Shown: piece after piece, positions 1-64,000 of the stretch
How the letters are laid out: each line of letters begins with the position of its first letter
How positions within the stretch are numbered: position 1 is the first letter of the stretch
Assembly: GCA_027485645.1 (NCBI GenBank)
Contig: JAIXQR010000007.1
Span: forward strand, 62,001-126,000
DNA: 64,000 bases
Direction: 5' to 3'
DNA from: a bacterium
GTDB lineage: Bacteria > Armatimonadota > Fimbriimonadia > Fimbriimonadales > Fimbriimonadaceae
Translations under genes and position numbers: made by a program
The notes under the pieces: model-generated
What the model was told of the DNA's origin: nothing
Seen by the model: the letters and a program-made list of their open reading frames with translations, nothing else
The model's database searches: none

Positions 1-61
1 TGTGAAGCTTCACGCTGATTCGGCACTCATTGCGGTTCGTGCTACGATCTTCACCTAACCC

Positions 62-934
62 ATGAAGCGGATCGTTTTTACCATCGCCGTTGGCAAGCGC
101 AAGTTTGCCGAATGTGCGCTGGGCCTCGGGCGTTCGCTGAAGCTGATCGGGGACACCACTCATCGCGTGGTCCTCACGGACCTCACTGACATTGAATGGG
201 CAGACTGCTTCGACCAAGTGATCCCGTACACCGGCGACATCAGCTGGATTTTCTTTGAAAAGCTGACCGCGCTCGATTTGACGGATGCGGATCAGGTCCT
301 GTTTATCGATTCCGATTCTCTCGTCTTCAAACGTTTGGACCCCATTTTCGAAGCAGGAACGGGCAAGGGATTTTGCGTGCAGGGGGAATGGATCTCCACT
401 GGTGACTGGTACGGCGATGTTGCTGAAACGTGCCGGGCGCAGGGAGTCGAAGCGCTCGCACAGTTCAACGGCGGAATGATCTTTTACGAGCGAACTGATG
501 ACGTCCGGGCTTTCATCGAAAAGGTCAACGAGCTTGGCCGCCAGGCAAAAGCTCTCGGATTCCAGCGCGACGATCCTCTTGTTCCGGATGAGCCTTGCAT
601 TGGTTTGGCGCTTGCCCAAACTCGGTTTGGATCGCTTTGGCCGGACAACATTGACTTCCAGAACAGCGCTACCGGCCTCATGGGAAAGCTCCAGCTAGAC
701 GTGATGAAGAATCGGTGCGGCTTCCTGTGTCGCCGCTACGGAGTTCGGTACGTCGAGCCGATCATCTTTCACGCCAGCCGTTATATCAATTTTCTGATCT
801 ACTGGAAGCAACTCGATCGGCTGGAATGGCTTTCCGAATATGAGAAAAAGCACGGCTTTGGTTATATGAGTCCGGGCCACAAGTTCAAGCGGTCGATTCA
901 TAAACGCCTTATCAAGTGGTTGATTCGGCCGTGA
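62..934 (+). CDS. GT8-like glycosyltransferase
   Basis: Putative nucleotide-sugar glycosyltransferase of the glycogenin/GT8 type (GT-A fold), 290 aa, probably cytoplasmic because no signal peptide is visible. The N-terminus MKRIVFTIAVG is a first beta strand. A D-S-D motif in FIDSDSLVFKRLDPI (about residues 80-95) fits the metal and nucleotide-sugar binding site of this fold, and QFNGGMIFYE follows near residue 135. It is translationally coupled to the next gene, a paralogue of the same length, through a GTGA overlap, so the two likely act on related acceptors. Family is inferred from motifs; donor and acceptor are unknown. Confidence 0.7.
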   Translation: MKRIVFTIAVGKRKFAECALGLGRSLKLIGDTTHRVVLTDLTDIEWADCFDQVIPYTGDISWIFFEKLTALDLTDADQVLFIDSDSLVFKRLDPIFEAGTGKGFCVQGEWISTGDWYGDVAETCRAQGVEALAQFNGGMIFYERTDDVRAFIEKVNELGRQAKALGFQRDDPLVPDEPCIGLALAQTRFGSLWPDNIDFQNSATGLMGKLQLDVMKNRCGFLCRRYGVRYVEPIIFHASRYINFLIYWKQLDRLEWLSEYEKKHGFGYMSPGHKFKRSIHKRLIKWLIRP

Positions 935-1803
935 AGCGAGTCGTCTTTACCCTCGCCTTTGGGGCGCCGAAGTACGCGAAGTTCGCGCTGGGACTGGGGC
1001 GTTCCTTGCGCCTGATCGGCGATTCGAGCCATCGCGTTGTGGTGACAGACATCAAGCGGGATGACTGGGAGCCGGCGTTTGACGAAGTCGTTTATGTTCC
1101 GCGGCCCGAGAACCCTTACCACGCCAAATTTCGGGCTTTCGACTTTTTTGATGCGGATGCGGCGCTGTTCATCGACGCAGATTCGCTCGTCTTTCGACGC
1201 CTGGATCCGATCTGGAGCGAGTTCGAGGGGCAGCCGATTGCCGTGCAGGGGTGGCCGATCTCGCATGGTGACGAGTGGCACGGCGACACCACAAAAGTAC
1301 TCAACCAAACTGGCTTTTCTGAGCTTAATCAGTTCAATGGAGGGCTCGTGTACTACGAGAGCAGTGCCGCATCAAAGAAGGTCCTTGAGCAAGTTGAGCA
1401 TTACCGCCAAAACTACGCGGAAACCGGCTTTAACGCTTTCCGTGGGCACGTGCCCGATGAGACTTGCCTGAGCCTTGCGATGGCGAAGACGGGGCTTGGC
1501 ATTTGCGTGCCAGACCGAAGGGATTATATGAACACGGGCGTGGGTCTCATCGGCGATCTTCGCATGGACATTCGCCGCGCGGAGTGCTCCTTTGTGTGCC
1601 GAAGAAGAGAACTTCGAACTGTCCACCCGCACGTGTTTCATGCCCACCTGTACTCGCAATTTCTTGTGTACTGGAAGCAACTGCGAGCCCTAGAACAGCT
1701 TGAGGAATACGAACGAACCCACCCGTTTGGCTGGATGTCCCCTGGACACAAACTTCGTCGCAGCATTGAGCGACGAATCCTGAAAGCTCAGGGTCGAATC
1801 TGA
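931..1803 (+). CDS. GT8-like glycosyltransferase, tandem paralogue
   Basis: Second copy of the preceding glycosyltransferase, 290 aa, sharing the N-terminal KR(I/V)VFT strand, the D-x-D motif (FIDADSLVFRRLDPI), a QFNGG block and a C-terminal MSPGHK(F/L)(K/R)RSI motif. An earlier in-frame GTG exists at 916, but I choose the GTG at 931: it forms a GTGA overlap with the upstream stop, begins with MKRVVFT exactly like its partner and gives an identical length. The 3' end overlaps the convergent gene by 16 bases. The duplication suggests a two-step or two-substrate sugar transfer; substrate unknown. Confidence 0.7.
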   Translation: MKRVVFTLAFGAPKYAKFALGLGRSLRLIGDSSHRVVVTDIKRDDWEPAFDEVVYVPRPENPYHAKFRAFDFFDADAALFIDADSLVFRRLDPIWSEFEGQPIAVQGWPISHGDEWHGDTTKVLNQTGFSELNQFNGGLVYYESSAASKKVLEQVEHYRQNYAETGFNAFRGHVPDETCLSLAMAKTGLGICVPDRRDYMNTGVGLIGDLRMDIRRAECSFVCRRRELRTVHPHVFHAHLYSQFLVYWKQLRALEQLEEYERTHPFGWMSPGHKLRRSIERRILKAQGRI

Positions 1804-2690
1804 GCAAGCATCGCAAGGTACTCCTGCCCGATTTGCTGCCGGGAATAGGATTGCTGAGCTTTCTCGGCAATGCGGTTGAAGCCAGATCGCAAGTCCGCAC
1901 CTTGCGCCAGCGCTGCAATCGCGTCGATGAAGTCGGAAAGTGATGCCGCCACGATTCCGGCTGGTTCACCAAGGCGCTCGTTCACGGCGCGGTAACTGAC
2001 GTAGTCGCAAACAACGCTCGGAATGCCGTGCGCGGCGAAGTTTGCGAACTTGATGTTGCTGCGGGTCGCATCTCGCTGAGCCTCGCGCCTGGTCCAAGCG
2101 ATGCCAATATCAATCGACTCATAGCTTTTGAGGTCCGTGTCTGAGAAGCACCGAAATTCCAGCCCGAGCTTTCTCACCGCCGCTTCGATTGCTTCTGCAT
2201 CATGCAGGTGCGCGGGCTGGCCTAAGTAGCCGACCACGCGAGGTTTTTCGACCCGGTCCGGGGGAAGAACCCAGTTCGTATTGTTGCAGTGATGGTGAGG
2301 AATGGTCCAACACCGGCGCCCGTTGCTCCCAGCCGGGCCGAGAAACTCGACCGATTCCTTGGTGTTTAGGACAAAGTTCTGGAAGTACTGAAAGCCCTTC
2401 TGCTCGCCTTCAGTTTTCCAATCGCCGGGATTGATGACGTCGAGAACTTGCGGGCAGAGCTTCTCAAACTGACGGGCGCGATCTAGGTCCGGCTCAACAA
2501 TCCAGATGAGGGCAGGTGAAGACGCAACGGCGGCCCGGGAAAGGTACTTGGAGCGAAGGCAGAGGCCGTGGATCTCTTCGGCCATTTGGTCACCGCGCAC
2601 GGTGACGCTGGTCATCCGGCGGCGTGCACCGGAGAACAGGAGTTGTCCGCGAGCAGTTTGACCGGCAAACCACTCGCGGATTCGACTCAC
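1788..2690 (-). CDS. Glycosyltransferase-like protein (GT4/GT-B-like)
   Basis: 300 aa protein with the look of the C-terminal half of GT-B glycosyltransferases: a VVGYLGQPAH strand-loop near residue 150, then KFANFAAHGIPSVVCDYVSY (about residues 214-233), which resembles the nucleotide-sugar binding region where families such as GT4 carry an asset-protecting loop, and a C-terminal helix (QSYSRQQIGQEYLAMLAQ) typical of the end of these enzymes. The start is a GTG with little Shine-Dalgarno support. It lies 6 bases downstream of the unknown gene at 2697-3350 on the same strand and converges on the two GT8-like genes, suggesting a small glycan cluster. Confidence 0.5.
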   Translation of the reverse strand: MSRIREWFAGQTARGQLLFSGARRRMTSVTVRGDQMAEEIHGLCLRSKYLSRAAVASSPALIWIVEPDLDRARQFEKLCPQVLDVINPGDWKTEGEQKGFQYFQNFVLNTKESVEFLGPAGSNGRRCWTIPHHHCNNTNWVLPPDRVEKPRVVGYLGQPAHLHDAEAIEAAVRKLGLEFRCFSDTDLKSYESIDIGIAWTRREAQRDATRSNIKFANFAAHGIPSVVCDYVSYRAVNERLGEPAGIVAASLSDFIDAIAALAQGADLRSGFNRIAEKAQQSYSRQQIGQEYLAMLAQIRP

Positions 2691-2696
2691 GGTTAC

Positions 2697-3350
2697 TTAG
2701 ACGAGTTCGACGTCGGCGTCCAGAATCACATCTGGCTCGAGGTCTGGCATGCTGTCTGGAACGGCGACCTTCTTCGAAGCGCGCTTCTTTGGTGCGGAAC
2801 CGACTTCAACGCCAACGGCGCCCTCGGTGAAGCTCACGCGAACGCGAATGCGTCGGCTAAGGTCAGACCCGGCAACCGTGCTCCAGTTGACGCGGTCGAG
2901 GGCCCACTGCCAGCCAATATCATTCTGCGAGAACGAAAACTCAACGCCCTCATCAAGGATGTCGCTGAGAAGAGTCTTGAGATCTTCGCGATCCGCAAGA
3001 ATCTTTTCGCCTGCCGTGTAGTTTGGCTTCAGTCCAACGCTGACGAAGATCGGCTCTTCTTCAGGGGCGGTCTTGGAAACTTTCTTCGGCGCGTTCAGGT
3101 CGATGGCTTCCTGAATCTGGCGCAGGTGTGGGCTCATGTCGGCGGTGATCTTCTCAAGATCCTTTGGCCACACGTAAGATTTTTCTTCGTAAAGGGCTAG
3201 AGCGTGCCGGCCGGTAAGGCTCAAGGCAGCGGTCAAAAGAGCAGCGTCCGCAGGCATGAGCTTGGGATATTGCTTTTTGATCTGATCTAGGGCGGTTTCG
3301 AGTTTTGTGAGCTGACAGCTAATCAACCAGAGGTCTCCGGGTTTTGGCAA
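2697..3350 (-). CDS. Hypothetical protein, Lys/Ala-rich tail
   Basis: 217 aa protein I do not recognise. No signal peptide or membrane segment is visible. The N-terminal 100 residues are mostly helical (TKLETALDQIKKQYPKL...). A mixed region follows, with a proposed beta-rich section around residues 150-180 (RRIRVRVSFTEGAVGVEVG). The C-terminus has a basic stretch (PKKRASKK) and then an acidic end. The start is a TTG. It sits just upstream of the GT4-like gene with a 6-base gap, so the two are likely co-transcribed, but no function can be assigned. Confidence 0.55.
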   Translation of the reverse strand: MPKPGDLWLISCQLTKLETALDQIKKQYPKLMPADAALLTAALSLTGRHALALYEEKSYVWPKDLEKITADMSPHLRQIQEAIDLNAPKKVSKTAPEEEPIFVSVGLKPNYTAGEKILADREDLKTLLSDILDEGVEFSFSQNDIGWQWALDRVNWSTVAGSDLSRRIRVRVSFTEGAVGVEVGSAPKKRASKKVAVPDSMPDLEPDVILDADVELV

Positions 3351-3448
3351 CAGAATAAACCTGCGCCATAATTGAACATTCTACCCGGCGACGGCCAGCC
3401 GAATCCATTTTCGCGCGCCGAACCTAGGTTCAGAACCGGAAACTTACG

Positions 3449-4510
3449 ATGCGAAAACTACTTGGCCTCGCGCTCACCGCGCTCGTGATGATTGGATGTG
3501 CTCCGACGGATTCCGCGAAAACGGAGGCCAAAGAAGGAGAAGGAAAAGCCAAAGAGTCGATCACGGTCGGCATGGTTTTCGATTCCGGTGGCCGGGGTGA
3601 CAAGTCCTTTAATGACAGCGCCTACGCTGGAATTCAGCGCGCCGAAAAGGAGTTCGGCATTAAAGTCCGAACCGTTGATAGCCGAAAGGAAAGCGACTAC
3701 GAAGAGAATATTGCCGCTATGGCCGAGCAAGGCGCTAACCTTGTGTTTGCCGTTGGCTTTGGCCAGTCCAACGCGTTGACCACCGTCGCCACCAACTTCG
3801 CCGAAACGAAGTTTGCCATCGTGGACGCCGTGGTCGAGCAGCCAAATGTCCGCTCGCTCACTTTTGCGGAAGAACAGGGTTCGTTCCTCGCGGGTTACGC
3901 GGCTGGCCTCGTAAGCAAAACCGGGAAGGTCGGATTCGTCGGCGGAAAGAACATCCCACTGATTCATAAGTTCGAAGCCGGATTCGCCGCCGGTGCCCAA
4001 CTCGCCAACCCTAAGGTTCAGTTCCTCCCGGCCAAGTACACCGACTCCTGGGATGACACGAGCAAGGGTAAGGCCGCCGCGTCGGTGCTCTTCGGTCAAG
4101 GCGCGGACGTTGTCTTCCACGCTGCAGGGCGAGCAGGATTGGGCGTTTTCTCGGCCGCAAAGGATGCCAACGGCAGCGGACCGATCACGAAGTTTGCGAT
4201 CGGCGTCGACAGCAACCAGGATGACGTTGAAAAGGGAATCGTTCTCACTTCGATGGTCAAGCGAGTGGATGAAGCGGTCTATTCGACCATCAAGGATGCC
4301 GTTGAGGGCAAGTTCACGCCGGGATCGGTTCGCTACGATGTCGCCGCAAACGGCGTCGGCCTTACGAACTTCGCGAACACGAAGGATGTGATCGGCGATG
4401 AGAACCTGAAGAAGCTCGAAGAAGTGACCAAGCAGATCAAGGAAGGGAAGTTCTCCGTTCCTGAGAAGCGGGAAGACGTTGCCGCCTTCCTCGCTGCTCA
4501 ACGCAAGTAA
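3449..4510 (+). CDS. BMP/PnrA-family substrate-binding lipoprotein
   Basis: 353 aa extracytoplasmic solute-binding lipoprotein of the Bmp/Med/PnrA family, which captures purine nucleosides for ABC transporters. The signal peptide ends in a lipobox LVMIGC (Cys at about 17), followed by a charged Lys/Glu linker. Family landmarks are VGMVFDSGGRGDKSFNDSAY at the start of the mature domain, GSFLAGYAAG near residue 145, VGFVGG, and KFAIGVDSNQDD near 250. No permease or ATPase gene is adjacent, so its transporter partner lies elsewhere. It converges with the FmdB gene with a 3-base gap and no hairpin between. Confidence 0.9.
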   Translation: MRKLLGLALTALVMIGCAPTDSAKTEAKEGEGKAKESITVGMVFDSGGRGDKSFNDSAYAGIQRAEKEFGIKVRTVDSRKESDYEENIAAMAEQGANLVFAVGFGQSNALTTVATNFAETKFAIVDAVVEQPNVRSLTFAEEQGSFLAGYAAGLVSKTGKVGFVGGKNIPLIHKFEAGFAAGAQLANPKVQFLPAKYTDSWDDTSKGKAAASVLFGQGADVVFHAAGRAGLGVFSAAKDANGSGPITKFAIGVDSNQDDVEKGIVLTSMVKRVDEAVYSTIKDAVEGKFTPGSVRYDVAANGVGLTNFANTKDVIGDENLKKLEEVTKQIKEGKFSVPEKREDVAAFLAAQRK

Positions 4511-4513
4511 GCG

Positions 4514-4837
4514 TTACTCGGATGCTGCCGGCGCGGCCGGAGCAGGTGTTGCGGCGGTTGTCGTCGCGGTGCTTGTTTCGGTCGTTGCCGGAGTGCTCGG
4601 CTTTGGATCGCCAACTTTCGGCTCGGTCGCCGGGGCGGCGGTGCTTCCACCGGTCTTCGGCGCGTAGTCGTTGATGTGGAACCCTTCGCCCTTAAACATA
4701 ACGGCGATCGGTTGGATCACCCGCTTGATTTTTCCGGACGTCCCGCATCGGCAAGTCGTCAGGGGGTCTTCGGTGATTCGCTGCTGAACTTCAAAAGTTT
4801 CGTTGCATTCCTTACATTCGTAAACGTAGGTCGGCAT
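4514..4837 (-). CDS. FmdB-family zinc-ribbon regulator-like protein
   Basis: 107 aa protein with the FmdB/CxxC_CXXC_SSSS zinc-ribbon at the N-terminus: MPTYVYECKECNETFEV followed by C-R-C-G, giving the Cys pairs for one zinc ion. The remainder (about residues 55-107) is a Pro/Ala/Thr-rich, low-complexity tail. FmdB proteins were named from an amide-inducible operon and are often called regulators, but the biochemical role is mostly unknown. A good Shine-Dalgarno (GAGGG) lies upstream of the ATG. It is divergent from the TerC gene with only 26 bases between them. Confidence 0.85.
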   Translation of the reverse strand: MPTYVYECKECNETFEVQQRITEDPLTTCRCGTSGKIKRVIQPIAVMFKGEGFHINDYAPKTGGSTAAPATEPKVGDPKPSTPATTETSTATTTAATPAPAAPAASE

Positions 4838-4863
4838 AGGTTTTTCCCTCGGTCGCCTGGATT

Positions 4864-5742
4864 GTGGCAGAATCTCAACTTCCTACCGGCCAAATGATGG
4901 TTCCGCAGACTTTTTCAACCGGCGATCTCGCCAGCGTGTTCGCTCTCATTTTGCTTGAGGGACTTCTATCTGCGGATAACGCCCTCGTCATGGCCATCAT
5001 GGTGCGGCACCTGCCGAAAAGCGAGCAGCAGAAAGCTCTGCTGTACGGCTTGGGTGGCGCGTTCATCTTCCGGCTCATCGCCATCGTCTTTGCCTCGTTC
5101 GTGCTCAACCAGTGGTGGCTGCAGGCGATTGGTGCGTTGTATTTGCTCTATCTGCCAATCAAGCACTTCATGCACCGAGGTGATGAGCACGGCGGTCCGA
5201 AGGCGAAGAACCAAGGCTTCTGGGCGACGGTTGTCGCCGTTGAACTGACCGATATTGCCTTTGCCCTAGACTCGGTTCTGGCGGGAATCGGGTTCATCAT
5301 GAAGCCGGGCGTCGGGATTCAGAACGACAAAATCTGGGTCGTCTACCTTGGTGCCGTCATTGGAATCGTTTTGCTCCGATTCGCGGCTGGCCTATTCATT
5401 CGGCTCCTCGAGCGGTTCCCCGATCTCGATAACGTGGCCTACTTGCTCGTCGGTTGGGTCGGCGTGAAGCTCGCGATGCACTCCATCGAAAAGGTGGATT
5501 CGCAGTTTCCGAACGCGTTGCCATTCCATCCACCGCATTTCACCGAAGCCATGTTCTGGAGCGGTCTGGCCGCCATTGCGATCATCGGAGGCGGCATCGC
5601 CGTCTTGAGGCGAAAGGACTCGCCACCTGGCGAAAGCCCGATGGAAGTCGAGGCCGAGGTTATGGAATCCGTTCAGGATTTGCAGATTGAAGCTGACGAA
5701 GACGAAGCAGAGATTGCGCGCCGAAACCAAACTCCAGACTGA
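4864..5742 (+). CDS. TerC-family integral membrane protein
   Basis: 292 aa inner-membrane protein of the TerC family, members of which are linked to metal (Mn) export and tellurite resistance. The signature LLEGLLSADNALVMAIMVRHLP lies in helix 1 and DIAFALDSVLAGIGF in a later helix; the aspartates are the conserved metal-site candidates. About seven hydrophobic segments are visible, followed by an acidic cytoplasmic tail (about residues 255-292). The start is uncertain: GTG 4864 is given, but ATG 4894 would begin MMVPQTFSTGDL, closer to typical TerC N-termini; neither has a clear Shine-Dalgarno. Confidence 0.85.
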   Translation: MAESQLPTGQMMVPQTFSTGDLASVFALILLEGLLSADNALVMAIMVRHLPKSEQQKALLYGLGGAFIFRLIAIVFASFVLNQWWLQAIGALYLLYLPIKHFMHRGDEHGGPKAKNQGFWATVVAVELTDIAFALDSVLAGIGFIMKPGVGIQNDKIWVVYLGAVIGIVLLRFAAGLFIRLLERFPDLDNVAYLLVGWVGVKLAMHSIEKVDSQFPNALPFHPPHFTEAMFWSGLAAIAIIGGGIAVLRRKDSPPGESPMEVEAEVMESVQDLQIEADEDEAEIARRNQTPD

Positions 5743-5785
5743 GTAACATACTTTGGGCCCGATTTTGGGACCGTACAGGTTTTTG

Positions 5786-6856
5786 ATGGCGGAGAAACTA
5801 CGAATCGGAATTATCGGCAGCGGCGGAATCGCTCAGGGCTGCCACATGAAAGGGTATGCCAGCATTCCCGATGAATGTGAGATTGTTGCTACTTGTGACG
5901 TAAACGAAGCAACGGCGAAAGCGGCGGCGGAAAAGTTTAATGTTCCCGCAACTTACACCGACTACAAGGAGATGATCGCGAAGGAGAAACTCGACGCAGT
6001 TTCCGTCGCCACTCCAAACAAGTTCCACAAGGACCCAACCGTTTACGCCCTGCTTAACGGCGTTCACGTTCTTTGCGAAAAGCCCCTCGGCATGAATGCC
6101 GACGAGTGCCGCGAAATGTGCGCCGCAGCGCGAACCAGTGGCAAGATCCTCCAGGTTGGTCTGCAGAGCCGATTCATGGGCCACAGCACTTGGCTCAAGG
6201 ATTACATCGCCGCCGGAAACGTGGGCGACGTTTACTTTGCCCGAGCCCAGGCTCTCCGACGAGCAGGCGTCCCAGGATGGGGCGTGTTCATCAACAAGGA
6301 GCTTCAGGGCGGCGGTCCGCTGATCGACATCGGCGTCCACATCCTCGACCTCACCCTCTTCTTGATGGGCTATCCAAAGCCAGTCGCTGCCTTCGGAAAG
6401 ACCTGGGACACCCTCGGTAAGGATCCAACCCGCTGGAACGCATGGGGCGATTACGACCGAGACAAGTTCACCGTCGAAGATTTCGCCGTCGGTATGATCA
6501 AGTTCGACAACGGCGCGGTGATCTCGCTCGAAAGTTCGTTCATGCAGAACGCACCTGATGTTTGGGAAACTCAACTCTACGGAACGAAGGCTGGCCTTCA
6601 GCTAAAGCCAGGCGCAGAGAACGGTCTCAAGATCTACTCCGACGTCAACAAGCAGTTGCTCGACATTTCGCCAAGCAACATTCCGAACGTTGAGTCAGCC
6701 CATACCGCCGAAGTTCAGGCGTTCGTTCGAGCCATCGTGGCAGGCGATCCGTCTCCGGTACCAGGCGAAAACGGCCTGATCCTCAACGCCATCTTCGATG
6801 CCATCTACAAGTCCAGCGTGACCGGCAACGAAGAGAAAGTCGACCTCACCTACTGA
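5786..6856 (+). CDS. Gfo/Idh/MocA-family oxidoreductase
   Basis: 356 aa NAD(P)-dependent oxidoreductase of the Gfo/Idh/MocA family, acting on sugars or cyclitols. The N-terminal Rossmann motif is GIIGSGGIAQGCH. The catalytic-region motif CEKPLG (about residue 96) contains the conserved Lys, and GGGPLIDIGVHILDL (about 172) contains the conserved Asp and His. I take ATG 5786 as the start, since the upstream in-frame TTG at 5753 only adds residues ahead of the Rossmann strand. A strong terminator follows the stop. The substrate cannot be read from the sequence. Confidence 0.88.
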   Translation: MAEKLRIGIIGSGGIAQGCHMKGYASIPDECEIVATCDVNEATAKAAAEKFNVPATYTDYKEMIAKEKLDAVSVATPNKFHKDPTVYALLNGVHVLCEKPLGMNADECREMCAAARTSGKILQVGLQSRFMGHSTWLKDYIAAGNVGDVYFARAQALRRAGVPGWGVFINKELQGGGPLIDIGVHILDLTLFLMGYPKPVAAFGKTWDTLGKDPTRWNAWGDYDRDKFTVEDFAVGMIKFDNGAVISLESSFMQNAPDVWETQLYGTKAGLQLKPGAENGLKIYSDVNKQLLDISPSNIPNVESAHTAEVQAFVRAIVAGDPSPVPGENGLILNAIFDAIYKSSVTGNEEKVDLTY

Positions 6857-6875
6857 GATCGTCGAAAACAGAGAC

Positions 6876-6901
6876 GGGGCACTTCCAAGCGGAAGTGCCC
6901 C
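6876..6901 (+). terminator. Rho-independent terminator after Gfo/Idh gene
   Basis: Perfect 11-bp stem (ggggcacttcc / ggaagtgcccc) with a 4-base loop aagc, followed by gttttcttt. It lies 20 bases after the oxidoreductase stop and just before the 3' end of the convergent prepilin-like gene. Confidence 0.9.
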
Positions 6902-6916
6902 GTTTTCTTTGTCTCT

Positions 6917-7642
6917 CTACTCTGGATTTGGCCAGAAAGCGTTGTTGTTCCCGGCTTTCCACAACTGTGCGAAAGGAAGCGACCGCGCGTGGGTGTCGCC
7001 GAACAGCCAGTTGGCCCGGTCATCGTGGCGCTTCAGGGCGAGGTCTTCGGATGCCCTTGGCAGCGGGTCTGGGGAGTCGGTCGGTGGCCAGACGCGGGGC
7101 TCCGTGCCCTGCCAGGTCCACCAGTAGAACATCCACCAGGTCTTCGCCGGACGAGCGACGTTATTGCGCTCGGCGAGAAGCACCCACTCGGCGGGCCTTG
7201 TGACGGCCGATTCCTTAAGCTCATATTCCGACCAGCCGTTGACGGTGTATGACGACCGAAACTCCAGGGCCAGATCCGGATTTTGCGGATCGCGCGGGGC
7301 TCGGCTTGTGTCGGATGGGCAGCGGAAGATCTGGAAATTCTTGATGTATGGCTGGGTTGTGATCGTCCAGTCCCGCTCTGGCGGACCGTCTGCATCTGGC
7401 GTTTCCGGCTCGGGTGGCTCGCCGGTGATCTTGGCCTTATCGTTGTCGCAGGTCGGATACTGACCGTCGTTGTCGGACAGGTACAAGGCGAACGCCGTGC
7501 CCAACTGCTTCAGGTTGCTGAGGCACATCGCCTTCTTTGCCGAACCTTTAGACCCCGCAAAAACTGGGAACAATAGCGCGGCAAGGATCGCGATGATCGC
7601 GATCACCACCAGCAACTCGATCAGCGTAAAGGCTCGTTTCAT
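6917..7642 (-). CDS. Prepilin-like secreted protein
   Basis: 241 aa protein with a type IV prepilin (class III) leader, MKRA then [24 protein letters not shown], cleaved and N-methylated before Phe by prepilin peptidase. The mature part has [23 protein letters not shown], typical of the pseudopilin-like surface proteins abundant in Planctomycetota and Armatimonadota. Near the C-terminus a G-D-T-H motif in [18 protein letters not shown] resembles the H-x9-DG domain. A paralogue of the same length sits immediately upstream on the same strand. Likely surface or secretion-associated; exact role unknown. Confidence 0.85.
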
Positions 7643-7698
7643 CGCTACAGTGTGAAGCTTAAGCTAGCTTTGTCGGATTCGCAAGCAGAAAAGTAACC

Positions 7699-7728
7699 GG
7701 GTCAATCTGTCCGCAGGAAGATTGACCC
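7699..7728 (-). terminator. Inverted repeat between two prepilin-like genes, likely terminator
   Basis: Perfect 10-bp inverted repeat gggtcaatct / agattgaccc with a 10-base loop. It lies downstream of the minus-strand gene ending at 7755. On the minus strand it is followed by ggttactttt, a weak T-rich tail, so termination may be partial. Confidence 0.55.
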
Positions 7729-7754
7729 AGCTTTGCCAACTGATTTGGAGTTGA

Positions 7755-8480
7755 TCAGTCTCGGGTCGGCCAGAAGGCGTTTTCTTTGCCGGGCTTCCAC
7801 AACTCAGACAGTTTCGCCGCCTTTACGTGTCCGTCGCCGTAAGCCCACATTGACTTTCCGTTGTGACGCGTTAGGTCAAGGTCCTTCGCTGCCTGCTCAG
7901 TAGGATCGGGGCTCGCAGTTGCCGGCCAAACAAGCGGATTGGTGCCTTGCCAGGTCCAGAAATAGAAGGACCAACTCTTGTCTGGCGGCCGAGAAACGTT
8001 GTTTCGCTCTCCCAGGAAAACCCAATCTTCTGGGCTCGCGACTTCGCTCCGGTTAAGTTGGTACTCCGTCCAACCGTTGATGGCGTAAGAGGAGCTGTAT
8101 TCGTACACCGCGTTAAGATTCTTCGGGTCTTTTGGGGCCCGGCTCGTGTCTTGCGGGCATCTGAACAGGTACTCGTTTTTGACAAACGGTCCAATCGCTG
8201 TCATCCAGAATGGAGCGTATGGCCTGATCACGTTGAGGTCGATCGGCATCGGTGGCGCACCATTGATCGGCCTCTTCGTCGGGTCGTCGGTCGGAAACTG
8301 ACCGTCATTTGACTCCACGTAAAGGATGAAAGCCATGCCGACCTGCTTCATGTTGGAAAGGTGTTGCGACCCGCCTCTATAAGAACCCGCAAAGAACGGC
8401 GTAGCAATTGCAAAGATAACGGCGACACACAGTGCTGCGACCAATCCTTCAACGAAACTTAGCTTCTTTATTTTCAGCAT
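7755..8480 (-). CDS. Prepilin-like protein with atypical leader
   Basis: 241 aa paralogue of the neighbouring prepilin-like protein; both share blocks such as LSN(L/M)KQ(L/V)G.AF.LY, FRCP.DTSRAP.DP, E(W/D)V.L.ERNNV and a C-terminal GNNNAFWP / GKENAFWP ending. The leader, however, is MLKIKKLSFVEGLVAALCVAVIF: the hydrophobic helix is kept, but F-T-L-I-E is replaced by F-V-E, placing the Glu at +3 instead of +5. Prepilin peptidase processing is therefore doubtful, and it may stay anchored by its N-terminal helix. A clear Shine-Dalgarno (GGAGA) precedes the ATG. Confidence 0.75.
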   Translation of the reverse strand: MLKIKKLSFVEGLVAALCVAVIFAIATPFFAGSYRGGSQHLSNMKQVGMAFILYVESNDGQFPTDDPTKRPINGAPPMPIDLNVIRPYAPFWMTAIGPFVKNEYLFRCPQDTSRAPKDPKNLNAVYEYSSSYAINGWTEYQLNRSEVASPEDWVFLGERNNVSRPPDKSWSFYFWTWQGTNPLVWPATASPDPTEQAAKDLDLTRHNGKSMWAYGDGHVKAAKLSELWKPGKENAFWPTRD

Positions 8481-8512
8481 CTACATCTCCAGGTGGTGGC
8501 GGCAAGCCGCAT

Positions 8513-9082
8513 TTATTCGACGGCTTTAGCCCGGACTAAAGTTGGTCCGGATGACTTCATTGCTTCAAGGGCTTCCATCATGCCTTCGCCGCTCGTGCTC
8601 GGCGGGGTTGGACGACCAAAGAAGACCGACTTGAAGTCTTCGCTGAACGAAAGCTCGCGGCGTCGATCGAGGTCTTTCGTGAGGAAGTCGACGACCATGG
8701 CATCCACGATCGCACCTTGTCGGCCCGACTCTTCGGCTTTTTTCGCTTTCTCCAAGAAGGCGCTCAGGCTCTCGTCTCCAATCGTTTTGTAGTCCAGCGC
8801 GATGGTCTCGCCGGACAGGGTCGCTTGGCCACCAATTTTCTTCCCGTCGATGACAAAGGTGAACTTTCCGTCTGGCTCAAAGGTGTAGACCCGCTGGGTC
8901 GGTTTTTTGGTTTCTTCTTCGACCCAAGTGCCTTCGAGAAAAGCGACAGGATTATCTCCGGCTTTCAGGGCCTTTGCGTCGGCCGTGTCGGGCAGATACT
9001 TCTTGGGTCCGGCTGGGCCGCTAGGCATCATGGCAGAGCAACCAACGAGGAGCAGAACAGCTAGAGGGGCCAACCGTTTCAT
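8513..9082 (-). CDS. Hypothetical lipoprotein
   Basis: 189 aa lipoprotein. The signal peptide MKRLAPLAVLLLVGC has a lipobox LLVGC with Cys at 15. Residues about 50-100 (GTWVEEETKK...RVYTFEPDGKFTFVIDGKKIGGQATLSGETIALDY) look like the short beta-barrel repeats of lipocalin-like or META-like bacterial lipoproteins that begin with a G-T-W motif. The C-terminus contains an alpha-helical segment and then FGRPTPPSTSGEGMMEAL. Function not recognised. Same strand as the flanking genes. Confidence 0.7.
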   Translation of the reverse strand: MKRLAPLAVLLLVGCSAMMPSGPAGPKKYLPDTADAKALKAGDNPVAFLEGTWVEEETKKPTQRVYTFEPDGKFTFVIDGKKIGGQATLSGETIALDYKTIGDESLSAFLEKAKKAEESGRQGAIVDAMVVDFLTKDLDRRRELSFSEDFKSVFFGRPTPPSTSGEGMMEALEAMKSSGPTLVRAKAVE

Positions 9083-9136
9083 TACCGGTTATTGTATGCC
9101 TGTTTTTTGTTAAGAATCTATGCTTTTTACTTATTG

Positions 9137-10459
9137 TCAAAGCGTGCCAAGCAATAACCAACCGTCGGTGCCTTGACTTTGCGTGGTGTTTGCAAACCGA
9201 ATCGGTTTGCCGTTTGGAAGTGGGTTCTTGATTCTCATCGCCAGCAAGCCTTTGCCTGCGTCACCAAGCTGGAATTCCGTGCGCCAAGTCGTCTGGATCC
9301 CAGGCAGCAGTTGCACGAGGCGAAAAGTGTGCTTTCGAGAAGCCAGCGCATTCCGGTCGGCGTCGATAAGGGCGAACTCAACGGGCCAGTTGTAATAGAA
9401 CGGCGCCACCCCGCGGTTGGTGACCGTCACCGCAAGCCGAAGCGTTTCGCCGGTTCGCTCCCAACTTGCCGATTGGGCAAAGAACTCGTAGCCCATGCGT
9501 TGAACCTCCCGCTTCGCTCGCTCAATTCGGGCTGCGCTCTGGGTTTCTCTGAACATCCCGCTGTCCATGAGCCAGGAGGCGTGGGTCGTTTCGACGCAGC
9601 TTCGGAAGTCTTGAATGTTCGGGTCGCCAGGGTCTTGGTCAAACACTTTGCCCCACGCTTCCGGCCGGATTTCGCCGCCAATCGGCTGCGTTTTCCAAGT
9701 TGCCAGTGCCGAAGGCCCGGCGGCTTTCAGTGCGGGTACGAAGTACCAATCGCGGCTCGTCGGAGTGTCGAGGGTGCCCCAAGCGAAGCTGTCATCGTGA
9801 TAGCCAAACCTTCGGTTGATGGTCGGGGCCTTTGTCGGTTCGTTCACTCCCGCCGGGTAGCGAAGGAGGATCCGCGTAGTTTTGAAGGCGGATTCGTAGG
9901 CGTCCAGAACTTCGGTTTGAACCGCCTTACTTGCCCATAGGTCCTCTCGCGGGTAGGTGTGCCACTCGCCCCAGGTTCCGAGAAGACCGGCCGTGATGAA
10001 GCCGATTCTCGGATCGCCGTCGTAGCGTTTACCGAGGGTGGCAATGAAATCCTTCAAGCACTTGCGCAGCTCGGGGTCTTCGTAGTCTGGTGTGATGCTT
10101 TCTTGGGGCGGATGAGGCGCGGTGTTCGTGTTGCTATAACGGTGGACCTTCAGTCCGCCGTCGGTGAGATAGGTCGGGATGGCACTGGGTTGGCCGGGGT
10201 ACTCGAGGAACACGCGGAAGATCGTCTGATTGCCTCGCTTAGCTACGTCGTTCAGCAGAGCTTCAAGCTTCGTCCAGTCGTATTTGCCCTTGCCGACGAC
10301 GAGTTGGTTGAGTCCAATGTAGTTGAACTCCATGCTGTGCGGAAACTGGCCGACAGGGCGTTGATACGGAACGAGCCCCTTCAGCGGGTTGTCCGCCGGC
10401 GCGGGCGCATATTTTAGGACTACCGTGGTGAGTCCGAGAACCGCGAGGGTGGTGATCAT
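9137..10459 (-). CDS. DUF4832-type putative glycoside-hydrolase-like protein
   Basis: 440 aa protein resembling the DUF4832/DUF4874 pair, which combines a TIM-barrel-like glycosidase fold with a C-terminal beta domain. One hydrophobic N-terminal segment (MITTLAVLGLTTVVL) suggests export or anchoring. The barrel contains NPLKGLVPYQ, IFRVFLEYPG, RIGFITAGLLGTWGEWHTYP (about residues 159-178; the Glu is a candidate acid/base) and YHDDSF. The C-terminus (LRLAVTVTNRGVAPFYYNWPV) is the DUF4832 beta domain. I choose ATG 10459, which overlaps the stop of the VOC gene as ATGA. Substrate unknown. Confidence 0.65.
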   Translation of the reverse strand: MITTLAVLGLTTVVLKYAPAPADNPLKGLVPYQRPVGQFPHSMEFNYIGLNQLVVGKGKYDWTKLEALLNDVAKRGNQTIFRVFLEYPGQPSAIPTYLTDGGLKVHRYSNTNTAPHPPQESITPDYEDPELRKCLKDFIATLGKRYDGDPRIGFITAGLLGTWGEWHTYPREDLWASKAVQTEVLDAYESAFKTTRILLRYPAGVNEPTKAPTINRRFGYHDDSFAWGTLDTPTSRDWYFVPALKAAGPSALATWKTQPIGGEIRPEAWGKVFDQDPGDPNIQDFRSCVETTHASWLMDSGMFRETQSAARIERAKREVQRMGYEFFAQSASWERTGETLRLAVTVTNRGVAPFYYNWPVEFALIDADRNALASRKHTFRLVQLLPGIQTTWRTEFQLGDAGKGLLAMRIKNPLPNGKPIRFANTTQSQGTDGWLLLGTL

Positions 10460-10833
10460 TCCATTTTTGAGCCGAAGCAGAAGCAAACGCCGTACGGCTC
10501 TTTATCAAAGAAGACGCGGTATTTGCTGCCGCCGTGTTGGTCAATCCGAAAATCGGTTGGGTTTGACCCGGCGTCGATCAGCTCGTTTCGCAAGGCATCA
10601 AGGTTGTCGACTTCGAAGTAGACGCTAGCTTGCTCTGGGTCCGCTTCGTTGACAGCCAGGCCGATTTCGGCATCGTCGCGCTTCAGCTTTGCGGTTTTGG
10701 CGGCTTTCTCGACGAGAGTGAATCCAAGGACCCGCACGTAAAACGCCACCGCCGGTCCGATCTCCTTAACCGGAAGCGCCGCGACGTCGGTGTCCCCAAT
10801 CGGAAAGGCGCCCTTGAACCTGAAATCACTCAT
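10456..10833 (-). CDS. VOC (glyoxalase/bleomycin-resistance-like) family protein
   Basis: 125 aa single-subunit vicinal oxygen chelate protein with the beta-alpha-beta-beta-beta pattern: LPVKEIGPAVAFYVRVLGFTLVEK at the start, ASVYFEVDNLDALRNELIDAG in the middle and KYRVFFDKEPYGVCFCFG at the end. Metal ligands typical of glyoxalase I are not clear. Its stop codon overlaps the start of the DUF4832 gene (ATGA), so the two are translated together. Enzymatic role unknown. Confidence 0.8.
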   Translation of the reverse strand: MSDFRFKGAFPIGDTDVAALPVKEIGPAVAFYVRVLGFTLVEKAAKTAKLKRDDAEIGLAVNEADPEQASVYFEVDNLDALRNELIDAGSNPTDFRIDQHGGSKYRVFFDKEPYGVCFCFGSKME

Positions 10834-11103
10834 TCGACGGTTTTACCTCTGGGGCCGAGTCCGGGCTGGTAGCGTAGGCGTCCCGCCTGCGTTCGGAAAG
10901 CTGTAAGCAACAGGGCTGTTCTTGATTCCTGATGGCGTGTAGTGCACTCGGCAGGTGCTGGGGAATGGTTCGGCAACAATTCGAGACACTTTACATGCCG
11001 AGGTCAACAGCCCATAGGAGTAACTACAGGCACTGCAATGGCCCGCCACTCCAATGTGGCGTTTTCACCATAACATGGGACTGCCGACGACTATTGATCT
11101 GTT
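10834..11103. other. 270-bp intergenic region with palindromic GTAGCG..CCCGCCTGCG element
   Basis: No convincing gene. Around 10870-10890 it holds gtagcgtaggcgtcccgcctgcg, whose core taggcg-tcc-cgcctg can form a short hairpin. Similar GTAGCG(C/T)AGGCGTCCCGCCTGCG strings occur as dispersed intergenic repeats in some bacterial genomes, but only one copy is present in this window. A 68-codon minus-strand open frame here has no supporting features. Confidence 0.35.
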
Positions 11104-11682
11104 TTACTCTTCTAAAGAAAGATTAACCGCAACGAACCAGTGATTTCCGAGCGGCGTGACAGACATGATTTCACGGTCGAACAACCGTTTGAGATCGTGG
11201 TCTTTGGTAGCCTTCGGGTCGTTGATCTTCAGGATCTGGTCTGTCGGATCGAAGACAAATCCGTAGCTATCGTAGCTGCTGTATGTTTCGGCACAGTACA
11301 TTCGTAATGCATCCGTTCTTGAAAACTCGCAGTTATCGACCTTCCCACTTCGACCAGGGATCGCCTTTGCGTTTGAATAGGCGGCGAGCATTTCTGGTTG
11401 TCGCTTGAGACATCGAATCAAGTTGTACGCATCCCATCGCATCGGAAGCGCTATCGAACAAAACCATAGTATTGCAATAACTAGCGGGGCTACGAACCTC
11501 ATTTGACGATGGGTAAGGTCACGTGATGGTGGGGCTCGAAAGAGAAAAATCGATGCTAGACAGATCCACACCATGGATCCGAACGGATGAGTGACTGGGT
11601 CAAAAACTAGAATGGGAACGAGCAACGTCGCTTCTGCAACCAGCACGATCTTTAACCAGTTTCTCGGCAGATTTGGTTTCAT
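11104..11682 (-). CDS. Small membrane protein, tandem paralogue B
   Basis: 192 aa protein with about three to four hydrophobic segments in the first 110 residues (LKIVLVAEATLLVPILVF, MVWICLASIFLF, LVIAILWFCSIALPM) and a soluble C-terminal part. The latter has a motif shared with the next gene: C-E-F-S-R-T-D-A-L-R-M-Y-C and then YGFVFDPTDQILKIND. The two Cys may form a disulfide outside the membrane. I take the ATG at 11682, one base after the upstream stop, rather than an earlier in-frame start inside the neighbour. Family not recognised. Confidence 0.6.
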   Translation of the reverse strand: MKPNLPRNWLKIVLVAEATLLVPILVFDPVTHPFGSMVWICLASIFLFRAPPSRDLTHRQMRFVAPLVIAILWFCSIALPMRWDAYNLIRCLKRQPEMLAAYSNAKAIPGRSGKVDNCEFSRTDALRMYCAETYSSYDSYGFVFDPTDQILKINDPKATKDHDLKRLFDREIMSVTPLGNHWFVAVNLSLEE

Positions 11683-11683
11683 C

Positions 11684-12292
11684 TCAGCCAAAGTAAACGA
11701 TGTACCAATCGCCGCCGATCGATCTTGCCGAACCCAGATTGCCAAGAAACCATTTCGAAATCGGGTTGCTCATAAAGTCCGGCGATTCATTGATGCCGAG
11801 AACGCGGCCGGTTGGATCATAAAGGTAGCCGTACTGGTGGTCCATCATGCCACCGTCTTGACAGTAAACACGAAGGGCATCGGTGGTCTCAAATTTGCAA
11901 CTTCCGACTTGTCCTGATTTCAGCTGGGCCTTCTTCGCATCTGAGACAGCCTGCAATAAGCGCGGCTTTTGGACGACGAAGCGCACGGCTTCGTACGTGC
12001 TGTAACGAATTGACGTGAAGGAAGTCGCAATCCAAGCGATGAACACTACGGGGGCTAGCCAATGAAGGTACGGCTTAGCCGCAGGTTTGCAGAAGTGAAC
12101 GGCGGCAATCAGGAACATACCAGCAAGAAGCTGGAGCCCGAGTAGTGCGAGGAAAGTCAGGTATGTATTGCCGAACGCAGCAAAGGCCAACGCCAACCCT
12201 TCTCCGACTAGGATAACGGCTAGCCACCTAAAGAATAGCTTTAGATACGTGGACCTGAGCATGGATTGGCCCCCGGGAACGTCCTGGTTCAC
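11684..12292 (-). CDS. Small membrane protein, tandem paralogue A
   Basis: 202 aa protein with the same layout as its downstream neighbour: hydrophobic segments (WLAVILVGEGLALAFAAFG, FLALLGLQLLAGMFLIAAVHF, LAPVVFIAWIATSF), then a soluble domain with C-K-F-E-T-T-D-A-L-R-V-Y-C and YGYLYDPTGRVLGINE. The chosen GTG start at 12292 overlaps the stop of the upstream gene as GTGA; ATG 12262 (MLRSTYLKL) is the alternative. The three genes 13644-11104 form one tight, overlapping operon. Function unknown. Confidence 0.6.
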   Translation of the reverse strand: MNQDVPGGQSMLRSTYLKLFFRWLAVILVGEGLALAFAAFGNTYLTFLALLGLQLLAGMFLIAAVHFCKPAAKPYLHWLAPVVFIAWIATSFTSIRYSTYEAVRFVVQKPRLLQAVSDAKKAQLKSGQVGSCKFETTDALRVYCQDGGMMDHQYGYLYDPTGRVLGINESPDFMSNPISKWFLGNLGSARSIGGDWYIVYFG

Positions 12293-13644
12293 GGTCGCCT
12301 CGGACGCTGCGCGGCTGCTGGGTCGGCTGGGAGTTTGCGGAGGGAGATCTGGCCGAGGATTGGGTGGACGGCGGTCTTGACGACGATGTTGCCCTGCTCG
12401 ATCGAATACTCAAACGGCTTGTTGTTGAGCGGGTCGGTGGCTTCGGCTTTGGTAAGAAACTCCGAAAGCTCGGTCGGGTACCGCCCGTGCTGCCAAGCAA
12501 ACTCCCGTGCTGCAAGAGTGATGGCCGCGATGCGGCAGCGGGTTCGGGCTTCCGCATCAACTCGAGCCACGGTCGGAAGCAGTGATGTGTGGAAATTTAC
12601 ATAAAAATCTAAGTGGCTTGTAGAAGGCGTTGCTTCTGGCGTGAAGCTCCAGTTGAACTCGGGCTGAGACAGCATTCGCCCAAACGCTCCGTAGGTTTGA
12701 TCCAATCGAGTGCGAGCATTTTGGAAGAAAATCCGGCGCTCGGCGGGGGTTGAATTCCCGAGGCTCTGCATCAGCGCACGCCACTTTGGTTCGTCTTCAT
12801 CCTCTTCCTCGTCATCATCCGGATCCGAATCGTAGGCTGATGCCGCTTTCGAGTCACTTTCAAACTCCTTTTCGGTCATTTCTACAAACGCGATGCTATT
12901 GATCCTTTCGCCTAGCAAGGAGCTTTGTAACTTGGATGGGCCAGAAACGCTGGAATTGATCGCCTGAATCAGCTCGGGAAGACCCTGCGAAGGAAGAGCA
13001 CTCAGCGACTTTTCGATCTCAGCAAAGATGATCGCTTCCATAGCCACCATTACGAGTCGGTCAACGTCGGAATGATTTCTGATTCGTTGTGTGAACTGGA
13101 AAGTTTCGCGGAAGGTCCGAAGCGCGGCCGCGCCGTTTCCGATCGCAAGTTCAGAGCGCGCTTTCCGGACACAGATTTTGGCGAGCAGTCTGAAAGTCGC
13201 GTTAATCGGAAAGTCCATATGAAGGTCCTGTTCCTTTGGCGGTTCAGGCATGTTGGGATTTCGATTCCCTTGCAGAATCAAGCGCCACGCAGGTTCAGAT
13301 TCCTGAGCGATGGCACGATCAAAGTCCAGCCTAGTTGGCCGCCCAGGACCAGTCGGCAGCGCGCGGAGCGCCTTTTCGAGTCTCTCTACGTAGTCTAGAT
13401 TCGGTTCGCTTGTTTCATTCAGCTTCGACTGTTCTTGCGCTCGTCGCCTAGCTTGCTCAATAGCCGCGCGAAGCTGGTCGCCAGATTCGTAATTGTTCAG
13501 CGCACCAGCAATCGATTGCTCAGCAAGTTTGCCGGCCGCGGCGTAATCGTCCTGCGCAGTCCTAAATTTCTGGCCCTGAGCAGCTCCAGACGAGCCAGTG
13601 ACGGCGACAATAAACATCAGGCTGAGCATCGAAGCCAATGGCAC
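12289..13644 (-). CDS. Hypothetical secreted protein, operon leader
   Basis: 451 aa protein with a probable signal peptide (MLSLMFIVAVTGSSGAAQG when counted from ATG 13629; the GTG at 13644 is upstream and in frame). It is mostly helical. It carries a very acidic insert (DSDPDDDEEEDEDEP, about residues 268-282) and, near the C-terminus, LAAREFAWQHGRYPTELSEF followed by DPLNNKPFEYS, a block also seen in pilin-like and planctomycete secreted proteins. It is first in an overlapping operon with the two small membrane paralogues, suggesting a shared envelope role. Not otherwise recognised. Confidence 0.6.
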   Translation of the reverse strand: MPLASMLSLMFIVAVTGSSGAAQGQKFRTAQDDYAAAGKLAEQSIAGALNNYESGDQLRAAIEQARRRAQEQSKLNETSEPNLDYVERLEKALRALPTGPGRPTRLDFDRAIAQESEPAWRLILQGNRNPNMPEPPKEQDLHMDFPINATFRLLAKICVRKARSELAIGNGAAALRTFRETFQFTQRIRNHSDVDRLVMVAMEAIIFAEIEKSLSALPSQGLPELIQAINSSVSGPSKLQSSLLGERINSIAFVEMTEKEFESDSKAASAYDSDPDDDEEEDEDEPKWRALMQSLGNSTPAERRIFFQNARTRLDQTYGAFGRMLSQPEFNWSFTPEATPSTSHLDFYVNFHTSLLPTVARVDAEARTRCRIAAITLAAREFAWQHGRYPTELSEFLTKAEATDPLNNKPFEYSIEQGNIVVKTAVHPILGQISLRKLPADPAAAQRPRRP

Positions 13645-13769
13645 GCAACCATTTTAGAGGCAAAAAGGAAATCTGGGGAAAAGAACCTATGAGCATGACG
13701 CTCGCGATCCTTCATCCCAACGGGCGCTGAGATATGCTGATTGCCGGATTCATGCTCCAGGTTCAACCC

Positions 13770-14504
13770 ATGAAAAACGCTGTATTTTCTTCTGCTTTAT
13801 CCGTGTTTGCCATCGCCGTTGCATCGCCCGCCGCGTTTGCGCAGGCGCCGAAGCAGGTCCTGCTCTCTCTTGGTTCCACCGCGTCGAAGACGGTTAAGGG
13901 CAAGCTTGTCGGCGGGCAACTCGTCGACTACCTCGTGAACATCAGAGCGGGGCAGACTTTGGCATTGACTTTCGCTGCCTCAAATTCGAGTGCGGGCTAT
14001 CTCGTTTATGCCGCCAGCACCGAGACCGCCATGGCTACCAGCGACATCAGCGGAAACAAAGCAACCTGCATGATGCCGATCGACGGTCCGGCACGGGTGC
14101 GCCTGTTCGTCAATCGAGCGGCCGGCCGAAGGGGAGAATCCACAACCTACACGCTCATGGTGAAAGTGACCGGTAAGCCGTTGCCCGCGCTCAAAGGCGG
14201 CTCCGATGCCCTCATCCCCGGAACGCCGTACCACGCGACCGCAGATGTACCGTTCGAACACTATCTCTACAAGGACATCAAGATGTGCAAAGCTGGCGTT
14301 ATTCGGCGGGGAGTAGACGGGACGGCAACCCTTGAGTTCCTCTTTAAAGGGCTCCGGCGCAGAGTCCTCTTCGTTAAAGGTCAAGTCGTAGCCACGGACG
14401 CGCCGGTTCCTGCAACAACTACCGTCTCGGGCGATACGATTACCTTGCGGGTCGGCGTTGACGAAACTTACCGCTTCAACAAGGCCCTCCTCTACGGCGG
14501 TTAA
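13770..14504 (+). CDS. Secreted protein with PliG-like (lysozyme-inhibitor-type) domain
   Basis: 244 aa secreted protein. A signal peptide ends near AFAQA (about residue 24). Residues about 35-130 follow the pattern of PliG-type inhibitors of g-type lysozyme: GGQLVDYLVNIRAGQTLALTF, a polar middle, then ARVRLFVNRAAGRRGESTTY and TL, where the R-x-A-x-R-R-G-E block is characteristic. A second region (about 145-244) starts FEHYLYKDIKMCKAGVIRRG and is not recognised. I choose ATG 13770, because the upstream in-frame ATG at 13734 would put extra residues before the signal peptide. Likely periplasmic; inhibition of lysozyme is an inference from family resemblance. Confidence 0.6.
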   Translation: MKNAVFSSALSVFAIAVASPAAFAQAPKQVLLSLGSTASKTVKGKLVGGQLVDYLVNIRAGQTLALTFAASNSSAGYLVYAASTETAMATSDISGNKATCMMPIDGPARVRLFVNRAAGRRGESTTYTLMVKVTGKPLPALKGGSDALIPGTPYHATADVPFEHYLYKDIKMCKAGVIRRGVDGTATLEFLFKGLRRRVLFVKGQVVATDAPVPATTTVSGDTITLRVGVDETYRFNKALLYGG

Positions 14505-14515
14505 GCTCGGTTGCT

Positions 14516-14728
14516 TTATGCGGACTTGGGCTTAAAGTGCGCGACCAAAGCGTTCGCGTGACCATGCCCGAGCCCGTGCTGCTCCTTGAGCACCTTGACC
14601 TGTTCCATATGCGGCTTATCTGCAAGCCCGGCCAGAACCGTCTCCCAATGGGAAATGGGCTGGCCGTAAGTCTTTTCGATCGAAGGGAAGTAAGAAGCCG
14701 GTCCCTTCACTTTGTTGTCGTCGGCCAT
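14516..14728 (-). CDS. DUF4287 domain protein
   Basis: 70 aa protein matching the small DUF4287 family: GPASYFPSIEKTYGQPISHW, then VLKEQHGLGHGHANALVAH near the C-terminus. The start is taken at MADDNKV. The family is small, soluble and of unknown function. It lies just downstream of the nrdJ terminator on the same strand and converges with the PliG-like gene. Confidence 0.85.
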   Translation of the reverse strand: MADDNKVKGPASYFPSIEKTYGQPISHWETVLAGLADKPHMEQVKVLKEQHGLGHGHANALVAHFKPKSA

Positions 14729-14752
14729 GCGTGATATGTTAGCCAACAAAAA

Positions 14753-14787
14753 GCCCCTCCGTCCGCCTGAGAGACGAACGGAGGGGC
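14753..14787 (-). terminator. Rho-independent terminator of nrdJ
   Basis: On the minus strand, a 10-bp stem gcccctccgt / acggaggggc with a 15-base loop is followed by five T residues (14752-14748). It ends the nrdR-nrdJ transcript. Confidence 0.9.
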
Positions 14788-14799
14788 AAGATAGAGCGA

Positions 14800-17700
14800 C
14801 TATGAACAGCCGCTAGTTTCGCCGCAGGTGTCGCACTTGAGGCAAACGCCGTTGCGGACCATCGTGAACGAGCCGCAGTTGGTGCAGGGGTCAGATTCGT
14901 AGCCTTTCAGGCGAGCGATCCGGACTTTTTCCGAACTCTCCGACCGAGCCGAGGTCTCAATCAGCGCTCGGCCATTGGCGCCGTTTCCGCTGACGAAGCG
15001 ATCCTCGTACACCGCCGCCGCGCCGACTTGGGAGCGGATCAGGGTGTCGGTCGGGCTACCGGTGGCTCCGGCGTTGTCACCGAAAGGCAGCGGGGCTTGG
15101 AACCCGGCCGAGGAGTGCTCAGTCCCGGCGCGACCCGGAATGTGACCGGCGAAGTTCTCGTCTTCCACTTCCTCATCATCGAAGTCGGGATACTGGCTCG
15201 GTCGGCCAACCGTGTCGTTTCGAAGGTCTTCTGGCTTCACCTGCACCAAGTCCGTTCGGCCAAGGTAGCTCAGCGCCAGCTCGCGGAACATGTAGTCCAC
15301 GATGCTGGTGGACATCTTAATGTTCTGGTGATCGGCGACCGGGCCGTTTGGCTCGAACCGGGTGAAGACAAACGCCTCGACAAACTCTTCCAACGGCACG
15401 CCGTACTGCAGGCCAAGCGAAATCGCGATGGCGAAGCAGTTCATGAGCGACCGGAAAGCCGCACCCTCTCGGTGCATATCCACGAAGATTTCACCGAGGG
15501 TTCCGTCTTCGAACTCACCGGTTCGCAGGTAGACCTTGTGGCCACCGACGCGGGCTTTCTGCGTGTACCCGCGACGTCGAGCGGGCATACTTCGGCGCTT
15601 GCTGATGTAGCGATAGACCAGCTTGGTGGCGGCGTCCGTCACGGCATCGTTCGTCGGAGCGGCGGCTACCGGAGCCGGGTGATCCAACGAAGCATCCAGA
15701 ATCGCGGCGGCCGCATCGTCCGAGCTCGCGTTCAGCGGCTGGCTGAGCTTGCTTCCATCTCGGTACAGCGCGTTCGCCTTGATTCCAAGGTTCCAGCTGA
15801 GCCAGTAGGCATCGGCGACGTCCTTGATGCTCGCTTCGGCGGGCAGGTTGATCGTCTTGCTGATCGCACCCGAGAGGAACGGCTGCGCGGCGGCCATCTG
15901 TCGAATGTGTCCACTGGCGTGAATGAACCGCGTGCCCTTCTTGCCGCACTTGTTGGCGCAGTCGAAGATCGGCAGATGCTCTGGTCGCAGGTCGGGGGCA
16001 CCTTCAACGGTCATCGTTCCGCAAACGTACTCGTTCGCAGCATCGATTTCGGCCTTGGAGAAGCCGAGTTCCTGAAGCATGCTGAACGACCAATCGTTGA
16101 GCTGATCGGCGTTGAAGCCCAGCACGTTCTGGCAGAAGTCATCGCCCAGGGTGAACTTGTTGAAGGCGAATCCGATTTCGAAGGCTGACTCAAGAGCGGC
16201 TTCGATGGCCTGAATCTGCTCGGGGCCGAAACCCTTCATGCCGAGCGATTCGTGGTTGATGTACGGCGCACCGGCGAGCGTCTTGTGGCCAAGCGCGTAG
16301 CCGATGATGCGGTCGATTTCAACTTCTGAGTAGCCAAGTCCGCGCAGCGAGACCGGAATGCCCTGGTTGATGATCTTGAAGTACCCACCACCCGAGAGCT
16401 TCTTGAACTTGACAAGCGCGAAATCGGGCTCGATTCCCGTCGTGTCGCAGTCCATGATCAAGCCAATCGTTCCGGTCGGAGCAAGAACGGTGACCTGAGC
16501 GTTGCGGAAGCCATGCTTTTCGCCGAGGGCGAGTGCCTGATCCCAAATGTCCTTCGATGCCGCGAGCATATCGGCCGGGCAGATGCTCTGATCGATGCCG
16601 ACGGGATACACGCTCAGGGATTCGTAGTCGTCCTTCGGTGCGTTGTAGGTGGCGCGGCGGTGGTTTCGAATGACGCGCAGCATGTTCTCCGCGTTTCGCT
16701 CGTAACCTGGGAAGGGTCCGTGCTCTCGTGCCATTTCCGCGCTGGCCGCATAAGCTCCGCCGCCGAGGATGCCGGTGAGGGCGCCGGTGATCGCGAAGCC
16801 TTCTGGGCTGTCGTAGGCGATTCCCATCTGCATAAGGAGCGCGCCGAGGTTGGCGTAGCCGAGGCCAAGGGTTCGGAAGTCGTAGCTGAGCTGAGCGATT
16901 TCCTTGCTCGGGAACTGCGCCATGAGGACGCTGATTTCCAGAACCATCGTCCAAATTCGGATGGCGTGCTGGTAACCCTTGATGTCAAATTCTCGCGTTT
17001 CCGGGTTGTAAAACTTCACCAGGTTGATGCTGGCGAGGTTGCAAGCCGTGTCGTCGAGGAACATGTATTCCGAGCAAGGGTTGCTGGCGTTGATGCGACC
17101 ATCGGCGGGGCAGGTGTGCCACTCATTGATCGTGGTGTCGTACTGAAGACCTGGGTCGGCGCTGTTCCAAGCCGCTTCGCAAATCTGATCCCAAAGGTCG
17201 GTTGCTTCGACCGACTTCACAACCTTTCCGGTCGTTCGCGAAGTGAGATCCCAAGACTTGCCCTGCTGAACGGCATAGAAGAAGTCGTTCGGAACGCGGA
17301 CCGAGTTGTTGCTGTTCTGGCCGGAGACGGTCAGGTAAGCCTCGCTCTCGTAGCCCGTGTCGTAGGTCTCGGTTTCCAGCGAGGTGTAACCCTGCTGGGC
17401 AAACTGGATGGCTCGCTGGATGTAGTTCGGTGGAACCTCAGAAGCCTTGGCTTCGGCGACGGCGCGGTACAGCGCTGGATTCGTGCGGGGGTTGAATCGA
17501 CCTTCGCTCGTGTCGCTTGTGCAAGCGGCCATGACCGCGTTCAGGTGCTTCTGGACGATTCGGCTACCGGCGACCAGCGCGGCCACCTTTTGCTCTTCCC
17601 GAACTTTCCAGTTGATGAACTCTTCGATATCGGGGTGGTCAAGGTCAAGGCAGACCATCTTCGCGGCACGGCGGGTGGTTCCACCGGACTTGATGGCACC

Positions 17701-18456
17701 GGCCGATCGGTCTCCGACGCGAAGGAAGCTCATGAGGCCCGAGCTGCGGCCTCCGCCGGAAAGCTTTTCGCTCTCGCCGCGAATCTTGGAGAAGTTGGTG
17801 CCGACGCCGGAGCCGTATTTGAAAATTCGGGCTTCGCGGGTCCAGAGGTCCATGATGCCGCCTTCGTTGACGAGGTCATCCTTCACGCTCAAGATAAAGC
17901 AAGCATGGGGCTGAGGTCGCTCGTAGGCGTTGGCTGATCGCTCAAGTTCGCCGGTCTTTGGGTTAACGAAGTAGTGACCCTGGGCAACGCCTTCGATGCC
18001 GTACGCAAAGTGCAAGCCGGTGTTGAACCACTGCGGACTGTTCGGCGCAGCGACCTGCATCGCGAGCATGCGAACGAGTTCGTCATAGAAAGCCTGAGCG
18101 TCTTCGGCGGTGTCGAAGTAGGCATTCGCTTCGCCCCAGCTTCGCCAGCAGCCTGCAAGGCGGTGGAAGACTTGGCGGGAATCAGACTCGTGCTCGGCAA
18201 CCGGCGTAACGTGCTCGGCGTTGACTCCGGCGTACTCTTTGCCGTTCACCTGTCCGACGGTTAGGCCCGCTTTGCGGAAATATTTTTGGGCCAGGATGTC
18301 GGTGGCAACTTGGCTCCAACCGGATGGAACCATGACGTTCTCCATCGAGAACACCTTAGACCCGTCGGTGTTCCTGATTTCGGATTTTCGAGCTTCAAAC
18401 TCAATCCCGGCGTACGGACTTTGATTGGCGACAGTGAAATAACGGCTGACTTGCAT
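14800..18456 (-). CDS. nrdJ: Vitamin B12-dependent (class II) ribonucleotide reductase
   Basis: 1218 aa adenosylcobalamin-dependent ribonucleoside-diphosphate reductase, making dNTP precursors with or without oxygen. Seen in the sequence: [11 protein letters not shown] near residue 138, CFILSVKDD with the first active-site Cys, [37 protein letters not shown] (about 460-480; Cys and Glu of the radical site), [21 protein letters not shown], and a C-terminal C-x2-C / C-x2-C zinc-like ribbon (CTNCG...CLKCDTCG). Length is normal for the NrdJ type with this C-terminal extension. The gene lies 59 bases downstream of nrdR in the same operon and is thus expected to be repressed by NrdR when dATP is high. 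Confidence 0.97.
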
Positions 18457-18515
18457 GGCTTCCTGCTACATTCTCCTTGATATGTGGACTTTTGTCTATC
18501 TATTTTCTAGTATGA

Positions 18516-18986
18516 TTACGAAACGGCGATGGTTGCGCGGCCGCTGACATCGTTGACGATGCCGATGAAATCATCGAGAGTTTCGAAGTCGCGATACACG
18601 CTCGCAAAGCGAACGTAAGCGACTTGATCGATGCGGCGAAGCTCTCGGAGGACGCGCTCTCCGATAGCTTGGGTGGGCACTTCTTCATCGGCTTCGATAA
18701 ATAGGTCCCGTTCGATGCGTTGTACGGCAGCGCGGAGGTCCTCAATCGGAATTCGGCGCTTGCGGCAAGCGAGGAGAAGTGAATTCATCACCTTGTCTCG
18801 GTCGAACTCTTCTCGCGATCGATCACGCTTCACGACAAATAGTCGCGGCCTTTCGGCTTTTTCGAACGTCGTGAATCTTCGTCCGCATCCCGTGCACTCA
18901 CGGCGACGTCGAACGGAGTCGCCTTCGAGCGATGGACGGGAATCCAGCACTCGCTGATCGACATAACCACAGAACGGACAACGCAC
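18516..18986 (-). CDS. nrdR: Transcriptional repressor NrdR
   Basis: 156 aa repressor of ribonucleotide reductase genes. The N-terminal zinc ribbon VRCPFCG ... CTGCGRRFTTFE and the ATP-cone (RDRSREEFDRDKVMNSLLLAC onward) that senses ATP/dATP are both present, and the C-terminal YVRFASVYRDFET is the family signature. I choose GTG 18986, not ATG 19010: it puts RCPFCG at the start as in known NrdR, has GGAG 10 bases upstream, and leaves the predicted transcription start outside the coding region. It is the first gene of the nrdR-nrdJ operon and is likely autoregulated through two upstream boxes. Confidence 0.95.
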   Translation of the reverse strand: MRCPFCGYVDQRVLDSRPSLEGDSVRRRRECTGCGRRFTTFEKAERPRLFVVKRDRSREEFDRDKVMNSLLLACRKRRIPIEDLRAAVQRIERDLFIEADEEVPTQAIGERVLRELRRIDQVAYVRFASVYRDFETLDDFIGIVNDVSGRATIAVS

Positions 18987-19001
18987 TTTCTTTAGACTCC
19001 A

Positions 19002-19017
19002 ACCCAACATATTGGGT
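19002..19017 (-). promoter_or_regulatory. NrdR box 2 (downstream)
   Basis: 16-mer ACCCAATATGTTGGGT on the minus strand fits the NrdR box consensus at 13 of 16 positions and is part of an 18-bp near-perfect palindrome (19001-19018). It covers the predicted transcription start, so occupancy would block initiation. Confidence 0.8.
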
Positions 19018-19024
19018 TACAGAC

Positions 19025-19054
19025 ATTATCCAACCACAAGCGGTTGTGTGTCAA
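19025..19054 (-). promoter_or_regulatory. Sigma70-type promoter of nrdR-nrdJ
   Basis: On the minus strand: -35 TTGACA (19054-19049), an 18-base spacer, and -10 GATAAT (19030-19025). The predicted start of transcription is near 19018, directly at the downstream NrdR box. The near-consensus hexamers make this one of the best promoters in the window. Confidence 0.85.
19034..19049 (-). promoter_or_regulatory. NrdR box 1 (upstream)
   Basis: 16-mer ACACAACCGCTTGTGG on the minus strand fits the NrdR box consensus acaCwAtATaTwGtgt at 11 of 16 positions, with the outer arms conserved and a GC-rich centre. It lies in the promoter spacer. It is separated from box 2 by exactly 16 bases (32 bp centre to centre), the spacing described for paired NrdR boxes. 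Confidence 0.7.
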
Positions 19055-19130
19055 GCATAAATTTTCCGAATGTTTGACGCAACTTTTCCACGGAGTTTTC
19101 CAGGTTCGAGGGTTGCTAACGGGTTTTCCC

Positions 19131-20141
19131 TTAGCTTTCGCACAATTGGTGGATAAGGTCGGCGCGGGTGGTCCCTGCCGCGTCCTCACCCAAAGTTGGC
19201 CGTAGTTCGAGAGAGGCCAACACGTGATCGACCGAAAGCACGGTCGCAGGGAAGGTGGAAAGTTTTTCGGCCGCCGCCCAGCGAATCCAGCCGAGGATTC
19301 GAACCGAGTCGGCAAGCGACAAAGTCCGGTTCGCGAGCGCAAAATCTCGCGCTTGATCGGCTCGGGTTCGCAATTGTCCGCTCAGCCGGTCCTCACGGGC
19401 AATCCGCTCTTGCTGGACGAGATACTCGCATGCGCCGCGAAACTCGGCGTCTTCTTCTCGCAAAACGCTCACCTGCAAAAACGCGCCGATCGCCCGGCTC
19501 GATTCGCCAAAAAGCCCGCGGACAACGATGTTCTTGGTTGCAAGCGCTTGCAGGACGGATGGTAGACGTTTGGAGTGGGCGAGGCCGATGAGGTGGAAGA
19601 AAATGCTGGTCCGGCGGCCAGATCCGCAGTTTGGCGGGGAAGCCGCGAGGTACCCGTGTTTCGCGTGCGTGCAGAAATCCAACTTGGCACTCATCCGCTT
19701 GATGAGGCCGGAGACTAGTGGGCTAGCGGCATCTAGATTCCAGCCGCCAAGAATTGCCTGCGCCCGAACGTGGTCCTCTTCGTTTACCATCACGCAAAGG
19801 CTGCGTTCTGTATTTGTCAGGAGCGCTCGACCCGGCAAGGTCCAGGGAAACTCTGGGCTCACCAGCCGGGAAGCCACCAAATAGTCGCGCTCTGCATTCG
19901 TGAGGTTTTTTGTGGACTCAAACTTCTCCGACTCGGTGGCCGAAAGCACATCCGCCATGATGCCGTTGAGCTCTTCTGGCTCGGCAAAAGTCGGGAACCG
20001 GTGACCGACGAGGTTTCGCATAATCCGAACGCGCGTGCTCAGGCAGACGTCTCGGTGCGGGCCCTCTTGGGTGAGCCAAAGCGGTTTCGGCATGGATTTT
20101 AAGACCATGCGCTGCCAGCTTTCAGGATTTGGTTGGCTCAT
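19131..20141 (-). CDS. McsB-like guanidino (protein-arginine) kinase homologue
   Basis: 336 aa ATP:guanido phosphotransferase homologue, closest in layout to the bacterial protein arginine kinase McsB, which tags proteins for ClpC. Visible motifs: STRVRIMRNL (about 38-47, phosphate-binding arginines), NEEDHVRAQ (about 119, catalytic Glu), HGYLAASPPNCGSGRRTS (about 157-174) and RGLFGESSRAIGAFLQVS (about 206). The catalytic Cys expected before PTN in family members is Ser here (A-S-P-P-N), with a Cys four residues further on. It is the last gene of the TetR operon. No mcsA is adjacent. Kinase activity is therefore uncertain. Confidence 0.75.
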   Translation of the reverse strand: MSQPNPESWQRMVLKSMPKPLWLTQEGPHRDVCLSTRVRIMRNLVGHRFPTFAEPEELNGIMADVLSATESEKFESTKNLTNAERDYLVASRLVSPEFPWTLPGRALLTNTERSLCVMVNEEDHVRAQAILGGWNLDAASPLVSGLIKRMSAKLDFCTHAKHGYLAASPPNCGSGRRTSIFFHLIGLAHSKRLPSVLQALATKNIVVRGLFGESSRAIGAFLQVSVLREEDAEFRGACEYLVQQERIAREDRLSGQLRTRADQARDFALANRTLSLADSVRILGWIRWAAAEKLSTFPATVLSVDHVLASLELRPTLGEDAAGTTRADLIHQLCES

Positions 20142-20793
20142 TGGGCTTCGATATTGTGAACGGAGAATGGTCAACGATGCCGCTGCAAATCATCATGAGG
20201 ACTTGGCCGACCGCCCTCGCTTGAGCTTCTGGGGCAGAAATTCCAACGGCAGGAAGTGCCCCGTTGGTCGTAATCGACGCCAGCCCATGGACGGTTGACC
20301 ACGCAAAAAGTGCGAGTTCTCGGTTCAACTCGGGATTTTCGTTTCCTCGCATGCGACGAATGGCATCGTGCAACAAGCCAAACGCGGCCGTCGCTTTCTG
20401 CTCCAGCCCGGCGTGGCGATGAAGGTTGGGAAACGGAGTTTCGAACATCAGCCGGTACTGCAACGGTTTCACGCGAGCGTAGGTGAGGTACCGCTGACCG
20501 ATCTCGCCAAGGTCCTGCTGCGGATCTTCGGCCAGCGGTCTGGCATGAAGGAAGCTGGCAAAGTCATCGAACGCGCGCCCAATGACTTCGGCCAAAAGAT
20601 CCTCACGATTCGGAAAGTGCTTATATGGCGCCTGGTGTGAAATCGATAGCCGACGCGCCACTTCGCGGAGGCTCAGCTTGTCGACACCGTCCGTGGCAAT
20701 GATGTTCAAAGCCTCTTGGATGCACGCTTCTCGCACGCCGAGGCCCGTTCGATCTGCCCGGGTTGGGTTTGGAAGTTCCGCCATCGGTGACAT
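20122..20793 (-). CDS. TetR-family transcriptional regulator
   Basis: 223 aa TetR regulator. The helix-turn-helix lies near residues 20-65 (IQEALNIIATDGVDKLSLRE ... SISHQAPYKHFPNREDLLAEV), followed by a ligand-binding domain with the WHG-like pattern (ALFAWSTVHGLASI). The coding frame stays open for 82 more codons into the upstream SDR gene, but I start at ATG 20793, which lies 5 bases after the SDR stop and just before the HTH. It is co-transcribed with SDR and the Fe-S/SCP2 gene and probably binds the palindrome at 22947-22973. Confidence 0.9.
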   Translation of the reverse strand: MSPMAELPNPTRADRTGLGVREACIQEALNIIATDGVDKLSLREVARRLSISHQAPYKHFPNREDLLAEVIGRAFDDFASFLHARPLAEDPQQDLGEIGQRYLTYARVKPLQYRLMFETPFPNLHRHAGLEQKATAAFGLLHDAIRRMRGNENPELNRELALFAWSTVHGLASITTNGALPAVGISAPEAQARAVGQVLMMICSGIVDHSPFTISKPNEPTKS

Positions 20794-20798
20794 CAAGT

Positions 20799-21593
20799 CT
20801 ACGACTTTCCGTAATTTGAGAGTCCCGCCATCACCTGCTTCATGATGTGCACGCGCCATGGTCGCGGGCAGGTGAAGAGCGAGTAGCTGAGCACCTTCGA
20901 AAGGACGCCGGGAATCACCAAGGACCGCCGGCCAAGCGCTTGCAAAGAAGCCTTGGCGACCTGCTCGGCGGTCGCGCCAGCCTTGATCGTCATGTTGGCC
21001 CGCTTCTCGAACGCGGTCAGAACCGGACCAGGAGCGCAACTCAGCACGTCAGCCCCATTCGATTTCCATTCCAGCGACAGTGCTTCGGCCAACGACTGAA
21101 CGAACGCCTTGCTCGCAGCATAAACCGCTGAGTTCGGTACCCCCTGCCAAGCGAGCAGGCTCGATAACAGAATGACTCCGCCTCGGCGCTGTGCATTTAG
21201 CCTTGACCCGATGGCGTGAGTCAGTGTCATCAGGGCATCGCAGTTCACGCTCAACATGTTCTGGTGATCCGCTATATCCGCGGCAAGAAACGGTCCCGAC
21301 GAACCGAACCCGGCCGAGGCTACGAGCAGTCCGACTTCGAGATCTTTGGTGCCTTCAATGACTTTATTCACGCCAAGGCCCTCTGACAGGTCGGCGGCAA
21401 TGACGCGAACTTGGACCGAATGAGCCTTCCGCAAAATCGACTCCAGGTTCGTCAGTGCCGCTTCGTTCCTCGCGACCAAGACGACGTTTATCCCGCTCGC
21501 AGCGAGTTCGATGGCGAATGCCTCTCCGATGCCAGAGGATGCGCCGGTGACAATGGCCCAAGGGCCGTATCGAGATTTGAGGTGGTTGTTCAT
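20799..21593 (-). CDS. Short-chain dehydrogenase/reductase (SDR)
   Basis: 264 aa classical SDR oxidoreductase using NAD(P)H. Cofactor motif TGASSGIG at about residue 16; D-L-S after the third strand; ASAGFG in place of N-A-G; catalytic Ser in LLSSLL and YAASK (Tyr and Lys) at about 158. A C-terminal extension (PGVLSKVLSYSLFTCPRPW...) looks like those of membrane- or lipid-associated SDRs. It lies between the Fe-S/SCP2 gene (6-base gap) and the TetR gene. A lipid-type substrate is an inference from the SCP2 neighbour. Confidence 0.9.
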   Translation of the reverse strand: MNNHLKSRYGPWAIVTGASSGIGEAFAIELAASGINVVLVARNEAALTNLESILRKAHSVQVRVIAADLSEGLGVNKVIEGTKDLEVGLLVASAGFGSSGPFLAADIADHQNMLSVNCDALMTLTHAIGSRLNAQRRGGVILLSSLLAWQGVPNSAVYAASKAFVQSLAEALSLEWKSNGADVLSCAPGPVLTAFEKRANMTIKAGATAEQVAKASLQALGRRSLVIPGVLSKVLSYSLFTCPRPWRVHIMKQVMAGLSNYGKS

Positions 21594-21599
21594 CTTGAA

Positions 21600-22925
21600 T
21601 TAGCCCGGGAAGCATTTACCAAAAGCGATCAGGTGTTTGGGATTGCCGCGCAGCCGGAGTGATCGTGTCAATAGCAAATTCGGTAGGGAACGGCGCTTTG
21701 CGACAAAGTCCACCCAAGCCCGCGAGTCCGCCGTAACGGACAAATCGGGCGTGCCGTTGTGGGCGTGCTCGATCTCAAGCTTCTGGTTCTCAATCGTAAA
21801 GGTCATTTGCGCCGGTTCGGTCCCCGTAAAGGTGAAATGAATCCGGAGCTTGAGGCCGCGAGCCTTTCCTCGCTGGAATCCAAGCGGCATGATTTCCAGA
21901 AGTTTGGCCAGCGACTTTGGACGGAGGCCGCTACCGATGTGCCGGACCCGTTTGTGCGGGAAGCGCTTCTGGACATAAGCATCCGCGTCACTTCCTGGCA
22001 CGACATAGATGGGCTCTTCTTTCTCCTGAAGCGGATTTAAGACGTCCTTAATGAACTTCGCTTTGTTTCGGAGAAACGGTCCGATGACGTCCTCACCGGC
22101 AGGGCAAGCGGCAACGCAGTAGGCCGATTTGTAATTCGCGCCGAACGACAAGCTTTGCCAGAGGGATGCCGTTTCGGTGTCTTCGAACTTGCTTTGGTAT
22201 TCCCGCCGGTTTTTGCTATCGGCCACCGTATCCACCCAGTCAATAAACCCGCCAAAGAACTCGCGGTAGTTGTGGTTGAGGCAGGCAACCGAATCAAAGT
22301 GCCCATCTGGGGCGATCGCGCCTACCGGACAGGCCGCGACGCACAGCTTGCATTCAAGGCAAGGATTGTAATCGATGGGTTGGCTTTCTTCCGTCGGCGC
22401 GGTGTCGATAAGAATGCTGTCCAGCAAGATGAAGTTGCCAAAGATCGGATGGATCACGTTTCGGTGGATCCCCATTTTCCCCATGCCCGCAGCTTCGGCG
22501 ACCACCTTGTGAGCGACGATCCAACTCCTTCCAGGCAACTCCGTCATTTCCATCGGAAATCCGGCGGCGGTCGGTAAGGACCTTATTCCTCGCTCCCGCA
22601 GCGCTTTCGAAATGTTCCGAGCAACGTGATTCACTTCTTGCGTGGCCGAATGAAATTCTTGGTTTGCGAGACTTCTCTTCGTGGAGCGCACGGCTTCGGG
22701 AGACATTCGAATCACGATCGAGATCACGGCCTGGGTCGAGGGCAGCGCCTGGAGGACGTATGGACGTTCCGTGTCGAGCTCGGGCCGGTCAAGCAAAACG
22801 ACTCCCGCATCATCGGCACCGCAATCAAGGCAAAGCTGGCGAAGTTCCTTCAAGCTGATTGGCGCCGGTTCTGGTTGCGAGGGCTGAGCCTTCACGTTGC
22901 GGATGGTTGGATGATCCAATTTCAT
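21600..22925 (-). CDS. 4Fe-4S protein (QueG/reductive-dehalogenase-like) with C-terminal SCP2 domain
   Basis: 441 aa protein. The N-terminal two thirds resemble epoxyqueuosine-reductase-like or corrinoid Fe-S reductases, with a 4Fe-4S motif C-L-E-C-K-L-C-V-A-A-C-P-V-G-A-I at about 200 and further Cys in VACLNHN and YCVAACPAGED. The last ~90 residues (LRIHFTFTGTEPAQMTFTIE ... DSRAWVDFV) look like an SCP2 sterol-carrier fold, which binds lipids. The ATG at 22925 is chosen because earlier in-frame codons fall inside the operator. It is first in the operon with the SDR, TetR and McsB-like genes. This fusion is not a canonical QueG. Confidence 0.7.
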   Translation of the reverse strand: MKLDHPTIRNVKAQPSQPEPAPISLKELRQLCLDCGADDAGVVLLDRPELDTERPYVLQALPSTQAVISIVIRMSPEAVRSTKRSLANQEFHSATQEVNHVARNISKALRERGIRSLPTAAGFPMEMTELPGRSWIVAHKVVAEAAGMGKMGIHRNVIHPIFGNFILLDSILIDTAPTEESQPIDYNPCLECKLCVAACPVGAIAPDGHFDSVACLNHNYREFFGGFIDWVDTVADSKNRREYQSKFEDTETASLWQSLSFGANYKSAYCVAACPAGEDVIGPFLRNKAKFIKDVLNPLQEKEEPIYVVPGSDADAYVQKRFPHKRVRHIGSGLRPKSLAKLLEIMPLGFQRGKARGLKLRIHFTFTGTEPAQMTFTIENQKLEIEHAHNGTPDLSVTADSRAWVDFVAKRRSLPNLLLTRSLRLRGNPKHLIAFGKCFPG

Positions 22926-22946
22926 GAGCCACCGACACCCTACCAC

Positions 22947-22973
22947 GTCTTGGTAGACACTGTCTACCAAGAC
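22947..22973 (-). promoter_or_regulatory. 27-bp perfect palindrome, likely TetR operator
   Basis: Arms gtcttggtagaca / tgtctaccaagac (13 bp, no mismatch) around one central C. It lies 21 bases upstream of the first gene of an operon that encodes a TetR regulator, which makes autoregulation the simplest reading. Length and symmetry are typical of TetR-family operators. Confidence 0.85.
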
Positions 22974-23005
22974 TTCAGTTTTTAGGACCAGAGGTCTGTT
23001 GGGGA

Positions 23006-24250
23006 CTACGGAGTGCCGAGTTGGGCGGCGAGTTCTTTCATGAAGAACTCACAGTCGGTCACGATTCCAACCGCCTGGTGCGTGCCGCGGTCGGTGAGTT
23101 TGATCACGGTGTCGGCGTCCGAGTCAACGCAGTATGTTTTGACCTTGGCCGGAAGAATGTTGCCCGTGGCAACGCTATGCAATGTAGTGGCGACCATCAA
23201 GCAAACGCCAACGTTGCCAACATGCTCGCGCATCGTGTCCACCGCAAGCACGTTGTCCGTAATGACATCGGGCAGGGGACCATCATCTCGAATGGACCCG
23301 CAGAGAACGAACGGCGTGCCGGTTTGGATGCATGCATGCATTGCGCCCGCGGTGATCAGGCCCGTCTCGACGGCAGCGCGGATGCTTCCGGCCCGGCGAA
23401 CTCGGTTTATGGCGCGAAGATGGTGGGTGTGCCCGTGCGTCTTGCTTTGTCCGGTGCCGAGATCAACGCCGAGGGATGTGCCCAGCATCTCCGACTCAAT
23501 ATCATGCGCCGCTAAGGCGTTTCCTGCGAACAGAAGATTGATCCAGCCGTCTCGAATCAGGCTGGCCAGGACCGGTCCGCAGCCGGAGTGGATGATGGCC
23601 GGACCGCCGACGAGCAGCACCTTTTCGCCTTTAGCCCGCGCTTCGCGAATATGGGCGGCAGCCTGAGCGATCATCCGCGACTTCGGTCGTTCGGAGCTGA
23701 TGTCGTTGCTCATGAAGCGAAACGCTTCTTGTTCATCGGATTCTTCGGTCTCGGGGCTCACTCGCACGCCGTCCCAGCCCACGACGAGTAGGTCGCCTTT
23801 GATGACCCGGTGCATCGGGCACGTTTCGGCGCGCCAGCGGCCCTGGTCTTGCCAAACGCGGATGCCACAGTCCATCTCCAGCCGTTCCACATCGATCCGG
23901 TGCCCATCAATCAGAACCTGGGTGGGGAAGTTGGTAGTGCTGTGGAAGTCCTCCGGGAGTACGCCATCCTGTTCCGCTTCGGCGAGTTGGGCATTGTCGA
24001 GCGAGAAGGTGGCCCCCAGCGGTCGCAGCGCTTCGAGCGTTTCGTTGAGGCGATCCATCGTGTCGGCGGAGATCACGATCTCGATGATGGAGGGCATTTG
24101 ACTCCACTCGCCGACCAAGAATTTCTTCGTGGCAAATTGGACTCCGTGCTCATTCAGGAGATCTAGGACGCGGCTCAGAAGATTCTTATCCAAAAGATCG
24201 CCATGAAGGCTAATGCGCTCGGTAACCACAACATAGTGTAGCGTCCACAT
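23006..24250 (-). CDS. TIGR00300/archaeal-type ornithine cyclodeaminase-like protein
   Basis: 414 aa protein of the LOR/SDH-bifunctional-like family (TIGR00300), related to the archaeal ornithine cyclodeaminase that converts ornithine to proline plus ammonia with NAD. N-terminal domain: ERISLHGDLLDKNLLSRVLD and PTQVLIDGH (about 113). NAD-binding-like region: VLLVGGPAIIHSGCGPVLASLI (about 212), then LLFAGNALAAHDIE and a H-x-H-H motif (THGHTHHLRAINRVRRAGS). C-terminal half: PFVLCGSIRDDGPLPDV. Start ATG 24250; a GTG at 24229 is an alternative. It is divergent from pheS. Confidence 0.75.
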   Translation of the reverse strand: MWTLHYVVVTERISLHGDLLDKNLLSRVLDLLNEHGVQFATKKFLVGEWSQMPSIIEIVISADTMDRLNETLEALRPLGATFSLDNAQLAEAEQDGVLPEDFHSTTNFPTQVLIDGHRIDVERLEMDCGIRVWQDQGRWRAETCPMHRVIKGDLLVVGWDGVRVSPETEESDEQEAFRFMSNDISSERPKSRMIAQAAAHIREARAKGEKVLLVGGPAIIHSGCGPVLASLIRDGWINLLFAGNALAAHDIESEMLGTSLGVDLGTGQSKTHGHTHHLRAINRVRRAGSIRAAVETGLITAGAMHACIQTGTPFVLCGSIRDDGPLPDVITDNVLAVDTMREHVGNVGVCLMVATTLHSVATGNILPAKVKTYCVDSDADTVIKLTDRGTHQAVGIVTDCEFFMKELAAQLGTP

Positions 24251-24285
24251 CTAAGGAAAGCCCATCGTGTCAAAATGAGCGACTG

Positions 24286-25293
24286 ATGGAAAACGTAGGT
24301 TCGCTGGTACTGGCGGCAGAGCAGGAAATCACCGCCGCGGCATCTACGGCCGATCTCAAGCACATTGAGATCAAATATCTCGGCAAGAATGGGCTGATCA
24401 CTTCGCTCATGCGCCAAATGGGCTCCTTGTCCGCCGAAGAAAAACCAGCGTTCGGTGCGGCCGTGAACACGGCAAAAGCAACGGTTCAGCAAGCGATCGA
24501 CGATCGATTCACCGCGTTACGCTTCGTCGAGCTGGCGGCGCGATTTGAAGCGGAAAAGATCGACGTCACGATGCCGGGACGACAGACCCGCGTTGGCTAC
24601 GCCCACATCCTGCACCTCACCACGCTTAAGATCAAGCGCGTGCTTGGAGGGCTTGGATTTCGCTACGAAGAGGGCCCCGAGCTAGAAGACTTCAAGTACA
24701 ACTTCGACGCGCTGAACTACCCTCCGGACCACCCGGCGATGGACGATCAGGACACGTTCTACGTCGCAGACGATCTGGTTTTGCGAACCCAGTGCACGGC
24801 GCTCCAAGGGCGAATTTTTGCCAACGAGAAACCGCCACTCCGAGTTTTCACGGTCGGAAGGACCTTCCGGAACGAAGCGGTCGACCGAACGCATAACCAC
24901 ACCTTCCACCAAGTCGACTGCTTCATGATCGACGAGAACGTTTCCATGGCGCACCTGAAAGGGACGTTGGGCACCTTCGCACGAGCGATGTTTGGACCCG
25001 AGGTTAAGGTTCGATTCCGCCCTGACTTCTTCCCGTTCGTGGAGCCAGGCGTGGACTACGCCATCTCGTCACCGAAGCTCTTCAACGGCCGTTGGGTCGA
25101 GCTTGGTGGTGCGGGCTTGATCCATCCGAACATTCTCGAGGCCAACGGAATCGACCCTCAGAAGTATTCCGGGTTCGCATTCGGCCTTGGGGTCGAGCGA
25201 ATTCCGATGATGGCGTACGGCGTGGACGACCTCCGGCTGTTTCTTGAGAACGATTTGAGGTTCTTGAGTCAATTCCAAGGAATCGCCGCCTAG
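24286..25293 (+). CDS. pheS: Phenylalanine-tRNA ligase subunit alpha
   Basis: 335 aa catalytic subunit of the (alpha-beta)2 phenylalanyl-tRNA synthetase. The N-terminal coiled-coil (about 1-85) contacts the tRNA. The class II core follows, with motif 2 FTVGRTFRNEAVDRTHNHTFHQVD (about 188-211) and motif 3 GFAFGLGVERIPMMAYGVDD (about 300). Length is normal. No Shine-Dalgarno sits at the usual distance; a 3-codon ORF (ATG AGC GAC TGA) ends on its start codon as TGATG. Its partner pheT lies beyond an intervening desaturase gene. Confidence 0.97.
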   Translation: MENVGSLVLAAEQEITAAASTADLKHIEIKYLGKNGLITSLMRQMGSLSAEEKPAFGAAVNTAKATVQQAIDDRFTALRFVELAARFEAEKIDVTMPGRQTRVGYAHILHLTTLKIKRVLGGLGFRYEEGPELEDFKYNFDALNYPPDHPAMDDQDTFYVADDLVLRTQCTALQGRIFANEKPPLRVFTVGRTFRNEAVDRTHNHTFHQVDCFMIDENVSMAHLKGTLGTFARAMFGPEVKVRFRPDFFPFVEPGVDYAISSPKLFNGRWVELGGAGLIHPNILEANGIDPQKYSGFAFGLGVERIPMMAYGVDDLRLFLENDLRFLSQFQGIAA

Positions 25294-25470
25294 GCTCGGA
25301 AAAGGGAAGACGAAAACCGCTAGAATGAGTAGTACAGCACGTAAAACACGTTCAGTAGCTGCATTCACCTTTGGCCGAGGGTGCACCGGGATGAAGGCAG
25401 AGTTGATGACACATCCGAGTGATGATGATGCAATGCATCTTCGAGAGTGGTCACACCAGGACTTATTGAA
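25294..25470. other. 177-bp gap between pheS and desaturase
   Basis: No gene or hairpin terminator is seen. It contains a TAGAAT that could be a -10 box near 25321 and a GTG (25447) in frame with the desaturase. A promoter for the desaturase is likely but not clearly defined. Confidence 0.3.
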
Positions 25471-26565
25471 ATGACGCAAGTTAATTGTTACAAGGACGAA
25501 ATCGTTCCTCGCTCCCTGGTCCAGTGGTACGAAGATAACCTCCCGTCTGGCCCGGTCGGAATGTATTCCATTCAAGAGCGATGGCTCTGTATGGAGCGCT
25601 GTCTCTACGGACTCTACCGGTGGTACTCCGAGAAATCTCAGCGAGCCCGAAACTGGAACCCGGACACTTCGATCGAATGGTCGAAGGTTCGAACGGACCA
25701 CTCGGAGGAATTCAACACGATTCTTCGTGGATTCTATGCCGTCGAGCAGTACATTCCGGACTACGTTTCGGAAGGATTGAAGATGTTCCGCCAAAGCTAC
25801 GGGCGGGTTCAGTTCCACCTCCGATGGGGCGCCGAGGAAGAGCGACATAGCGACCTCTGGCGAAACTCGTTGATCTTCACGAAAGCGATGACAACGGACG
25901 AGATCGAGGAGTACAGCTACAACTTAAGAGGACAACAATGGCACCTTCCTTGGGAAGATCCCATCCACATGTTCTTCTATACCGTCTTCCAGGAGCGAGC
26001 CACCCAGATCAACTACCTCAACCTTGGATTGGTTGCAAAAGGTAACTGGAATGCAAGCACCTTAACCACGGATTTCGACCCCGTTTTCGTGGATGCTTGT
26101 CGCTTTATCGCGATGGACGAAAGCGCGCACTACGCCTTCTTCCTTGAGGGCTGCTGGCTTTTGATGTACTTCTTCCCTGAAAGGGCGACGGAAGTCTGCG
26201 TCGAAGTGCTTCGCCACTTCGCCATGCCAGCGCGGCACATCATCCCAGACTACGACGAGTTCGCGTCGATCCTGCACAAGTCCGCCATCTTCGGAATGCG
26301 ACAGTACTCTCGAGACGTGGCGAAGGTCGCCCTCGAAGCACTCGGCATCGATGATCTGAAGGCGGTTGAGGCCGGAATTCGAGCATCGCGACGAGTTCCC
26401 GAGGTTGACGGCGAAATGCGACCCGGTGCCGTCTTCGAAGGTTTCGACTACGAGAAGGCGACGAAGAAGGCGAACATGCTTTGGCAGAAGATCGCTAAGT
26501 ACGAAGAGGGCATTCAGGTGCCAGAATCCGAGCGCACCTCGTTCCTCAAACTCATTCCAAGCTGA
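25471..26565 (+). CDS. Acyl-ACP desaturase-like di-iron protein
   Basis: 364 aa soluble di-iron protein of the acyl-ACP desaturase (stearoyl-ACP Delta9-like, ferritin-like) family, which introduces a double bond into acyl chains using O2. Two iron-binding motifs are visible: E-E-R-H in WGAEEERHSD (about residue 127) and D-E-S-A-H in CRFIAMDESAHYAFF (about 210), with further Glu and Asp ligands such as AVEQYIP. The start is ATG 25471 (MTQVNCYKDE); GTG 25447 is upstream in frame. It sits between pheS and pheT. Oxygen use fits an aerobic organism with NDH-2. Confidence 0.85.
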   Translation: MTQVNCYKDEIVPRSLVQWYEDNLPSGPVGMYSIQERWLCMERCLYGLYRWYSEKSQRARNWNPDTSIEWSKVRTDHSEEFNTILRGFYAVEQYIPDYVSEGLKMFRQSYGRVQFHLRWGAEEERHSDLWRNSLIFTKAMTTDEIEEYSYNLRGQQWHLPWEDPIHMFFYTVFQERATQINYLNLGLVAKGNWNASTLTTDFDPVFVDACRFIAMDESAHYAFFLEGCWLLMYFFPERATEVCVEVLRHFAMPARHIIPDYDEFASILHKSAIFGMRQYSRDVAKVALEALGIDDLKAVEAGIRASRRVPEVDGEMRPGAVFEGFDYEKATKKANMLWQKIAKYEEGIQVPESERTSFLKLIPS

Positions 26566-26580
26566 GACAATCTGTCTCGC

Positions 26581-26610
26581 ACTAGCGGCCCCAAAACGGG
26601 GGCCGCTAGT
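26581..26610 (+). terminator. Strong hairpin between desaturase and pheT
   Basis: 12-bp stem actagcggcccc / ggggccgctagt with a 6-base loop. No T-run follows (taaactc), so it may act as an RNA stabiliser or weak terminator, allowing read-through into pheT 14 bases later. Confidence 0.5.
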
Positions 26611-26624
26611 AAACTCTGCAACGC

Positions 26625-28664
26625 ATGAAGTTCACCTACTCAACGATGCGCGACTACGTCGCGACTTCCCTTGATGCCGAAGCCTTGGGCGACCTACTCA
26701 CCATGGCCGGCTTTGAGCTTGAGGGGATCGAAGAGGAGACTTCAGAAGATCCGATCCTCGACGTCAAAGTGATGTCGAACCGCGGCGACGGGCTCAGCAT
26801 TCTCGGCCTCGCTCGCGAAGTGCTTGCGAAAGACGCCGGTAGCCAGCCGACCGATCTCTATCTCGCAGCCAAATCTGGATTTGCCGACTTTGCCCCATCC
26901 CGCCCTGCCGAAGCGACCGTCCGCATTGACTCCCCAGCTTGTAATCGTTTCGCCTGCGTCACCGTTTCTGGAGTTTCCTCGGCGCCAACGCCGGAATGGA
27001 TCAAGTACCGCCTTGAGCGAATCGGCATGCGATCCATCAGCTTGCTGGTCGACTTGACCAACTACGTGATGCTAGAGATCGGCCAGCCTCTCCACGCCTA
27101 CGATCTCGGAAAGCTTGGGAAAGAAATCGTTGTTCGGGAAGCGCAGGACGGTGAGACGATCAAGACTCTTGACGGCGTTGATCGGAAGCTTAGCGCTGGA
27201 CAGCTGATGATCTGCGATGCGTCGCGTCCCGTCGGCGTTGCCGGCGTGATGGGCGGATTCGATACCGAAGTAGACGATGCGACGACGGCCATTCTTTTGG
27301 AATCGGCGCACTTCCTGAACACCTCGGTCCGCAAAACCCGAAAGCAACTTGGCCTCAACACGGAAGCCAGCTACCGATTCGAGCGCAGCGTTGATCCCAA
27401 GATAACCGATGTCGCGATTCGCCGATTCCTACAATTGTTGAAGACCGTCTTGCCGGATGTTTCAATCTCCGAAATCACGGATGTCGTCCGAAGTGAGCCA
27501 GTCGAGGTCGTCGTCGAACTTGAACTCGCGCGGGCCTCGCGACTTCTTGGGATGGAAATCACGCTAGAAGAAGCGAGCCGCTATCTATCCGCTCTCGGGT
27601 TCGAAATCCTTGCCACCGAGCCGCTGAAGGTGAAAGTCCCAAGCTGGCGCCCAGATGTAGTGCGGGCAGAGGACGTGGTGGAAGAACTCGGAAGGGTTCA
27701 TGGCTACGAGCGAATTCCCGAAGAGCTTCCGATCGGCCACACGACCATGGGTGGAATCCACGGCAAGTACCGTTTGTCAGATGCGGTTATCGAAGGCATG
27801 ATTCGCCTCGGCTACGTGCAGGTTGTGAGTCACACGTTGCGATCGGAACATCCGCTTGATGCCCCGACCGACCGAATTGGACCCCGAAACCCGGGATCGC
27901 CAGAACTAGCCCTGTTGCGAAACTCGCTCCTGCCAGGACTTACCGAGGCGGCACTGCGTAACGGCGGTAAGGACGTTCACCTTTTCGAGGTCGGACAAAT
28001 CTTCGAAGGGCAGGTCGGAAACACGAAGGAGTTTCCGCATCTAGCCATTCTTTCGACCGGGAAACTTACCCCTGCCAACCGAGCAAGCGAGCAGCCACCG
28101 GTCGCCGACTTCTATTCGCTCAAAGCGGAGTTGGAAGCGGTCCTAACCGGGATCGGCGTGACCCCTCAGTTTTCGACCAAAGAGTTCCGCCCCGACGCCC
28201 GATTCCATCCTGGGCGGAAGGCCTGGATGCTGGATCAAGCCGGAGAATGGATTGGCGTTATAGGACAAATCCACCCGCTTGTGGCCGAAGCCGCCGATTT
28301 GCCAGAGGCCACTTTCCTAGCCGAAGTCTGGCTAGATATGGCGTTCCATAACGCGCAGGAGAATCCGCAGCTAAACCCGATCAGCCGCAACCCTGCGGTC
28401 AGCCGGGATATCGCGATCCTCATCGACAAGTCGGTGCCATTCGACGACATCAAGTCGGCGATCACCACCGCGCCAACTGACCTGCTAGAAGACTACTGGC
28501 TTTTCGATGTCTACGAAGGCACAGGAATTCCGGAAGGAAAGCACAGCCTAGGCATCGGGCTTCAGTTCCGAAAGATGGGGGCGAACCTTACGGATGAGGA
28601 AGGGAACCAGGCGCGGGACGCAATCGTTGCGGCGATTGTTGAGTTGGGCGGGATACTGCGGTAA
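26625..28664 (+). CDS. pheT: Phenylalanine-tRNA ligase subunit beta, short form
   Basis: 679 aa beta subunit. It begins MKFTYSTMRDYVATSLDAEA like typical PheT, but after EGIEEE it jumps straight to DPILDVKVMSNRGDGLSILGLAREV (about 44-68). The ~100-120 residue EMAP-II-like OB-fold tRNA-binding domain normally placed here is missing (family length about 790-800). The B3/B4 editing core (KYRLERIGMRSISLLVDLTN onward), B5 and the catalytic-like core follow, and the C-terminal FDX-ACB domain is kept (NPAVSRDIAILIDKSVPFDD onward). Its 3' end overlaps the convergent membrane gene by 77 bases. Confidence 0.95.
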   Translation: MKFTYSTMRDYVATSLDAEALGDLLTMAGFELEGIEEETSEDPILDVKVMSNRGDGLSILGLAREVLAKDAGSQPTDLYLAAKSGFADFAPSRPAEATVRIDSPACNRFACVTVSGVSSAPTPEWIKYRLERIGMRSISLLVDLTNYVMLEIGQPLHAYDLGKLGKEIVVREAQDGETIKTLDGVDRKLSAGQLMICDASRPVGVAGVMGGFDTEVDDATTAILLESAHFLNTSVRKTRKQLGLNTEASYRFERSVDPKITDVAIRRFLQLLKTVLPDVSISEITDVVRSEPVEVVVELELARASRLLGMEITLEEASRYLSALGFEILATEPLKVKVPSWRPDVVRAEDVVEELGRVHGYERIPEELPIGHTTMGGIHGKYRLSDAVIEGMIRLGYVQVVSHTLRSEHPLDAPTDRIGPRNPGSPELALLRNSLLPGLTEAALRNGGKDVHLFEVGQIFEGQVGNTKEFPHLAILSTGKLTPANRASEQPPVADFYSLKAELEAVLTGIGVTPQFSTKEFRPDARFHPGRKAWMLDQAGEWIGVIGQIHPLVAEAADLPEATFLAEVWLDMAFHNAQENPQLNPISRNPAVSRDIAILIDKSVPFDDIKSAITTAPTDLLEDYWLFDVYEGTGIPEGKHSLGIGLQFRKMGANLTDEEGNQARDAIVAAIVELGGILR

Positions 28665-29949
28665 TCACCAGCGGCACCATTGCTACGTAAAGTCCCACAA
28701 CCATCATCGACCGCAGCGCAAGCGGCCAGAAATGGTAGTGATCGAACTGCTGGAGCCACGCCATGGGCAAGTACGCGAGGAAGCTCATCAGGTAACCGCC
28801 AAGGCAAATGATCCACTGGTTTCGGGCCGCAAGGAATGTGTTGATTTCCGAAACCCCGCGGATCATGTACTCCCAAGGCGTGCCCGTCACCCATATGAGC
28901 GGATCGCCGGTGACGAAGATCCAGAAAGTGGCGTAGCCGGAAGCGAACGGAGCCGCGTAATCCAGAAGCGAAATCACCACGCCTTGTCCAAAGCGTAACT
29001 GTTGATCCTGATATCCGGAGTTTTCCGTCGGAAGGATCAAACGCCGAAGGACCAGGTAACCAACCAGGAGTGCCCAATACGCACCCTGCCAGCCCCAGCG
29101 CACCTTGAGGCGCTGCCAGCGCAAGAGGATCGCAGTCCCGAGCAACACGGCAGGCAGCATGACCGCCTGTTCGTAACTTCCAAACGCTAGGGCCGCCGCC
29201 AGAATGCTCAGAATTCCCCAGCCGAGACCATGCTTAGCAATGAATTTTTTGGTCCCGCGAGTAGCCGGTGGATCGAGCGGACCCGGTTCTGGTGCGGCAA
29301 GACGCTCGGCAGACAGCCGTTCGTACCGCGCATAAGCCGCCATGGCAATGAGAGCAAAGACGGTCATCACGCTGGCCGTGCGGCCAGGAATCCAGCCGAT
29401 CATCCGGCTCCAAAGCGGGTTCGCGCCGAACGCAATCGTCTGTAATCCCCACAACGCGAGGGCGGCCGGTACGTATTCCTTGAACGCGAGGCCGTGCCGA
29501 AACAGCCCAATGATCGCCACGATAAATGCGAGGTACGCGGGAACGACCCCGAGCACTCCGGTCCGGTCGTGGATGTAGAGGGTGAAGACCACGCCAGAAG
29601 CCAGGGCAATCGGCAAACTGGCAAACAGCTCGAAGGCTAGCCAAACCAAGAGCAACATGCAAACGGTGACCAGAATCGCGTTCGTCCAGCCATAAACCGC
29701 CGCATCTGATCCACCAATCGCGTTATCGAGTTCAAAGAACAGCGTGGAGATCGGGCGGTAAAATTGGTTTTCTAACGGCCAGTCGCCAAAGAACCAGCGC
29801 GTTGGGTCTTTGACTTCTCGAATCTTGACGAGAAGGACATTCGTGTCACTGTCCTGAAGGAGCGCCGGACTCGTCGCGTGGCTCGCGAGGATGCTCCAGG
29901 ACAAAAGTGCCAGAACCGCGAAAATGAGAATTCGCGGTAAGGCTTTCAT
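28588..29949 (-). CDS. Polytopic membrane protein (possible glycosyltransferase-like)
   Basis: 453 aa with a signal-like first helix and about ten to eleven predicted membrane helices. An early lumenal loop (NQFYRPISTLFFELDNAIGG, about residues 62-81) resembles the first loop of GT39/ArnT-like membrane glycosyltransferases, where acidic residues bind the lipid-linked sugar donor, but D-D or D-E pairs are not clear. It follows the HEYGH protein and trxB on the same strand. Its last 25 codons run antisense to the end of pheT. Function unproven. Confidence 0.6.
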   Translation of the reverse strand: MKALPRILIFAVLALLSWSILASHATSPALLQDSDTNVLLVKIREVKDPTRWFFGDWPLENQFYRPISTLFFELDNAIGGSDAAVYGWTNAILVTVCMLLLVWLAFELFASLPIALASGVVFTLYIHDRTGVLGVVPAYLAFIVAIIGLFRHGLAFKEYVPAALALWGLQTIAFGANPLWSRMIGWIPGRTASVMTVFALIAMAAYARYERLSAERLAAPEPGPLDPPATRGTKKFIAKHGLGWGILSILAAALAFGSYEQAVMLPAVLLGTAILLRWQRLKVRWGWQGAYWALLVGYLVLRRLILPTENSGYQDQQLRFGQGVVISLLDYAAPFASGYATFWIFVTGDPLIWVTGTPWEYMIRGVSEINTFLAARNQWIICLGGYLMSFLAYLPMAWLQQFDHYHFWPLALRSMMVVGLYVAMVPLVITAVSRPTQQSPQRLRPAPGSLPHP

Positions 29950-29972
29950 GCGGAAGGTTGTACCGTGCGAGG

Positions 29973-31094
29973 CTACTGCTCGGCACGTGCTGACCGGACG
30001 GCAATTGGCTTGTCGGCAATTCGAACCTGAACCCAGCCTGGCTTCTTCGCGAGAATCGGAGAACCTGTCAGGGTGCTTGTACTGACCGGAACCCAGACCG
30101 TCTTACCGGCCCAGTCCTTCGGGAAGTTGAGCGTCGCGTTGGGTACTTCTTCAACGGCCGTCATCACCGCATCCAGGAAGGTCTCTGGCTTGGTCATGTC
30201 CGTGAACCGGTAGGCGCGCGAGAGCACGTTATGCCCGTAGATTTGGTCAACGTACAGGGCCAGGCCAAGGTACATGTCCATCGCCATCTTGCCGCCGGCG
30301 CTGATCGTGTTTGCCGGACCGTTGGTCGCCGCGCTTGCAACGATTGGATCCACGTTCGCCTTCACCCACTTGTCTAGCCCAGGAAGTTCTGCGCCCATGA
30401 CATCAGGAGCGCCGTAGCGGCCAGCCGCCATTTCGTCCCGAATGTGTCGCAGGTACAGCTTTTCGCCTAGGTAGCCGTTGGACCAGTCTTCCGGCGCCGA
30501 GAACACGCCAACGGGCGGAAGCATGGCGTGGCCGTACTCGTGCGCGATTTCGCGGGCCTTTTCAACTGGGTCCGTGAAGCTCGCGAGGTCGTAGATGTAA
30601 ATCGTGTTGACCTTGAGGTTGCGGCCTCCGCGATAGTCCTCGTCGAACAGTTGCTCGCCGCCTGCCTTGCCACCCCAGCAAAGGTAAACGTCAACAATCC
30701 CGTTGTTGAGCTGGTTGGAGTGGTCCATTTTGAGGCTCTGGAAGCTGAAGTCCCAAAGCCGCATAAGCATTTTGCCGACCTCCAGGGCCGAATCGTTCTT
30801 CGAGGATCGCTGCTGACTAAAGATCGAAAATCGGAGCGTGAGGTTGTTGTTCACCGATGGATGAACGCCGTAGCCGCCAGTGATCCAGTCGAACTCCCAT
30901 TGCAGCGGTGGGTCGCCGAACTTCTTGGGCGATCGCTTGGGCGGATCCATCCGCTTATCGAACGCAAAAACGCTCAGCCGGGAATCGTTCGTCCCTGGCT
31001 GAAGCAGCCGGTATTCCGTGTAGGTCGTTTTGGGGTCCTGCGGTTTTTGGTTCACCGCTTGGGCCAAGGCGAGATAACACAGAACGCCGGTCAT
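29973..31094 (-). CDS. Secreted putative metalloprotease (HEYGH)
   Basis: 373 aa protein with a short signal-peptide-like start (MTGVLCYLALAQAVNQ). At about residue 186 it has REIAHEYGHAMLPPVG, an H-E-x-x-H zinc motif in a helix, followed later by a Glu-rich segment (SAPEDWSNGYLGEKLY) that could supply the third ligand. Aromatic and Trp-rich strands precede it. It does not match a peptidase family I can name. Its start codon is 2 bases after the trxB stop, so the two are co-transcribed. Activity is inferred from the motif only. Confidence 0.55.
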   Translation of the reverse strand: MTGVLCYLALAQAVNQKPQDPKTTYTEYRLLQPGTNDSRLSVFAFDKRMDPPKRSPKKFGDPPLQWEFDWITGGYGVHPSVNNNLTLRFSIFSQQRSSKNDSALEVGKMLMRLWDFSFQSLKMDHSNQLNNGIVDVYLCWGGKAGGEQLFDEDYRGGRNLKVNTIYIYDLASFTDPVEKAREIAHEYGHAMLPPVGVFSAPEDWSNGYLGEKLYLRHIRDEMAAGRYGAPDVMGAELPGLDKWVKANVDPIVASAATNGPANTISAGGKMAMDMYLGLALYVDQIYGHNVLSRAYRFTDMTKPETFLDAVMTAVEEVPNATLNFPKDWAGKTVWVPVSTSTLTGSPILAKKPGWVQVRIADKPIAVRSARAEQ

Positions 31095-31096
31095 GG

Positions 31097-32026
31097 TTAG
31101 TGCAGTCCTGCCAAGAAGCGCTCAGCTTCGATTGCGGCCATGCAGCCAGATCCAGCCGCGGTGATGGCTTGGCGGTAAACGCTGTCTTGAACGTCTCCGG
31201 CGGCAAAAACGCCCGGAATCTTGGTGCGGGTGCTGTCTGGCATGGTGATCAAATAACCAGCTTCGTCCATGTCCAACACGCCCGAGAACAGGGAACTGTT
31301 CGGTTGGTGCCCGATGGCAATGAACAAGCCGTCAACTTCCATCTGACGAATGTCGCTGGTGACCGTATCTTGCAAAGTGATCGACCGCAGCTTTTTGTGC
31401 GGTTCCATTTCGCCATGAATCTCGGTCACGGCGGTGTTCCAGTGAATCTTGATTTTCGGATGCTCCAGCACGCGCTCCTGCATGATCTTGCTGGCCCGGA
31501 AGCTATCGCGCCGGTGCAGGACGTGGACCTCGGAGGCGTGACGGGTTAGGAAGAGGGCTTCTTCCATCGCGGTGTCGCCGCCACCAACGATCGCAACCTT
31601 CTTGTTTCGGAAGAAGAAACCATCGCAAGTCGCGCAAGCGCTCACGCCGTAGCCGCCAAAGGTCACTTCACCCTCCAGCCCGAGCCACTTTGCGCTCGCG
31701 CCGGTGCAGATGATCACTGCCTTTGCTTCATGAACTTCCTCGCCGACCCAGACCTTGAACGGACTGCCAGTCAGGTCAACCTTGTCGACATTGACATCCC
31801 GAATATCGGTCCCAAATCGCGCAGCCTGCTCACGGAACAACTCCATGATTTCCGGGCCCATGATGCCCTTCGGGAATCCTGGATAGTTTTCGACGTCGGT
31901 CGTGATCATGAGCTGACCACCGGGTTGCCAACCCGCAAAGAGGAGGGGTTTCAGGTCGGCCCGGGCAGCGTAGAGAGCAGCGGTGTATCCCGCAGGACCG
32001 GAACCAATGATAATCACGTTTTCCAT
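31097..32026 (-). CDS. trxB: Thioredoxin reductase
   Basis: 309 aa low-molecular-weight thioredoxin reductase. FAD motif [20 protein letters not shown] at the N-terminus; the redox-active disulfide C-A-T-C-D-G at about 135; NADPH motif [17 protein letters not shown] at about 150; and the C-terminal FAD contact [21 protein letters not shown]. The start is ATG 32026, as five upstream residues lack support. It reduces thioredoxin with NADPH, and thus also supplies electrons that ribonucleotide reductase needs. First gene of an operon with the HEYGH protein. Confidence 0.95.
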
Positions 32027-32195
32027 TCTTATAAAGACCAATACGTAGTCTACCGACCGGGTTCCGGTCCACTCATACCCGGGGCTGAAACCGAATCAAG
32101 TTTTGGCGGCTACTCGGACACTTGAAACGTCACTCAATTTGCGGCCCGAGAACGGCGCGGAAGCGCCAGGCGAGGGCACGAGTGAGGGGGCGATT

Positions 32196-32480
32196 TTGGA
32201 AGATTCACCGGAAAAGGGTCCTATTGATGTCTACGATGTGATTGGCATGATGCTGCAGCAGTCGATTGAGCTTTCGTGGCAAAAGCTCGGGTTGCAGCCG
32301 GACTTTATGACCGGTCGAATCGAAACGGATTTGGTGCAAGCCAAGGTCATGATCGACGTAGCTTCTCACCTTGCCGACACGGCCATTCCGCAGCTCGACG
32401 ACGCCGATCGCCGCACGGTTCAGAACTCCATCCGCGACCTCAAAGTGAACTACGTTCAACGCGTAGGGGGCCAATCGTGA
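32196..32480 (+). CDS. DUF1844 protein
   Basis: 94 aa protein of the DUF1844 family: IDVYDVIGMMLQQSIELSWQKLGL and LVQAKVMIDVASHLADTAIPQL are the characteristic helices. An ORF stays open up to a TTG at 32103, but I choose TTG 32196, since AGGGGG lies 5 bases before it and the length then fits the family. It overlaps the next gene as GTGA. DUF1844 proteins are of unknown function and often lie near translation or RNA-related genes. Confidence 0.75.
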   Translation: MEDSPEKGPIDVYDVIGMMLQQSIELSWQKLGLQPDFMTGRIETDLVQAKVMIDVASHLADTAIPQLDDADRRTVQNSIRDLKVNYVQRVGGQS

Positions 32481-32872
32481 AAGATTCGTCTCGACCTTCC
32501 ACCCGGCCCATCGTTTGCCGAAACCGTGTGAAGCAACGAACCGACGAGCTTGCCAGTTTTCGACGGGCGTACGAGGCGTATCGCCAGGCGATTGAAGACA
32601 TCCTTCGCTACGGCCCCGTCGGGGTGATCGAAGCAGAATTTCGGGCGGTCCGATCGAAGTATCGCGGAGAATACGAACCGGTCGCCGAGTACCTGCGCTC
32701 GTACACGGCGGTCACTGGAATCGAAGATTTCGAAGCGTTGGGCAACTTCGGCGCGTTGCGCGATACTCGGCTGCGCGACACGGCGGAGTTGATGAATGTG
32801 CTGTATCGCACCGAGCAAGCGATCACGCTTTACGGTCAGCACCTGAGGGAGCTAGCGCGCGCGGTCGGATGA
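32477..32872 (+). CDS. Hypothetical helical protein
   Basis: 131 aa, starting at a GTG inside the GTGA overlap with the DUF1844 gene, with AGGGGG upstream. Nearly all helical and charged (ELASFRRAYEAYRQAIEDIL, LRDTAELMNVLYRTEQAITL). No family recognised. Its stop overlaps the next gene's start as ATGA. Being in a run of three translationally coupled genes argues it is real. Confidence 0.6.
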   Translation: MKDSSRPSTRPIVCRNRVKQRTDELASFRRAYEAYRQAIEDILRYGPVGVIEAEFRAVRSKYRGEYEPVAEYLRSYTAVTGIEDFEALGNFGALRDTRLRDTAELMNVLYRTEQAITLYGQHLRELARAVG

Positions 32873-33801
32873 GGATTCCGCTTGCCTCTGCGCCGTTTTC
32901 CGATCTGGCGACGCTCTGGAACCAGTTCTATCCGGACCGCTACCGCGTCACGCCCGAGCTTTTGAAGCTGAAGTCGGTCGATTGTCCCGTGTTCGACTGG
33001 GGCGCGTCGTCGATCTATGAGCGCGACGGCCGTGTCATTGGGTTTGCCTTCATCAAGCGACCGTCGTCGTCGCTATACCGAGTCGGCGACATCGACCAGT
33101 ACCACCTCAGCGCGGTCGCGTACTCCGAACCCGGCGTTTGCGGTGATTTGATAAGCGACGTTCGCCAGCTTTTGACCGATCGGGGCGCAAGCCGACTCGT
33201 TTTTGGTCAGGACAATAACCACTTCTTCCCGGGTTGCCCGAAAGACTTTCCGAAGCTCAAAGAGTTCCTTGAGATCGAGGGCTTCACGGACCACGGTACG
33301 CAAGTTGACATGGAGCGGGACCTGTCGGACTTTTCGTACTCCGCCTCCGCCATTCCGGGAGATCGGGTCGAGGTGCTATCCAAGGGCGCGATCATGGAGC
33401 TCGAAGGATTCCTGCAACGTGAGTTCCCTGGCCGGTGGCACCACGACACCCTCCTGAAAGTGCGGCAAGACGGGCCAGAGTGCGTGGCAGTTCTGTACTG
33501 CGGTCAACGCATCGAAGGCTTCGCCCTGATTCAAGATTCCTCCAACCGCTATCCGATCGGTGGTGCCGTTTGGCAAGAAGACCTCGGGCCAAATTGGGGC
33601 TCGCTCGGTCCAATCGGAGTATCCAAGGCGGTTCGAGGCTCAGGCAGAGGTGGGTTCCTGCTGGGCTCTGCGCTCCAAATCCTCAAGGACCGAGGCTGCC
33701 GCCAAACCATTATAGACTGGACAACCTTGACCGAGTTCTATGGCAAGTTTGGCTTCGAGGTTTCGCGAAGCTATGAGTCGATGAGTCTCAAACTGGGCTG
33801 A
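32869..33801 (+). CDS. GNAT-family N-acetyltransferase
   Basis: 310 aa with two GNAT-like halves. The C-terminal half holds the acetyl-CoA loop GVSKAVRGSGRGGFLLGSAL (about 259-278; R-G-x-G-x-G-like) followed by the typical WTTLTEFYGKFGFEVSRSY ending. The N-terminal half (about 1-130) shows a weaker copy of the fold (VIGFAFIKR, LTDRGASRLVFGQ). Coupled to the preceding gene by ATGA. Substrate unknown. Confidence 0.75.
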   Translation: MRIPLASAPFSDLATLWNQFYPDRYRVTPELLKLKSVDCPVFDWGASSIYERDGRVIGFAFIKRPSSSLYRVGDIDQYHLSAVAYSEPGVCGDLISDVRQLLTDRGASRLVFGQDNNHFFPGCPKDFPKLKEFLEIEGFTDHGTQVDMERDLSDFSYSASAIPGDRVEVLSKGAIMELEGFLQREFPGRWHHDTLLKVRQDGPECVAVLYCGQRIEGFALIQDSSNRYPIGGAVWQEDLGPNWGSLGPIGVSKAVRGSGRGGFLLGSALQILKDRGCRQTIIDWTTLTEFYGKFGFEVSRSYESMSLKLG

Positions 33802-33847
33802 GTCCTAGCCTAGGCCACGTCTCCGATTAGCGACATCATGAGGATGG

Positions 33848-35167
33848 ATGTCCAGCACGAAAACGAGAGTTGTCATTCTTGGTGGCGGATTTGGCGGGGC
33901 AGAGGCCGCGAAGCGCTTGGCGAAGTCCGGCCGAGGGGAAGTGGAGGTCATTCTTCTTGACCGCCACAACTATCTGACCTTCTATCCGCTCCTCGTCGAA
34001 GCCGCTGTCGGTGGCATCGAGCCGCGCCATGTCGTGGTGCCCCTTCGTTCCTACGCCCGCGACGCGTTCCGAATGGGCGAGATATTGAACGTGGATTTGA
34101 CGGGCAAACAAGTGCGCTTCCAGGCATCGGGCTCCACCGAACCCACTGAGATTTCGTTTGATCATTTGGTGATCGGGCTCGGTTCGGTCACGCGGTTTCC
34201 AAACATTCCCGGGCTTGCGGAAAACGCTTACGAACTCAAATCAGTCGCCGACGCGATCGGTATTCGCGATCGGGCGATTGCATTGATGGAGCAAGCCAAC
34301 GAGTGTCGCGATCTTGAGAAGCGCAAGCAACTTTTAACTTTCGTGATAGTCGGCGGAAACTTCACCGGGACGGAACTGGCGGGTGAACTGCAGCACTTCT
34401 TGTCGGAACTGGTCGACGGGTATCCGAACCTCAAGAAGTCAGATATCAAAGTGATCGTTTTCGAGCACGGCAAGCGGCTGCTCGGCGCAATGAGTGAGCG
34501 AGCTTCCGCCTGGGCACTGAAAACACTGCAAGACCGAGGCGTCGAGGTCCATCTTGGGAGCAGCGTGGTCGAGGTACTGCCGCAAGGAGTGCGAACGGAA
34601 ACCCAGGAATGGGTGCCGGCCGAAAGCACCTTCTGGACGGCGGGCATCCAGCCGTCGCCACTCCTCAAAAACATCGCAGGTTTGCCGCTCACCGAGCGGG
34701 GATACATCAAAGCGCGGGCCGATCTGCGGGTCGATGGCTACGACAACGTTTGGGCGGTCGGAGACGCCGCTGCCGTTCCAATGCCAGATGGTAAGCCATT
34801 CGCCGCGACCGCCCAGAATGCCGTTCGACAGGGCCCGCAAGTGGCAAAGAACATCCTGAGCAGCATTGCCGGAAAGCCGCTGGAGAATTTTGAGTATCGA
34901 TCGTTGGGTGCGTTTGCCGTACTTGGCGGATACAAAGCGGCCGCTGATCTTTTCGGACTTAACGTGAATGGCCTCATCGGCTGGCTGCTGTTCCGAGGGG
35001 CTTACCTCAGCAAAATGCCCACCTTTGCCTTGAAGTTGAGGCTCTCGATGGATTGGTTTTTGGACCTGTTTTTGCGGGCGCCAACGGTACAAATTGGGGT
35101 GCATCGGAGCCGAATTCCGATGCCTCCCGCGGCGCAAGAACCGACGGAGATTGGGAAGGGTCACTAG
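33848..35167 (+). CDS. Type II NADH dehydrogenase (NDH-2)
   Basis: 439 aa membrane-peripheral flavoprotein that passes electrons from NADH to quinone without pumping protons. FAD motif VVILGGGFGGAEAAKRL; NADH-binding motif VIVGGNFTGTELAGEL at about 168; AVGDAAAVP with the conserved Asp near 300; and a C-terminal amphipathic stretch (GLIGWLLFRGAYLSKMP, MDWFLDLFLR) that docks to the membrane. About normal length. Convergent elements are absent. No clear Shine-Dalgarno. Confidence 0.88.
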   Translation: MSSTKTRVVILGGGFGGAEAAKRLAKSGRGEVEVILLDRHNYLTFYPLLVEAAVGGIEPRHVVVPLRSYARDAFRMGEILNVDLTGKQVRFQASGSTEPTEISFDHLVIGLGSVTRFPNIPGLAENAYELKSVADAIGIRDRAIALMEQANECRDLEKRKQLLTFVIVGGNFTGTELAGELQHFLSELVDGYPNLKKSDIKVIVFEHGKRLLGAMSERASAWALKTLQDRGVEVHLGSSVVEVLPQGVRTETQEWVPAESTFWTAGIQPSPLLKNIAGLPLTERGYIKARADLRVDGYDNVWAVGDAAAVPMPDGKPFAATAQNAVRQGPQVAKNILSSIAGKPLENFEYRSLGAFAVLGGYKAAADLFGLNVNGLIGWLLFRGAYLSKMPTFALKLRLSMDWFLDLFLRAPTVQIGVHRSRIPMPPAAQEPTEIGKGH

Positions 35168-35194
35168 GTCCAAAAATATAGGACTGGGAACTTC

Positions 35195-35222
35195 TTGGGA
35201 GCAGTGGTACTCTCCTTATTAC
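35195..35222 (+). promoter_or_regulatory. Probable promoter of clpC
   Basis: TTGGGA, 16-base spacer, TATTAC, with a predicted start near 35229, about 120 bases upstream of clpC. I see no CtsR heptad repeat and no CIRCE inverted repeat here. Confidence 0.5.
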
Positions 35223-35349
35223 ATCGATGCGATGAAGTAACTCCGCACGTCATGTATCTAAGCTCAGGCGGTCCTAATGACAAGCAGCCTGCCGACGTAG
35301 AACTAGACAACCGGGATGAATTCATCTTCGAAACAGGAAAAGAATAAAT

Positions 35350-37848
35350 ATGTGGCAACGCTTTACTGAACGCGCCCGGAAGGTCGTGTTCTACGCGCAA
35401 GAAGAGGCTCAGAAGTTCGGGGAAGGTTACGTTTCGACGGAACACCTGCTCCTCGGGCTCGTAAGAGAGTCGGACAGCGTCGCCGCACGCGTTCTCGAGA
35501 AATTAGGCGTAAGCCTAAACCGCATTCGCTCTGAGGTTGAAAAGCAGCTTCCACGGGGCGATGCGAGGCCAAATCAGGATATGACCCTGACTCCTCGAGC
35601 CAAGCGCGTGATCGATCTTGCATATGACGAGGCTCGCAACCTGAACAACAATTACATTGGCACCGAGCATTTGCTACTCGGGCTGATTCGAGAAGGCGAC
35701 GGCTTAGCCGGACGCGTCCTCTCGAAACTCGGAGTCGAACTTGAAAAAGCTCGCCGAGAAGTGATGACGCTTCAAGACAACGATACGCAGGCAAAGTCTG
35801 GTTTCGGAACACGGGCTGCCTCCACCACCAACGCCAAGACCCAAACTCTGGACGAGTTCGGTCGAGATCTTACGGAGTTGGCGCGAGAAGGGAAGCTTGA
35901 CCCGGTAGTCGGACGACACACCGAAATCGAGCGCGTCATGCAGATTCTTTGTCGCCGAACAAAGAACAACCCATGTCTCATTGGTGACCCAGGCGTCGGA
36001 AAGACGGCGATTGCCGAGGGGCTCGCCCTTCGCATTGTCTCGGGCGACATTCCCGAGATTCTGAAAAACAAGCGCATCGTCTCTCTTGATCTAGCGGGCT
36101 TGGTCGCCGGTACGAAGTACCGAGGCGAATTCGAGGAGCGCATGAAGAAGGTCATGGAAGAGGTCCGAAAGTCGGAAGGCCAAGTGATCCTCTTCATCGA
36201 CGAACTTCACACCCTCGTGGGAGCGGGCGCGGCCGAAGGTGCGATTGATGCCTCGAACATCATGAAGCCAGCTTTGGCGCGTGGTGAACTCCAGTGCATC
36301 GGTGCCACGACTCAGGACGAGTTCCGCAAGTACATCGAGCGAGACGCCGCCCTCGAGCGTCGTTTCCAAGCGGTCAAGGTTAAAGAGCCAAGTGAAGAAG
36401 AGGCGATCGAGATCCTTCGCGGCCTCCGCGAACGGTACGAGGCGCATCACCAGGTGGAGATCACCGACGAGGCGATCACCAGCGCGGTCTCCTTGTCTCA
36501 GCGATACATCTCGGATCGAACCTTGCCGGACAAAGCGATCGACTTGATCGACGAAGCCGCGTCACGCGTTCGCTTGCAGCAGAGCCTGCCACCCGCAGAC
36601 GTTCGCGCCGATCGTCAGCGACTCACGAAGCTCCGCACCAATTTCGAACATCTTTCGAAGCGATCTGAAGATCAGGAAATGCTTGAAAAGATGAAGGCAG
36701 AGATTGATGGCCTTGAGGTCAGCATTCTCGAAAGGGAAGAAGCCTGGGCTGCAGAGCCAAAGGCCGAGCCAGTGGTTGGAGAACCCGAAATTGCCGGCAT
36801 CGTTCAAAGTTGGACCGGCATTCCGGTAACCCGACTTGTCGAAACGGAAAGTCAGAAGCTTCTTCGCATGGAAGAGGATTTGCACGAGCGAATCATCGGC
36901 CAGCAAGATGCAGTCCGTGCCGTTTCGCGAGCCATCCGACGATCCCGATCCGGACTCAAGGATCCAAAGCGACCGATCGCCTCGTTCGTCTTCCTTGGAC
37001 CAACCGGCGTTGGAAAGACCGAGCTTGCAAAAGCACTTGCGGCTTACCTTTACGAAAAGGAAAGCAACATGGTCCGAATCGACATGTCGGAGTACATGGA
37101 GCGATTCGCGGTCAGCCGATTGACCGGTGCCCCTCCGGGATACGTTGGTTACGATGAGGGCGGTCAGTTGACCGAACAAGTTCGGCGCAATCCGTATTGC
37201 GTTGTGCTCTTCGATGAAATCGAAAAGGCTCACCCCGAAGTCTTCAACTTGCTCCTCCAGGTTCTGGAAGATGGTCAGTTGACCGACTCTCAGGGACGCA
37301 CGGTGGACTTCCGAAACACCCTGATCATCATGACTTCGAACATCGGTGTCCGACCGATTGAGATGGACAAGGGACTTGGCTTCCGCGACACCCGACCGGA
37401 TTACAACGATCCGAAGGTGTACGAGAACATGAAGACCAAGATGCTGGACGAAATGAAGAAATCGTTCCGGCCCGAGTTCATCAACCGAATCGATGAGGTC
37501 ATCGTGTTCCAGCACCTCAAGCGAGACGAGATTCTCCAGATCGCATCCTTGTTCTTGGCGCGAGTCAACGAACAGGCAACTTCGATGGGAATCCAGATCG
37601 AACTGAGCGAAGAGGTCAAGAACCTCCTCGTAGACAAGGGCTACGATCCGAACATGGGCGCACGACCACTCCGAAGAGCGGTTCAGCGATTCATCGAGGA
37701 TCCGCTCAGCGAAGAGATGCTGCTCGGTCGATTCCAGTCCGGTGACGTGATCATCGCGGAACTTGAGCCCGGAACCGAAACGGTCATCTTCCGCCGGAAG
37801 ACTACGCCAGACGGTAACGAGCCACAGAAAGAACTCGCGCTGAACTGA
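35350..37848 (+). CDS. clpC: ATP-dependent Clp protease ATP-binding subunit ClpC
   Basis: 832 aa Hsp100 unfoldase that feeds substrates to ClpP. Two N-terminal repeats for substrate and adaptor binding (about 5-145). AAA1 domain: Walker [10 protein letters not shown] at about 207, Walker [12 protein letters not shown]. Middle domain around residues 400-470, short as in ClpC. AAA2: GPTGVGKTE at about 545, [13 protein letters not shown]. The C-terminal domain is complete. A good Shine-Dalgarno AGGAAAA lies upstream. A strong terminator follows. No mcsA or ctsR is adjacent, though an McsB-like gene lies at 19131-20141. Confidence 0.96.
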
Positions 37849-37860
37849 GGAACGCTTGCA

Positions 37861-37896
37861 AGAGGCACAGGAGGGACTAGTCCCTCCTGTGCCTCT
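37861..37896 (+). terminator. Terminator of clpC
   Basis: 16-bp perfect stem agaggcacaggaggga / tccctcctgtgcctct with loop ctag, followed by ttgtttgtt. Confidence 0.95.
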
Positions 37897-37922
37897 TTGT
37901 TTGTTCACGAAAATGAGTAAAT

Positions 37923-37951
37923 CTTAACAGTCGCTTAATTGAGCCTTAACA
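37923..37951 (+). promoter_or_regulatory. Three 11-bp-spaced CTTAAC(A/T) repeats (Pho-box-like)
   Basis: CTTAACA at 37923, CTTAATT at 37934 and CTTAACA at 37945: exact 11-bp period. Repeats of this sequence and spacing are the hallmark of PhoB/PhoP/SphR-type (OmpR-family) response-regulator sites. A -10-like AATACT (37964-37969) follows 12 bases later. Confidence 0.6.
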
Positions 37952-37977
37952 ATGCCAAGGTTCAATACTTGTGCACC

Positions 37978-39009
37978 ATGAAAAAGGCATTCACCCTGAT
38001 CGAACTTTTGGTCGTTATTGCGATCATCGCCATCTTGGCCGCCATCTTGTTCCCAGTTTTTGCGCAGGCAAAAGCCGCTGCAAAGAAAACGCAGGACCTG
38101 TCCAACGTTAAGCAGATTAGCCTCGGTATCACTCTATACACGACGGATCACGACGACTATTACCCTTCCGCGTACTTCCACCGAGCCTTTAACCCAGCTC
38201 TCGGCGGAACAACGGCAGGATACGTTCACTGGTCCGGCATGGTCGCCCCGTACGTCAAGAACCTTGCTCTTTACGTGAGCCCTGGCGACAAGATTCAAGG
38301 TCACGCTCCTACGTGCTTCACGGACTTCGACAACAACTCGGGCGCTGGAATTCCTTCGGGCCAGGCTCCAAACCGATGCACCGCATCGCGGCCTGACCTC
38401 GTGCCTGCTTCGTTCATCCGAAATGGATTCGTTGTTGACCAGCAGGTTCCTCGAATCAGCTACACCGTCAACAGTGCGTTCATCGGTCGATACCGAAACA
38501 TTGGCGACGTTAACCGAGGAATCTCCATCACGACTCAGTCGCAGATGGACAACGTTTCTGGCAGCATTTTGCTTGCTGGATTTGTTGATGATGTATCGTG
38601 CTTGAGCTCGGCATCGATCACCTCAGTTGTTCGAAGCGCAAGCCACCGTTCGACGAACGCACTCTCGATCGACCAGGCTAACACCCGAGCCTACTTTGGT
38701 AGCCAGGAAGACGGCGCATCGCGACCGGCTCAGATCTGGGCACTGAACGCGGGCCAGGTCACGGCGCCGAGCAATCGAATCTTCGACCTGTGCCGCACGG
38801 CACCTCGAACGGACTATCCTCTCGCGGTCTACCACAGCTGGAACCGATGGAGCGAAGGCGATAACTACGGAATGGGCGACGGCTCGGCGAAGTACGCCAA
38901 GTTCAATGCAACCATCAATCCAAACAAGTACATGTGGGGCTCTTCGGTTCTTACCGACGGTGGCGCACCGGTACTCGACCCAATCACCGGACTTCAGGTC
39001 CGAAACTAA
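37978..39009 (+). CDS. Prepilin-like surface protein
   Basis: 343 aa with a canonical class III leader (MKKA, then [20 protein letters not shown] and [19 protein letters not shown]). The mature part has a Y-Y-P-S-A-Y motif, Cys residues near 130-150 and 210, and ends with [17 protein letters not shown], the H-x9-DG-like domain. ATG 37978 is chosen, as upstream residues would disrupt the leader. No Shine-Dalgarno is visible; the -10-like box is so close that a leaderless transcript is possible. The downstream paralogue shares its layout. Likely major or minor pseudopilin-like surface protein. Confidence 0.85.
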
Positions 39010-39404
39010 GCCGGATCGGGTCCGGGCTGCATCTCCAGCTTCGGACCCTGTTCCCCGTCGAGAGCTTCAGACGCATTCTCAAGCTGAAGCTCTCGAGTAA
39101 GGCGAATACGATCAGCTGTGACGTCAGGGTCCCACTCCAACTCGACCACGTGGTTCGCAACAACGAGCTTTACCATTTCGCGAGCTTCAGCCGTTAGGCT
39201 CCATCGGATCCATCTGCCGTCCATTTCACTGCTAACAACATTGCAGCTGTGCATCTTTACGAGTCTGGTGTCAATAACTCGTCGACTCAGATTTGTCGCT
39301 CGCTCAATTTGATTGATTTTAAGATCAGATTCGAGAAGGAGTAGAACGATACGAACTGATTTCGGGTCAGACAGGCACTGACAGACCTGGATAAATGATT
39401 CCAT
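39006..39404 (-). CDS. Winged-helix (ArsR-like) regulator
   Basis: 132 aa. Residues 10-75 form an ArsR-like winged helix: [20 protein letters not shown], then [21 protein letters not shown] as the recognition region and a wing with [14 protein letters not shown]. The C-terminus is acidic and Pro-rich. Metal-binding ArsR cysteines are not arranged as in metal sensors. It is divergent from the second prepilin-like gene, with the repeat cluster between them, and its 3' end touches the first one. It could control these genes, but this is inference. Confidence 0.65.
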
Positions 39405-39481
39405 TCCTTGGACTTTTAGGGTGGCAGAATCAGAGGAGTCAGTGTATTAATTCTGAACCCAAAGTTGGGCTGCCATCAAAC

Positions 39482-39521
39482 CTTAACCCTGACTTCTGTA
39501 AATGTTAACAAGCTGTTAACA
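39482..39521 (+). promoter_or_regulatory. 11-bp-phased TTAAC repeats (Pho-box-like)
   Basis: CTTAACC at 39482, GTTAACA at 39504 and GTTAACA at 39515: positions differ by 22 and 11 bases, so they keep the 11-bp phase; the in-between slot at 39493 is degenerate. Same arrangement as before the paralogue at 37978. Confidence 0.6.
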
Positions 39522-39560
39522 TGCCGCTCGGAATCCTTGTGTTGCGTGAGGAACGCAACC

Positions 39561-40571
39561 ATGAAAAAGGCATTTACCCTGATTGAACTCTTGGTGGTCA
39601 TCGCGATCATCGCCATTCTCGCCGCGATTCTGTTCCCTGTCTTCGCACAGGCTAAGGCTGCTGCAAAGAAGACGCAGGATCTTTCGAACATCAAGCAGAC
39701 CGCTCTCGGAATCCTCATCTACTCGGGTGACGCAGACGATGTTCTTCCATCGGCTTACTTCCACCGCGCATTCAACCCAGCCCTCGGCGGAACCGCTGGC
39801 GGTTACGAGCACTGGTCCGGCGTTTGCCAGCCATACATCAAGAACGTTGACATGTTCGTTAGCCCAGGAGACACGCTCCGCGGCCACGGTCCAACGTGCT
39901 TCGCTTCGGCTAACAACAACAGCGGAAAGGGCTTCCCATCCGGACAGCAGGCTGACCGATGTGCAGTCAGCGGCAACACCCCTCCAGGAACTCCGTCGCT
40001 CGGTGGCTTCATCATCGACAACCAGGTTCCACGACTTTCGTACACCGTCAACAGCGCGGTTATGCCACGAGCTCGAAACATCAACGACCTCAACGCAGGC
40101 GTTAAGGTTATCAGCCAGACCGTTCTTCCAGCTGTTTCCAGCACGATCATGATCGCTGGTCTCACCGACAACCTCGAGTGCTTGAACGGCCAGTCGCTTG
40201 GAACCGGTATCCGAAACTCTTCGCACCGATCCACCAACGCCGTTACCCGAGACGCTGCTAACACCCAGCAGTACCTTGGCGAGAACACCGACGCTGCAAC
40301 TGCAGTGCTCTACGCGCTCAACTTCAACCAGGTCCGAAACGTGTTCAGCGCTTGCCGAACCAACCCAGCTGGTACCTACCCACTCATCTCCTACCACTCG
40401 GGCTTCCGATGGAACGAAGGCGACAACTACGGCATGGCCGACGGATCTGCGAAGTACTCCAAGTTCAACGCAACCCTCGCACCAAACCGCTATATGTGGG
40501 GCGCTCAGATGTACACGGTTAACAACCAGAACATCCTCGACCCAATCTCCGGCAACCCAGTCCAGCTCTAA
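39561..40571 (+). CDS. Prepilin-like surface protein, probably abundant
   Basis: 336 aa paralogue of the gene at 37978, with an identical class III leader through KKTQDLSN and the same EGDNYGMADGSAKYSKF ending. Mature region: [15 protein letters not shown] and NSSHRSTNA, plus Cys residues that may form disulfides. Codon choice is very biased: 10 of 13 Arg codons are CGA and most Pro codons are CCA, as in ribosomal proteins here, so high expression is likely. A good Shine-Dalgarno (GAGG) lies 9-10 bases upstream. A strong terminator follows. Confidence 0.88.
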   Translation: MKKAFTLIELLVVIAIIAILAAILFPVFAQAKAAAKKTQDLSNIKQTALGILIYSGDADDVLPSAYFHRAFNPALGGTAGGYEHWSGVCQPYIKNVDMFVSPGDTLRGHGPTCFASANNNSGKGFPSGQQADRCAVSGNTPPGTPSLGGFIIDNQVPRLSYTVNSAVMPRARNINDLNAGVKVISQTVLPAVSSTIMIAGLTDNLECLNGQSLGTGIRNSSHRSTNAVTRDAANTQQYLGENTDAATAVLYALNFNQVRNVFSACRTNPAGTYPLISYHSGFRWNEGDNYGMADGSAKYSKFNATLAPNRYMWGAQMYTVNNQNILDPISGNPVQL

Positions 40572-40580
40572 AGGCTCATC

Positions 40581-40604
40581 GGCCCTCCGCAAAAGCGGAG
40601 GGCC
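40581..40604 (+). terminator. Terminator of prepilin gene; stem holds next gene's Shine-Dalgarno
   Basis: 10-bp stem ggccctccgc / gcggagggcc with loop aaaa, then ttttt (40605-40609). The 3' arm contains GGAGGG (40597-40602), 11 bases before the ATG of the next lipoprotein. Confidence 0.9.
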
Positions 40605-40613
40605 TTTTTGTAT

Positions 40614-40910
40614 ATGAACAAGATCCTAATCTTTGTCGCTCTCGCTGCCATCTTTCTGGTTGGCTGTGAACCCAACAACGACCAAAACACGAAGGTTGAC
40701 TCGACCGCTAAGATCGAGAAGACCAGTGACGACCCCGCAAAGGCCGCCCTTCTGCCTGCAATGACCGCAACCGCGAAGAAGCAAGCCGGTTGGGCAGCCG
40801 TTCCAGAAGCTGAGAAGGCGCCGTTCTTGCAGTATCACAACAACGATGCGGCAGCCGCTGAAAAGCACTATAAGACTTTGATGGAAATGGCCGCCGCCGG
40901 CGAAATCTGA
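40614..40910 (+). CDS. Small lipoprotein
   Basis: 98 aa lipoprotein with lipobox FLVGC (Cys at about 18), then a Lys/Asp-rich segment and a helical C-terminus rich in Ala (PAMTATAKKQAGWAAVPEAEK). No family recognised. The start is 5 bases after the terminator T-run, and the only good Shine-Dalgarno is inside that hairpin, so translation from read-through transcripts would depend on the stem being open. Confidence 0.7.
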   Translation: MNKILIFVALAAIFLVGCEPNNDQNTKVDSTAKIEKTSDDPAKAALLPAMTATAKKQAGWAAVPEAEKAPFLQYHNNDAAAAEKHYKTLMEMAAAGEI

Positions 40911-40929
40911 TCCATCGATTTGCCCGAGG

Positions 40930-41613
40930 TCAGTTTTGGCTCTCGGGCATTTTTGTGCGTTCCTCGCGGAGGAACCAGGTGTAAATCAGGGAGGCAAGGA
41001 TTGCTCCCGAGATCGGGCCACCCAAGAACAGCGTCATTGCGCTAAAGTCGCCGGTCAAAACAGCCGGACCAAACCAGCGGGCTGGGTTCATCGCCCCGCT
41101 ACTCACGGGCCCAACGGTGAGAATTCCAACCGCGACCATGAGCCCAATGTAAAGAGCCCCAAATTTGGGCTGACGCGGGTCCACCGCCGTACCAAAAATC
41201 ACCCACATCAGCATGAAGGTCGCGATGATCTCGGCAATAAACGCCGCCCCGACCGTCGATCCCATCTCCACGGCGGACATCCCGTTGACGGCGACGTTTG
41301 GATCGTTCGTGAAGGACGAGCTTGCAAAGAACGAGCCCGCAACCGCACCGAGAAGTTGGGCGGCAATGTAAAGAACCGCCTCGCGGTGGGAAGTTCGGCG
41401 GACCACCCAGAACCCAATCGTAACGGCCGGATTGAAGTGACCGCCGCTAATTGGCCCTGCTGCCGTTGCGAAACACGCAACCACCAGACCGTTCGCCAAA
41501 GCGATGCCAAGCAACCCGCCCGGCACTTCGCTTAAGTTCGCCTTAACTGCTAGTGCGACAAAGCAAATTGCGAACGTGCCCACGAACTCGGATACCAGTG
41601 ACTTCGCAATCAT
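40930..41613 (-). CDS. Aquaporin/glycerol facilitator (MIP family)
   Basis: 227 aa channel with six membrane helices and both NPA loops: GGHFNPAVTIGF at about 55-66 and SGAMNPARWFGPAVLTG at about 172. The residue after the second NPA is Arg, as in the selectivity filter. The ATG 41613 is chosen over a TTG at 41658. It passes water and perhaps small solutes. It follows the aldo/keto reductase gene on the same strand, perhaps in one transcript. Confidence 0.92.
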   Translation of the reverse strand: MIAKSLVSEFVGTFAICFVALAVKANLSEVPGGLLGIALANGLVVACFATAAGPISGGHFNPAVTIGFWVVRRTSHREAVLYIAAQLLGAVAGSFFASSSFTNDPNVAVNGMSAVEMGSTVGAAFIAEIIATFMLMWVIFGTAVDPRQPKFGALYIGLMVAVGILTVGPVSSGAMNPARWFGPAVLTGDFSAMTLFLGGPISGAILASLIYTWFLREERTKMPESQN

Positions 41614-41660
41614 ATTGCCCGTGAATTCAAGACAGAATCCACGGGCCAGAAGCCGCAAGA

Positions 41661-42662
41661 TTATCGGGTTCTTGCGTTAGGTCCAAAGTTCGCGTTGTAG
41701 TAAGCCACCGAGTGAGATGCCGGAGCAAAGATGCTGTCGATCTTCTTCAGGGTTTCCTCATCCAATTTGATCTCCAGCGCAGCAGCGGACTCCTTAAGCT
41801 GACTTTCACTTCGAGCGCCAATGATTGGACTCGTTATCCCAGGCTGATTGGCAACCCAGGCAAGAGCAAGGGTAGCCATGCTGAGGTCTAGCTCCTTGGC
41901 GAGAGTTTGGAACTCGCGGAGCTTGTCCATCGGCAACTGGGCCAGGCGACCACCTGGATCACTCTTCGCATAGCGACCTTCTTCGGGCTTTGCATCCAAG
42001 TATTTTCCGCTGAGCATTCCGCCGGCAAGGGGCGACCAGGGGATCACCGCGTAGTCGTAAGTGCGGCAGAAGGGAAGCAGTTCGCGTTCAATCCGGCGAT
42101 CGAGCAGGTTGTACGGTGGCTGCTCGGTGACGAAGCCTGCCGCACCTAACTCCTTTGCAATGTAATGCGCTTCGCAGACTTGCCAGGCCGCAAAAGTCGA
42201 GCAACCGGCATACAGGATCTTTCCGGCACGGCGCAGGTCGTCGAGCGCGCGCAACGTTTCGTCGATCGCCACGCTCGGCTGCGGACGATGGATTTGGTAC
42301 AGGTCAATGTAATCCGTTCCCAAGCGCTTCAGGGACGCCTCGCAGGCGAGAATGATGTGTCGGTAGGAGTTTCCCGAAGCGTTCACATCGGTGTCCGACA
42401 TTTTGCCGTGGCACTTCGTGGCGAGAACAACCTCGGCTCGCTTGCCGGCCAGCGCTTTCCCGAGAATGGTTTCGCTCACACCACGTGCATAAACGTCTGC
42501 GGTGTCAAAGAAATTGATCCCCAAATCAAGCGCGGCGTGAGTGATCTGAATGGATGCTTCTTCCGAGCTTCCCCAATCCTCCGGGTCCCACCCAAATGTC
42601 ATGGTGCCAAAGCAGGCAACGGAAACTTGGACGCCGGTGCGACCGAGGGATCGATATTCCAT
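41661..42662 (-). CDS. Aldo/keto reductase
   Basis: 333 aa NADPH-dependent reductase with a TIM barrel. Signature INFFDTADVYARGVSETILGKAL (about 49-71; Asp and Tyr of the catalytic tetrad), KCHGKMSD (Lys) near 83, and the cofactor pattern TSPIIGARSESQLKESAAAL near 275. Resembles the YajO/general stress AKR group. Substrate unknown. Confidence 0.92.
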   Translation of the reverse strand: MEYRSLGRTGVQVSVACFGTMTFGWDPEDWGSSEEASIQITHAALDLGINFFDTADVYARGVSETILGKALAGKRAEVVLATKCHGKMSDTDVNASGNSYRHIILACEASLKRLGTDYIDLYQIHRPQPSVAIDETLRALDDLRRAGKILYAGCSTFAAWQVCEAHYIAKELGAAGFVTEQPPYNLLDRRIERELLPFCRTYDYAVIPWSPLAGGMLSGKYLDAKPEEGRYAKSDPGGRLAQLPMDKLREFQTLAKELDLSMATLALAWVANQPGITSPIIGARSESQLKESAAALEIKLDEETLKKIDSIFAPASHSVAYYNANFGPNARTR

Positions 42663-42687
42663 TTGCCGTTGTTACCCGGAACGAGGA

Positions 42688-43293
42688 TTATCGCCGCGAG
42701 CTTGACCGTCTTCGCTTAGAAGATGTCTTACGAACCGTCGGTTTTCGGACCGCAGGCTTCTTGACGGTTGAAGTCTTAGGGGCAGTTTTCGCGGCCGGAA
42801 CCGGCTTGGGCGTCGGCGGCTTTGCTTTCATTTCTTCCGCTGCTGCGCGCAAGCGGGTGAATTCGTCGTCCGACAGTTTTGGAAGAATGGCGTTGAGGTT
42901 TGGTGACTTGGTGGCCGGGACTGGGGGCCGAACAATGTCGGTGCCAGGCAGACGCAAGATATAGATTCCCGCTTGGTAGATCCAAGTGCCATTCATCGCG
43001 CTGGAAACGCAGACCATGATGTCGCGTAATGGCTTATCCTGAATGTTCAGGCGGAGTCGAAAAGTATCCAGGTCCACCCGAGCTGGAACCACAAAGTTCA
43101 CGCTGAACGACTTCATGAAGTCCAGAAGCTCGGACACCGAGTAGTTTCCGGACAGGGACACCGTGCGACGAACGACCGGATCATCAAATTGATTGAGGGA
43201 TTCGGTCGGGACAGACCCTTGCGGCACCGAGTTTTGGGCGCTTGCGACCGAGATCAACGCAAACCAGCCGAGCAGCGGTGTCCATCTTCCCAC
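42688..43293 (-). CDS. Secreted protein with one STN-like domain and a basic tail
   Basis: 201 aa from GTG 43293 (a TTG at 43323 is also in frame). A signal peptide ends near SVASAQ. Residues about 55-110 have the secretin/TonB short N-terminal (STN) pattern: NYSVSELLDFMKSFSVNFVV and LRLNIQDKPLRDIMVCVSSA, ending in GIYILR. The last ~55 residues are Pro, Lys and Ala rich and finish with SKRRRSSSRR, which may bind polyanions such as peptidoglycan or DNA. Divergent from the FKBP gene by 57 bases. Confidence 0.6.
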   Translation of the reverse strand: MGRWTPLLGWFALISVASAQNSVPQGSVPTESLNQFDDPVVRRTVSLSGNYSVSELLDFMKSFSVNFVVPARVDLDTFRLRLNIQDKPLRDIMVCVSSAMNGTWIYQAGIYILRLPGTDIVRPPVPATKSPNLNAILPKLSDDEFTRLRAAAEEMKAKPPTPKPVPAAKTAPKTSTVKKPAVRKPTVRKTSSKRRRSSSRR

Positions 43294-43350
43294 TGGCTCA
43301 GTATAACTGCGAAGCCACGGCAACAGATTTTCGACGGGTACCCTCGCTGC

Positions 43351-44025
43351 ATGTTAGCCACGTTTGCGGCAATTGCGATGATGAGCGCAGAGAAATTGGT
43401 AGTAAAGGACATTAAAGTGGGCACCGGCCAAGCAGCCCAGGCGCTCGACTTTGTGGTGGTGGACTACACCGGCACGCTGACGAACGGCAAGAAATTCGAC
43501 AGTAGCATCGGTCGAGGACCATTCCGATTCCGCCTTGGCGTTGGCCAGGTTATCAAAGGTTGGGATGAGGGCGTTGCGGGAATGAAAGTTGGCGGCAAGC
43601 GGAGCCTTCGTATTCCGGCAGATATGGCGTACGGCGACGCTGCCCAGGGCGACATCCCGGCGAATTCTACTTTGCTGTTCGACGTCACCCTGAAAGCTAT
43701 TGAACGCGCAACCTACAAGGTCACCAAAAAGGGAACCGGACCGGCGGCGGTTGTTGGGTCCGACGTGAAGATTCACTACAAGGGCATGCTGAAGGATGGG
43801 AAGCAATTCGACTCGAGCTACACGAGCGGCCAGCCATTTTCGGTCAAGCTGGGTGCCCAGCAAGTCATTCCAGGATTTGAGCAGGGAATTCTCGGCATGC
43901 GCAAGGGTGAAAAGCGCACGGTTACAATTCCGCCAAGTCTTGGTTACGGAGACAGAGGAGCAGGCGGCGTCATTCCACCAAAAGCGACCTTGATCTTCGA
44001 ACTCGAAGCCATCGAGATCAAGTAG
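43351..44025 (+). CDS. Tandem FKBP-type peptidyl-prolyl isomerase
   Basis: 224 aa with two FKBP domains, about residues 20-115 and 125-222. Each has the motif DYTG.L.NGKKFDSS / HYKGMLKDGKQFDSS and a V-I-K-G-W-D-E-G or V-I-P-G-F-E-Q-G loop, plus the ending F-x-V-x-L / F-E-L-E-A-I-E. The hydrophobic N-terminus (MLATFAAIAMMSA) may be a signal peptide, so action in the periplasm is likely. It assists folding around proline. A terminator shared with rpsT follows. Confidence 0.9.
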   Translation: MLATFAAIAMMSAEKLVVKDIKVGTGQAAQALDFVVVDYTGTLTNGKKFDSSIGRGPFRFRLGVGQVIKGWDEGVAGMKVGGKRSLRIPADMAYGDAAQGDIPANSTLLFDVTLKAIERATYKVTKKGTGPAAVVGSDVKIHYKGMLKDGKQFDSSYTSGQPFSVKLGAQQVIPGFEQGILGMRKGEKRTVTIPPSLGYGDRGAGGVIPPKATLIFELEAIEIK

Positions 44026-44034
44026 ACACAGAAA

Positions 44035-44064
44035 AGCCCTCGATGAGAAAACTCATCGAGGGCT
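44035..44064 (-). terminator. Terminator between FKBP and rpsT
   Basis: 13-bp perfect stem agccctcgatgag / ctcatcgagggct with a 4-base loop. T-run on the minus strand (ttttc after the stem) makes it the rpsT terminator; on the plus strand the tail is weak. Confidence 0.9.
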
Positions 44065-44077
44065 TCCGAAATCGGGA

Positions 44078-44362
44078 TTAAGCAGCGAGCTTAGCTTTAG
44101 CAGCGTTTGCGGCCTTAGCGATTCGGCTCTTTCTTCGTGCTGCCTGGTTCTTGTGAATCGTTCCGTTCTGAGCAGCCTTGTCCAGTGCCTTCACCGCAAG
44201 GGTAAGGGCGCTCTGAATTGCGTCAGCATCTGGAGCGGCAACTGCAGCCGCAACCTTGACCTTCTTGATGTAGGTCTTGAGCGCGCTCTTGACCGACTTG
44301 TTGACGAGCGACTTTCGTCGGCTTCGTCGCATATCCTTTTTGCTTGACTTCAGGTTTGCCAT
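44078..44362 (-). CDS. rpsT: 30S ribosomal protein S20
   Basis: 94 aa primary-binding 16S rRNA protein. Starts MANLKSSKKDMRRSRRKSLVNKS, the S20 signature; rest is Ala/Lys-rich helices with TIHKNQAARRKSRIAK. Six of its seven Arg codons are CGA and the seventh is AGA. Single-gene transcript with a strong terminator. Confidence 0.97.
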   Translation of the reverse strand: MANLKSSKKDMRRSRRKSLVNKSVKSALKTYIKKVKVAAAVAAPDADAIQSALTLAVKALDKAAQNGTIHKNQAARRKSRIAKAANAAKAKLAA

Positions 44363-44485
44363 AACGTCGTGAACCAGAAAGGATACCCCAAGCCGTCGTC
44401 AAAACATCCACGCCACGACGAGAAAGCAAAAGGCACAGGAAAACGGCAAATAAATAAAAAACTGCTCAACTGAGAGCAAAAATGC

Positions 44486-44491
44486 TATACT
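44486..44491 (+). promoter_or_regulatory. -10 box of DUF4394 gene
   Basis: TATACT; a weak -35 (TGCTCA, 44463-44468) lies 17 bases upstream. Predicted start is near 44498, about 20 bases before the ATG. Confidence 0.5.
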
Positions 44492-44518
44492 TAAAACGCC
44501 ACCTGTCTGGTGTCAATC

Positions 44519-45304
44519 ATGAAAACTAACCGAATTCTTGCTTTCGTCGTTCTTGGTGCTGCTGTTGCTAGTGCTCAAGCTGTCCGCTCCTACGCGGTCA
44601 CGGAGTCTGGAACGTTCCTTTCGTTTGAGCACTCGACTCCACAGTCGCCTTACTACGCTATGGCAATTACCGGGCTTGCCCCGAACGAGAAGATCGTCGG
44701 TATGGATTCCCGCCCATCAAACGGGATGCTGTACGGTGTTGGTAGCTTCGGCAACCTCTATACGCTGAACACTCGAACCGGAAATGCAACCCCGGCATCG
44801 TTGATCTCAACGATGCTCAACGGCTCCAAGTTTGGCGTTGACTTCAACCCAGTGCCAGATCGTCTCCGAATCACCAGCACGCAGAGCTCGAACCTTCGAG
44901 TCAACGTCGAGACCGGAGTCGCCCTAATCGACGGCGCCCTGTCGTACGGCACTACGACGATGCCAAACATCGTCGCATCGGCTTACACGAACAGCTTCGC
45001 TGGCGCCACGTCGACGTCGCTCTTCAACATTGATTCCGAAATTGATGCGCTGGTTCTTCAGAATCCACCCAACGAAGGAACGATGGGAGTCGTTTCGTAC
45101 CTGAATGTGGATCTCGACGACCGAACGAGCTTCGACATCTACACCCGAAACGGAAAAGACCGAGCATTCATTGTTGCTAATCTTCCTGGTTCCAACTCCA
45201 GCTCGATCCACAACATCAACCTCGTTACCGGAGCGCTCACGTTCTACGGAGCATTCCGAGGTTCCGACCGAGTGATCGCTTTCTGCTTCGACACTCGAGA
45301 CTGA
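44519..45304 (+). CDS. DUF4394 secreted protein
   Basis: 261 aa. Signal peptide MKTNRILAFVVLGAAVASAQA. The mature part follows DUF4394: KIVGMDSRPSNGMLYGVGS, LYTLNTRTGNATPAS, GVDFNPVPDRLRI and a late VSYLNVDLDDRTSFDI. The repeats suggest a beta-propeller-like fold. The start is ATG 44519 (GTG 44510 also in frame). Codon bias towards CGA indicates good expression. Extracellular; function unknown. Confidence 0.8.
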   Translation: MKTNRILAFVVLGAAVASAQAVRSYAVTESGTFLSFEHSTPQSPYYAMAITGLAPNEKIVGMDSRPSNGMLYGVGSFGNLYTLNTRTGNATPASLISTMLNGSKFGVDFNPVPDRLRITSTQSSNLRVNVETGVALIDGALSYGTTTMPNIVASAYTNSFAGATSTSLFNIDSEIDALVLQNPPNEGTMGVVSYLNVDLDDRTSFDIYTRNGKDRAFIVANLPGSNSSSIHNINLVTGALTFYGAFRGSDRVIAFCFDTRD

Positions 45305-45334
45305 TCAAAACAGCTTAACGCTGCCTTTGCTTTT

Positions 45335-45366
45335 GCCCCCGACCGGCTTGGCCGGGGGCATTTTTT
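45335..45366 (+). terminator. Terminator of DUF4394 gene
   Basis: Stem gcccccgacc / ggccgggggc with one mismatch, loop ggctt, then tttttt (45361-45366). Confidence 0.85.
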
Positions 45367-45368
45367 GT

Positions 45369-47327
45369 TCAAGCTCCGGCAGGAGCTTCTGCGAACTGAC
45401 GGCGATCAAAGACAAGATCGGAAGCAATCTTCCAGATACCTGAATTGATCCGGTTCTCGGGAAGGATTTTGCTGAAGTGAACAATCGCGCTGGTGAGTCC
45501 GGCCTCGCGGGCATAGTGAAGGAAAGCGCTGTTGAGAATCTGGCGAGACGCGGGCTTTAGCCCGAAGCTGATATTGCTCACGCCGAGCGTCAGATTCACT
45601 CGGGGGTACTTCTCCTTCACGCCTTTGATCGCTTCGATGGTTTCGATCGCGGCGGTGCGGAACTCTTCATCGCCCGAGCCAAGGGTGAAAGTGAGGGTGT
45701 CGATAAAAACGTCGTGATCCGGCAATCCGAATTCGCGGGTCAACGCAAGAAGGCGATCCGTGATTTCGAGCTTCTTTTCCGCCGTCTTCGCCATCCCGTC
45801 CTCGTTGATCGTCAGCGCGACGACTCCGGCACCGTACTTCCGTGCGAGGGCAAGCACTTTGCGAGCTCGATCATCACCATCTTCGAAGTTGATTGAGTTG
45901 ATGATCGGCTTTCCGGCGAGTGACTGAAGCGACGCTTCCATGACCGGAACCTCGGTCGAGTCGATCATGATTGGAACCGTGATGTGCTGGTTGTAGTTGG
46001 CCAACAGCGACTTCATGTCCCGAACTTCATCGCGCCCAACGTAGGCAGCGCAGACATCTAGAATGTGGGAGCCTTCGCCTTCCAACTCGCGGGCAAGCTC
46101 AGTGAGCCCGTCCCAATTCTCAGCCGCCAACATATCGCGGAAGGCCCGTGAGCCGTTCGCGTTCGTTTTCTCGCCGATGATCAGATAGCTGTTGTCCTGG
46201 ACATAAGGCTGGAACTGATACAGCGAGGAACAGCCGACCAGCGCAAAGGAATCGGCCTGTTCGGGCTGCTTGATCTCAAAATCGAATCCGGGGAAGACGG
46301 AGCGGCTCTTTTGCCAATGCGCGCTCTCCTGATGTCGTCGACCACCGACGGCATCGGCCACGGCCTTGATGTGAGCAGGTGTCGTCCCACAGCAACCGCC
46401 GCAAAGGGCAACTCCCATTTCGGACACGAATCGGTCATGGTGTCCCGCCAGGTCGTCCGGGCTCAGTTTATAAACCGCCCGCCCGGCTTCCATTTGGGGT
46501 AGGCCGGCGTTTGGCTGAATTGCGATGGGTCGGGTTGAGTTTTGTCCGAGGAATCGAACGTGAGGTGCCATCTCGACCGGGCCGGTGGCGCAGTTCATTC
46601 CGACGCTCACCACGCTTGGGAACGCTTCCAGCATGTTCAACGCAGCGCCGATTTCGGAACCGAGGAGCATGGTTCCGGTTTGCTCCATCGTGACCTGGAC
46701 AAAGAGTGGAAGTCGCTTCCCGGTTTCCGCCATCGCCTTCTCCGCGGCGACAACTCCCGCCTTGACCATGAGCAAGTCTTGTAGGGTTTCGAGCAGTAGG
46801 GCATCCGCTCCGCCTTCGATGAGGCCCACAAATCCGGTTTTGTAGGTGTCCTCGAGCTCTTGCCAAGTGGTTTGGCCGAGCGAAATCAGCTTCGTTCCTG
46901 GACCGAGCGCTCCAACGACCCAGCGCGGCTTTGCGGTCGTGCTGGCCGCGATGGCGGCTTCCTTCGCGATCCGCGCACTTGCCAAGCTCAGGTCATACAC
47001 AAGCTCGGGAATGTCGTACTCGGCCAGAACAATGGAAGTCCCGCCAAAGGTGTTGGTTTCGACAAGGTCCGACCCGGCAGCGAAGTAAGCGGCGTGAATG
47101 TTGCGAATGACTTCGGGCCGCGTGATGCTCAGGATTTCGTTACAGCCATCGAGGAGAGTTCCATTCAATCGCTCGGCCGCGGCAGCAAGGGCGGGAGAAT
47201 GGCTATGCTCTGGCCGCAAGATGAAGTCTGCGTCGGAAAGATTCGAGCCTTGAATCTGCGTTCCCATCGCGCCGTCGTACACAAGCACGCGATCTCGTAG
47301 GGCATCCAGCAACGTGGATTGGAGCAT
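45369..47327 (-). CDS. metH: Methionine synthase, homocysteine and folate domains only
   Basis: 652 aa covering the first two MetH domains. Homocysteine/zinc domain (about 1-320): VYDGAMGTQIQ, ETNTFGGTSI, and the zinc Cys pair GGCCGTTPAHI near 310 with an upstream Cys (GMNCATGP). Pterin (methyl-THF) domain (about 375-640): IIGEKTNANGSRAF, VPIMIDST and KPIINSINFE. It ends at the boundary where the cobalamin cap and B12-binding domains begin in full-length (~1200 aa) MetH. No B12 module is in the window, so it must act with a separate cobalamin protein. Long 5' leader. Confidence 0.85.
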   Translation of the reverse strand: MLQSTLLDALRDRVLVYDGAMGTQIQGSNLSDADFILRPEHSHSPALAAAAERLNGTLLDGCNEILSITRPEVIRNIHAAYFAAGSDLVETNTFGGTSIVLAEYDIPELVYDLSLASARIAKEAAIAASTTAKPRWVVGALGPGTKLISLGQTTWQELEDTYKTGFVGLIEGGADALLLETLQDLLMVKAGVVAAEKAMAETGKRLPLFVQVTMEQTGTMLLGSEIGAALNMLEAFPSVVSVGMNCATGPVEMAPHVRFLGQNSTRPIAIQPNAGLPQMEAGRAVYKLSPDDLAGHHDRFVSEMGVALCGGCCGTTPAHIKAVADAVGGRRHQESAHWQKSRSVFPGFDFEIKQPEQADSFALVGCSSLYQFQPYVQDNSYLIIGEKTNANGSRAFRDMLAAENWDGLTELARELEGEGSHILDVCAAYVGRDEVRDMKSLLANYNQHITVPIMIDSTEVPVMEASLQSLAGKPIINSINFEDGDDRARKVLALARKYGAGVVALTINEDGMAKTAEKKLEITDRLLALTREFGLPDHDVFIDTLTFTLGSGDEEFRTAAIETIEAIKGVKEKYPRVNLTLGVSNISFGLKPASRQILNSAFLHYAREAGLTSAIVHFSKILPENRINSGIWKIASDLVFDRRQFAEAPAGA

Positions 47328-47409
47328 AGATCATTAAACCAAGGAACGCGGTCTGAATGTCGCGGACCTAATGAGCGCTTCGAGATGGAAGAAATTTCCC
47401 GAAGATTCT

Positions 47410-47488
47410 TTGGCGTGGAGAGGTCCAAAAGAGGGTTGCTTAGCCTGGCTCAACATCGAGCGCAGGCAAGACCGGAGTTTCCCGCCAA
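47410..47488 (-). ncRNA. Structured metH leader, candidate cis-regulatory RNA
   Basis: Within the leader, TTGGCG (47488-47483) can pair with CGCCAA (47415-47410), enclosing about 67 bases that hold a hairpin GCCTG-C-GCTC / GAGC-CAGGC (47467-47443, six-base loop) and then TAAGCAACCC. This aptamer-like closing stem plus inner hairpin upstream of a methionine/B12 gene suggests a riboswitch. I could not match it to a SAM, SAH, THF or cobalamin class. Confidence 0.35.
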
Positions 47489-47498
47489 TCCAAACATC

Positions 47499-47527
47499 AC
47501 AATAACCGAACTTTTCCCGTTTGTAAA
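47499..47527 (-). promoter_or_regulatory. Promoter of metH
   Basis: On the minus strand TTTACA (47527-47522), a 17-base spacer and TATTGT (47504-47499). Predicted start near 47492, giving a ~165-base leader. Confidence 0.7.
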
Positions 47528-47542
47528 CGGATTTAACGCGAA

Positions 47543-47573
47543 AAGGGCAAGAATTCAAAAAATTCTTGCCCTT
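47543..47573 (-). terminator. Terminator of M32 carboxypeptidase gene
   Basis: 13-bp perfect stem aagggcaagaatt / aattcttgccctt with a 5-base loop; on the minus strand followed by ttttcgcg. Confidence 0.9.
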
Positions 47574-47596
47574 CGTGTGATATGTTGCGCGCCGGG

Positions 47597-49075
47597 TCAG
47601 ATTCCGTAGAGGTTTCGGTACTTCGCGCCGAGTCCGGCCAGGTAATCCTCGGCACCCATCGGCTTGCCCGTCACAGAAGCGATGAGTTCCTTGGGCGGGA
47701 ACTTGCAGCCTTGGCGGTAGATCTTGGTCTGCAGCCAGTGGAGAATTGGTGCGAAGTCACCCGCGGCGATCAGCGTATCGAGGTCTCCGAGCTCAGATTG
47801 CATCTTGGCCCAGATCTGGTAGCTGAGCAGGTTGCCCATCGTGTAGGTCGGGAAGTACCCGATTGAGCCCATGGACCAGTGAACGTCCTGCAGACAGCCT
47901 TCCGAATCGGTCTTTGGCGTGATTCCCAAGTACTCTTCGTACTTAGCGTTCCAAGCCGCCGGGATGTCCTTGACCGCAAGCTCGCCCTTCAGCACCGCGC
48001 TCTCAATCTCGAAGCGAATGATAATGTGCAGGTTGTAGGTCAGCTCGTCTGCTTCAACGCGGATGAAGGATGGCTGGACGCGATTCACCGCTTTCAGGAA
48101 CTTGTCGAGCGAGTGATCTTTCAACGCTGGGAAGGCGTTCTTAAGGTCGCCGTAGCCCCACTCCCAGAAGGCGCGAGAGCGGCCGACCAGGTTCTCCCAG
48201 AGTCGGGACTGGCTCTCGTGTACTCCCAGCGAGACTCCGCCGGCGAGCGGCGTTCGGTCCCAAGCCTTTGGTGAGCCCTGCTCGTAGAGACCGTGGCCGG
48301 CTTCATGCAAGGAGCCGAAGATGCTACTTGGCAAGTACGGCTTGAATCGAGTAGTCAAGCGGACATCGTTCACCGAGAAAGTTGTGCAGAACGGGTGAGG
48401 CGCGGTGTCTTGTCGTCCTCGCTCAAGGTCAAAGCCGATCGATTTAACGTAGTGGAGGGTCAGTTTCTGCTGAGCCGCCGCATCCCATTCGCCGTAAAGG
48501 AAAGAATCATCCACCGGGCCTTGAGCAGCGATCGCTTTAACGAGCTCGACCTGGGGGCCCTTGATGGCATCGAACATCGTGCGGACTTCGCCTGCCGTTG
48601 CGCCTTCTTCGTAGATGTCCAGAAGCGCGGTGTAGATATCGTCCGAGTAGCCGTAGCATTCGGCCTCCTCGCGGGACAAATCGAACAGCTTTTCAAGCAC
48701 CGGGGCGAACGCGTTGAAGTCGTTGTTCGCGCGGGCCGTAACCCACGCCTCGTGGCCGAGCACCGACGCCTTCATCTTCTCTTCGACCAAGCGGCTTGGC
48801 AGCTTGGTTTTAAGCAAGAGTTGGCGCTTGACGATGCGAATCAGCGCTTCGTCGTCTTCGGAAGTGGCCTGAGCTGACTCGGCCCAACGCTGGGTGTCAT
48901 CCGCAACAAACATCTCGTGCGCCATGCGGCTGAGAATGCTCATGTGCTCGGCCCGGGCTTCTGAGCCTTGCTTCGGCATGTAAGTCTGCTGGTCCCAGTC
49001 CATGATCACCGCTGCGACCGTGAGTGCGTTCACATCGAACAGTCGGTCCTTCAAAGACTCAAGTGCGTTAGCCAT
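47597..49075 (-). CDS. M32 family metallocarboxypeptidase
   Basis: 492 aa cytosolic zinc carboxypeptidase (Taq carboxypeptidase family). The H-E-x-x-H motif is in SLHEAGHGLYEQG (about 255) with DRTPLAGGVSLGVHESQSRLWEN following, which supplies the third ligand Glu. A typical DPF-like ending (FPTYTMGNLLSYQIWAKM) is present. All-helical, normal length. The start is ATG 49075 (MANALESLKD). It trims C-terminal residues from peptides. Confidence 0.93.
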   Translation of the reverse strand: MANALESLKDRLFDVNALTVAAVIMDWDQQTYMPKQGSEARAEHMSILSRMAHEMFVADDTQRWAESAQATSEDDEALIRIVKRQLLLKTKLPSRLVEEKMKASVLGHEAWVTARANNDFNAFAPVLEKLFDLSREEAECYGYSDDIYTALLDIYEEGATAGEVRTMFDAIKGPQVELVKAIAAQGPVDDSFLYGEWDAAAQQKLTLHYVKSIGFDLERGRQDTAPHPFCTTFSVNDVRLTTRFKPYLPSSIFGSLHEAGHGLYEQGSPKAWDRTPLAGGVSLGVHESQSRLWENLVGRSRAFWEWGYGDLKNAFPALKDHSLDKFLKAVNRVQPSFIRVEADELTYNLHIIIRFEIESAVLKGELAVKDIPAAWNAKYEEYLGITPKTDSEGCLQDVHWSMGSIGYFPTYTMGNLLSYQIWAKMQSELGDLDTLIAAGDFAPILHWLQTKIYRQGCKFPPKELIASVTGKPMGAEDYLAGLGAKYRNLYGI

Positions 49076-49118
49076 GCCGAAATTGTACTTTGTCCTCCTT
49101 CCGGGCACCGCGACTTAA

Positions 49119-49175
49119 GAATTTCAATGTTTGTATAAAGAAATTCAACAAAAGTCCCGTGAAACATTTGAATTC
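49119..49175 (+). promoter_or_regulatory. AT-rich inverted-repeat region upstream of DUF2089 gene
   Basis: GAATTTC (49119-49125) and GAAATTC (49140-49146) are exact inverted copies 21 bp apart, and 49119-49133 is an imperfect inverted match to 49161-49175 (CAAACATTGAAATTC-type). It holds TATAAA (49134-49139) as a possible -10. A likely operator, possibly for the HTH-containing DUF2089 product. Confidence 0.45.
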
Positions 49176-49191
49176 TGTGAATAATGAAAGC

Positions 49192-49587
49192 ATGAAGACA
49201 ATTCTTCATCCGATCCCGCCGCGCGATCCGGTCAGCGGTGGCGAGTTATACATCAGTGAACTCTCGAATGACGAATCGGGAATTACGATTCGCGGCAAAT
49301 TCGAAATCTCAAGATTTGCGAAGCTAGATGCCGAGCATGTCCAGTTTCTAGAAGCCTTTCTCAAATGCCGAGGCATGTTGAGCCACGTAGAAAAGGAACT
49401 TGGCATCAGCTACCCAACCGTCCGCGGACGGCTAGATGCGCTTCTGGTCGCCCTTGACCTGCATCCACCCCAACAAGAGAACCGGCGCGAAGCCATTGTT
49501 GACGAAAAACGACGAATTATCGAACAGCTTGAGAACGGCGAACTGTCGGCTCAGGAAGCAAAGCGAAGATTACAGGAACTCCGATGA
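49192..49587 (+). CDS. DUF2089 protein with HTH and SHOCT-like tail
   Basis: 131 aa. DUF2089 core: HPIPPRDPVSGGELYISELS, then DESGITIRGKFEISRFAKLD. A helix-turn-helix-like segment follows: CRGMLSHVEKELGISYPTVRGRLDALL (about 60-86). The last helix (IIEQLENGELSAQEAKRRLQEL) resembles a SHOCT domain. The start is ATG 49192 (MKTILHP), since upstream in-frame codons lack support. It overlaps the DUF4097 gene by ATGA. Probably a small regulator paired with its neighbour. Confidence 0.8.
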   Translation: MKTILHPIPPRDPVSGGELYISELSNDESGITIRGKFEISRFAKLDAEHVQFLEAFLKCRGMLSHVEKELGISYPTVRGRLDALLVALDLHPPQQENRREAIVDEKRRIIEQLENGELSAQEAKRRLQELR

Positions 49588-50780
49588 AAGAACAAATACG
49601 AAAAATCAACCAACTCGTAGCCGACGGAGCTTTGACTCCCGATGAAGCTGCCGATTTGATCGAAGCGCTCATGCAAGGAGAGCGACCCGAAGCCGAGCGC
49701 GCAATTCCCGACGGCACCACGCCCCCGCCTCCGCCAGAGCCTCCCAAGGCACCGGTGGACCAGATCTCCAGTTTCTTCCAAGAGCTTGAGCGCGTTGCGC
49801 GAGAAAAGACGGAGGCGGTCGACTGGGCCGATCTTGGCCGAAAGGTCAGTGAGGGCGCAAAGCGCGGACGGGACATCGTTCGCGAAACCATCGATGACAT
49901 TTCTAAGGGCTCGGTGAACTTGGGCTGGCTCGGCACCAGCGAACACAAGAGCATCGATCTTCCTCTCATGGTGCCGACCGGAAAGGTCTTGCGCATCGAA
50001 AACATGAGCGGCGACATCCACATTCAAGGTGGCAAGGAGATCGGAAACGTTCGTGCCGAAGCCACGATCCGGGGTGCATCGCTCGACGACGCAAAGGCGA
50101 AGGCCGAGCAGTACACGCTCACTATTGAGGAGAGTGACCACGCCGTCGTGATTAAACAGCCGGATATGACCGGGCTGAACGTTGACCTTCACATCGATCT
50201 GAACGGATTCGCCGCGATCGAGATTAGAGCCGAATCCGGGGATATCCACATCCACGAGACGGGTGCGGGAGTTCGCATCAACAGCCGATCAGGCGACATT
50301 CAATTGTCGGGACTCAACGGTGCCATTGAGGTGAGTTCTGATTCTGGAAACGTCCACGTGTCGAACGCCGCCGCGACGATCCTCAACATCGAACACAAGT
50401 CTGGCGACGTTTCGCTGGAGAACATTCGTGGCAACGTAAACGCTCGAACGGCCAGCGGAAACGTAACCGCAAGAAAGCTCGAGAGCAAGGTCATCTCGCT
50501 CGAGACGGTCTCCGGTGATGTGGTCTTGGCTCTTTCAAGTTCAGCAAACGGTACGGTCAATATCCGTACTGTATCGGGCGATGCAAGCATTGAAATCCCC
50601 TCGAACTCGGATTCCCGCGTCTCGATCTCGACCCTCAATGGGGAAGTTGCATTCAACGGTGAACTCGCAGACGAGCACCGCACCTCCCAAAGAATCACGG
50701 GCCGGATCGGCGACGGCACCGGCATTCTGGACATCAGCGCCGTTACCGGCGACATCTCGGTCAACCTGAGCGTCGCTTAA
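49584..50780 (+). CDS. DUF4097-type beta-repeat protein with SHOCT-like N-terminus
   Basis: 398 aa. N-terminus: SHOCT-like QIRKINQLVADGALTPDEAA, then a Pro/Glu-rich linker and a helical segment. From residue ~130 there are repeated strands of the DUF4097 type: IENMSGDIHIQGGKEIGNVR, IRAESGDIHIHETGAGV, VSSDSGNVHVS, HKSGDVSLENIRGNV, ETVSGDVVLAL and so on, building a right-handed beta-helix-like stack. No signal peptide. Coupled to DUF2089 by ATGA. Function unknown; such proteins are often called putative adhesins, without proof. Confidence 0.75.
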   Translation: MKEQIRKINQLVADGALTPDEAADLIEALMQGERPEAERAIPDGTTPPPPPEPPKAPVDQISSFFQELERVAREKTEAVDWADLGRKVSEGAKRGRDIVRETIDDISKGSVNLGWLGTSEHKSIDLPLMVPTGKVLRIENMSGDIHIQGGKEIGNVRAEATIRGASLDDAKAKAEQYTLTIEESDHAVVIKQPDMTGLNVDLHIDLNGFAAIEIRAESGDIHIHETGAGVRINSRSGDIQLSGLNGAIEVSSDSGNVHVSNAAATILNIEHKSGDVSLENIRGNVNARTASGNVTARKLESKVISLETVSGDVVLALSSSANGTVNIRTVSGDASIEIPSNSDSRVSISTLNGEVAFNGELADEHRTSQRITGRIGDGTGILDISAVTGDISVNLSVA

Positions 50781-50803
50781 TCTCCTGCCGTGGAGTGTGA
50801 TAT

Positions 50804-50834
50804 GTGCCGATCCGAGTTGTTCTCGGATCGGCAC
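50804..50834 (+). other. Perfect 13-bp hairpin just before EVE gene
   Basis: gtgccgatccgag / ctcggatcggcac with loop ttgtt, ending 9 bases before the ATG. No T-run on either side, so not a standard terminator; it may serve mRNA stability or translation control. Confidence 0.7.
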
Positions 50835-50843
50835 AATAGATGC

Positions 50844-51308
50844 ATGAACTACTGGCTGATGAAGTCCGAACCGGACGTTTACTCAATCGACCACTTGGCC
50901 AGCGCAGGCAAGCCCGAGATGTGGGAAGGGTGCCGAAATTACACCGTCCGCAACTTCATTCGAGATTCGATGAGCATCGGCGACTTGGCGTTTTTCTACC
51001 ATTCCAACTCGGCGCCAAGCGGAATCGTCGGTGTTCTTAGGATCGCCAGCGAGGCGTACCCAGACCCAACTCAGTTCGATCCAAGCTCGGAGTACCACGA
51101 TCCAAAGAGCCTGCCAGACAACCCACGTTGGCTCGTGCGAGACGTCGAGTTTGTGGAGAAGTTCTCGCGCGTCATTCCTCTCGCCGAGCTTCGGCAAACC
51201 GTCGGACTTGAGGAAATGCTGGTTACCCGACGCGGCCAGCGGCTCAGCATCATGCCGGTGTCCCCAGAAGAGTGGAATGTGGTTATGAACTTGTCTGGCT
51301 TGCGCTGA
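50844..51308 (+). CDS. EVE-domain protein
   Basis: 154 aa EVE (PUA-like) fold that recognises modified nucleobases. MNYWLMKSEPDVYSIDHL at the start, WEGCRNYTVRNFIRD (about 28-42) and LAFFYHSNSAPSGIVGVLRI (about 49-68) are typical. Resembles the thymocyte-nuclear-protein-1-like bacterial group. The 3' end overlaps the convergent deacetylase-like gene by 26 bases. Confidence 0.9.
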   Translation: MNYWLMKSEPDVYSIDHLASAGKPEMWEGCRNYTVRNFIRDSMSIGDLAFFYHSNSAPSGIVGVLRIASEAYPDPTQFDPSSEYHDPKSLPDNPRWLVRDVEFVEKFSRVIPLAELRQTVGLEEMLVTRRGQRLSIMPVSPEEWNVVMNLSGLR

Positions 51309-51948
51309 AAGCTTCGCGCAACGTCATCACGGGGAGCATGACCGCCGTGGCGAGGTCGACGATCTCGGCAAGGTGAGTCAACCTAGGGTCCCACCGTGCG
51401 AGAGCCTGTGGCCGGACGGCGATCGTGACATTTCGGTTACGGCTCGCCGCATCTCGGACGAGCCGTTTTGCCGTATCCGTCCACGTGCGAACGCTCATGC
51501 CCGCTTGTTGGGCGGAGCGGGCCTGTTTCAATTCAATCGGAAAGTGTCGCCACGGGGCAGGGCAGTGCGTGCCCTCTGAACTCAAAAACTCAATGCCTTC
51601 GAAGTGTGCCGTCTCGGCGCTTTCGGGCCAGGCTTGCTTTACCGCGACGCCCCGCGGAGCATGACCGATTGCCCGGAGTAGTTGCAGCGCTTCTTGGTAA
51701 CGCGAACTCGAATCGTCCGGATGTTTGCACAACCAGTCCAGGTCGTGGCCCTCGTTCAGAATCGCATCTGCGGTTGTGGGAAAGGCTCGGATCACGCGGT
51801 TTGAAACGAAGAACTGAAACTTCAAGCCGCGCTCTTTCGCGAACTCGAAAATCCTCAGCAGCATTGCGGGTTCGCCGTGCCCAAACTCTTCCGCATCTGG
51901 CGTATCCCAGGGCACGTAATCGACATCGATCCGAAGGCAGAAAAACAT
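51283..51948 (-). CDS. Polysaccharide-deacetylase-like protein
   Basis: 221 aa NodB-like fold. N-terminal strand CLRIDVDYVPWDTPDAEEF has Asp residues where the catalytic base and metal Asp lie. LDWLCKHPDDSSSRYQEAL (about 70-88) carries a His in a metal-like position but lacks the full H-x3-H signature. The start is ATG 51948. May be an altered or regulatory member. Overlaps the EVE gene at its 3' end. Confidence 0.55.
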   Translation of the reverse strand: MFFCLRIDVDYVPWDTPDAEEFGHGEPAMLLRIFEFAKERGLKFQFFVSNRVIRAFPTTADAILNEGHDLDWLCKHPDDSSSRYQEALQLLRAIGHAPRGVAVKQAWPESAETAHFEGIEFLSSEGTHCPAPWRHFPIELKQARSAQQAGMSVRTWTDTAKRLVRDAASRNRNVTIAVRPQALARWDPRLTHLAEIVDLATAVMLPVMTLREAFSASQTSS

Positions 51949-52092
51949 GCTCAAATGCGACCCATGAACAGGTTACTTGGCTCGGAACATCGGTTTCGTA
52001 ACCGTAGTCTAAAAAGGCTAACGTTCTGGGGGAGGAACGGTTGGACATTTGGCCTTTTTCCGTTAAACTCTCTCTGAGGATTGGTTTTGCCC

Positions 52093-54624
52093 ATGAATTT
52101 TAGAGTTTTGAGTTTGGCCACAGGCCTGTTGATGGTTGCCGTTGCTCCCGCACAAAATTTCGGGCCAATGGCCGAATCGCTCGGACGAAGGAGCCGAGTC
52201 ATCGGAAATCCGGCTGTTTCTATTTTTGCACCGAAACCACTTGGGCTGGTTCTGCGGAGCATCCTAAACCGGAACATTCCATCCAAGCGCAAGAACGAGA
52301 TCGTTCCGGGCTACGTGCTGGTTAAGTTTCCAACCAAAGTAGCGGCCGAGCTCACTAAAACTGAAGCCACCCGAGCCCGCTTTGTGCCAGCCGGTCTGCA
52401 GACCGAGAATTTCCGAAATCGAATCCAGCGGTCTGGCTGGACGGTTTGGAAACTTGGCAAAGGCGAAGACCCAAAGGCCGTTGCCGCAAATCTGAAGGGC
52501 AAGCCAAACGTTGTGGCGGCGCAACCGCTAAACAAGATTTATCCTCTGTTGCCCGAGCCGAATGACGGCGACTGGAACACCATCGAAGTCGGCGAGCCAA
52601 TGATCCCGCTCGGAGAAGGCGTAACCTATCGCCGCCTCTGGTACCTCGATGAAACCAGCGCATTTGACGCGTGGAGCGATTGGCCGAATCGATGGTTCAC
52701 CAGTGCCGACAAGCCTCAGAACGTTCCCATGATCGCTGTGATTGACACGGGCGTCGAGCGGCAGCACCCAGACTTCATCAACGCCGGAGGGTTTGATAGC
52801 TCCATCGAAGAGGGCGGACAGTTCGACCTGAGCCTGGATGCACAGTTCAGCTTTGGCGAGGTCATGCCGGACGGTTCGACCGAAGATGCGATGGGACACG
52901 GTACCCACGTTACGGGACTTGCCCTCGCCTCTGGAAACAACGGCAACTGGAACGGGAAGGGAATCGTCGGCCTGGGCTACCCAAGCAAAGGCATTAACCT
53001 TCGCGTTTTTGACGACACCGGAAACGGATCGGACGCCGACGCGGCTGGAGCCATTTTCTATGCCGCTGACCACGGGGTCGATATCATCAACCTCAGCCTC
53101 GGAACCGAAAACTTCTCCCAGCTTTTTCAAGACGCCGTGACTTACGCATGGCAAAAAGGCGTGCTAGTCATCGTCGCGTGTAACGAAGATGGTGCGGGCG
53201 GCGGAGACTTGGGCCCAATCTATCCGGCGGCCTGCAGCGGAGCCTTTGCCGTAACCGCAAACGGCTATGGATATATCCACGCTTCGGACTACTATGCCGG
53301 TACAGGGTCGTACATCGACCTTGCCGCTCCAGGCGGGAACATCATCCTGGACTACAGCAACATCGAAGACCCAATCGCGATGCTGGCTTACATCTATTCG
53401 ACCACGATGACCACCCACAACCCGATCATGGACGTGGGCGCGCCGGGATACGACCTTGGCTACGGTTATCTGATCGGAACGTCGATGGCAAGCCCGATCG
53501 TCGCGGGCGCCGCGAGCTTGTACTACGGCAAGCACGACCTAGATCGAGCGCAGGGAATGCAGAACCTGCGTGCCTACCGAGCTCTCCAGCGGTCCGCGCT
53601 CAGCGTTTATGGCGCACCTAAGGGCTCTTGGGAGACCCACCAGGGCTACGGCTCGCTCGACGCCGCCTATCTGCTTCAGGACGTCGATGCGCGAGGCGCT
53701 ACCGCCGGAGCGATCGAAGGAATCGTCTACAACGAAGGTACAGCCCAAGGCAACGCCACCGTTCGAGCTAAGAAAGACGGCGGAACCATCACCTACCAGA
53801 CCTCGACGCTTGCGAACGGCACGTACCGGTACGACCAGTTGGCGCCGGGCATGTACACCGTGACTGCGGTGGCGTTCGGAAAGACCAAGGTGCGCCGAGT
53901 TGAGGTTATCGCCGGCAGCGATGCTCCCGCGACCGACTTCTGGTGCGGCACCTATACCGGCGACGACACGGCCCCGGTCATCGACCGGTTCGCCTTCTCG
54001 AACTGGGAAGGCGTGCCCACCTCAGGCGCGTACTCGGCGTCCCGGTTCAAGCTTTGGGCATTCGACACCGAGACCGGAATCGAAAAGTACCAAATCAAGA
54101 TTGGTCGCACGGCGGGCGCCGGAGACGTTGTGGCAAACACCGAAATCGCGCCAACGAGCAATGAGGTGGTGTTGAACCATGCAGCCATCACACCCAGCGT
54201 AAAACTGTACGCAACGCTCACCGTGACGAACGGAAATGGCACGACGACGACGCTCTCCGTCCCAATGGCGGTGAACACCGAGTGGGATGCCACGTTCGTT
54301 TCGCAGCAGGTTCCAGCTTCGGTGGTGGCAGGGCAGACATTCACGGTGTCGTTCACGTTCCGAAATGCCGGCACGCAAAACTGGACGTCCGGCGACGTCA
54401 GCCGAATTGCCTTGAGCTCGATGCCAGCCGGGTCGACTACCTTCGGTCGCTCTCGGCTCGGAATCCCGCCAGGAAGCAACGTGGCACCCGGACAGACGGT
54501 GACAATCCAGGCTCGACTCACCGCCCCAAGCACTCCTGGGGTTTATGAATCCTGCTGGAAGTTCTCTCGGGGATCGGTCCAGTTTGGTTCGGCAACTACC
54601 GCAATCTGGGTCACGGTCAACTAA
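52093..54624 (+). CDS. Secreted subtilisin-like serine protease (S8) with C-terminal beta domains
   Basis: 843 aa. Signal peptide MNFRVLSLATGLLMVAVAPAQ. Propeptide-like region to ~200. Catalytic triad: Asp in MIAVIDTGVERQHPDF, His in GHGTHVTGLALAS, Ser in IGTSMASPIVAGAAS. After the protease domain come a carboxypeptidase-regulatory-like beta domain (GAIEGIVYNEGTAQGNATVR..., about 545-620) and a C-terminal Ig-like domain close to NBR1-type (SFTFRNAGTQNWTSGD...PGVYESCWKFS, about 740-843). Extracellular degrader or processor. A strong terminator follows. Confidence 0.92.
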   Translation: MNFRVLSLATGLLMVAVAPAQNFGPMAESLGRRSRVIGNPAVSIFAPKPLGLVLRSILNRNIPSKRKNEIVPGYVLVKFPTKVAAELTKTEATRARFVPAGLQTENFRNRIQRSGWTVWKLGKGEDPKAVAANLKGKPNVVAAQPLNKIYPLLPEPNDGDWNTIEVGEPMIPLGEGVTYRRLWYLDETSAFDAWSDWPNRWFTSADKPQNVPMIAVIDTGVERQHPDFINAGGFDSSIEEGGQFDLSLDAQFSFGEVMPDGSTEDAMGHGTHVTGLALASGNNGNWNGKGIVGLGYPSKGINLRVFDDTGNGSDADAAGAIFYAADHGVDIINLSLGTENFSQLFQDAVTYAWQKGVLVIVACNEDGAGGGDLGPIYPAACSGAFAVTANGYGYIHASDYYAGTGSYIDLAAPGGNIILDYSNIEDPIAMLAYIYSTTMTTHNPIMDVGAPGYDLGYGYLIGTSMASPIVAGAASLYYGKHDLDRAQGMQNLRAYRALQRSALSVYGAPKGSWETHQGYGSLDAAYLLQDVDARGATAGAIEGIVYNEGTAQGNATVRAKKDGGTITYQTSTLANGTYRYDQLAPGMYTVTAVAFGKTKVRRVEVIAGSDAPATDFWCGTYTGDDTAPVIDRFAFSNWEGVPTSGAYSASRFKLWAFDTETGIEKYQIKIGRTAGAGDVVANTEIAPTSNEVVLNHAAITPSVKLYATLTVTNGNGTTTTLSVPMAVNTEWDATFVSQQVPASVVAGQTFTVSFTFRNAGTQNWTSGDVSRIALSSMPAGSTTFGRSRLGIPPGSNVAPGQTVTIQARLTAPSTPGVYESCWKFSRGSVQFGSATTAIWVTVN

Positions 54625-54650
54625 AGGTCCCAGCACCCCGACAGACACAA

Positions 54651-54682
54651 AGAAGGCGGAGAGCAATCGCTCTCCGCCTTCT
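54651..54682 (+). terminator. Terminator between subtilase and ABC ATPase genes
   Basis: 14-bp stem agaaggcggagagc / gctctccgccttct with loop aatc, followed by tcgtttttt on the plus strand; on the minus strand only TTTG follows, so it mainly serves the subtilase. Confidence 0.9.
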
Positions 54683-54701
54683 TCGTTTTTTAGCCCGCCT
54701 T

Positions 54702-55850
54702 TTAGCGGATGGCTTTTTCGGTTTCAGCGTCGAAGAGGTGAACGCGGTCTAGGTTGACCACGAACTTCGCCACTTCGGTGACTCGAACCTTACTTTCATT
54801 GCTGATCGCCGCAACCAGGTTGATCTTTCCGATCTTCAGGTAGGCGACGTACTCGTGTCCGAGCGGCTCCATCACGTCGACGGTTGCCTGAACGCTGTTG
54901 GCCTCGGTGGCTACAACGTTGCTTGGAATCGCCGCGTCGTGGATGTCTTCGGCGCGAATGCCGAGGGTGATCTTCTTGCCGCTCATCTGGGCCGCAGGAT
55001 TGCCCGCTGGCACCGGAAGCTTGAATTCTCCCGCATCAACGATCGCGACGCCATTTTCGGTTCGGATCTCAGCATCGATGAAGTTCATTGGCGGCGAGCC
55101 GATGAAGCCAGCGACAAACTTGTTTGCCGGGTACTGATAAACCTTTTCGGGTTGGTCGCACTGCTGGAGGATGCCATCGCGCATGATTGCCATTCGCTGG
55201 CCCATCGTCATTGCCTCGACCTGGTCGTGGGTGACGTAAATGGTGGTGATGCCAAGCTGGCGATGAAGTCGAATGAGTTCCGCTCGGGTTTGAACGCGGA
55301 GTTTGGCGTCCAAGTTCGAAAGCGGCTCGTCCATCAAGAATACTTTCGGTTTTCGCACGATGGCTCGGGCGAGTGCGACGCGCTGTCGCTGACCACCGGA
55401 CAGTTCCTTCGGCTTTCGGTGAAGGTACTTCTCGATGTCAAGCATGCGTGCAACTTCCTTGACGCGCTTGTCGATGTCTTCCTTGATCGTCTTGGCTTCG
55501 GCCAAGTGGGTGATCTGCCAGAAAAAGCCTTTCAGCTCGCGAAGTCGAAGACCGAACGCGATGTTGTCGTACACGTTCATGTGAGGATAGAGCGCGTAGT
55601 TTTGGAAAACCATCGCGATGTCTCGATCCTTTGGCGGAACGTCGTTCACGCGAACGTCGCCAATCATGATGTCTCCACCGGTTGCTTCTTCCAAACCGGC
55701 GATCATTCGTAAGGCGGTGGTTTTTCCGCAGCCTGAAGGTCCGACGAGGACCATGAACTCTTGATCTTGGATGTCGAGGTTGAGGTCGCTGACCGCCTTG
55801 ACGTCCTTACCGTACACCTTTGTTACGCTTTTGAACGCTACTCCTGCCAA
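54702..55850 (-). CDS. ABC transporter ATP-binding protein, MalK/UgpC type
   Basis: 382 aa ATPase of a carbohydrate importer. Walker A GPSGCGKTTALRM at about 38; Q-loop VFQNYALYPHM; signature LSGGQRQRVALARA; Walker B VFLMDEPLSNLDAKLR; H-loop THDQ. A C-terminal MalK-like OB (TOBE) regulatory domain is present from ~240 (FIGSPPMNFIDA, LGIRAEDIH). The TTG at 55850 is chosen because GGAG lies 6 bases upstream. As with other MalK-type ATPases, it could serve several sugar permeases; none is adjacent. Similar to MsmX/UgpC multitask ATPases. Confidence 0.93.
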   Translation of the reverse strand: MAGVAFKSVTKVYGKDVKAVSDLNLDIQDQEFMVLVGPSGCGKTTALRMIAGLEEATGGDIMIGDVRVNDVPPKDRDIAMVFQNYALYPHMNVYDNIAFGLRLRELKGFFWQITHLAEAKTIKEDIDKRVKEVARMLDIEKYLHRKPKELSGGQRQRVALARAIVRKPKVFLMDEPLSNLDAKLRVQTRAELIRLHRQLGITTIYVTHDQVEAMTMGQRMAIMRDGILQQCDQPEKVYQYPANKFVAGFIGSPPMNFIDAEIRTENGVAIVDAGEFKLPVPAGNPAAQMSGKKITLGIRAEDIHDAAIPSNVVATEANSVQATVDVMEPLGHEYVAYLKIGKINLVAAISNESKVRVTEVAKFVVNLDRVHLFDAETEKAIR

Positions 55851-55931
55851 TAGGGTCTCCTGTTTCTGGACGGGTCCATTATAGCGAACTTGTCGGAATC
55901 TGTTCACCCCTCCCGCGTAAACCGTTGATAC

Positions 55932-55977
55932 TTGACTTTCTCGTATAGAATGAGTAAAGTTTGGCTAGTCAAACTTT
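55932..55977 (+). promoter_or_regulatory. Promoter and inverted-repeat operator of ABM gene
   Basis: TTGACT (55932-55937), 17-base spacer, TAAAGT (55955-55960). An 8-bp inverted repeat aaagtttg / caaacttt (55956-55963 and 55970-55977, six-base centre) starts in the -10 box and extends past the start site, a typical repressor position. Confidence 0.55.
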
Positions 55978-55988
55978 TGAGTAAGTCT

Positions 55989-56321
55989 ATGCAAAATATC
56001 GGATTCGTCGCGGTTAATCGGATCGTTGTTCGGGCAGACTATCGCCCCCGTTTTGAGGAGTTGTTCGCGACCCGTGCCCACGCCATTGACCGGCTCACGG
56101 GGTTCGTGAGCATGCAGGTCCTGCGACCATCGAAGCCAGAAGAGCCGTACTTGGTCGTCAGTCAATGGGCGAACGAAGACAGCTTCAAGGCCTGGACTGC
56201 CTCACCGGAGTTCCTTGAGGGGCACAGACGCGCCTTTGCGGACCTTGCCACCGCAAAGGCCTGCGGGGAGGCTCCGCCGATGGAAAGCGAATTTTCGACT
56301 TATTCGGTTCTAACGAACTAG
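55989..56321 (+). CDS. Antibiotic biosynthesis monooxygenase (ABM) domain protein
   Basis: 110 aa dimeric alpha-beta barrel protein: VAVNRIVVRADYRPRFEELF, GFVSMQVLRPSK and YLVVSQWANEDSFKAWTASPEF match ABM/HmoB-like proteins, some of which degrade heme. The W-A-N-E-D-S-F-K-A-W block is the heme-oxygenase-like signature region. The C-terminus is slightly extended. The start is ATG 55989. Heme role is a possibility, not shown. Confidence 0.85.
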   Translation: MQNIGFVAVNRIVVRADYRPRFEELFATRAHAIDRLTGFVSMQVLRPSKPEEPYLVVSQWANEDSFKAWTASPEFLEGHRRAFADLATAKACGEAPPMESEFSTYSVLTN

Positions 56322-56322
56322 G

Positions 56323-57234
56323 TCAGCGTGGTCGGACGACGTGAATGCCCTTTTCAAGGGTGACTTTGGCGTTCGCGAGGGTCTTCAGCTCGTAAAGCCT
56401 CGTTTCGAAGCTTCCGGCAGAAAAGTGCCCGCTCAGCTTCTGTTGGAGCCCGGGCATGATCTTCACCCGCATCCGCATTTGGCCAAAGGTTTCGGTAAAC
56501 AGGTCCGAAGCTCGGCGATCGGTAAAGGTCAGCGCTTCAAACCGGCCGAAGTTGGCCGGCGAAGTCTTTGCAACTCTCTCCAGATCCAGCGTGCTCACAA
56601 AGGCGGTGCGTTCCGTCTGAACTGGCAGCGCCATTTCCGCTCCAATTGGCGCAGTTGCCGAAACAGGCAACAAGGTGTAAACCGTGTCCTTCAACTCGTA
56701 GGTGAAACCGCAGGCTCGGCCAAGGCGATCCAGAGCAACCGGCAGGGTGACGTAGTTGAAGGTCAAGGTCACCTTGCCTTGAATCTTGGAGCTCATCACA
56801 AAGCTCTGATCGAACTGGCTAAAGATCGTGCCGATGACCGTCTCGATATCTTCACCGCTGAAATTGAAGCTTCCGCGCTTGGCTTCGTACCCCGGAGCTT
56901 CCGGGGCTGGATTCTCGGCTTGCTGCTTTGTAAACACGCGGTACTCGTTGTTTTCCGCCGAAAACGTCGCGCCGACTTGGGTGAGCAGGGAAGCGAGGGC
57001 CACATCGAGCTGAACGTTCGAAGCGGAGAACTGAACCTTGCCCTGAACGTCCGGATCGATGGAGTACTTGCTGACCTTGGCCTGCCGGAACAGTTGCCGC
57101 AGGACCTCGCGAACTTCGGACCCCTGAGTCTTGTAAGACACCGGGGCAGATTTCTGAGCTTGGGTCTGCGTTACTCCAGCAAACCCGCACGCGACAACAC
57201 CAAAAGCAACCAGGGCAACGCAGACCGCTCGCAT
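56323..57234 (-). CDS. Secreted protein with three STN-like repeats
   Basis: 303 aa with a signal peptide (MRAVCVALVAFGVVACGFAG). Three ~65-residue copies of the STN pattern: about 40-105 (EVREVLRQLFRQAKVSKYSI, QGKVQFSASNVQLDVALASL), about 127-195 (DIETVIGTIFSQFDQSFVMS, QGKVTLTFNYVTLPVALDRL) and about 235-302 (ASDLFTETFGQMRMRVKIMP). Such domains normally precede a secretin or TonB receptor barrel; none is present. Tandem with a paralogue upstream on the same strand. Envelope binding or adaptor role is inferred. Confidence 0.65.
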   Translation of the reverse strand: MRAVCVALVAFGVVACGFAGVTQTQAQKSAPVSYKTQGSEVREVLRQLFRQAKVSKYSIDPDVQGKVQFSASNVQLDVALASLLTQVGATFSAENNEYRVFTKQQAENPAPEAPGYEAKRGSFNFSGEDIETVIGTIFSQFDQSFVMSSKIQGKVTLTFNYVTLPVALDRLGRACGFTYELKDTVYTLLPVSATAPIGAEMALPVQTERTAFVSTLDLERVAKTSPANFGRFEALTFTDRRASDLFTETFGQMRMRVKIMPGLQQKLSGHFSAGSFETRLYELKTLANAKVTLEKGIHVVRPR

Positions 57235-57348
57235 GCGGTCATTCTATCGCTGGTCGCTTCTGGTGCCAACACAAATCTGCAAGTTTCATGCCTCAGATTT
57301 TGCGCGTTCCTCCGCATGAATCATTTTCCTTAACAAGGCACTCGGATT

Positions 57349-58341
57349 CTAGTTCTTGAGCGTACTTGGGGCCGTCCTGCTTAACGACAGCGGTCGTACC
57401 ACGAGGACGCCGTTCTCGCTTAAGATGCTGGCTCGGGCCAGGCGCTTTATGCGGTACAGCCTTGAAGCATTGGATTCGCGCGGTAGGGTGCCAGAAATTC
57501 TAGGCAGGTTCGGATTGATTCGAAATCGAACGCCCATCTTCCGGAGGAGGGCGGTGAACTCATCCGCCGCTGAAACGGATGACAATCGTCGGGACGGCAA
57601 TTGCCCTTCCACGAGTGGTGCAGTAGGGGCAGCAACCCGAGCACCGGGTCTTGATTCTTGCATGTAAATTGCATTAGATTTGGGCGGTACCAAGTTCATG
57701 CCCTGCTGGAGGAGCGGTTGCACCACATAGCAGCCAGACCGAAGCTCCGCGTAAAAGCCGTGAACTTCGCCGAGGCGAGCCAGCACGTCCTTTAGCTTCA
57801 TGGAGTTAAATCGTCCGTAGGCCTTGCCTTCAATCTTGGGGCTGATCGCGAAGGACACGTCTAGTTCATCAAAGATTCTAGTGAGGAAGTCACGAATTTC
57901 TTCGTCCGAGTTCGAACTTATGGAGATCATCTTGTCCCCGGCCGCTTCTCCGAGCGTGGGTGTTTGCTCCGACGCGACAGGCCACTTTTTAAGCTCGACG
58001 ATGTAGCTCCCGGAGTCTTGTCGGTACGTTCCATCTATCTGAGAGAGTAAGGTCTCCAGAACAAAATGGAAAGGAGCCTTCGATAGGGATAGCGTCACAT
58101 AGCCTTGAACCTGCGGATCGATTTTGTAAACGTTGTTCTTCGACTCGAAGAGCCTGCTCAACACTTCCCGAATATTCTCGCGGAAAACTTCAATCTTCTC
58201 GATCACTTCATCCGTGGGACGCACACTCGATTCAATGCTTGCCGAAACGATCTTACTTTCCGCGCTAATCGGGGTTGGCGAGCCGGCCTGACATAATCCA
58301 CTGATTACCAAAAGAAAGCCCGCAGATACCGCAAATCTCAT
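57349..58341 (-). CDS. Secreted protein with three STN-like repeats, paralogue
   Basis: 330 aa from ATG 58341. Signal peptide MRFAVSAGFLLVISGLCQAG. Same three-repeat layout as the downstream gene: NIREVLSRLFESKNNVYKI with QGYVTLSLSKAPFHFVLETL (about 60-125), EIRDFLTRIFDELDVSFAIS (about 145-205), and ADEFTALLRKMGVRFRINP (about 258-318). The repeats end with V-V-x-P (VVQPL, VVRPL). About 115 bases separate the two genes. Function unknown. Confidence 0.65.
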   Translation of the reverse strand: MRFAVSAGFLLVISGLCQAGSPTPISAESKIVSASIESSVRPTDEVIEKIEVFRENIREVLSRLFESKNNVYKIDPQVQGYVTLSLSKAPFHFVLETLLSQIDGTYRQDSGSYIVELKKWPVASEQTPTLGEAAGDKMISISSNSDEEIRDFLTRIFDELDVSFAISPKIEGKAYGRFNSMKLKDVLARLGEVHGFYAELRSGCYVVQPLLQQGMNLVPPKSNAIYMQESRPGARVAAPTAPLVEGQLPSRRLSSVSAADEFTALLRKMGVRFRINPNLPRISGTLPRESNASRLYRIKRLARASILSENGVLVVRPLSLSRTAPSTLKN

Positions 58342-58477
58342 CACATCATCATAACAATAAAAAGTAACCGTTGTCACCATAATCTTTGCTGAAAGCGGTG
58401 AAGGCGATCGAAGCCGAGGATTCCGTCGAATTCAGCCTTACTTTTCGCGGAGGTCAATCCGTGTTCATAATAGGTTT

Positions 58478-60340
58478 ATGTCCGACGCGATCAAGCGTAT
58501 CGTAGCTACCGACTGCGGCTCCACCACCACGAAAGCCATTCTGATTGAGCAAAACGAGGCTGGCGATTATCGCCTCGTTGCCCGTGGTGAGGCACCCACG
58601 ACGGTTGAACGACCTTTCGAAGACGTCACCCTCGGCGTGCTCAACTCGATTACGGAGTTGGAGGAGATCACCGAGACGACCGTTCCGGCTGGTTACACTG
58701 CAGGCCGACGAACGCTGATCAAGGACGGAAAGGTTTGGCGACAGCTCAAGGAAGGCGCGCGGGACAGCAGCGGAGTCACCGGCCCGCTTGAAAGCTCTGA
58801 CCTTTACGTTTCGACTTCGAGCGCGGGCGGCGGCTTGCAGATGATGGTTGCGGGCGTCGTCAAGTCGATGTCGGCGGAATCAGCCGAACGAGCGGCCCTC
58901 GGCGCTGGCGCAATCCTCATGGACACCCTGGCGGTGGACGATGGTCGAAAGGATTACCAGAAGGTCGAACGGCTCCGACAGCTTCGCCCCGACATCATCC
59001 TCATGTCCGGCGGTACGGACGGCGGCACTACCAGCCACCTTATCGAAATGGCAGAAGTCATTCGCCGCGCCGACCCGAAGCCACGATTCGGAGACATGAA
59101 GCTTCCGATCATTTACGCGGGCAACAAACAGGCCAGCGCCGATGTCGGCAAGGTTCTCGGCGAAGGCATCAGCCTTCAGGTGGTTGACAACCTTCGACCA
59201 ACCCTTGAAAAGGAAAACCTCGGCCCAGCGCGAGAAGAGATCCACGAGATGTTCTTGGAGCACGTTATGCAGCAGGCTCCGGGCTACTCGAAGCTGTTGG
59301 AATGGACCAGCGAAGAGGTCATGGCCACGCCGAACGCGGTTGGCAAGCTGCTGAAGGAATACGCCGAGAACGAGAAGATCAACGTTCTCGGTGTTGACAT
59401 CGGCGGCGCGACCACTGACGTCTTCTCCGTCTTCCTGTCCACCTCCGGCGAGCGCATTTACAACCGAACGGTTTCCGCCAACCTCGGCATGAGCTACTCG
59501 ATTTGTAACGTGCTCAAGGAAACCGGAGTTGAGAACATCGCGCGGTGGCTGCCGTTCGAAATCTCGCCGGCGGAAGTTCGAAACCGACTGCGAAACAAGA
59601 TGATTCGTCCAACGACGATTCCGCAGACTTACGAAGACTTGCTCATCGAGCACGCGGTTTCGCGTGAGGCCCTGCGACTGGCCTTCTTGCACCACAAGTC
59701 GCTGGCCCGTGACCTCGTTGGCGTTCAGACCGAGTCGAACATTGACCGTCTCTTCAACCAGGGTGCGGCCGGGCAGAGTTTGGTGAACATGATGGCGCTC
59801 GACATGGTCATCGGCTCCGGCGGTGTGCTTTCTCACGCGCCGAACCGAGCTCAGTCGGCATTGATGATGATGGATGCCTACTTGCCGGAGGGCGTCACGA
59901 TGCTCACGGTCGACAGCATCTTCATGATGCCGCACCTCGGCGTTCTTTCGGAGCACCTGTATGCCGCGGCGAAGCAGGTGTTTGAGTACGACTGTATTGT
60001 TAAGTGCGGTCACTGCATCGCACCAGTTGGAACAGGCAAAGATGGCGAGCCTTGCGTCACCGTATCTGGAGACGGAATCAACATTTCCGTTCCATTCGGC
60101 GAGGTCAAGGTCATTCCGGTTGGCCGCGACGAGTTCAAGAACGTCACGATCACGCCGGCCAAGGGCTTCGACGTTGGCGAAGGTAAGGGCAAAGCGATTC
60201 AGGTGAAGCTGGAGGGCGGCACCGTCGGCGTTATCGTCGACGCGCGAGGCCGACCGTTTGACATCAACTTGAACACACCAAACCGAATCCAGAAGCTGCG
60301 CAGCTACCTTAGTGCGCTCAGCTTGCCGTTGCCAAAATAA
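58478..60340 (+). CDS. glmL: GlmL/MutL-family ATPase (glutamate-mutase-associated)
   Basis: 620 aa ASKHA-type protein related to GlmL (MutL), found with B12-dependent glutamate mutase in other bacteria. Phosphate-binding motif ATDCGSTTTKAILIEQ at the start; a second one VLGVDIGGATTDVFSVF at about 307; LYVSTSSAGGGLQMMVAG and MSGGTDGGTTSHLIE in the first half; near the end a Cys pair in VKCGHCIAPVGTG. No glmE or glmS mutase subunit is nearby, so its target is unknown. Well expressed by codon use. Confidence 0.85.
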   Translation: MSDAIKRIVATDCGSTTTKAILIEQNEAGDYRLVARGEAPTTVERPFEDVTLGVLNSITELEEITETTVPAGYTAGRRTLIKDGKVWRQLKEGARDSSGVTGPLESSDLYVSTSSAGGGLQMMVAGVVKSMSAESAERAALGAGAILMDTLAVDDGRKDYQKVERLRQLRPDIILMSGGTDGGTTSHLIEMAEVIRRADPKPRFGDMKLPIIYAGNKQASADVGKVLGEGISLQVVDNLRPTLEKENLGPAREEIHEMFLEHVMQQAPGYSKLLEWTSEEVMATPNAVGKLLKEYAENEKINVLGVDIGGATTDVFSVFLSTSGERIYNRTVSANLGMSYSICNVLKETGVENIARWLPFEISPAEVRNRLRNKMIRPTTIPQTYEDLLIEHAVSREALRLAFLHHKSLARDLVGVQTESNIDRLFNQGAAGQSLVNMMALDMVIGSGGVLSHAPNRAQSALMMMDAYLPEGVTMLTVDSIFMMPHLGVLSEHLYAAAKQVFEYDCIVKCGHCIAPVGTGKDGEPCVTVSGDGINISVPFGEVKVIPVGRDEFKNVTITPAKGFDVGEGKGKAIQVKLEGGTVGVIVDARGRPFDINLNTPNRIQKLRSYLSALSLPLPK

Positions 60341-60444
60341 GGTCGTTTGAGTTCACGGAATCGTGTGACCTCGTACATTTTGCGGGTGACCTAAACTCAT
60401 GCAAAAGCGTCGCCGGAGCTTCCGGCGACGCTGGAGAGGAAAAA
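60341..60444 (+). other. Gap with hairpin before the DUF4397 gene
   Basis: Holds a 12-bp perfect hairpin agcgtcgccgga / tccggcgacgct (60406-60432, loop gct) ending directly at the Shine-Dalgarno GGAGAGGA of the next gene. No T-run on the plus strand; it may end glmL weakly or stabilise the lipoprotein mRNA. Confidence 0.6.
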
Positions 60445-61221
60445 ATGCGAACTTCACCCGTTGCTATCGGAACCCTTACGGTTGCCGCGCTTGTCATTTT
60501 GGCTTGCGGCGGCTCTGGCGGAGGGTCGTCAAGTTCTGGCGGATCCAGTTCTAGTTCGAGCGGGGGCTCGGGCTCCACGGCGGGCGGAAGCGGCCCAGCG
60601 CCGATTCTTGACCCAACGCCGAAGGTGCGATTTGCAAACTTCACCGAGTACGAGCGAATTCGCGTCCGCGTCAACGGCGTAACCATCGTTGACAACCTCG
60701 CCCAAGGTGAGTTCTTCGATCGCGTGTTTTCTGGTCCCGATGTTTACTGGTCGGTAACTGACGCAACAACCGGCAACTACGTCTTCGGTGGCTACCAGAA
60801 GATGGAGTACTCGTTCCAGGTGTTCGCCTTTGCCGGATCGAACTCGGCCTTCAACTGGCTGGACTTCCCGATTGGATACGCGAACAACTTTGCTTGGGTC
60901 AACCTGATGTCGGCCTACAAAGCGACGCCAAACCTTGACGCCGGCTGGCGACGCATTAGCCAAACCGATGCGCAGCGAACGGTGGTCGGCCCGGTTGGCG
61001 CAATCCAGAGCGGCGGAAACGCCCTCACGGGCTCGTTCCCGGTGGATTCGCCGTTGTTCGTTGGCTTCTACGAGCGCGGCAAGACGAACCCAATCGCAGG
61101 AACGATCTACGACACGAACCTCGACAAGAACTTCTCGTACTTCCACGCGGTGTACACGAAGCCGAACGGCGACAAGGGATACATCACCTGGAAGCTTTCT
61201 GAGAACACGATCAAGAACTGA
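60445..61221 (+). CDS. DUF4397-like lipoprotein
   Basis: 258 aa lipoprotein with lipobox LVILAC (Cys at about 21), then a Gly/Ser-rich linker of ~30 residues. The mature domain follows the DUF4397 pattern of surface proteins: VRFANFTEYERIRVRVNGVT, IVDNLAQGEFFDRV and later NSAFNWLDFPIGYAN. Ends DKGYITWKLSENTIKN. Surface-exposed; function unknown. Excellent Shine-Dalgarno. Confidence 0.7.
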   Translation: MRTSPVAIGTLTVAALVILACGGSGGGSSSSGGSSSSSSGGSGSTAGGSGPAPILDPTPKVRFANFTEYERIRVRVNGVTIVDNLAQGEFFDRVFSGPDVYWSVTDATTGNYVFGGYQKMEYSFQVFAFAGSNSAFNWLDFPIGYANNFAWVNLMSAYKATPNLDAGWRRISQTDAQRTVVGPVGAIQSGGNALTGSFPVDSPLFVGFYERGKTNPIAGTIYDTNLDKNFSYFHAVYTKPNGDKGYITWKLSENTIKN

Positions 61222-61240
61222 TCCTCAGAAGCTCAAATCG

Positions 61241-61276
61241 TGCGTCGGCGCCCACTTTGGGTGCCGACGCATTTTT
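61241..61276 (+). terminator. Terminator of DUF4397 gene
   Basis: 13-bp stem tgcgtcggcgccc / gggtgccgacgca (one G-U pair), loop acttt, then ttttt. Confidence 0.9.
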
Positions 61277-61280
61277 CATG

Positions 61281-61311
61281 TTGCATTCGGTGGGATCGCT
61301 CGTGTCATACT
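61281..61311 (+). promoter_or_regulatory. Possible promoter of rplJL
   Basis: TTGCAT, 19-base spacer, CATACT. The spacer is long, so exact hexamers are uncertain, but the position just after a terminator and before the leader fits. Confidence 0.4.
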
Positions 61312-61317
61312 ATTACG

Positions 61318-61484
61318 AACTCTGGAGACAGCAGGTGGCTTAATTGCCTTAAGCGATTCGCGAGAATCGGCCCGCCGAGGGGATACAAGAGAATACGTCC
61401 GAGGCTTGCCTCGCTCACGTCTCTGTCCTTCGGTTTGGGCAGGGGCTTTTTTGTTGCCGCCGGCTTCCGAGAAACAGGAGCAAT
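61318..61484 (+). ncRNA. Ribosomal protein L10 leader with attenuator
   Basis: The leader contains gcaggtggcttaattgcc and cccgccgagggg, elements I recognise from L10 leaders, in which free L10(L12)4 binds its own mRNA. A terminator-like hairpin with T-run (61419-61452) lies before the rplJ Shine-Dalgarno, which suggests attenuation as the control point. Confidence 0.65.
61419..61452 (+). terminator. Attenuator hairpin in the L10 leader
   Basis: 10-bp stem gtctctgtcc / gggcaggggc with several G-U pairs and an 8-base loop, followed by tttttt (61447-61452). Confidence 0.7.
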
Positions 61485-62132
61485 ATGCCGACCGCAGAAA
61501 AAGCACAAGTCATCGAGCAAACGCGGGAGTGGTATTCCAAGTCGAGCGGCGTAGTCTTTACCGACTATCGCGGACTCAAGGTTAAGGACCTGCAGGCGCT
61601 TCGCGCTAGCCTTCGAGAGAAGGGCGCTGAGCTGCACATCGTCAAGAACACCTTGTTCCGCCAGGCTGCGGGCGAAGCGGCACAGAATCTGCCCTTCGAG
61701 TACGACAACGGAACGACCGCTTATGCGTTTGTGTTCGAGAACGAGCCGGAAGTGGCCAAGCTGCTCCTCGATTACGCACGAACCAGCAAGAAGCTGGTGG
61801 TGAAGGGTGGCCTGTTCGCCGGCCGAGCTTACACTTCGGAAGAAGTTGTGGGCATCAGCGAACTGCCGCCGAAGGAAGTACTGATCTCGCAAGTGATCGG
61901 TGCCATCGCTGCACCGCTAACCAACCTTGTGGGCGTTATCGAGGCGCTGTACGCCGATCCGATTCGCACCATTTATGCCGTGGCCGACAAGGTCAATGAG
62001 GGTGTAGAAACCCCGGCAACGACATCTGAAGAGACCCCAGCCGAAGCGCCAGCCGCCGAAGCTGTGGCAGAACCGGAAGCCACCGAGGCTCCGGCCGAAA
62101 CCCCGGCGACCCCGGAAGCAGAAGGAAACTAA
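61485..62132 (+). CDS. rplJ: 50S ribosomal protein L10
   Basis: 215 aa base of the ribosomal stalk that binds L12 dimers and 23S rRNA. Core: [34 protein letters not shown], then [15 protein letters not shown]. The C-terminus is extended by an Ala/Glu/Pro-rich acidic tail (about 180-215) after the L12-binding helix, longer than E. coli L10 (165 aa). Shine-Dalgarno AGGAG. Precedes rplL by 5 bases. Confidence 0.96.
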
Positions 62133-62137
62133 AAACC

Positions 62138-62539
<402 letters not shown>

Positions 62540-62558
62540 TTCGTTACAAGATGTTCAC

Positions 62559-62591
62559 GGGCTTCGGCGGTTCTCGCCGAGGCCCTTTTTT
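62559..62591 (+). terminator. Terminator of rplJL
   Basis: 11-bp stem gggcttcggcg / cgccgaggccc with one G-U pair, loop gttct, then tttttt. Confidence 0.9.
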
Positions 62592-62681
62592 ATTTTGCGG
62601 GGCCCATGTTGCATGAAGCTCGCGTGGGTACTTTTGCCATAGCCTTGCCAAACTTGCCTGCGTATACTTGGCCTCACGCAG

Positions 62682-63584
62682 ATGGCTCAGACCACAAGTG
62701 CAACGTACATTGGCTCAATTTCCTGTTTAGAAAAAGCTAACGGCTACTTCTTCCAATCGCTAGATGTGAGCCAGCTCTCGTGCAAAGCCGGGGGTGTCTC
62801 GATCAAGGCGATTTTTTCGCGGGACGATCAAGGATACGAAACGCTAACTTTCCGAAGTGAAGATCAAGAAATTGCCTCCTTTGGAACATACGCGGATCGA
62901 TTCGTAGCAAAGACCCGGCACGGAGTGGACATCCGTCCGGTTGAAGAGGGCCTCGTTCCCCTCCAGTACGGATTCGCTCTGCCGCGTGCGATCTCCAAGC
63001 TGTTTTGCCGCCCGCCAACGGATCGTGAGAGCAAAAATTATGAGCTTGCAGGGACTGGTCAGAAGGCGTACTCCGTACAAACGGTGCTAACCGCATACGG
63101 AGCCGCAGAAGATTCAGGTGAATTCGTTCGGCTGGAATTGTTTGGTAAGCCTTGGTTGGTTGCTCAGGCAAGCCCCGAAATGGATGGCAAATTTCCAAAG
63201 AAGATCACGTTGTTCGAGAGTGAGCCGAAGCCGGTCGAACTGGGTGGCGGCTATTGGAACGGCGACGCTGCCGTGAGTAGTACGGCCAAGTGGACTCTGC
63301 TATCAGTTCAATCGAGCCCAAAACGTCTTAGCCACGAAGCGCTTACTAAAGGTATGCAAGTGACGGTCTTCCGAGGAAACGTCGGGTACGTCTCAACTTC
63401 TTCGCCCGGCAAAGACATCTGGAAAGACTATGAGGTCCAAGAAAAGCTTCATGCAAAGTTGGATAGCCGACGGGAACCTCCGTCCACACCGGCGCTTCCG
63501 GCGCTTTCCACGGTTGTCGCAGCAACCGGAGGCATCATCGTCGCTCTCGTCATTTCTGCCATGACTTGGTTCTTTCGGCGTTGA
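62682..63584 (+). CDS. Hypothetical protein with C-terminal membrane anchor
   Basis: 300 aa. No signal peptide; the first 260 residues look beta-rich and soluble (SCLEKANGYFFQSLD, EIASFGTYADRFVAKT, WTLLSVQSSPKRLSHEAL), then a Pro-rich segment and one C-terminal helix (LSTVVAATGGIIVALVISAMTWFFRR) with a basic end. This is a tail-anchor-like layout. I do not recognise the family. Confidence 0.6.
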   Translation: MAQTTSATYIGSISCLEKANGYFFQSLDVSQLSCKAGGVSIKAIFSRDDQGYETLTFRSEDQEIASFGTYADRFVAKTRHGVDIRPVEEGLVPLQYGFALPRAISKLFCRPPTDRESKNYELAGTGQKAYSVQTVLTAYGAAEDSGEFVRLELFGKPWLVAQASPEMDGKFPKKITLFESEPKPVELGGGYWNGDAAVSSTAKWTLLSVQSSPKRLSHEALTKGMQVTVFRGNVGYVSTSSPGKDIWKDYEVQEKLHAKLDSRREPPSTPALPALSTVVAATGGIIVALVISAMTWFFRR

Positions 63585-63596
63585 ACTGGACTCTGC

Positions 63597-64000
63597 TTAA
63601 AGTGCCATAAAGGGTGTAAAGGAAACGCTTGAATAGGTTCCGTCTGGATTCTTCAAACGAAAGTTGAGGGAGAAGTAAATGCGACAGTCTGTTAGCTTCT
63701 CGTCAGGGGCTAGCCCCCTTTCGAAGAGCATGTCTTGAATCTTTTTCGGCAAGTTTGCCACTTGAGAATCTGGACTTACTTGGCCGAATTCGCCTGCGAA
63801 GCTGCCTAAGAATTCCGCCTGCAATTTTTTGTACTTTTCGCGATTTTGGTCTTGTCTTTTTCTGAGTTCGGCCAATACTTCCGTTAAGACCGAAGTCGCA
63901 AAAGATGCATTCTGCCTTGCGGAGTTTCCTAAAAGCGAAAAGCCAGGCTGCAAAACCTGAGCCTCCCTCATCGCGTCGATCTCAGGAGCTGAGTTACCGT
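63597..64000 (-). CDS. Hypothetical protein, 5' end beyond the window
   Basis: At least 124 aa on the minus strand from ATG 63971, but the frame stays open up to the window end, so the true start may be outside. A charged helix (LTEVLAELRKRQDQNREKYKKLQ) and a C-terminal beta part (DCRIYFSLNFRLKNPDGTYSS) are seen. It converges on the anchored protein with a 12-base gap. Not recognised. Confidence 0.5.
   Translation of the reverse strand, partial: GNSAPEIDAMREAQVLQPGFSLLGNSARQNASFATSVLTEVLAELRKRQDQNREKYKKLQAEFLGSFAGEFGQVSPDSQVANLPKKIQDMLFERGLAPDEKLTDCRIYFSLNFRLKNPDGTYSSVSFTPFMAL

Follow-up and report, generated by a model that had tools for sequence, protein, structure and literature searches.

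The window, that is, the whole 64-kb stretch of DNA analysed here, carries a perfect palindrome of 27 bp at 22947-22973. Its 13-nt arms are 100% complementary with one base between them, it reads GTCTTGGTAGACAGTGTCTACCAAGAC on the minus strand, and it contains a putative 17-bp operator core, GGTAGACANTGTCTACC, at 22952-22968. Only two perfect palindromes with arms of at least 13 nt and a spacer of at most 3 were found in the window, of which this is one, and none appeared in order-1 Markov simulations of the window (n=20). Exactly 21 bases lie between the palindrome and the first ATG (22923-22925), so that length, arms, central base and distance to the first start codon were all as the original prediction had described them.

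Four genes follow on the minus strand. The first (21600-22925) encodes an Fe-S protein with a QueG/reductive-dehalogenase-like N-terminal region (TIGR00276), seven invariant cysteines in the Fe-S region and a C-terminal SCP2 domain (Pfam SCP2, 2e-5; Alkyl_sulf_C, 4e-6), hereafter Fe-S/SCP2. It is followed by genes for a short-chain dehydrogenase/reductase (SDR; 20799-21593; Pfam adh_short, 3e-37), a TetR-family regulator with the Pfam domains TetR_N and TetR_C_33, which is the proposed autorepressor (20122-20793), and a McsB-like guanidino kinase (19131-20138; Pfam ATP-gua_Ptrans, 3e-31). The junctions are tight: 6 bp separate the Fe-S/SCP2 stop from the SDR start, 5 bp separate the SDR stop from the TetR start (20793), and the end of tetR overlaps the McsB-like ATG (20138) by 17 bp. 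The predicted run of four same-strand genes was therefore recovered, with the correction that TetR, listed first in the prediction, is encoded third.

Upstream of the palindrome and on the same strand as the operon, a gene for an ArgZ-like ornithine cyclodeaminase of the nickel-pincer-nucleotide type (23006-24250; TIGR00300, 440 bits, above the cut-off) ends 32 bp before it. As no minus-strand terminator-like site was found between this gene and the operon, read-through from the former into the latter is possible. Beyond the McsB-like gene, a strong promoter-like site precedes nrdR (18990-19060; TTGACA-18-GATAAT, 11/12), with AACCCAATATGTTGGGTT, which resembles an NrdR box, nearby; this suggests that nrdR is transcribed separately from mcsB. 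A ClpC-type ATPase is encoded in the same window (35350-37848), not adjacent to the McsB-like kinase, indicating that the usual McsB partner is present. A 38-bp perfect palindrome at 37860-37897, AAGAGGCACAGGAGGGACTAGTCCCTCCTGTGCCTCTT followed by TGTTTGTT, lies 11 bp past the stop of this ClpC-type gene and is most likely its intrinsic terminator.

Putative operator in related genomes

Full-length Fe-S/SCP2 orthologues were found in 3 of 60 relatives, namely G014 (86% identity), G026 (63%) and G006 (58%), and the gene order Fe-S/SCP2, SDR, TetR is common to all three. A search with TetR itself identified G004 (TetR 61% identity), in which the operon consists of SDR-TetR and the Fe-S/SCP2 gene is absent. 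Together with the genome of the window (G000), there are close TetR orthologues in five genomes, which represent four independent lineages, G000 and G014 being close sisters. Each of the five has a 17-bp match to GGTWKACANTGTCWACC, with at most one mismatch, upstream of the first gene of the operon. The putative operators are GGTAGACAGTGTCTACC in G000, GGTAGACACTGTCTACT in G014 (one mismatch to the pattern), GGTTGACAATGTCAACC and GGTTTACACTGTCAACC, 22 bp apart, in G026, AGTTGACACTGTCTACC and GGTTTACACTGTCAACC, 23 bp apart, in G006, and GGTTGACAGTGTCAACC, before SDR, in G004. The palindrome core is thus present before the orthologous operons of G014, G026 and G006, where the original prediction had expected the palindrome to recur, as well as ahead of SDR-TetR in G004. 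Because G004 lacks Fe-S/SCP2 yet keeps the operator, the operator travels with TetR.

When 18 genomes were scanned, perfect matches to GGTWKACANTGTCWACC were found solely at the operons of G000, G026, G006 and G004. Other one-mismatch matches occurred at three places (G002, G003 and G028), while the reversed control pattern gave two, indicating that these three are background. A whole-genome search allowing 3 mismatches in 21 bp placed the operator at one position, with no second copy, so the further copies of the palindrome for which the original prediction had allowed do not occur elsewhere in the genome at this threshold. A wider regulon was rejected on this ground and because two-mismatch matches in the relatives look like background.

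Among more distant TetRs, that of G029 has no operator site within one mismatch, and the only site for that of G150 has two mismatches and lies on a different contig; both regulators sit in other genomic surroundings. In two cyanobacterial genomes (G532 and G392, which belong to the same phylum as the Melainabacteria record), a homologous TetR_C_33 regulator (33-34% identity) is encoded divergently to SDR and Fe-S/SCP2, and palindromes of the TCTAAACANTGTTTAGA type have the centre ACANTGT in common with the operator. In G082, from another family of the window's phylum, a TetR of the same type (47% identity) lies directly behind Fe-S/SCP2 with no SDR between (L097:1-1230); this contig ends before the operator region.

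The TetR assignment is based on PF00440 (8.7e-9) and PF13305 (5.9e-13), both above the cut-off, and the predicted structure is all-helical (mean pLDDT 62.6). While the TetRs are only 35-60% identical between lineages, the recognition region LSLREVARRLSISHQAPYKHF is nearly invariant in the five orthologues, which would be expected if these proteins read the same DNA. As tetR is third in the operon and does not adjoin the site, one may ask whether a different regulator, global or unlinked, binds the palindrome while TetR controls something else. The single operator copy in the genome argues against another regulator, as does the co-occurrence of the operator with this TetR in four lineages, one of them G004, which lacks Fe-S/SCP2; we regard a foreign regulator as most improbable.

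The palindrome could also act as RNA, as a hairpin or an intrinsic terminator that ends, for example, the upstream ArgZ-like transcript. The 27-mer folds at -17.8 kcal/mol, it follows closely on the ArgZ-like stop, and the stem is fully paired in the sister G014, with one symmetric change in the outer arm and one G-U pair. However, the palindrome is not followed by a T-run on the minus strand, and the terminator-like site was called on the plus strand, on which no gene ends at this point. Nor is the stem conserved (-1.2 kcal/mol for one G006 site and -4.0 kcal/mol for the second G026 site), in contrast to the base sequence and its location with respect to the TetR operon, and in G026, G006 and G004 the upstream genes have no relation to ArgZ. 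Given the unconserved pairing and the missing minus-strand T-run, we rejected this explanation as very unlikely. Pairing of the palindrome's outermost 5 bp is confined to G000 and G014 and is thus left unexplained by the shared operator core. In G014 a symmetric T-to-C/A-to-G change in the outer arm retains the symmetry; extra dimer contacts or a hairpin role could explain the outer 5 bp, and a single event is too little to decide between them.

Predicted promoter and proposed autorepression

A promoter of the operon was predicted at 22926-22966 on the minus strand, with the -35 hexamer TAGACA in the left half of the operator, an 18-bp spacer and a -10-like TAGGGT ending 11 bp before the ATG. 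This -10 is weak, and the site is absent from the list of the general promoter scan. At all five loci, a -35 hexamer can be read in the left half-site (TAGACA in G000 and G014, TTGACA in the others), the predicted spacer being 18 bp in G000, G014, G026 and G004 and 19 bp in G006. Across the five loci, the -10-like hexamer ends 7-11 bp ahead of the start codon, and the distance from the centre of the first operator site to the ATG is 31-35 bp; the second operator copy present in G026 and G006 covers the -10 as well. A palindromic operator over the predicted -35 of a regulator-containing operon, the arrangement of a TetR autorepressor, was therefore found in five genomes, and the predicted layout is that expected for a repressor occluding RNA polymerase.

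Considering the conserved core, its position and its association with TetR, we conclude that the palindrome is very probably the operator of the operon's own TetR, with classical ligand-relieved autorepression as the most likely mode of control. A TetR dimer would bind the 17-bp core GGTWKACANTGTCWACC, and as the core overlaps the -35 element of the predicted promoter, bound TetR would exclude RNA polymerase. Repression would cover Fe-S/SCP2, SDR and tetR itself, presumably transcribed together. A small, probably hydrophobic ligand tied to the chemistry of Fe-S/SCP2 and SDR may relieve the repression; its lipid or hydrophobic nature is a guess based on the presence of SCP2 and SDR in the operon. 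The earlier claim that TetR represses its own operon is thus well supported by the conservation of the core before TetR operons in four lineages, and its four-gene extent finds no support beyond G000 and G014.

The McsB-like gene

The McsB-like gene would be co-repressed by its position in G000 and its sister G014 only. The gene was found in 55 of 61 genomes, compared with 4 that have a full-length Fe-S/SCP2, and it is unlinked to the trio of Fe-S/SCP2, SDR and tetR in G006 and G026. In G011 (L050), nrdR-mcsB is followed by the divergent pheS-pheT with 44 bp from mcsB to pheS, and the trio is absent; in the window, mcsB and pheS are separated by the ArgZ-like gene and the trio. This would be explained most simply by insertion of the ArgZ-like gene and the trio upstream of a resident mcsB, between it and pheS, and mcsB may now be co-repressed with the trio.

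A four-gene functional system, in which the McsB-like kinase acts with Fe-S/SCP2, SDR and TetR, for example by phosphorylating them, would fit the location of mcsB on the same strand, its 17-bp overlap with tetR and the repetition of this arrangement in G014. It is at odds with the distribution of the gene, its separation from the trio in G006 and G026 and the trio-less nrdR-mcsB||pheS order of G011, and the gene for ClpC, the usual McsB partner, lies elsewhere in the window. The four-gene set of the original prediction found no support beyond the two sisters, and we consider such a system quite unlikely; the McsB-like gene is probably a bystander behind a three-gene cassette. The protein resembles McsB in the conserved catalytic-region motifs NEEDHxR and VVRGxxGE and is assigned to Pfam ATP-gua_Ptrans; it differs in that its C-terminal part is unmatched, it scores 146.9 bits against a cut-off of 500 for NF053707, and its gene does not lie in a ctsR-mcsA-mcsB-clpC operon.

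The Fe-S/SCP2-SDR module and comparison with known systems

The Fe-S/SCP2 gene is patchily distributed: 6 of 291 genomes from the phylum to which the window belongs and 5 of 292 from that of the Melainabacteria record have it, and it occurs on two Priestia plasmids and one Nostoc plasmid. In Cyanobacteriota and Bacillota it stands beside SDR and/or a TetR, MarR or PadR regulator. Its Priestia neighbours are an LmrA/YxaF-type TetR, SDR and fabF; an LmrA-type TetR adjoins it in the Melainabacteria genome and a MarR in G108; in G484 it occurs with a divergent PadR and an SDR that is 47% identical to that of the window. These neighbourhoods point to a real, patchily distributed and locally regulated module of Fe-S/SCP2 with SDR, plasmid-borne in places. 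A literature search with the operator strings and the gene combination returned nothing relevant and no description of the module. The earlier statement that no system with this gene set has been described thus stands as far as this search goes, although the genes are also found in association in other phyla.

The C-terminal domain of Fe-S/SCP2 scores 25.3 bits for PF02036 (cut-off 21.3). Across eight orthologues drawn from three phyla, the Fe-S region has seven invariant cysteines (CxxCxxCxxxCP, a single C and CxxxCP); the structure model is too poor to be of use (mean pLDDT 49.5, four sequences). In the stretch that runs up to the first 4Fe-4S motif, the protein has weak profile similarity to QueG and to reductive dehalogenases, and it is unlike both in its extra SCP2 domain and in its scores (50.2 bits against a cut-off of 200 for TIGR00276, 29.7 against 160.35 for TIGR02486). 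As these are far below the family cut-offs, we assigned it to neither. The second cluster motif of QueG is CxxCxxxCP, compared with CxxxCP here. For SDR, the best NCBIfam match was mycolate reductase (172 bits, cut-off 380). From these domains we infer that the module may carry out an oxidoreductive step on a hydrophobic compound. Tentatively, and with less than even confidence, it could be an undescribed, horizontally spread redox module with an SCP2-carried hydrophobic substrate, placed repeatedly, in different phyla, under unrelated local regulators (TetR_C_33, LmrA-type TetR, MarR and PadR).

The control mechanism is ordinary, and greater interest attaches to the Fe-S/SCP2-SDR module: a recurring, apparently uncharacterised pair of enzymes, an SDR and a QueG-like Fe-S protein with a fused SCP2 domain, the substrate of which is approachable via what releases the repressor. 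The operator provides a short, testable consensus for a subgroup of TetR_C_33 repressors in a phylum where gene regulation has seen little experimental study. As with EdcR, whose operator overlaps the -10 box and whose gene is divergent (PMC8700777), and with KstR and HsdR, further autorepressing TetR-family regulators of catabolic or lipid genes as cited in that paper, a palindromic operator here overlaps a promoter element, in this case a predicted one. The regulator would likewise repress its own gene together with neighbouring oxidoreductase genes, and the operator is conserved where the DNA-binding domain is conserved. Unlike in EdcR, the operator sequence is another one, tetR is located inside the operon and the site lies over the predicted -35.
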